Origin: a virus | Length of the DNA: 20,462 nt | Direction: 5' to 3' (one strand) | IMG/VR virus record: IMGVR_UViG_3300038701_000348 | Location: 1 to 20,462 of that record | Part shown: positions 1-20,462 of the stretch, piece after piece | Numbering within the stretch: position 1 is the stretch's first letter | Layout: every line of letters begins with the position of its first letter | The notes under the pieces: generated by a model | What the model was told of the DNA's origin: nothing | Seen by the model: only the letters and a program-made list of their open reading frames with translations | Database searches by the model: none | Position numbers and translations under genes: made by a program

Positions 1-43
1 AATATTTAAGAATTCGACCTTTGGGATAGAAAAACAAAAATAA
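1..43 (+). CDS. possible 3' end of an upstream gene (partial)
   Basis: The first bases can be read as the last 13 codons of a gene entering from the left, ending in TAA at 41-43, two bases before the next ATG. A second frame stays open until TAG at 25-27, so which frame is real cannot be decided from this fragment. No function can be assigned. The A-rich run at 29-40 probably serves as the translation-initiation region of the gene at 46. Confidence 0.3.
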   Translation, partial: IFKNSTFGIEKQK

Positions 44-45
44 CT

Positions 46-624
46 ATGATTAAGAATTTTAATATACCTGTTGAAGAAAGAGTACAGCTTTTTCAAATAT
101 GGCTTGCTTCTATTAACTGGACTTTAGGTCCTAATCAACTTACACAAGCTGAATTAGAAATACTTTCTTATTTTATTTATTACAATGACAAATACAGGTC
201 TATTAAGGAAAATGATGTAAGAATGGACTTATTATTTTCTACTACAATTAAGTCAAAGATTAAGAAGGAGTTCAATATTAATACACATAAATTAGAAACC
301 TATTTAAATAAGCTTCGTAAGAAAAATGTAATTGAAAATAATTCTATAAATGAAAGGTTTATCATTTATCCAGAGCAATCATTACAAGTACAATTTAATT
401 CTAGTTTACAAGCTGAAACACCTCAAGAGGATATTAAACCTGCAAATGATAAACCTACTGCTGAAGTTAATGAACCTATACAACCTATTGAAGTGGAAGA
501 TAGTTCAGATTCTACTTCCTCTGTTGTAGATGATTTAGATGAAGTAGACCCTCAACCTTTTGACCCTAGAAGTGATTTTGATAAGTATTTTAATGAAGAA
601 CCACCTTTAGAATCATGGATGTAA
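46..624 (+). CDS. winged-helix-like protein with acidic tail, upstream of the terminase
   Basis: This is a 192-residue protein of unproven function. Residues 30-110 are helical and look like a winged-helix fold: a helix starting at LTQAELEIL, then a helix-turn-helix-like stretch at 64-97 (LFSTTIKSKIKKEF, NINTHKLETYLNKLRKKNVI) and a short beta segment (INERFIIYP). Similar small proteins occur in other Bacteroidota phages, where I recall them only as hypothetical or regulator-like. From about residue 120 the chain is low in complexity, rich in Pro, Glu, Asp and Ser, and ends in ESWM. It opens the packaging block and its stop overlaps the next start (ATGGATGTAA), so the two are translationally linked. 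A DNA-binding role, either regulatory or in packaging-site recognition, is inferred. The ATG at 46 follows an A-rich leader. Confidence 0.7.
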   Translation: MIKNFNIPVEERVQLFQIWLASINWTLGPNQLTQAELEILSYFIYYNDKYRSIKENDVRMDLLFSTTIKSKIKKEFNINTHKLETYLNKLRKKNVIENNSINERFIIYPEQSLQVQFNSSLQAETPQEDIKPANDKPTAEVNEPIQPIEVEDSSDSTSSVVDDLDEVDPQPFDPRSDFDKYFNEEPPLESWM

Positions 625-857
625 TTCTTAAACGTATACTACAAGAAAAAGCTAAAGAGCTTGGTCTTACTTTAGGCCAGGCTGAAGATATTTTTAAAAG
701 CGTTCCTAGATTTATTTCTAAAGTTATAGAAGAAGGAAATGTAGAGGACATAGATTCATATAAATCTGTTTATATAAGGGATTTAGGAACTTTTTATCCA
801 AATAAATATTTTGTTAAAAGGATGCAAAATAATAGAAATAAAAATGAAAATATTTAA
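615..857 (+). CDS. short HU/IHF-like protein
   Basis: This 80-residue protein reads like the N-terminal part of an HU/IHF DNA-bending protein. Two helices (residues 3-16 and 20-40, with the turn LGLTLGQAEDIF) are followed by an EEGN turn and a beta strand ending in YIRDLGTFYPNKY. The last segment resembles the GFGTF strand of HU. A full HU is about 90 residues with a long beta arm containing a conserved proline. That arm is missing here and the chain ends in a basic Asn/Lys tail, so it may be a degenerate or specialised relative. IHF-like subunits are known from crAss-like phages, which fits the setting. It overlaps the preceding gene by 10 bases and the next gene by 14. A role in DNA bending during packaging or transcription is inferred; the fold call is moderate and the function weak. 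Confidence 0.6.
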   Translation: MDVILKRILQEKAKELGLTLGQAEDIFKSVPRFISKVIEEGNVEDIDSYKSVYIRDLGTFYPNKYFVKRMQNNRNKNENI

Positions 858-1359
858 TCTCGCTAATAATAATATTGTTTTTGATGAAGCTCTTTTGTTA
901 ATACCAGAGTTTGAAGCTCTTTGGGAAAAAGACACTTCTAAAACTAAAGAATTGGCTTTTAAGCAATTTGCTTATATCTATTTTATTTATGATTCAGCAA
1001 GTCCATATAGTAATTTTCCTGAGCATAAAAGAATAGAGCTTGTTTCTAAAGACATGTTAAAAGGAGAAGTTTCTAATACTGAAGAACTAAAAAAGGCTAT
1101 TCAAAAGTTTTTAGAAATGTCTCAAACACCAACACAGAGGTTACTTGCAAGTGTTAAAAGTAAAATAGATGATGTGGCTACTTATTTAACAGATACAGAG
1201 ATAGATAATAAGTCTTTGCCTCCTATTTTAAAAACTATAGAAAGTACTTCTAAACTGGTTTCTCAATTGGCTACTTTAGAAGATGCTGTAAATAAGGAAA
1301 AAGCTTCTAACTCTACAAGACGTAGCGGAGAGAAAAGAACTAGGAAGTATGAAGATTAG
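844..1359 (+). CDS. candidate small terminase subunit / conserved phage protein upstream of TerL
   Basis: This protein of 171 residues is mostly helical. The N-terminal part contains IPEFEALWEKDTSKTKELA followed by an aromatic helix (FAYIYFIYDSASPYSNF), a pattern I recognise from proteins immediately upstream of TerL in Bacteroidota phages. The C-terminal half is a long helix or coiled coil, and the tail is strongly basic (STRRSGEKRTRKYED), suited to DNA contact. I chose ATG 844 (MKIFNLANNN) because it follows an A-rich leader and leaves only a 14-base overlap with the previous gene; an in-frame TTG at 811 would give a longer overlap. The stop overlaps the TerL start by 11 bases. Its position suggests the small terminase subunit that recognises phage DNA, but no diagnostic motif proves it. 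Confidence 0.72.
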   Translation: MKIFNLANNNIVFDEALLLIPEFEALWEKDTSKTKELAFKQFAYIYFIYDSASPYSNFPEHKRIELVSKDMLKGEVSNTEELKKAIQKFLEMSQTPTQRLLASVKSKIDDVATYLTDTEIDNKSLPPILKTIESTSKLVSQLATLEDAVNKEKASNSTRRSGEKRTRKYED

Positions 1360-4300
1360 TGTTTCACCTAAATATTTTCAAGAAGCTGCTCATTACTTCA
1401 CAGAGCATGGTACTTATACCAAGTATCCTTTTGGTACGTATCAGTTTGATGAGTTTTGGGAAGAAGAAACTAGAAGATGTAAAGAGGGAGTTACACATGG
1501 AAACCTATATATTCCAGGGTCTTATTACTTCTATCTTAATTATACTCAAATTGAATTAAAAAATCCTAGTACTGGTAGAAAAAGTAGTGGGTTTCCTTTA
1601 TTTACTGATGTAGACTTAGAGTACTTTACTTTTGTAGAAAAGGCTAGAAAAGAACAAAAAGGTATTGCTTTAGTAAAACCTAGACGTATTGGATTTTCAT
1701 ATAAGTCTGCTGCTATTATAGCGCATGAGTTTAGTTTTTATAGAAATGCTAAATGTATTATAGGAGCTTTTCAATCCCAGTTATCTGAAAATACAATGAG
1801 GATGTCTTTAGACGACCTTAATTTTTTAGATTTACATACAGAATGGGGAAAAGAAAGAAATCCTAATACTAAGGATTTTGTAAAAGCAAGATACAAAAAA
1901 ACAATAGATGGGGTAACAGCTTGGGCAGGATATAACTCTGAAATACATTCTTTTACTTTTAAAGATAACCCATTTGCTGCTATTGGTAAATCTAGTAACC
2001 TTTTCTTATTTGAAGAAGCTGGTAAATGGCCAGGATTATTGCAGTCTTATAATATTTCTGAACCCTGCTGGAAAGATGGTGATGACCTTATTGGTGTACC
2101 TATTGTACAAGGCTGTGTTTGTGCTGGGACTAAAGTTTGGACTTCTACAGGAGATTTAAAGAATATAGAAGACTTAAAAAGAGAAGATGGGATAATGGGT
2201 TTAAATAACCAAAAAGCTTCTCCTGAAGAAATTACCCATTTTAATCCTCCTAATAAGAAACCTTGTTATAGAATAACTACACATACTAATAGTGTTTTAG
2301 AATGTAGCGATGACCATCCTATTTTATGGTCAAAAAATAGACATTCTTATATTCAAAGAGAAACTATAAAAGGCAAAAGAGAGGTTATAAATAGATACAA
2401 AAAGGTTGAGTTCAAAGAAACAAAAGGTATTAAAAAAGGAGACCATATAGCTATTATTAATGCTGTAAGCACATTTAATAATGAAGCTATATGGCAGCCT
2501 AGATTAGTAGGTATGTTAATAGGTGATGGTTCCTACGGTTTTGATAAAACTCCTGTACTTTCTAATTGTGATAAAGAAATTTTAGATTACACAGAATCTA
2601 ATTTTGATACTGTTGTTGAAAAATCTCATTTAACTAAAAATAATAAAGTATATAAAGAGTTAAGAATTAAAGGTATATGTAAAGAGCTTAGAGTCTTAGG
2701 AATCTATGGTCAAACTAAAAAAGCCAAAAGGCTTCCTAAACAAATATTTAAAGCTTCTAAAAAAGATGTTTGTGAGCTTTTAGCAGGAATTATAGATACA
2801 GATGGATGTGTTAGAATTACTAAAAGTAAAACTGTTACAGTAACTATTTCATCTGTCTCTAAAGAGTTAATAGAAGAAATTAAATACTTATTCATTAAAT
2901 TAGGAGTGCATGGCTCTATTCAAAAAGTAAACCCTTCTAGAGCTAAAAAAAGAATTAAAGATGTAAATCCTTACTATAATCTACACATCTCTGATATAAC
3001 TAGCGTTTTTAACATAGCTAAAAACATTAATCTATTAGTCAGCTATAAGAAAAAAAGGTTAAATACTATTTTTAACAGGAAGGAAATTGAAGGAGACTTT
3101 ACTAAAAAAGTTTTTGTTAAGAGGTCAGACAAAGATAAAAGGTATCTTGAATTAACTGATGTAGAAGGTATTAAATTTGAAATAGTAAAATCTATAGAGT
3201 ATATAGGGGAAAAAGACATATATAACCTTACCGCAGGTACTACACATACTTATATTGCTAACAATATAGTTACTCATAATACTGGAGGTGATATGGAAGG
3301 TGGTACACAGGAGTTTGCAGAAATGTTTTTTAATCCTGATAAATACAACTTCCTAGCTTTTGATAATATATGGGATGAAGATTCTAAAGGAACTCAATGT
3401 GGGTTTTTCATTCCAGCTACTAGAATGAGGTTTGGTACTTATAAAGATATAAATAAAGAACATCCAGAATGGAAGGGTAAACCAATGATAGATGATTTTG
3501 GTAATTCTTTAGAAGATATAGCCAGACAGTCTATTTTTGATTTAAGAAAAAGAGCAGAACAAGGAGCAGACCAACAAGCTAAGATTGACTCTGTAACTCA
3601 GTATCCATTATCTCCTAAAGAAGCTTTCTTACAAAGCCATTCATTCTTTTTTCCTATTACTGAGCTAAAGCTTGTACTCTCTAAAATGGATGACTCTATA
3701 GAGTTAGACAAGCATAGCGTAGGGCATCTTAATTTTGAAGAAGGTTCTCTAAAGTGGGTAGATGTTCAAAGTGGTTCTCCTTATAGAGATTATCCTGTAC
3801 AAAAAGCAGAAGAAGGTTTAATAGAGATATATGAAACTCCTAGACTGGGAGATGCTGGAGAAATTAATGTAGGTAGATATATTGCAGGTATTGACCCTTA
3901 CAGGTATGATTCTGCTACTTCTGAATCTATAGGTTCAATATTTGTATTTGATAGATTAACCAGAAGAATTGTAGCTGAATACTCAGGAAGACCTGAAAGT
4001 ACAGAAAGATTTTACGAAATATGTAGAAAGCTTATAATTTATTATGAAGCTACAGCTATGTATGAAGCTAACATTACAGGTTTATACTCTCATTTTGAGA
4101 AGAAAAAAGCTTTACATTTGTTAGCTGACACTCCTTATAACTTAAGAGATAGAAATACTTGGAAACCTAATACAAATAGTTCTAAAGGTATTATTATGTC
4201 TAAAGCTGTTAAAGAAAGGGGATTAGAGTATTTAAAAACATGGTTAACAGAAACTATATCTGAAGAATCTGAAGAATTGATGCTAAGTACTATTAGGTCA

Positions 4301-4540
4301 GTAGGTTTATTAAAAGAGCTAATTGCATGGAATCCTAATCCTAGAGCTAACTTTGATAGAGTATCTGCTATGTTAATGGTAGCTTGGTATGATGTAACTT
4401 TACAAGAGTTTAATCGTTTATCAATCCATGAATCTCCGCTAAAAAAGAAAACTGGTTCTTATTTTGATAAGTTTAAACAAAAAAGAGATAATCAAGATAT
4501 TTGGATGAAGCATTTCACTCCTCAAACTGAAATAGAATAA
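1349..4540 (+). CDS. terL: terminase large subunit interrupted by an intein
   Basis: This is the ATP-driven packaging motor and headful nuclease of the phage. It is 1063 residues as encoded and 674 after removal of the intein, a normal size for TerL. The ATPase half has a Walker A-like loop at residues 110-120 (KPRRIGFSYKS) and a Walker B-like strand at 218-225 (LFLFEEAG, with E222/E223; the usual aspartate is replaced by Phe-Glu-Glu). The intein sits at 256-644. Removing it joins VPIVQG to TGGDMEGG, restoring a GTGG-type coupling motif. The C-terminal RNase H-like nuclease half contains GRYIAGIDPYRYDS (D849) and NFDRVSAML (D1003), consistent with metal-binding acidic residues. It acts at the portal, whose gene follows after one base. 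The start overlaps the upstream gene in a tightly coupled packaging operon. Confidence 0.95.
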   Translation: MKISVSPKYFQEAAHYFTEHGTYTKYPFGTYQFDEFWEEETRRCKEGVTHGNLYIPGSYYFYLNYTQIELKNPSTGRKSSGFPLFTDVDLEYFTFVEKARKEQKGIALVKPRRIGFSYKSAAIIAHEFSFYRNAKCIIGAFQSQLSENTMRMSLDDLNFLDLHTEWGKERNPNTKDFVKARYKKTIDGVTAWAGYNSEIHSFTFKDNPFAAIGKSSNLFLFEEAGKWPGLLQSYNISEPCWKDGDDLIGVPIVQGCVCAGTKVWTSTGDLKNIEDLKREDGIMGLNNQKASPEEITHFNPPNKKPCYRITTHTNSVLECSDDHPILWSKNRHSYIQRETIKGKREVINRYKKVEFKETKGIKKGDHIAIINAVSTFNNEAIWQPRLVGMLIGDGSYGFDKTPVLSNCDKEILDYTESNFDTVVEKSHLTKNNKVYKELRIKGICKELRVLGIYGQTKKAKRLPKQIFKASKKDVCELLAGIIDTDGCVRITKSKTVTVTISSVSKELIEEIKYLFIKLGVHGSIQKVNPSRAKKRIKDVNPYYNLHISDITSVFNIAKNINLLVSYKKKRLNTIFNRKEIEGDFTKKVFVKRSDKDKRYLELTDVEGIKFEIVKSIEYIGEKDIYNLTAGTTHTYIANNIVTHNTGGDMEGGTQEFAEMFFNPDKYNFLAFDNIWDEDSKGTQCGFFIPATRMRFGTYKDINKEHPEWKGKPMIDDFGNSLEDIARQSIFDLRKRAEQGADQQAKIDSVTQYPLSPKEAFLQSHSFFFPITELKLVLSKMDDSIELDKHSVGHLNFEEGSLKWVDVQSGSPYRDYPVQKAEEGLIEIYETPRLGDAGEINVGRYIAGIDPYRYDSATSESIGSIFVFDRLTRRIVAEYSGRPESTERFYEICRKLIIYYEATAMYEANITGLYSHFEKKKALHLLADTPYNLRDRNTWKPNTNSSKGIIMSKAVKERGLEYLKTWLTETISEESEELMLSTIRSVGLLKELIAWNPNPRANFDRVSAMLMVAWYDVTLQEFNRLSIHESPLKKKTGSYFDKFKQKRDNQDIWMKHFTPQTEIE
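2114..3280 (+). mobile_element. TerL intein with LAGLIDADG homing endonuclease
   Basis: This in-frame insertion of 389 residues within TerL has all the hallmarks of a full-length intein. It starts with Cys1 (CVCAGTKVWTSTGD, block A), has a block B at LECSDDHPILW, and ends with TTHTYIANNIVTHN, giving the penultimate His and terminal Asn; the first downstream extein residue is Thr. The centre carries two LAGLIDADG helices, LVGMLIGDG (acidic residue D393 of the precursor) and LLAGIIDTDG (D485). Both catalytic acids are kept, so the endonuclease looks active. Splicing would leave an uninterrupted ATPase. Base composition matches the surrounding TerL, so the insertion is either not recent or came from a compositionally similar genome. 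Confidence 0.95.
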
Positions 4541-4541
4541 T

Positions 4542-7058
4542 ATGTACAATAGAGTATTTGTAGCTCCTAGTCAGATGGTTTCTGATTCTGAGAAAGCTAA
4601 GGCTAAATGGCAGAAAGATAATATAGATGCTTTTGAAGGGCTAGTCCTTTTTGAAAATAGACAAATTAAGAACTCTTATTATAATAAGGTTACTAATTAT
4701 AACCTTAAAAGAGGTATTTTAAATATGAATGATATGGAAAAAGTTGTTGACCCTTATGGTTTAGGGTTAGGAACTTTTCCAGGAAGAATGGAACACAAGG
4801 GAATAGGTAACTCTAAGATAGACCTATTAGTAGGAGAACATATCAAAAGAAAGTTTGATTTTAGAGTTATTAGAAGTTCTGTAGACCAAGAAGGTATTAG
4901 GGAAGTTGAAGAACTTAAAACTAAGGAGTATATTAATTTCTTCTTAGAGCAAATCCAAAACCCTAACTATGACCCTCAAAAAGCCGAAAGAAGACTAAAA
5001 GAATTAGAAGAATATACAAATTCATCTTTTTTTGATATAGCAGAAAGAGGAGCCAATAAACTTCTTAAGTACCTCTATAAATACTACAATGTAAAAGATA
5101 GAGTATTTGATTCAGCTTTTGAAGATGCTTTAATTGCAGCAGAGCAATACTGTTTTATAGAAGAATTAGGAGGAGAAATTTCTATAAGAAAAGGAGACCC
5201 CACTAGGATTTTTACCATTATGAATGGCCATGCTACTGATGAAAGTGGTTTAGAGGCTTTAGTAGAAGTAACCTATCATACTATTTCATCTTTAGTAGAT
5301 TTATTTCATGATGAATTAACTCCTGCTCAGATAAAAGAACTAGAAGATTATAGAGGATATAATTCAGGACCTCAGCCTTATTTTACTTATCCTATGTATG
5401 GTCATGTAGGAGAGTTAGCTATTCCTACAGATTCTGCTACTGCTAAAGTGCAAGAAGTAATGCCTTTAGGAGATTTAGACCTTCCTATGTTTTCAAGTTA
5501 TTTCGATGCAAGAGGAAACATTAGATTAATGCATTGTATTTGGAGGTCTAAGAGAAAGGTTATTGTTGTTAAAAGTATAGATGAAAATGGTGTAGAAAAC
5601 CTTAGATATGAGCATCAAAAATATAAACCTGATGAATCAATAGGAGAAGAAATTCATAAGATAGAATGGATTAATGAATGGTGGAGAGGTTATAAAATTG
5701 GAGCTAATATCTATCTTAAAGCTCAACCTATACCCTATTTGTCTAATTCCTTAGATAATATTTCAAGACAGCCGCCTCCTGTAGTAATCCAGTTTTATAA
5801 TACTAATTCCTCTAGAGCGCAGTCTTTAATGGATATTATAAAGCCTTATGATTATCTCTATGATATATTTGATTATAAGAGACAGATTTTAGTTAATCTA
5901 ATGCTACCTGATATTGTACAGTTTCCTACTAGTATGATACCAGATAATATGACTTTACATGAGTTTTTAAACTATGTAACTTCTACAGCATTTATGCCTA
6001 TGGACCCTACAGCAGATGTAATGACTCCTAAAGGTATGCAGTCTGCTGGAACATTTAATACTATTACTCCTAACAGATTATCTGCTAATCAAAGTGGGCC
6101 TATACAAGTTCTCAACAATGTGCTAGATAATATAGTGCAGACTATGGATATAGTATCTGGAGTAACTCAGCAAAGGCAAGGAGCTATCAGTTCTACGGAG
6201 TTGGTAGGCAATGTAGAAAGGTCTGTTAGTCAATCTGCTTTAACTACAGAAAGATGGTTTGCTAAAAATGAGTTCTTTAAAGAAAGATGTCTTAGAAGAA
6301 TTTTAGATATAGGTATTAGTATTCTAAGAAAAAATCCTAAGAGGTTAGCTTATTTAATGGATGACTTCTCCAAAGAAGTTATTACAGATGAAGAAATAGC
6401 TGCAACTATACTAGCAGATTTTGACTTACAAGTATCTAGGTCTTCTGAAGATGCAAGATTGCTGCAAATGTTAGAAGCTAATTTCCAAAAAGCTATTGCT
6501 GCTGGTACTGCTGATGCAGCAGACCTTATTAACTTAGTTAAAACTGAAAGTGTTCAGGATGCTGCTAGAACTTTAAAACGTAGAAGAGAGGAAATACAGC
6601 AGCAACAAGAGCAAAGTGAAGAAAGACAGTTAGCTGCTAAAAATCAAGAAGTTCAAGCTAAGACTCAGTTAGAGATGGAAAAATTAGCTATAGAAAAACA
6701 GAAGCTAGAGCTTGAAAAGTATAAGATAGATTCTGAAAATGCTACAAGGCTTCAGATAGCTACCATACAAACATATAGTAGAAAGGAAAACATGGACTTA
6801 GATAACAATGGTATTCCTGACCCTATAGAGTTAGAAAAACTGTATCAAAAAGATAGAGAAATATCTGCTAAAGAATCAGATAAAAAGTTAGAAATTTCTA
6901 CTAAAGCTTCTATAGAAAGAGAAAAAATAAATGTAGAAAAAGAAAAACTTAGAACTGAAGAACGTGTTGAGAAGTTAAAATCTGATACTGCAAAAGCAGT
7001 AGAGAAAATGAAACTTAAAAATCCTGTAGCTGGAGAAAAGAAATCCTCTAAAAAATAG
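4542..7058 (+). CDS. portal protein, crAss-like, with coiled-coil C-terminus
   Basis: This large 838-residue protein should form the dodecameric ring at the unique head vertex through which TerL pumps DNA. Recognition rests on its position directly after TerL and on its N-terminal sequence: FPGRMEH (79-85) and KIDLLVGEHIKRKFDFRV (92-109), followed by a helical region with FEDALIAAEQY, all typical of crAss-like portals. A central segment, with the conserved-looking VSGVTQQRQGAISSTE, fits the stem/wing region. From about residue 680 the chain is a long charged coiled coil rich in Gln, Glu and Lys, and it ends in a basic tail (EKKSSKK). Within this coil, residues 752-763 (DLDNNGIPDPIE) match the 12-residue calcium-binding loop pattern DxDxNGxxDxxE. 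Arginine codons are mostly AGA. Confidence 0.9.
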   Translation: MYNRVFVAPSQMVSDSEKAKAKWQKDNIDAFEGLVLFENRQIKNSYYNKVTNYNLKRGILNMNDMEKVVDPYGLGLGTFPGRMEHKGIGNSKIDLLVGEHIKRKFDFRVIRSSVDQEGIREVEELKTKEYINFFLEQIQNPNYDPQKAERRLKELEEYTNSSFFDIAERGANKLLKYLYKYYNVKDRVFDSAFEDALIAAEQYCFIEELGGEISIRKGDPTRIFTIMNGHATDESGLEALVEVTYHTISSLVDLFHDELTPAQIKELEDYRGYNSGPQPYFTYPMYGHVGELAIPTDSATAKVQEVMPLGDLDLPMFSSYFDARGNIRLMHCIWRSKRKVIVVKSIDENGVENLRYEHQKYKPDESIGEEIHKIEWINEWWRGYKIGANIYLKAQPIPYLSNSLDNISRQPPPVVIQFYNTNSSRAQSLMDIIKPYDYLYDIFDYKRQILVNLMLPDIVQFPTSMIPDNMTLHEFLNYVTSTAFMPMDPTADVMTPKGMQSAGTFNTITPNRLSANQSGPIQVLNNVLDNIVQTMDIVSGVTQQRQGAISSTELVGNVERSVSQSALTTERWFAKNEFFKERCLRRILDIGISILRKNPKRLAYLMDDFSKEVITDEEIAATILADFDLQVSRSSEDARLLQMLEANFQKAIAAGTADAADLINLVKTESVQDAARTLKRRREEIQQQQEQSEERQLAAKNQEVQAKTQLEMEKLAIEKQKLELEKYKIDSENATRLQIATIQTYSRKENMDLDNNGIPDPIELEKLYQKDREISAKESDKKLEISTKASIEREKINVEKEKLRTEERVEKLKSDTAKAVEKMKLKNPVAGEKKSSKK

Positions 7059-7063
7059 TTATA

Positions 7064-7456
7064 ATGGAAGATATTATAAAAGAACTTCAAAATGTAAAAT
7101 TTTCTAAAACTTCTCCAGAGGAGTTTATAGCTAAGCTATTTCAGTCTAGAGACATTACTCACTTAGCTCACTTAGCTACAACTAGCTATGCAGAACATAA
7201 AGCTTTAAATTCCTATTATGATTCTCTTTTAGATTTTATAGATTCATTTGTAGAAGCTTACCAAGGTTTACATGGGCTTATTAAACTCCAAATTCCTGCG
7301 TCTTCTAATCAAAATTCTATAAATCACTTACAAGAGCTTTTAAAATACATAGATGAGAATAAAAAGATTTTTACAGATTCAGCCTTACTAAATCAAGTAG
7401 ATGAAGTAAAAACTTTAATTCAGTCTACATTATACAAACTTAAAAACCTATCATAA
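7064..7456 (+). CDS. small helical protein with Dps/ferritin-type ferroxidase motif (DUF5856-like)
   Basis: This is a 130-residue, all-helical protein. The central segment SRDITHLAHLATTSYAEHKA followed by LNSYYDSLLDFIDSFVEAYQG (residues 28-68) resembles what I recall as DUF5856, found in large phages; the family name is from memory. H33, H45, D60 and E64 are spaced 12, 15 and 4 residues apart, the same spacing as the ferroxidase ligands of Dps proteins (His, His, Asp, Glu). Dps chains are about 150-190 residues, so this would be a compact version. A second helical pair follows at 84-128. It lies five bases after the portal and ends the first operon, before a promoter-like gap. Iron binding, DNA protection, or only a borrowed four-helix fold are all possible; no experiment-based role is known to me. 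Confidence 0.7.
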   Translation: MEDIIKELQNVKFSKTSPEEFIAKLFQSRDITHLAHLATTSYAEHKALNSYYDSLLDFIDSFVEAYQGLHGLIKLQIPASSNQNSINHLQELLKYIDENKKIFTDSALLNQVDEVKTLIQSTLYKLKNLS

Positions 7457-7567
7457 CCGTATATAAGTTATATATAATTGCTATATACTTTCCACATAAT
7501 AGAAATAACTGGTAATTAAAAATGTAACTTTTATATAATTTCGTAGTATAAAACAACAACTTAGATT
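7457..7567 (+). promoter_or_regulatory. AT-rich intergenic regulatory region before the head genes
   Basis: This 111-base gap is the longest without a gene in the window and precedes the scaffold-like and capsid genes. It holds a near-perfect AT inverted repeat (TATATAA-G-TTATATA, 7460-7474), a further TATATAC at 7482-7488 complementary to GTATATA at 7459-7465, and a CGTATATA copy at 7458-7465. A TATAAT hexamer lies at 7534-7539, directly followed by TTTCGTAGTATA. I see no good -35 or Bacteroidota TTTG box at the right distance, so the promoter type (host or phage polymerase) is open. Its place before the most highly expressed genes makes a late promoter likely. Confidence 0.45.
7531..7554 (+). 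promoter_or_regulatory. candidate promoter core upstream of the scaffold-like gene
   Basis: The stretch contains TATAAT (7534-7539) and TCGTAGTATA (7541-7550). The second part closely resembles TCGTAATATG at 14051-14060, upstream of another transcription-unit start. The core ends about 14 bases before ATG 7568, leaving room for a short leader. The assignment rests only on recurrence of the motif and position. Confidence 0.35.
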
Positions 7568-8812
7568 ATGGCACTAGATTTTTTAAATTCTTTGCAAGTA
7601 GAGGAACAACCTCTAATGAGCTTATCAGAAGCTGAAAACAGTAGTAGTAGTGAATCTACTAATACTGATAATAACGCTGATGATAGCAACAAAACTGCTG
7701 ATACTTCTTCTAACGACACTGAAGGAGATAAAAGTGGTTTAGTTCCTATTACTGATTTAGACAACTCTACAGATGAATCCAGTTCTTCAACTACATCTAC
7801 AGAATCATCAACAGACAAACCTAAAGAAACCTCTGATAGTTCTTCCAAAGCTTCTGCTAAAAAATATGCAGCTATTATTAAAGCTATGCAAGAGAAAACA
7901 GGAGGCTTTGAAGACTTTAATGAAGAGGAGTTTGAAGATACTCCAGAAGCTTTCCTAGAGTACCTTGATACTTACGCTACTAAAAATGCAGAGCAGTTAG
8001 CTGAAGATTATATTCAAAATAACCTGACTCCTTTACAACAGAAGTTTGTAAACTTAATGGAAAGTGGTTTGTCTGAAGAGGCAGCATCTTCTATTGTAAA
8101 AGGCTATAAGCTTTCTGAAAATATTACAGAGGATGCTCTTATTGAAAACCCTGATAAAGCTAAAAATCTGTATGCTGAATACTTAAGATATACTACTGCT
8201 TTTTCTGAAGATAGAATTAAAAAAGAAGTAGACAAAAAAGAAGAAGTAGGTAGTTTAGTAGATGATGCTTTAGAAATTATTCCTGAGTTTCAGGATATTC
8301 TAACAAACGCAGAAAAACAAGAAAAAGATAAACTTCTTCAAAAAGAAAAGGCTACTCAAGAATTTTATGCTAAACAAGCTAAAGAGCTTCAAGACTATTT
8401 AGAAACTACTGAAGAAATTGGAGGTATTAAGCTTACTAAAAAAATGAAGGATAACTGGATGAAGGAGTACTCTTTAGTACAAACTCAAGATGGTAAGAAA
8501 GTTAATCCTATTCTAGCTACCAGAGAAGTAGACCCTAATAAGTTTGATGCACTTCTTAGATTGTATCATACTATGGGACTCTTCAAATATGATTCCCGTA
8601 AAAAAGATTTTGTTCCTGATTTTTCAGCTATTTCCAGTCTAGGAAAAAATGAAGCAATTAAGCAACTGGAAAAAGCAGTTCAAAATGATAACATTAGGAG
8701 AAAAACAAGTGGTTATAGCTCTTCTGATTCAATTGAGTTTGATGAAGAAAAAGAAGACCACCTTAAAAAATGGGCAGCTCTTTCTAAAAAATATGCAAAT
8801 TCTCAAGATTAA
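7568..8812 (+). CDS. putative scaffolding / capsid assembly protein
   Basis: This acidic protein of 414 residues sits immediately upstream of the major capsid gene, the usual place of the scaffold in tailed phages. Residues 1-16 form a short hydrophobic start (MALDFLNSLQVEEQPL). Residues 17-95 are a low-complexity linker dominated by Ser, Thr, Asp and Glu and probably disordered. Residues 97-415 are predicted helical, with a coiled-coil stretch at about 240-282 (EKQEKDKLLQKEKATQEFY) and a lysine-rich C-terminal end (KKWAALSKKY) that could bind the capsid protein. This architecture, disordered acidic start plus helical middle plus basic end, is typical of scaffolds, but no sequence motif is diagnostic. 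A virion or portal-associated assembly factor is the main alternative. The next gene starts 24 bases downstream. Confidence 0.68.
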   Translation: MALDFLNSLQVEEQPLMSLSEAENSSSSESTNTDNNADDSNKTADTSSNDTEGDKSGLVPITDLDNSTDESSSSTTSTESSTDKPKETSDSSSKASAKKYAAIIKAMQEKTGGFEDFNEEEFEDTPEAFLEYLDTYATKNAEQLAEDYIQNNLTPLQQKFVNLMESGLSEEAASSIVKGYKLSENITEDALIENPDKAKNLYAEYLRYTTAFSEDRIKKEVDKKEEVGSLVDDALEIIPEFQDILTNAEKQEKDKLLQKEKATQEFYAKQAKELQDYLETTEEIGGIKLTKKMKDNWMKEYSLVQTQDGKKVNPILATREVDPNKFDALLRLYHTMGLFKYDSRKKDFVPDFSAISSLGKNEAIKQLEKAVQNDNIRRKTSGYSSSDSIEFDEEKEDHLKKWAALSKKYANSQD

Positions 8813-8836
8813 AATCAATAATTAAACACTAACACA

Positions 8837-10369
8837 ATGACTGAATTATTTCCGCTAGTCGCAAGGTATGGTCCTAAAACTTTTAATGGACCTCTTAAAG
8901 TTCCCCACTTGGGAGAACTAGGTATGATTGAGCCTCAATTGGCTTCTGATATGTATCGTAGAATTTTCCAAACTCTACCTTCTGATGATTATGTAAACTT
9001 TATGAACGAGTTTCCTACAAAGGTTCTCGATACTGAAAATAAGTTTTATCATTGGAGAGTAGCTGGTAACAATAATAAAACTGTACAGCTTCTTGATTGG
9101 TATGATACCACTGGTTCTAAACCTGCTTCTGTAGGTCTAAATCAAGGACGTTGGTATATGATTTTTGGAGAGCGTTTCTTCGACATTAATGATGTAATTG
9201 TAGGCCACAATCCTGATGATTACTACATTCAAATTAAAAGTGTAGAAGAAGAAGCTCCTAATCGTTGGAAATATGAAGTAGTACTTATTACTGATGACCC
9301 TTCTAATCGTTCTGTTCCTTCTAGTGAGTTGAGCGTAGGTACTCGTTGGTCTAAGGAAACTAACTTCCAATCTGGTGAGGGTTCTATGAGTGGTACTCAA
9401 GCCCACTTTACTACCTTTATGGAGCTTAAAGCTCGTGCTGCTCTACAACGTATGATGTACAAAGTAGATGGTAACATGATTGCTGAAGGTAAAAATGTAC
9501 CTCTTGCTTTTGGATTCCCTGACCCCACTGACCCTAAGAATCCTAAGCCTTATACTGGAGCTTTTGTTAACTTCTATGATATGGTAGCTCTTTACCAATT
9601 TAAGAAGCAACAAGCTAGAGCTTTCTTGTTCTCTCATAAGAACTACACTCAGAATGAGATTTACTATGGTATTGATGACCGTAATGGCTGCACTATCCAG
9701 ACTTTTGCTGGTATGTTTAAGCAAATTGCAAATACCAACATTCACCCTTATTCTACTCTTAACCTTGATAAAATTGTAGACATGACCATTGAAATGGGCT
9801 TGGCTTACAAAATGCAAGATGAGTACTATGTAGTTATTGAGACAGGTGCTTACGGTAAAAGAGACATTTCTGAATGGATTGAAAACCGTTCCACTCAATA
9901 CACTCCTAACTTTGTTACTGAAAGAGTACAAAAGAATGGAGATATGGGAAGCCAAGGTTTGACTTACCAAGGTGTTTACACCCAGTTTAAGTCTTACAAT
10001 GGTGTTAACATTATGGTTAAGCACAGACCTTTCTTTGATGATGTAGAGCGTTACAAAGAAAAACATCCATCTGGATATGGTCTTAATGCTTCTCGTCATA
10101 TGTTAATCCGTGGTGGACATAAAATGGCTAATGGTGAGTTCTTGGGTGACCCTGGTATTCATCGTCTTACTGTTAAAGGTCTTGAAAATGGAGTATTTAA
10201 ATATATTCCTGGTATGCGTGACCCCTTCTCTCCATATACTAGCAAAGTAAATGCAGGTTCTGCTATGACTACTAGCCCTGTAGATGCTTATGAAGTACAT
10301 GGTATGGAATGGACTGGTTGTGTTGTTGAAGACCCAACTAAACTTGTGTGGATGCCTTATAACATCTAA
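8837..10369 (+). CDS. major capsid protein
   Basis: This 510-residue protein should build the icosahedral head shell (HK97 fold expected). The N-terminal region PLKVPHLGELGMIEPQLASD, then MYRRIFQTLPSDDYVNFMNE and WRVAGNNN, is of the type I associate with crAss-like capsid proteins. Position after the scaffold-like gene and before a terminator-like hairpin agrees. It has the strongest expression-type codon bias of the window: by eye about 16 of 23 arginines are CGT, whereas TerL and portal use AGA almost throughout, and C-ending Asn and Phe codons are common. The gene is followed by a GC-rich hairpin at 10382-10415. The start at 8837 follows a leader rich in A and C. HK97 membership is inferred from gene family and context; the sequence shows no cleavage site I can name. 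Confidence 0.88.
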   Translation: MTELFPLVARYGPKTFNGPLKVPHLGELGMIEPQLASDMYRRIFQTLPSDDYVNFMNEFPTKVLDTENKFYHWRVAGNNNKTVQLLDWYDTTGSKPASVGLNQGRWYMIFGERFFDINDVIVGHNPDDYYIQIKSVEEEAPNRWKYEVVLITDDPSNRSVPSSELSVGTRWSKETNFQSGEGSMSGTQAHFTTFMELKARAALQRMMYKVDGNMIAEGKNVPLAFGFPDPTDPKNPKPYTGAFVNFYDMVALYQFKKQQARAFLFSHKNYTQNEIYYGIDDRNGCTIQTFAGMFKQIANTNIHPYSTLNLDKIVDMTIEMGLAYKMQDEYYVVIETGAYGKRDISEWIENRSTQYTPNFVTERVQKNGDMGSQGLTYQGVYTQFKSYNGVNIMVKHRPFFDDVERYKEKHPSGYGLNASRHMLIRGGHKMANGEFLGDPGIHRLTVKGLENGVFKYIPGMRDPFSPYTSKVNAGSAMTTSPVDAYEVHGMEWTGCVVEDPTKLVWMPYNI

Positions 10370-10381
10370 ACTGTTGTTTGT

Positions 10382-10415
10382 TTGCTTAAGTGGGGATTTC
10401 TCCCCACTTTTGCAA
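10382..10415 (+). terminator. hairpin after the capsid gene (terminator or mRNA-stabilising)
   Basis: AAGTGGGGA (10388-10396) pairs perfectly with TCCCCACTT (10401-10409) around a TTTC loop. After a 2-by-2 internal loop, TTGC (10382-10385) pairs with GCAA (10412-10415). The stem is very GC-rich for this genome and starts 13 bases after the capsid stop. There is no long U tract after it, so it may be a leaky terminator or a stem protecting the abundant capsid message from 3' decay. Confidence 0.65.
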
Positions 10416-10440
10416 GCAGACATAACTTAATAAAATTGCT

Positions 10441-11385
10441 ATGGCTAGAATTACAGAAAAAAAGAATGAGTATCCTAATAAGGATTTTTTAAGACAGCGT
10501 ACTGTACGTGTAGTACCTGTAGAAACAAGAACATTTGTTAATCAACAAGTGGAACAGCTTCCTGAAGGTTTTATTATCGAAGGAATGTCAAGGTCTCTAG
10601 AATTGAAAAGAGACAAGACTACTGGAGAGTTTTTACCTATTTTTGATAACATTCAAAAAGTAATTACTCCTCAATTCCCTGATGAACCTATGACTGAGTT
10701 AGAGTTCTTTAATAGAATTACAGGTTATGACCTGTCTTTTACAAAGGAGACTAAAAACTTTTGGTCTGGTTGGGTTTCAGAAGGACCTAATAACAAAGGA
10801 AAAAAGCCTTTTTCAGTTAAACTATCTAAAGAGGGTACTACTTTAGATTTGTCAAATGTTTGGCAAAACATTGAATGGAGAGTCCTTAAAACCAATGACA
10901 GGTATATTGCTCCTTCTTGGGAAGAGAGAAATTCTAAACCTAGCTACTGGTTTGCTTTAGTTGATGAAAAAGTATCTGTAGACCGTAAGAAAGAAGAAAT
11001 TAACCTTCGTCTTAAGGCTATTGAAGAGTTTAATAAAATGAAAGACAATAGAGATGCTCTAATGGAGTTCCTTATTGTTAAAGACCCAAACAATGTTCTT
11101 TCCAAAACTGCCTCTACCGAAGTACTATTTAATTTGGTATATGAAGTAGCAGAAACTAATCCTAAGCTTTTCTTAGAGAATATTAAAGATGAAAACAGAG
11201 AAGATAAAATTCTCATCTTTAAAGCTGTAAGAGCTGGTGCTTTGAAAAAAGTAGGTAACAAATACTCTTCAATGGGTGATGAACCTCTAGGAGGATTAGG
11301 AGATGTTATTTCTCTTATCAATAATGCTGAAAAGGTAGAGTTCCGTAAAAAACTAGAATATCAAGTAGCTAACTCTGTATTGTAA
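10441..11385 (+). CDS. conserved structural-region protein downstream of the capsid gene
   Basis: This protein has 314 residues and I cannot name it with confidence. The N-terminal 170 residues are mixed beta, with a basic beginning (MARITEKKNEYPNKDFLRQR), an aromatic centre (FFNRITGYDLSFTKETKNFW) and PSYWFALVDE near 178. The C-terminal 120 residues are helical and charged (DRKKEEINLRLKAIEEFNKM, then AETNPKLFLENIKDENREDK). No signal peptide or membrane segment is seen. It overlaps the next gene by one base (TAATG), so the two are co-translated, and it lies between the capsid gene and connector candidates. That supports a virion role such as head completion, minor capsid protein or packaging accessory. 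Several Arg codons are CGT, suggesting fair expression. Confidence 0.6.
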   Translation: MARITEKKNEYPNKDFLRQRTVRVVPVETRTFVNQQVEQLPEGFIIEGMSRSLELKRDKTTGEFLPIFDNIQKVITPQFPDEPMTELEFFNRITGYDLSFTKETKNFWSGWVSEGPNNKGKKPFSVKLSKEGTTLDLSNVWQNIEWRVLKTNDRYIAPSWEERNSKPSYWFALVDEKVSVDRKKEEINLRLKAIEEFNKMKDNRDALMEFLIVKDPNNVLSKTASTEVLFNLVYEVAETNPKLFLENIKDENREDKILIFKAVRAGALKKVGNKYSSMGDEPLGGLGDVISLINNAEKVEFRKKLEYQVANSVL

Positions 11386-12173
11386 TGACAGCAAATGAAA
11401 TGTGGCAATTAGTTTTAGTTGAGTATGAAAAACTTAACTCAGCAGGTGCTCCTGGTATTCAGGACGGACAAGCTAATATTATATTAACTAATGCCCAAAA
11501 TCATTTTGTTCATACTAGAATATCTTCAATATTGAATCTCAAAAAGGAGGGTTTAGAAGAAACAGAAATTAGAATGCAGGGGCTGTCGCCTTTGTTAGCC
11601 TCTGCATCTATTTCTGCTTTTACTACAAATACTGAAAATTTACCTAATGGTTCTTTTGCTGAACTGCCTTTAGATTTTATGTATACTGTGTGGGAAAGGT
11701 GTGTTATTAACCTTGAAGATTGTGTTACTAAACAAAATGCAGACTTACCAGTATTTGTAATTTCTCATAATGACTTCAATAGAAGCAAAACCAATCCTTT
11801 TAAAAAGCCTTACTTTAATGGCTCAGAAGGTATAGTATGGAGAATTTCATATACTAGAGCTAATACAGGATATAATTCTCAAACTACTACAGCTTCTAAT
11901 GGTTATGAGTTTATAACTAATAGAACAGGAAAAAGACATGAACTTATTACAGATGGTACTTTTAATGTTACTCAATATAATCTAAGATACCTTAGAGTGC
12001 CTAAACCTATAAAAGTTGACTTAGCTAATTTTGTAACTCCTGTTAATATGCAAAACTGTGAACTAGATGAATCTACTCATAGACCTATTGTAACTGTAGC
12101 AGTTAAGATGCTTAAAGAAGCCTTAAATCAACCTTCTCAAGATTTACAACTAAGTTCTGATAAGGTAGAATAA
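11385..12173 (+). CDS. putative head-tail connector / ring protein
   Basis: This protein of 262 residues has an N-terminal helical part (MTANEMWQLVLVEYEKLNSA, then GQANIILTNAQNHFVHTRIS) followed by beta-rich sequence. The helix-rich start, the LPLDFMYTVWERCVINLED segment near residue 92 and the ending with a helix after HRPIVTVAVKMLKEALN recall connector proteins below the portal in Bacteroidota phages, which typically pair an N-terminal helical bundle with a PxDF-like beta motif. It is coupled to the upstream gene by a TAATG junction and followed by a 57-base gap with a possible promoter motif. The ring/adaptor assignment is inferred from layout and general sequence character, with no specific catalytic or binding site visible. 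Confidence 0.5.
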   Translation: MTANEMWQLVLVEYEKLNSAGAPGIQDGQANIILTNAQNHFVHTRISSILNLKKEGLEETEIRMQGLSPLLASASISAFTTNTENLPNGSFAELPLDFMYTVWERCVINLEDCVTKQNADLPVFVISHNDFNRSKTNPFKKPYFNGSEGIVWRISYTRANTGYNSQTTTASNGYEFITNRTGKRHELITDGTFNVTQYNLRYLRVPKPIKVDLANFVTPVNMQNCELDESTHRPIVTVAVKMLKEALNQPSQDLQLSSDKVE

Positions 12174-12180
12174 CTTTTTT

Positions 12181-12204
12181 AAATAAATAACGTATATACC
12201 CACA
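12181..12204 (+). promoter_or_regulatory. candidate promoter/operator motif copy (CGTATATA)
   Basis: The 57-base gap between the connector candidate and the small beta protein contains AAATAACGTATATACCC, with CGTATATA at 12191-12198. The same octamer occurs at 7458-7465 and relatives at 7542 and 14052. It lies 33 bases before ATG 12231. A real promoter here would allow extra expression of the two following structural genes. Evidence is limited to motif recurrence. Confidence 0.28.
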
Positions 12205-12230
12205 AATCAAATAAATAAATTTAAAACGCA

Positions 12231-12659
12231 ATGAAAACTTTTGCAAGAACTGTAACCTTAACTGCTGCTCAAGTAAATGCACTAGACAGTACTCCCATCA
12301 ATGTTGTTCCAGCACCACAATCTGGATATGCTTTGATTCCACAAAACCTAATTGTAGCTAAAACCTCAGGTACTGCTGTAGGCTCTTGTGCTGACGACCC
12401 TATTGCTTTAGTATATACAGGAGATACTACTCCTCTTATTGCTTTAGATGCTGTAGATGCTGCTGCTAATTCTGATGCTGTCATTTCTACTGGAGCTACT
12501 GCTGCTACTTATACTGCATCTAATGGTGTACAACTAAGTGCTTCTGCTGAAGTGTATGCAGGAAAAGGAATTGATATTTCTGCTCCTGGAGCTTCTATAG
12601 GCTCTTTTGACGGTACTCTTCAAGTAACTGTACTGTTTAACATCGTAAAAATCGGATAA
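12231..12659 (+). CDS. small beta-rich virion protein (decoration-type candidate)
   Basis: This is a 142-residue protein dominated by Ala, Thr, Ser, Val and Gly, with alternating hydrophobic strands and no membrane segment or signal peptide. It begins MKTFARTVTLTAAQVNALDS and PINVVPAPQSGYALIP, and ends GTLQVTVLFNIVKIG, a pattern seen in small beta-sandwich proteins encoded next to structural genes of Bacteroidota phages. The small size, beta composition and place among head genes suggest a capsid decoration or minor structural subunit. It could also be part of the tail. It is followed after 27 bases by the next structural gene and probably shares its transcript. Confidence 0.55.
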   Translation: MKTFARTVTLTAAQVNALDSTPINVVPAPQSGYALIPQNLIVAKTSGTAVGSCADDPIALVYTGDTTPLIALDAVDAAANSDAVISTGATAATYTASNGVQLSASAEVYAGKGIDISAPGASIGSFDGTLQVTVLFNIVKIG

Positions 12660-12686
12660 TTATTATAACCTTAAATCTTTAAAAAC

Positions 12687-13970
12687 ATGATTTCTCAACC
12701 GCAAATTCTAGATAATTTTAAGTTTTTCGCTGGAGCAGATGTTGCTAGGAGTGCTGGAGCTACCGCAGGTACTGTAGTAAGTCCTGGTATTCTTGCTCAA
12801 GGTGAAGTTGTTGTTACTGACGCTAGTAACAGAATTCTAGATACAGCTACTGTTCTTACTGCTGATTCCATTAAACTTGTAATGGGACGTGGAGCTAATG
12901 AAGAACTATGGCAATCCCAAGTGTTTACTTCTAATGATATTATTAGATATGTAGGCAGAGAGTACCAAGCTAAAGTACAGCAAGTATCTTACTATGGGTA
13001 TAATGCTGCTACTGGTGTAGGAGCTTTTGACCCCATTAATGATAATTTTTATACTGGAGTAATTTCTTTTTATGAGTTGGCTTCTCAAGAAGCTTCTGCT
13101 CTTATGGCTCCTGTTATTTTTGATTATCTTTCTGATGCTACTGCAACTCAAGAAGAAGTAGCTAATGGTCTTTATAGACAAGCTGTAAGACAAATTTCTT
13201 ACTGGACTCGTAAACCTGTACTTATTGAAAGAGTAGCTTCTGCTGCTGGTGCAGCTACTACAGACAACGTAACTGTAACTAATGGAAGTAATGTTATACT
13301 CAATGCTGCTAACATTGCTGCTGCTGCTGCTGTAGGTGATTACATTAGAGTAGGTTCTCAATCTACTGTAACTGATGAAGTTTATCAAATTACAGCTATT
13401 ACTGGTAATGACCTTACCTTAGACACAGCTTTCCAAGGAGATACTGCTACTGGTGTAGCAATCTATAGAGTTGTCCAAGCTACTCTTCAAGCAGGTAACA
13501 TGGGTATTCGTGTAACTGGTCTTAATCAACCTTTTATTTTGGATTCTCGTCCTTATAGCTTGGTGACCTTCCAGTTGGGTATTAAAAATGCAGGAAGCAC
13601 TCCATTGACTACTGCTGTTAATGCTTTCATTGGCCATGGTACTTATGAGCAAATGAGAACTCTTGAAGCTTCTTCTTGGAGAAACCAAGGTCAGATTTTC
13701 ACTTATACTGAGTTTCCTCCTACTACTGTTCAAACTGATTTGGTAACTACTCAAAACCATTCTACTTTGGAATTGGTACTACGTAAGCCTAATCGTGCTT
13801 TGACTAACACTGACTTTAGAGCGCAGCTTTGTGTAGCTTGTGCTTTGGATGGCAATGTTGCAAATACATTTGATACTTCTTATGTAGGTGCTGCTACTAG
13901 TACAGTAGATGTACTAGACACTTACATTAGTAACTTTACTAATCTTACAGCTCAGGCAGGTAATCTGTAA
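12687..13970 (+). CDS. abundant structural protein with embedded beta domain (auxiliary capsid or tail tube candidate)
   Basis: This protein has 427 residues. The first 180 are mixed, with a helical part around 110-175 (FYELASQEASALMAPVIFDY). Residues about 190-265 look like an inserted Ig-like beta domain: VTVTNGSNVIL, VGDYIRVGS, VYQITAITGNDLTLDTAFQG. The remaining part is beta-rich (FILDSRPYSLVTFQLGIKN, FTYTEFPPTTVQT). About a third of its Arg codons are CGT, unlike most genes here, which points to high expression and therefore a major virion component. It is the last gene before a strong terminator, closing the head operon. Candidates are an auxiliary capsid protein or a tail/tube protein; the sequence alone does not choose. 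Confidence 0.6.
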   Translation: MISQPQILDNFKFFAGADVARSAGATAGTVVSPGILAQGEVVVTDASNRILDTATVLTADSIKLVMGRGANEELWQSQVFTSNDIIRYVGREYQAKVQQVSYYGYNAATGVGAFDPINDNFYTGVISFYELASQEASALMAPVIFDYLSDATATQEEVANGLYRQAVRQISYWTRKPVLIERVASAAGAATTDNVTVTNGSNVILNAANIAAAAAVGDYIRVGSQSTVTDEVYQITAITGNDLTLDTAFQGDTATGVAIYRVVQATLQAGNMGIRVTGLNQPFILDSRPYSLVTFQLGIKNAGSTPLTTAVNAFIGHGTYEQMRTLEASSWRNQGQIFTYTEFPPTTVQTDLVTTQNHSTLELVLRKPNRALTNTDFRAQLCVACALDGNVANTFDTSYVGAATSTVDVLDTYISNFTNLTAQAGNL

Positions 13971-13981
13971 TCATAGCAATG

Positions 13982-14025
13982 CTACTAGGAAGGGTAGCCT
14001 GTAATGGGCTGCCCTTTTTTAGTAG
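13982..14025 (+). terminator. strong intrinsic terminator closing the head operon
   Basis: AGGGTAGCC (13991-13999) pairs with GGCTGCCCT (14007-14015), with one U-G pair, around a 7-base loop, and is followed directly by TTTTT (14016-14020). An outer CTACTA (13982-13987) can pair with TAGTAG (14020-14025). The hairpin begins 11-20 bases after the stop of the preceding gene, as expected for a rho-independent terminator. Confidence 0.88.
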
Positions 14026-14040
14026 TTATTGGAACTATTT

Positions 14041-14064
14041 TATTGATAATTCGTAATATGATTA
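14041..14064 (+). promoter_or_regulatory. candidate promoter after the terminator, before the fibre module
   Basis: Directly after the terminator, TATTGATAATTCGTAATATG (14041-14060) includes GATAAT and TCGTAATATG. It matches the TATAATTTCGTAGTATA stretch before the capsid operon in both parts. A new promoter is expected here because transcription from upstream is stopped. The start codon of the next gene follows 7 bases later, which would give a very short leader. Confidence 0.4.
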
Positions 14065-14067
14065 TGT

Positions 14068-14598
14068 ATGACCTTAGAATTAAAAATATCTGCTTGTTTT
14101 AAAGAAAAGTGTACTAAGTTAGAAGTATCTGACATTACAGGAGGTTCTAACTTACACTTAACTAATGTAGATACAGCTACTTTAACTATTACTCCTCCTT
14201 CAGGCAGTGCTGTAAACTATGATGTAACAGCAGCAGTACAAGGAGCTAGTATTGTAAATGGTTCTTTTATTATAGACACAATTGATAATATAACTTTCAA
14301 TGATGGTATCTATAGTATTAAGTACTTTGTTGAAGATGTATCTGTTCCTTTAGAACATGAAGTAACTGTAAAAATGTTTTCTACATGTAAAGCAGATTGC
14401 TGTGTAGAAAAAATGAAAACCAAGTTTAAAGAAGAGATGTGTGGCTGTAATTGGCTTACTTATTGGGACTATTACAAACAAGCTGAAGCTCTTCTTTATG
14501 CTGCTAAGTCAGCATTTGCTTGTGGTAAAGAAGCTCAAGCTACTGATTTACTAAATCAAGTGAATAAAATATGCAGTATTCAAAAGTGCTGCTGCTAA
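14068..14598 (+). CDS. cysteine-rich protein of the fibre module
   Basis: This protein of 176 residues has two parts. Residues 1-104 are beta-rich and look like one immunoglobulin-like sandwich (ATLTITPPSGSAVNYDV, FNDGIYSIKYFVED). Residues 105-176 are helical and hold ten cysteines, including CKADCC, CGC and the terminal CCC; two more lie at C10 and C15, twelve in all. Proteins of this layout, beta domain plus Cys-rich helical end, are common next to fibre genes in Bacteroidota phages, but I know no proven function. Metal binding or disulfide cross-linking after release is inferred. It is the first gene after the terminator and is followed by two more Cys-rich proteins. The second ATG of the TATGTATG at 14064-14070 is used here. 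Confidence 0.68.
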   Translation: MTLELKISACFKEKCTKLEVSDITGGSNLHLTNVDTATLTITPPSGSAVNYDVTAAVQGASIVNGSFIIDTIDNITFNDGIYSIKYFVEDVSVPLEHEVTVKMFSTCKADCCVEKMKTKFKEEMCGCNWLTYWDYYKQAEALLYAAKSAFACGKEAQATDLLNQVNKICSIQKCCC

Positions 14599-14615
14599 CA
14601 ATATAGAATATAACT

Positions 14616-15272
14616 ATGTGTAATTGCTCAAATATATCTAATTGCAACTGTAATGATTGCTCTACTATAGTAGTCCCTTCTATTCCAGGTCCAGCAGGTG
14701 CTGATGGTGCTGATGGTGCTGATGGTTTAGATGCAGGTAATGTTATTGATACAATAACTTCCTTTAGTATAGGCCCTGTAGAAAGTAATAGAAGAACTTA
14801 CACTCCAGGAGTACTTGTATCTAATACTTCAGAAATAACTAAAAATGAAGATAGACTTAAGATTAGAGCTATGTTTAAATTAGCTGAAGTAGGACAAGTA
14901 GGAAGTGGAGAGTTAGGTGTTTACATAAACACTACTGTAGCTATGACTAATTCTTCTCCTGTTGCAGTATACGATGGTAATCTTAGAAGTGATGCTTATT
15001 TATATATAGAGCTTTTCTTCGACAGACAAAGTGATACTACATTTAATGTTACAGGCTATTCATGCTTTAGTAGTGATACTGCTGAATTTGGAACCTCTTA
15101 CTATAATGTTCCTTCTGAGGGTAACGTGTTCCTCCTTAAAAACATAAACAAAGCTGTGTTAGCTCCTGTCAACTTTGATAATTCAGATTTTTATGTATTT
15201 TTAGGTTCTGAAAATTTAGGAGAAATAACTGCTGAATATTTGACTGTAGAATATATACTAAGAAAGTCTTAA
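14616..15272 (+). CDS. fibre-like protein with Cys-rich start and collagen-like repeats
   Basis: This 218-residue protein starts with a Cys-rich leader (MCNCSNISNCNCNDCS, five cysteines in the first 15 residues) and then a short collagen-like stretch of five Gly-X-Y triplets at residues 25-39 (GPAGADGADGADGLD). The rest (42-218) is beta-rich and resembles a trimeric jelly-roll head, with ITSFSIGPVESN, LYIELFFDRQSDTTFNVTG and YLTVEYILRKS. Collagen-like shafts are common in trimeric phage fibres, so a head or tail fibre with an N-terminal anchoring patch is the best reading. There is no membrane segment or signal peptide. The leader may dock onto one of the neighbouring Cys-rich proteins; that is inference. 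Confidence 0.7.
   Translation: MCNCSNISNCNCNDCSTIVVPSIPGPAGADGADGADGLDAGNVIDTITSFSIGPVESNRRTYTPGVLVSNTSEITKNEDRLKIRAMFKLAEVGQVGSGELGVYINTTVAMTNSSPVAVYDGNLRSDAYLYIELFFDRQSDTTFNVTGYSCFSSDTAEFGTSYYNVPSEGNVFLLKNINKAVLAPVNFDNSDFYVFLGSENLGEITAEYLTVEYILRKS
14697..14723 (+). repeat. 9-base tandem repeat coding the collagen-like stretch
   Basis: GGTGCTGAT is repeated three times without change (14697, 14706, 14715), coding Gly-Ala-Asp triplets. A fourth, diverged unit GGTTTAGAT follows at 14724-14732. The identity at DNA level suggests recent slippage or duplication; repeat number could vary between relatives and so change shaft length. Confidence 0.9.
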
Positions 15273-15282
15273 CCATCTACCA

Positions 15283-15558
15283 ATGACAGAAGAATGCAGA
15301 ATAAAATATATACAGTACCTACAATGTAAGTACTCAGATTTAGCTCAACAGCTTACTGACAAATATAAGTTAGGAAGAAAGTGTCCTGAACTTGAAGTTA
15401 GAATGTTGGTAGTTAGAGAATATATTAAGTCTTTATACTGCTATGTTACTACTGTAGAGCAAGACCAACCACTAGATGATGTAAATTGTCTAACTGAACA
15501 AGAAATTTGTAGCATTGTTCATCATGCTATGGAATTAACAGAAGATTGTAATTGTTAA
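15283..15558 (+). CDS. small cysteine-rich helical protein
   Basis: This 91-residue protein is helical and has eight cysteines (C5, 15, 34, 53, 69, 76, 89, 91), ending in EDCNC. The spacing is wide, unlike a zinc finger, so long-range disulfides or a metal cluster are possible. The ending CxC echoes the N-terminal CNC of the preceding fibre-like protein. It shows no signal peptide or membrane segment. I do not recognise the family. Its place between a fibre-like gene and a beta-rich virion-type gene suggests a structural or assembly role in host attachment. Confidence 0.6.
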   Translation: MTEECRIKYIQYLQCKYSDLAQQLTDKYKLGRKCPELEVRMLVVREYIKSLYCYVTTVEQDQPLDDVNCLTEQEICSIVHHAMELTEDCNC

Positions 15559-15569
15559 AATAATTTAAA

Positions 15570-15917
15570 ATGGGACAAGGATTTTTAAATAGAAATGTCT
15601 TTAAAACAAAGGAAGCTACTGTAAATGGATTAAAAGCTTTTGATTCAGACACTATTACTGTAAACAATACAGTTAAGCTTATTGACCTTACTGGTATTAA
15701 GGCTCAGGCAACTGCTATTCATATTTACGTAGATTCTAATGGTACTGGTAAAGTTCTTAGATATACTTATGATGGCTCTACTCCTGCTGCTGGTACAGGT
15801 ATTGCTAGACTTGACAATGATGAATTTGTAATTACTGAAGCAGCTAATATTCAAAAGTTTAGAGTAATTGAAGAATCTTCTAATACCACTACTTTATTCA
15901 TCACTTATCTTAAGTAA
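15570..15917 (+). CDS. small beta-rich protein, fibre or decoration candidate
   Basis: This protein has 115 residues, nearly all predicted beta. It begins MGQGFLNRNVFKTKEATVNG and contains repeated strand-turn units (TVKLIDLTGIKAQATAIHIY, GKVLRYTYDGSTPAAGTG) before ending TTTLFITYLK. The pattern resembles single-domain beta-sandwich proteins attached to virions, like the one at 12231, though I see no convincing residue-level match. It lies 11 bases after the Cys-rich gene and two bases before the next one, so it belongs to the fibre operon. No function can be assigned beyond a probable virion component. Confidence 0.55.
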   Translation: MGQGFLNRNVFKTKEATVNGLKAFDSDTITVNNTVKLIDLTGIKAQATAIHIYVDSNGTGKVLRYTYDGSTPAAGTGIARLDNDEFVITEAANIQKFRVIEESSNTTTLFITYLK

Positions 15918-15919
15918 TT

Positions 15920-16273
15920 ATGGCTAAGTATGTAAATTTAAATAAGCAAAATGCTGTTTATAAAGCAGGTGGTTCTGTAGATACATCTTCTTTTGAAGTT
16001 AAAACAGTAGCAAGAACTGGAACATCTATTTCTTTTGATGCTCCTGCTGTTTATAATTCTGTAGCTTCTCCTGCAACAGGTAATATTACAGAAGATTTGA
16101 CAGGAGCTAGAATTGGAGTACTTCAAAAAATATACCATAATGATTCTTCTGAACCTTCATATCCTGCTGGTTGGGTTAATATAGGTTCTGGAACTTATGA
16201 TAATAGTTCTTTGAATATAATTTATGCTGAATGGGTTTCAGGTACTAGAGTAGAATACTGGTATAACGATTAA
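15920..16273 (+). CDS. small fibre-tip-like beta protein
   Basis: This protein has 117 residues. After a short polar start (MAKYVNLNKQNAVYKAGGSV) comes a compact beta domain with GARIGVLQKIYHNDSSEP, then WVNIGSGTYDNSSLNIIYAE and VEYWYND at the end. This ending is of a type I have seen at the tips or accessory heads of Bacteroidota phage fibres. Spacing to its neighbours is two bases on both sides, so it is translated together with the fibre gene that follows. A trimeric host-attachment or fibre-adaptor role is inferred. Confidence 0.58.
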   Translation: MAKYVNLNKQNAVYKAGGSVDTSSFEVKTVARTGTSISFDAPAVYNSVASPATGNITEDLTGARIGVLQKIYHNDSSEPSYPAGWVNIGSGTYDNSSLNIIYAEWVSGTRVEYWYND

Positions 16274-16275
16274 CA

Positions 16276-17106
16276 ATGTCTAGAAGATATAGAAACATAT
16301 TAAGTTCTGTAGTATCTTCTGGAGGTATTGATACTGATGCGCAGGCGTACATAAATGCCTATAACGCATTGAGCGGAGCGGCAATGTCAGCGCCCGAAGA
16401 GGCGGCAATAGACCGATTTGTGAAGAACTTAAAAGGAGTGGGTGCGGATAATGCCACATACGATTGGTGGACTGATAGAATTACCATATTGCCGTTTAGA
16501 GGGGTTACTTCGGCAAGACAAGCATTAGTTTTAGGAGACCCCTCAAATCCTACTGCATTTAGTGGTGGAGTTACGCACACAACCACTGGTGTTAGAGGGA
16601 ATGGAGTTAACGGTTATTACAACTTCTTTGATAGTACATTAGCTCAGACCGATGATGTTTCAGTTTGGGTTTACAAGCAGACAAACCAAGCTACTGATAG
16701 ATGGGATTTTGGTGCTAGAAATAATTTTACCGCAGCAGCTATTAGACTTAGAAATAGAACTGCGGGAGGAAATGTCCAAGCAAATGGATTTTCAACAAAC
16801 TTACATCAAGTAGCTAATAGTGTTTCTAACGGAGCTGGATTTACTGGAGTTAGTAAACATACTTCAGTAGGATTTGATGTGTATTACAGAGGTATACTAA
16901 CACCTAGAGTATTTGACGCTTTTGTTAATCCTAATCTAATGGTTACTGGCTTGGTAGAAAATACTTCTTTCAGTCCTAGTGGCTATGACAATAATACGCA
17001 CTCTCTTGCAATGGCTTTAAGAGCAATACCAACATCTACAGAAGCTGCTGCGCTTAAAAATATAGTAGATATTTTTATGACCGATTTAGGAATTAACGTA
17101 CCATAA
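16276..17106 (+). CDS. putative tail/receptor-binding fibre protein with mosaic origin
   Basis: This protein has 276 residues. The first 21 (MSRRYRNILSSVVSSGGIDT) use the AT-rich codons of the phage. From residue 22 (16339) the sequence turns CpG- and GC-rich for roughly 220 bases. The domain DAQAYINAYNALSG, then AAIDRFVKNLKGVG, ILPFRGVT, FSGGVTHTTTGVRGNGVNGY is the common Bacteroidota-phage fibre domain: a short helical start followed by a lectin-like (LamG/jelly-roll) beta domain ending in a helix (AALKNIVDIFMTDLG). It probably binds a surface sugar or protein of the host. A short phage-specific N-terminus attached to an exchangeable binding domain is the typical mosaic of receptor-binding proteins. 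Confidence 0.72.
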   Translation: MSRRYRNILSSVVSSGGIDTDAQAYINAYNALSGAAMSAPEEAAIDRFVKNLKGVGADNATYDWWTDRITILPFRGVTSARQALVLGDPSNPTAFSGGVTHTTTGVRGNGVNGYYNFFDSTLAQTDDVSVWVYKQTNQATDRWDFGARNNFTAAAIRLRNRTAGGNVQANGFSTNLHQVANSVSNGAGFTGVSKHTSVGFDVYYRGILTPRVFDAFVNPNLMVTGLVENTSFSPSGYDNNTHSLAMALRAIPTSTEAAALKNIVDIFMTDLGINVP

Positions 17107-17107
17107 T

Positions 17108-17410
17108 ATGAAAGTTTACAAATTAACACCACAGGAAAAAGATTCTTTGGTAGGGCAAAATTATACCACTTTGTCTCAGTTCAATCCTATTGAAGATAAT
17201 AACGGAGATTGGGTTATTAGTACAGAAGAAGTAGATAATTGCACTAATCTCACTTTTCAATGGGTTAAGAATCTTCCATTAATAGACTATGAGCCTATTC
17301 AAGAAGAGCTTCCAGAAATGAGCCCTTTGTCTGAAAGCGTTGCTAGCCCTTTTGTTAGAATGGGCAATAGTCTTAAGAAGGTCTGGGATGGATTTAAAAA
17401 CATATTTTAA
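17108..17410 (+). CDS. hypothetical protein after the fibre gene
   Basis: This is a 100-residue acidic protein. The start MKVYKLTPQEKDSLVGQNYT, followed by SQFNPIEDNNGDWVIST and QWVKNLPLIDYEP, is of a kind I have seen after fibre genes in Bacteroidota phages. The C-terminal end (VRMGNSLKKVWDGFKNIF) is an amphipathic helix. No catalytic motif, signal peptide or membrane segment is visible. It begins one base after the fibre stop and is followed nine bases later by the lysis gene, so it bridges the two modules. A fibre assembly or chaperone role is only a guess based on position. Confidence 0.5.
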   Translation: MKVYKLTPQEKDSLVGQNYTTLSQFNPIEDNNGDWVISTEEVDNCTNLTFQWVKNLPLIDYEPIQEELPEMSPLSESVASPFVRMGNSLKKVWDGFKNIF

Positions 17411-17419
17411 CCTTTCATT

Positions 17420-17905
17420 ATGAAAATAGAGCAATTCGCAATCCAAAAAACAGATGTAAGCACCATTAGTGAGCTATTCATTGATGGCATGTTTCAATGT
17501 TTTATATTGGAAAACCCCGTGAGGGAGCTTGTGGATAAAAATAAAGATGGCGACTTTGACGATACTGGAGAAGGGAAGATATGGGGCGAAACGGCTATCC
17601 TTCAAGGTGTTTATACTCCTTGGCATAGAAAAGCAGGAAAGCATTACCGCAGGTATGGCCAGAATAAAGAAAAGTACCCTTGGCATTTCGATAAAGGGTG
17701 TATTTGCTTAGACCCGGTGGTGGGGTTTAAATGGATAATGGCTCATCCGGGCAATAAGGCGAAGAACACGCACGGGTGCTTGTTGCCTGGGCAAAGGTAT
17801 AGCACTAATTATGTGGGTAAAAGCCAAGCCGCCTATAAAGACCTGTATTTAAAAACCTTTGATGCAATTGCAGCGAAGGAGGCAAGTTGGGCAATTCAAA
17901 GATAA
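17420..17905 (+). CDS. DUF5675-type lysis protein (probable peptidoglycan-active enzyme)
   Basis: This 161-residue protein matches the layout of DUF5675: an N-terminal strand pair with STISELFIDGMFQCFILENPV, a GETAILQGVY segment near 60, and a C-terminal motif MAHPGNKAKNTHGCLLPG with H109, N112, H118, G119 and C120. The His...His-Gly-Cys arrangement recalls L,D-transpeptidase-type active sites, so a cell-wall enzyme is plausible; the reaction is not proven. Residues 39-51 (DKNKDGDFDDTGE) form a calcium-loop-like insertion between the first strands. No signal peptide is seen, so it would need the holin to reach the wall. Codons are more GC-rich than in most of the phage (GGC, CCG, ACG, CAC), suggesting recent transfer. 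The holin-like gene follows after 11 bases. Confidence 0.72.
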   Translation: MKIEQFAIQKTDVSTISELFIDGMFQCFILENPVRELVDKNKDGDFDDTGEGKIWGETAILQGVYTPWHRKAGKHYRRYGQNKEKYPWHFDKGCICLDPVVGFKWIMAHPGNKAKNTHGCLLPGQRYSTNYVGKSQAAYKDLYLKTFDAIAAKEASWAIQR

Positions 17906-17916
17906 ATATAAATAAA

Positions 17917-18369
17917 ATGGAATCTTTTAACTTAAAAACAACAATTCTATCCTTTTTTTCTATGCTAATAAGTTTTTTTGCTCCTTTAGTACCTTTGATT
18001 ATTATAGTAATATTTGCTACTTTAATTGATACTTATGTAGGAAGATGGCATGCTAAGAAAAAAGGAAAGCTTATTACTAGCAAAAAGACTAGAATAGGAC
18101 TAACTAATAAAATCATAGGCTACTCAATAGCTCTTTTGTTTACTTACATTCTAGATTCTTTAATCCTAAATGAAACAGTAATGCTGTATTTTCCTAAAGA
18201 ACACTTAGTAACATCTTTAGCATGTCTTCTACTTGTTTCTATAGAGTATTCTAGTGTAGATGAAAAAATTAAGTGGGTCACAGGTAAAGGTATTACAGAT
18301 AGAGTTTTTACTTTTATTAGAGGTATAAAGAAAATCTTTACAGAGGTAAAGTCCTTCAAAGAAGATTAG
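17917..18369 (+). CDS. holin-like membrane protein
   Basis: This is a 150-residue membrane protein with about three or four hydrophobic segments: a long one at 9-38 (probably two helices), then 65-84 (IIGYSIALLFTYILD) and 97-110. Between the first and second blocks lies a charged loop, IDTYVGRWHAKKKGKLITSK, typical of Bacteroidota phage holins of the Phage_holin_4 type. It should form the inner-membrane lesion that sets the time of lysis. I chose ATG 17917 (MESFNLKTTILSFF); an in-frame TTG at 17887 would overlap the previous gene and add only a polar stretch. It sits between the DUF5675 gene and the spanin-like pair, as expected in a lysis cassette. Confidence 0.78.
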   Translation: MESFNLKTTILSFFSMLISFFAPLVPLIIIVIFATLIDTYVGRWHAKKKGKLITSKKTRIGLTNKIIGYSIALLFTYILDSLILNETVMLYFPKEHLVTSLACLLLVSIEYSSVDEKIKWVTGKGITDRVFTFIRGIKKIFTEVKSFKED

Positions 18370-18402
18370 TTTGTATATTTGGTTAAACTAAACAATATAA
18401 CA

Positions 18403-18528
18403 ATGGCAAAAAATTCTAAAAATGATTCTCAAAAAGTATCTTTTGGTTCTAAAAGGGTAAATAAATCTAAGCGTAAATATGGGCCTAAAGAAGAAAAACC
18501 TAAAAAATATAAAGGTCAAGGCAGATGA
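18403..18528 (+). CDS. tiny lysine-rich conserved protein (41 residues)
   Basis: An ATG at 18403 opens a 41-codon gene ending TGA at 18526-18528. The product is strongly basic (about 13 Lys and Arg): MAKNSKNDSQKVSFGSKRVN, ending PKKYKGQGR. I recognise this kind of short protein, with VSFG near the start and KYxGQGR at the end, from Bacteroidota phage lysis regions, where it is left as hypothetical. It is too short for a domain call. Its stop overlaps the next start in ATGA at 18525-18528, so the two are translationally coupled. RNA or DNA binding, or a structural peptide, are possible from charge alone. Confidence 0.7.
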   Translation: MAKNSKNDSQKVSFGSKRVNKSKRKYGPKEEKPKKYKGQGR

Positions 18529-18872
18529 TTAAAAAACATTTAAGCATAGCTTTATTTATATTATATGCTATTCTTGTATCTTTTTATTTAGGCTGCTTAG
18601 AGGTTAGAAATAATACAAATACTAAGATTATAGAATTTTATAGTGACTCTATTAAAGTATTAAATAAAGATTACCTATTGCTTAAAAATCAACAAGTAGT
18701 TCTAAAAGACTCTCTTAATGAAGTTCTTTACAGATTTAAAACTATTAGAAAATCTGTTATAATTCTAAAACAAGAAAGTAATGAAAAAGCTGATTCTGTT
18801 TATAACCTTTCTAATAATGAGTCTCTTTTGTTTCTCACAGAATGGTTATCCAAAAGAGATTCTATTAGGTAA
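18525..18872 (+). CDS. membrane-anchored coiled-coil protein, inner-membrane spanin-like
   Basis: This 115-residue protein has one N-terminal membrane segment at about 5-24 (SIALFILYAILVSFYLGC) and then a long charged coiled coil at 33-95 (DSIKVLNKDYLLLKNQQVVL and FKTIRKSVIILKQESNE). This is the layout of inner-membrane spanins (Rz type), which bridge the envelope in the last step of lysis. Its start overlaps the tiny basic gene, and its last 92 bases overlap the start of the next gene in another frame, like Rz and Rz1 in other phages. The family is not recognised by sequence, so the spanin call rests on topology and context. Confidence 0.62.
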   Translation: MIKKHLSIALFILYAILVSFYLGCLEVRNNTNTKIIEFYSDSIKVLNKDYLLLKNQQVVLKDSLNEVLYRFKTIRKSVIILKQESNEKADSVYNLSNNESLLFLTEWLSKRDSIR

Positions 18873-19209
18873 AGATACAGCAGTCGCTATTACATATCCT
18901 CAACTTAAAGAGATAAATAGAGAGCTTACACACTCAGAAGATAAAGACATTATTATAGATTCTTTAGAATATAGCTTAACTCTATGTGATACTGCTTTTT
19001 ATAGGTATCAAAATGTCTTAGATAACATAATACAACAAAATGAAAATCTAACAGAACAGCTAGAAACATACATTAAAATAAATGGACTTCTTGAAAAAGA
19101 TAACCAAAGCCTACGAAAAAAGAACAAAAGAAGTAGGTTTTTTTCTTTTTTAGGAGGTGCTGTAGCTACAATAGCTCTCACATCACTTGTTATTGTAGCT
19201 GTTAACTAA
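18781..19209 (+). CDS. secreted coiled-coil protein, partner of the spanin-like gene
   Basis: This 142-residue protein has an N-terminal signal sequence (MKKLILFITFLIMSLFCFSQ) with a probable cut after FSQ, a typical Bacteroidota signal. Then comes a helical part with a coiled coil at about 75-115 (QNVLDNIIQQNENLTEQLE), a basic patch (RKKNKRSR) and a C-terminal membrane helix at 120-141. The cysteine C17 is not in a proper lipobox, so I do not call it a lipoprotein. It starts inside the preceding gene (92-base overlap, +1 frame). The start is supported because the signal peptide begins precisely there. A function in the final step of lysis with its neighbour is inferred from topology; it may also hook into the inner membrane. 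Confidence 0.65.
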   Translation: MKKLILFITFLIMSLFCFSQNGYPKEILLGKDTAVAITYPQLKEINRELTHSEDKDIIIDSLEYSLTLCDTAFYRYQNVLDNIIQQNENLTEQLETYIKINGLLEKDNQSLRKKNKRSRFFSFLGGAVATIALTSLVIVAVN

Positions 19210-19220
19210 ACACTAAACTA

Positions 19221-20378
19221 ATGGATTCTAACAAAATTAAAATCTTACTTGAACTTTACCCTTCTTACTTAAGAAATCACAAATGGAAGAGATTTGCTGA
19301 AAGACACAACTGTACACCAGAAGAAGTTAAAGAAGTAGCAAAAACTATTAATGCAGATGAAGCAGAAGAAACTCTATCAGAATTTAAAGTATTTATTAAA
19401 GAAAACGGTCTTAAATTAGATGATATTGATACAGTTAAGTTTTGGCAAAACTTTAAAGGAGAAAAAAGATTTAGTGTAAATACCAAAAAACAATGGTATA
19501 ACAATAAAGAAAACCTTTTAGAAGATTTTAGAAAAGTAGTAGCAGATTATAAAATGCCTACTCATAATCCTAAAGTAAAGACTAATAAAGGAGATAGTGT
19601 AGCTGTTATTAATTTATATGATGCTCATATTGATAAATTAGTACTTGTTGATGAAACTAACCCTTCAGGTTCTGTAGAAACAAACTGTGAACTCTTTGAG
19701 GATGCTTTTGATAAGTTACTTAGCCAGAGTTTAGTATATAATCCTGAGCTTATTATATTTCCTGTAGGTAATGACTTTTTTAATGCTAATGATAGCCGTA
19801 ATACTACAGTAAAAGGAACTCCTCAAGATTCTAATCCCTTTTGGAAGAAAAGTTTTATCCAAGGGTATCATACCATTAGAAGATGTATAGACAAAGCTTC
19901 TAACTATTGTAATGTAAAAGTAGTGATGGTTATGAGCAACCATGATGCAGATAAACTTTTTTATCTAGGTCAAATGCTAAAAGCTACTTATGAAAACTCC
20001 AAATCAATACATGTAGATGATTCTACAATTTCTAGGAAGTACACTACCTATGGTTCTAATCTTATAGGGTTTAGTCATGGGGATAAAGAAAAGAATTACA
20101 TTAAAGAATTGCCTTCTGTAATTATGATTGAGAATAAATTTCAGATGCCTGAAATAGATTATATTCATCATTTTTGCGGAGATATACATCATAAAGAAAC
20201 TTACCAACATAGAACATCCTTAGACTTAAAAGGGTGTACTGTATCTTTTTTAAGAGCTTTATCTGATTTAGGTAAATGGGAACATGAATGTGGTTACTTA
20301 GGTATTCCTAAAACAGCAGAAAGTTATATATTTACCAAGGAAAAAGGATTAGCTGCTAATTTATTAGTACATATATAA
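19221..20378 (+). CDS. calcineurin-type metallophosphoesterase with N-terminal helical (HTH-like) region
   Basis: This 385-residue protein has the ordered motifs of the calcineurin-like phosphoesterase fold: D134-A-H136, GND at 183-185, SNHD at 239-242, H286 in FSHGDK, and GDIHH at 320-324. These would bind two metal ions and cleave phosphoesters; DNA, RNA or nucleotides are possible substrates and the sequence does not tell which. The GD and GNHD motifs are altered to GND and SNHD, but the metal ligands remain. The first 110 residues are helical, with an HTH-like part near the beginning (KIKILLELYPSYLRNHKWKR, then CTPEEVKEVAKTI). Related proteins with helical N-termini occur in large phages. 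It follows the lysis block after 11 bases and overlaps the next start by one base. Confidence 0.85.
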   Translation: MDSNKIKILLELYPSYLRNHKWKRFAERHNCTPEEVKEVAKTINADEAEETLSEFKVFIKENGLKLDDIDTVKFWQNFKGEKRFSVNTKKQWYNNKENLLEDFRKVVADYKMPTHNPKVKTNKGDSVAVINLYDAHIDKLVLVDETNPSGSVETNCELFEDAFDKLLSQSLVYNPELIIFPVGNDFFNANDSRNTTVKGTPQDSNPFWKKSFIQGYHTIRRCIDKASNYCNVKVVMVMSNHDADKLFYLGQMLKATYENSKSIHVDDSTISRKYTTYGSNLIGFSHGDKEKNYIKELPSVIMIENKFQMPEIDYIHHFCGDIHHKETYQHRTSLDLKGCTVSFLRALSDLGKWEHECGYLGIPKTAESYIFTKEKGLAANLLVHI

Positions 20379-20462
20379 TGAAAACATTAAACGAGCTTAG
20401 ATTTGAGCTACTAGAGCTTATTAATCAATATAGTGATGATAGCAAACTAGACTATCGTATTC
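20378..20462 (+). CDS. start of a further gene, truncated by the window edge
   Basis: ATG at 20378 overlaps the preceding stop by one base (TAATG). The 28 visible residues (MKTLNELRFELLELINQYSD, then DSKLDYRI) form a helix with an NELRFELLELI start and a SDDSKLDYR turn. This pattern resembles the beginning of ring or connector proteins in Bacteroidota phages, which would mean structural genes resume after the phosphoesterase. The visible part is too short to be sure, and the frame remains open at the end of the window. Confidence 0.6.
   Translation, partial: MKTLNELRFELLELINQYSDDSKLDYRI

Follow-up and report, generated by a model that had tools for sequence, protein, structure and literature searches.

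The 130-aa protein encoded at positions 7064-7456 of the window, the whole 20,462-base virus record that was analyzed, is very probably derived from Dps. Our best explanation, to which we give a probability of about 60%, is that it represents a shortened, phage-adapted ferritin-like protein of the Dps branch and a putative ferroxidase made late. A mini-ferritin had been proposed in a preliminary description of this DNA. The predicted four-helix bundle, the Dps structural neighbors and the invariant ligands favor that idea, whereas its assignment of H33 as a ligand does not stand and several canonical Dps features are missing. Because several of the canonical features tested fail, the protein belongs under DUF5856, as a Dps-related family, rather than under Dps.

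Family and locus of the protein

The protein is a member of Pfam family DUF5856 (PF19174; E 1.9e-21, 77.3 bits against a curated cut-off of 34.6) and of phrog_858 (E 1.9e-26), to which T4 RI.-1 (NP_049716) also belongs. A tblastn search with it retrieved 1,365 phage records, for the most part from T4-like and Vi-type phages. The corresponding NCBIfam search gave no match, and Pfam Ferritin (PF00210) did not match the protein at E 1; among the relatives scanned, there was one weak Ferritin match, to a jumbo-phage member (E 0.008, below cut-off). Similar phage proteins had been described as carrying a DUF label without a function, which is correct for Pfam but not elsewhere: PHROGs gives phrog_858 a Dps-type name, “starvation-inducible transcriptional regulator”, and crAss001 gp7 (AXQ62650), which matches DUF5856 at E 3e-5, below the curated cut-off, is annotated as “putative DpsA protein”. 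At the level of labels, the Dps idea is thus not new. None of the papers listed in a literature search mentioned DUF5856, also when the name was paired with “crAss-like”. The Dps-like reading very probably links proteins of T4, Vi-type and crAss phages, some of which are already Dps-labeled in databases.

Gene order in the window (terminase with an intein, portal, the 130-aa gene, a 414-aa protein, crAss major capsid, crAss tail ring), together with the matches of the capsid gene (crAss major capsid protein PF23898, E 1.4e-60 in a Pfam profile search) and of the tail ring gene (crAss tail ring protein PF25710), indicates a fragment of a crAss-like phage. As had been noticed before, the small gene adjoins the portal gene, which is of the crAss type and ends 5 bases 5' of it. 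A search at the DUF5856 gene of the window yielded neither a promoter or terminator above chance level nor a match to an RNA family. The features referred to below are:

4542-7058, plus strand: crAss-type portal gene (phrog_6547 portal, E 1e-91), 5 bases upstream of the DUF5856 gene
7064-7456, plus strand: DUF5856 / phrog_858 gene for the Dps-like protein, 130 aa, ATG start (ORF, PF19174, phrog_858)
7115-7174, plus strand: predicted helix A, residues 18-37 (AlphaFold2, pLDDT about 98), with H33 and H36 near its C-terminal end
7160-7162, plus strand: codon of H33, an extra invariant His that equals Dps position 48
7169-7171, plus strand: codon of H36, counterpart of E. coli Dps H51 (profile alignment, loop-length variants)
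7187-7273, plus strand: predicted helix B, residues 42-70 (AlphaFold2), one continuous helix with H45, D60 and E64
7196-7198, plus strand: codon of H45, counterpart of Dps H63
7241-7243, plus strand: codon of D60, counterpart of Dps D78
7253-7255, plus strand: codon of E64, counterpart of Dps E82
7316-7450, plus strand: predicted helices C (85-102) and D (106-129), which make up a half of the protein that is longer in Dps; D113, Y124 and L126 hardly vary

Elsewhere in the window, the ORF of the terminase large subunit (1349-4540) contains an intein of ~387 residues, near C258 to N644 of the ORF, which carries a LAGLIDADG homing endonuclease (PF14528, E 2e-11; PF14890, E 9e-11). Positions 615-857, 5' of the terminase gene, encode a small protein weakly similar to HU-type DNA-binding proteins (phrog_379, E 4e-4), and crAss001 offers a parallel in gp14, “protein HU”, also upstream of the terminase gene. 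A DUF5675 protein followed by a holin-like protein (PF05105) at 17420-18369 forms a likely lysis module.

Conserved residues and predicted fold

The preliminary description was built on H33, H45, D60 and E64 at intervals of 12, 15 and 4, read as exact Dps spacing, and on an EAYQG ending. The four residues at these intervals, and EAYQG after E64, are indeed present in the 7064-7456 ORF. The pattern H-x11-H-x14-D-x3-E appeared in 109 of 200,000 shuffles of the protein (p about 5e-4) and in none of the other reading frames of the window. Conservation is stronger evidence for this motif than the shuffle statistics. H33, H36, H45, L48, Y52, D60, E64, G68, Y124 and L126 were fully invariant in 63 non-redundant homologues, and H33, H36, H45, D60 and E64 were identical in 109/109 homologous ORFs; the four residues first singled out are therefore kept throughout close and middle-distance homologues. 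In the widest scans for homologues, the search pattern held residues 39-47 constant, H45 among them, and the conservation of H45 is thus partly selected, whereas H33, H36, D60 and E64 lie outside the pattern and their conservation is unbiased by it. Among far relatives, H36, H45, D60 and E64 are retained in T4 RI.-1, Vi-type phages, a jumbo phage, crAss001 gp7 and E. coli Dps itself, and Det7 gp75 keeps the ligand residues too.

However, the residue assigned to Dps H51, H33, is one helical turn off. Profile alignment pairs H36 with H51, H45 with H63, D60 with D78 and E64 with E82, leaving a three-residue gap in the A-B loop. Trp follows H36 in members L105, L109 and L110, as it follows H51 in Dps; ctEw122, with a longer loop, has 12 residues from H36 to H45 and 15 from H33 to H45; and crAss001 gp7 reads “NLHW” at the H36 position, with Lys at H33. 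H33 as the counterpart of Dps H51 is ruled out by the profile alignment, the HW-bearing members and the loop-length variants in favor of H36, and the homologous spacing is 9, 15 and 4. The 12-residue match between H33 and H45 is a coincidence, because Dps has three more residues in the A-B loop and H36 is the true counterpart. The Dps position matching H33 is 48, where 13 of the 32 Dps sequences in our profile have His (“HNFHW”). The core ferroxidase ligands His51, His63, Asp78 and Glu82 are all matched, by H36, H45, D60 and E64, aligned and invariant. This correction is of practical importance: mutating H33 alone would probe the wrong residue.

Other canonical features are missing. The position after H36, Trp52 in Dps, is L37 in the window protein, and Leu in 60/63 and Trp in 3/63 homologues. 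The fifth-ligand position (Asp67 of E. coli Dps) is N49, which is not acidic, and homologues carry N, G, Q, A, K, R or, just sometimes, D. No Lys-rich N-terminal DNA-binding tail, as in E. coli Dps, was found; an N-terminal extension is absent in most members, and the window protein has a pI of 5.7. Many Dps also lack such a tail.

The AlphaFold2 monomer model obtained from the 63-sequence alignment (pLDDT 93.2, pTM 0.83) is a four-helix bundle, with helices at residues 18-37, 42-70, 85-102 and 106-129, and its closest solved structures are Dps, as expected for a mini-ferritin. In a fold search of the PDB, the first 50 matches were nearly all Dps, from many bacteria, mostly with probability 1.00 and TM-scores by query of 0.55-0.67, at E-values of 0.016 at best and none below 0.001. 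An 11-member profile searched against PDB sequences had three Dps-type neutrophil-activating proteins on top (E 0.01-0.02) and further Dps below; the single-sequence PDB search with the 130-aa protein returned noise only. When the DUF5856 profile was compared with a profile of 32 Dps (E. coli Dps plus 31 genome sequences), P was 5e-5 (global) and 1.6e-4 (local), in alignments reaching helix D, and the hhalign probability was 40-50%. None of these single comparisons with Dps is conclusive alone. In BFVD, predicted structures similar to the model were found for two uncharacterized proteins of giant viruses, A0A481ZC29 of Pithovirus LCPAC404 (rmsd 1.4, TM 0.78/0.87) and, more weakly, A0A7D3V608 of Fadolivirus.

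Proposed chemistry, genomic setting and alternatives

H45 and D60 are 15 residues apart on a straight helix of the monomer model, ~22 Å at 1.5 Å per residue, too far along one continuous helix for a single chain to bind one metal with both. In Dps, two subunits supply the ligands of the ferroxidase site, which come together at a two-fold axis. To judge from the model, the joint invariance of H45 and D60 would be best explained by such an inter-subunit site. Two subunits would pair head to tail, with H36/H45 of one facing D60/E64 of the other, and the paired site would bind iron. It would oxidize Fe(II), probably using hydrogen peroxide or oxygen, and might in this way limit Fenton damage to phage DNA inside the infected cell. 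On the conserved residues and the predicted fold, a working ferroxidase appears likely, although its chemistry may differ from that of canonical Dps because homologues do not conserve the fifth ligand (N49 here). The protein would be a late product, made with the portal, since its gene closely follows the portal gene (5 bases here; a 4-base overlap in many podoviruses). This argument fails for the T4 copy, because rI.-1 adjoins rI and tk.

The genomic setting varies among phages. The gene lies directly 3' of a crAss portal in 4/66 and of a phrog_156 portal in 17/66 non-redundant loci, and in podovirus loci it usually overlaps the portal gene by 4 bases. It adjoins rI in T4-like phages (the T4 copy is next to rI and tk), is directly followed by a holin gene in P19250A, has an endolysin gene upstream in 6/30 loci scanned, and in crAss001 (gp7) lies among tRNA genes. 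In eight records of cultured or gut crAss phages, no DUF5856 gene is annotated beside the portal; in four of these eight, a distant copy is present at another place. No copy was detected in the cultured crAss phage phi14:2, whose portal, structural protein and capsid genes stand in a row; in the crAss lineage of the window, the DUF5856 gene thus looks like an additional gene placed after the portal gene and before the following structural gene. This setting is more readily that of a mobile accessory gene than of an indispensable portal part. The preliminary description suggested a role in head filling and a scaffold origin, neither of which found support here. The gene has the portal as its neighbor in some phages and rI, holin, endolysin or tRNA genes in others. 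As separate observations, the gene of podovirus ctEw122 (L134:2923-3345) directly follows that of an annotated head-to-tail connecting protein, a possible third portal type; the upstream neighbor of distant members L014-L017 is very large (about 1,620 aa); and virion structural families are among the phrogs of the scanned neighbors.

It is conceivable, but unlikely, that the Dps-derived fold holds a structural metal in a dimer, zinc or a different one, and serves as a regulator or partner, e.g., in lysis timing, and not as an iron oxidase. Such a role would suit the membership of T4 RI.-1 in DUF5856, the lack of conservation of the fifth Dps ligand and the lysis genes that recur nearby (rI in T4-like phages, the holin of P19250A, endolysin in 6/30 loci). 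In the passages of PMC6832632 that summarize Golec et al. (2010), over-expressed rI.-1 delays the collapse of lysis inhibition, but the effects given there are slight. In addition, RaK2 has a homologue but lacks rI, t, rI.1 and rIII (PMC3622015), making a fixed link to the RI system unlikely, and what is conserved are the Dps ferroxidase residues with one His added. Convergence is very improbable. It would make the protein a four-helix bundle that resembles Dps without being related to it, with invariant residues that serve folding or some other site. Four-helix bundles are common and the single scores are weak (PDB fold E 0.016 at best; hhalign 40-50%), but the top fold matches are almost all Dps and not mixed bundles, independent sequence profiles concur with the four ligands in register, and bridging sequences exist, such as crAss001 gp7 (“NLHW...H...D...E”) and the jumbo-phage member with the weak Ferritin match.

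We also consider it rather improbable that the protein is a virion component or packaging accessory, present in a few copies at the portal or in the head, where it would neutralize iron or peroxide or keep hold of the DNA while the head is filled and the DNA delivered. The portal gene is directly upstream in 4 crAss-type and 17 podovirus non-redundant loci with different portal families, the ctEw122 copy adjoins the connecting protein gene, and some Vi-type relatives are labeled structural. The Vi01 copy is called “conserved phage associated protein”, a label alone, in a phage with 41 reported particle-associated proteins (PMC3184105). On the other hand, phi14:2 has no detectable copy, the gene is away from the portal in T4-like, Vi-type and crAss001 genomes, and the passages of the crAss001 virion literature consulted do not name gp7; within those passages and their Vi-type counterparts, no clear answer on the presence of DUF5856 proteins in virions was found. 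A bolder proposal, to which we attach little confidence, is that DUF5856 might constitute a virus-specific class of mini-ferritins, a cage-less minimal Dps dimer with three His, Asp and Glu, cotranslated with the portal and located at the packaging vertex or in the particle, common to T4-like, Vi-type, crAss-like and many podoviral phages and possibly to giant viruses.

If the preferred reading of a Dps-branch ferroxidase is true, a very common unexplained accessory protein of large phages (more than 1,300 records, including T4 RI.-1) would gain a concrete, testable chemistry, and many lytic phages might manage iron or peroxide during infection. It also provides exact residues for mutation in a model phage, as T4 rI.-1 shares the His, His, Asp and Glu.

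Comparison with known systems

With Dps and mini-ferritins, such as E. coli Dps and the H. pylori neutrophil-activating protein, the window protein has in common the predicted fold and the four core ferroxidase ligands in register, and an “HxxH” closes its helix A as in many Dps. It differs from Dps by an A-B loop 3 residues shorter, Leu for Trp52, a fifth ligand that is not conserved, the lack of a basic tail and a shorter C-terminal half, because of which Dps cage contacts may be missing in DUF5856. Within DUF5856 / phrog_858, including T4 RI.-1, it is the same in invariant residues and size, but T4 rI.-1 lies by rI, whereas the window gene is directly 3' of a crAss-type portal gene. The relatives crAss001 gp7, cr106_1, cr108_1 and DAC15 have the H36, H45, D60 and E64 positions in common with it, with a weaker DUF5856 match. 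In contrast to the window protein, the crAss001 gp7 group has Lys at H33 and Asp at position 49, as in E. coli Dps, and its genes lie among tRNA genes or elsewhere, away from the portal. Dps-type enzymes of gut phages, e.g., the proposed Gratiaviridae, have been proposed to protect from oxidative damage (PMC8008677); they are likewise phage-borne and Dps-type, and are likened to the window protein here by description alone.
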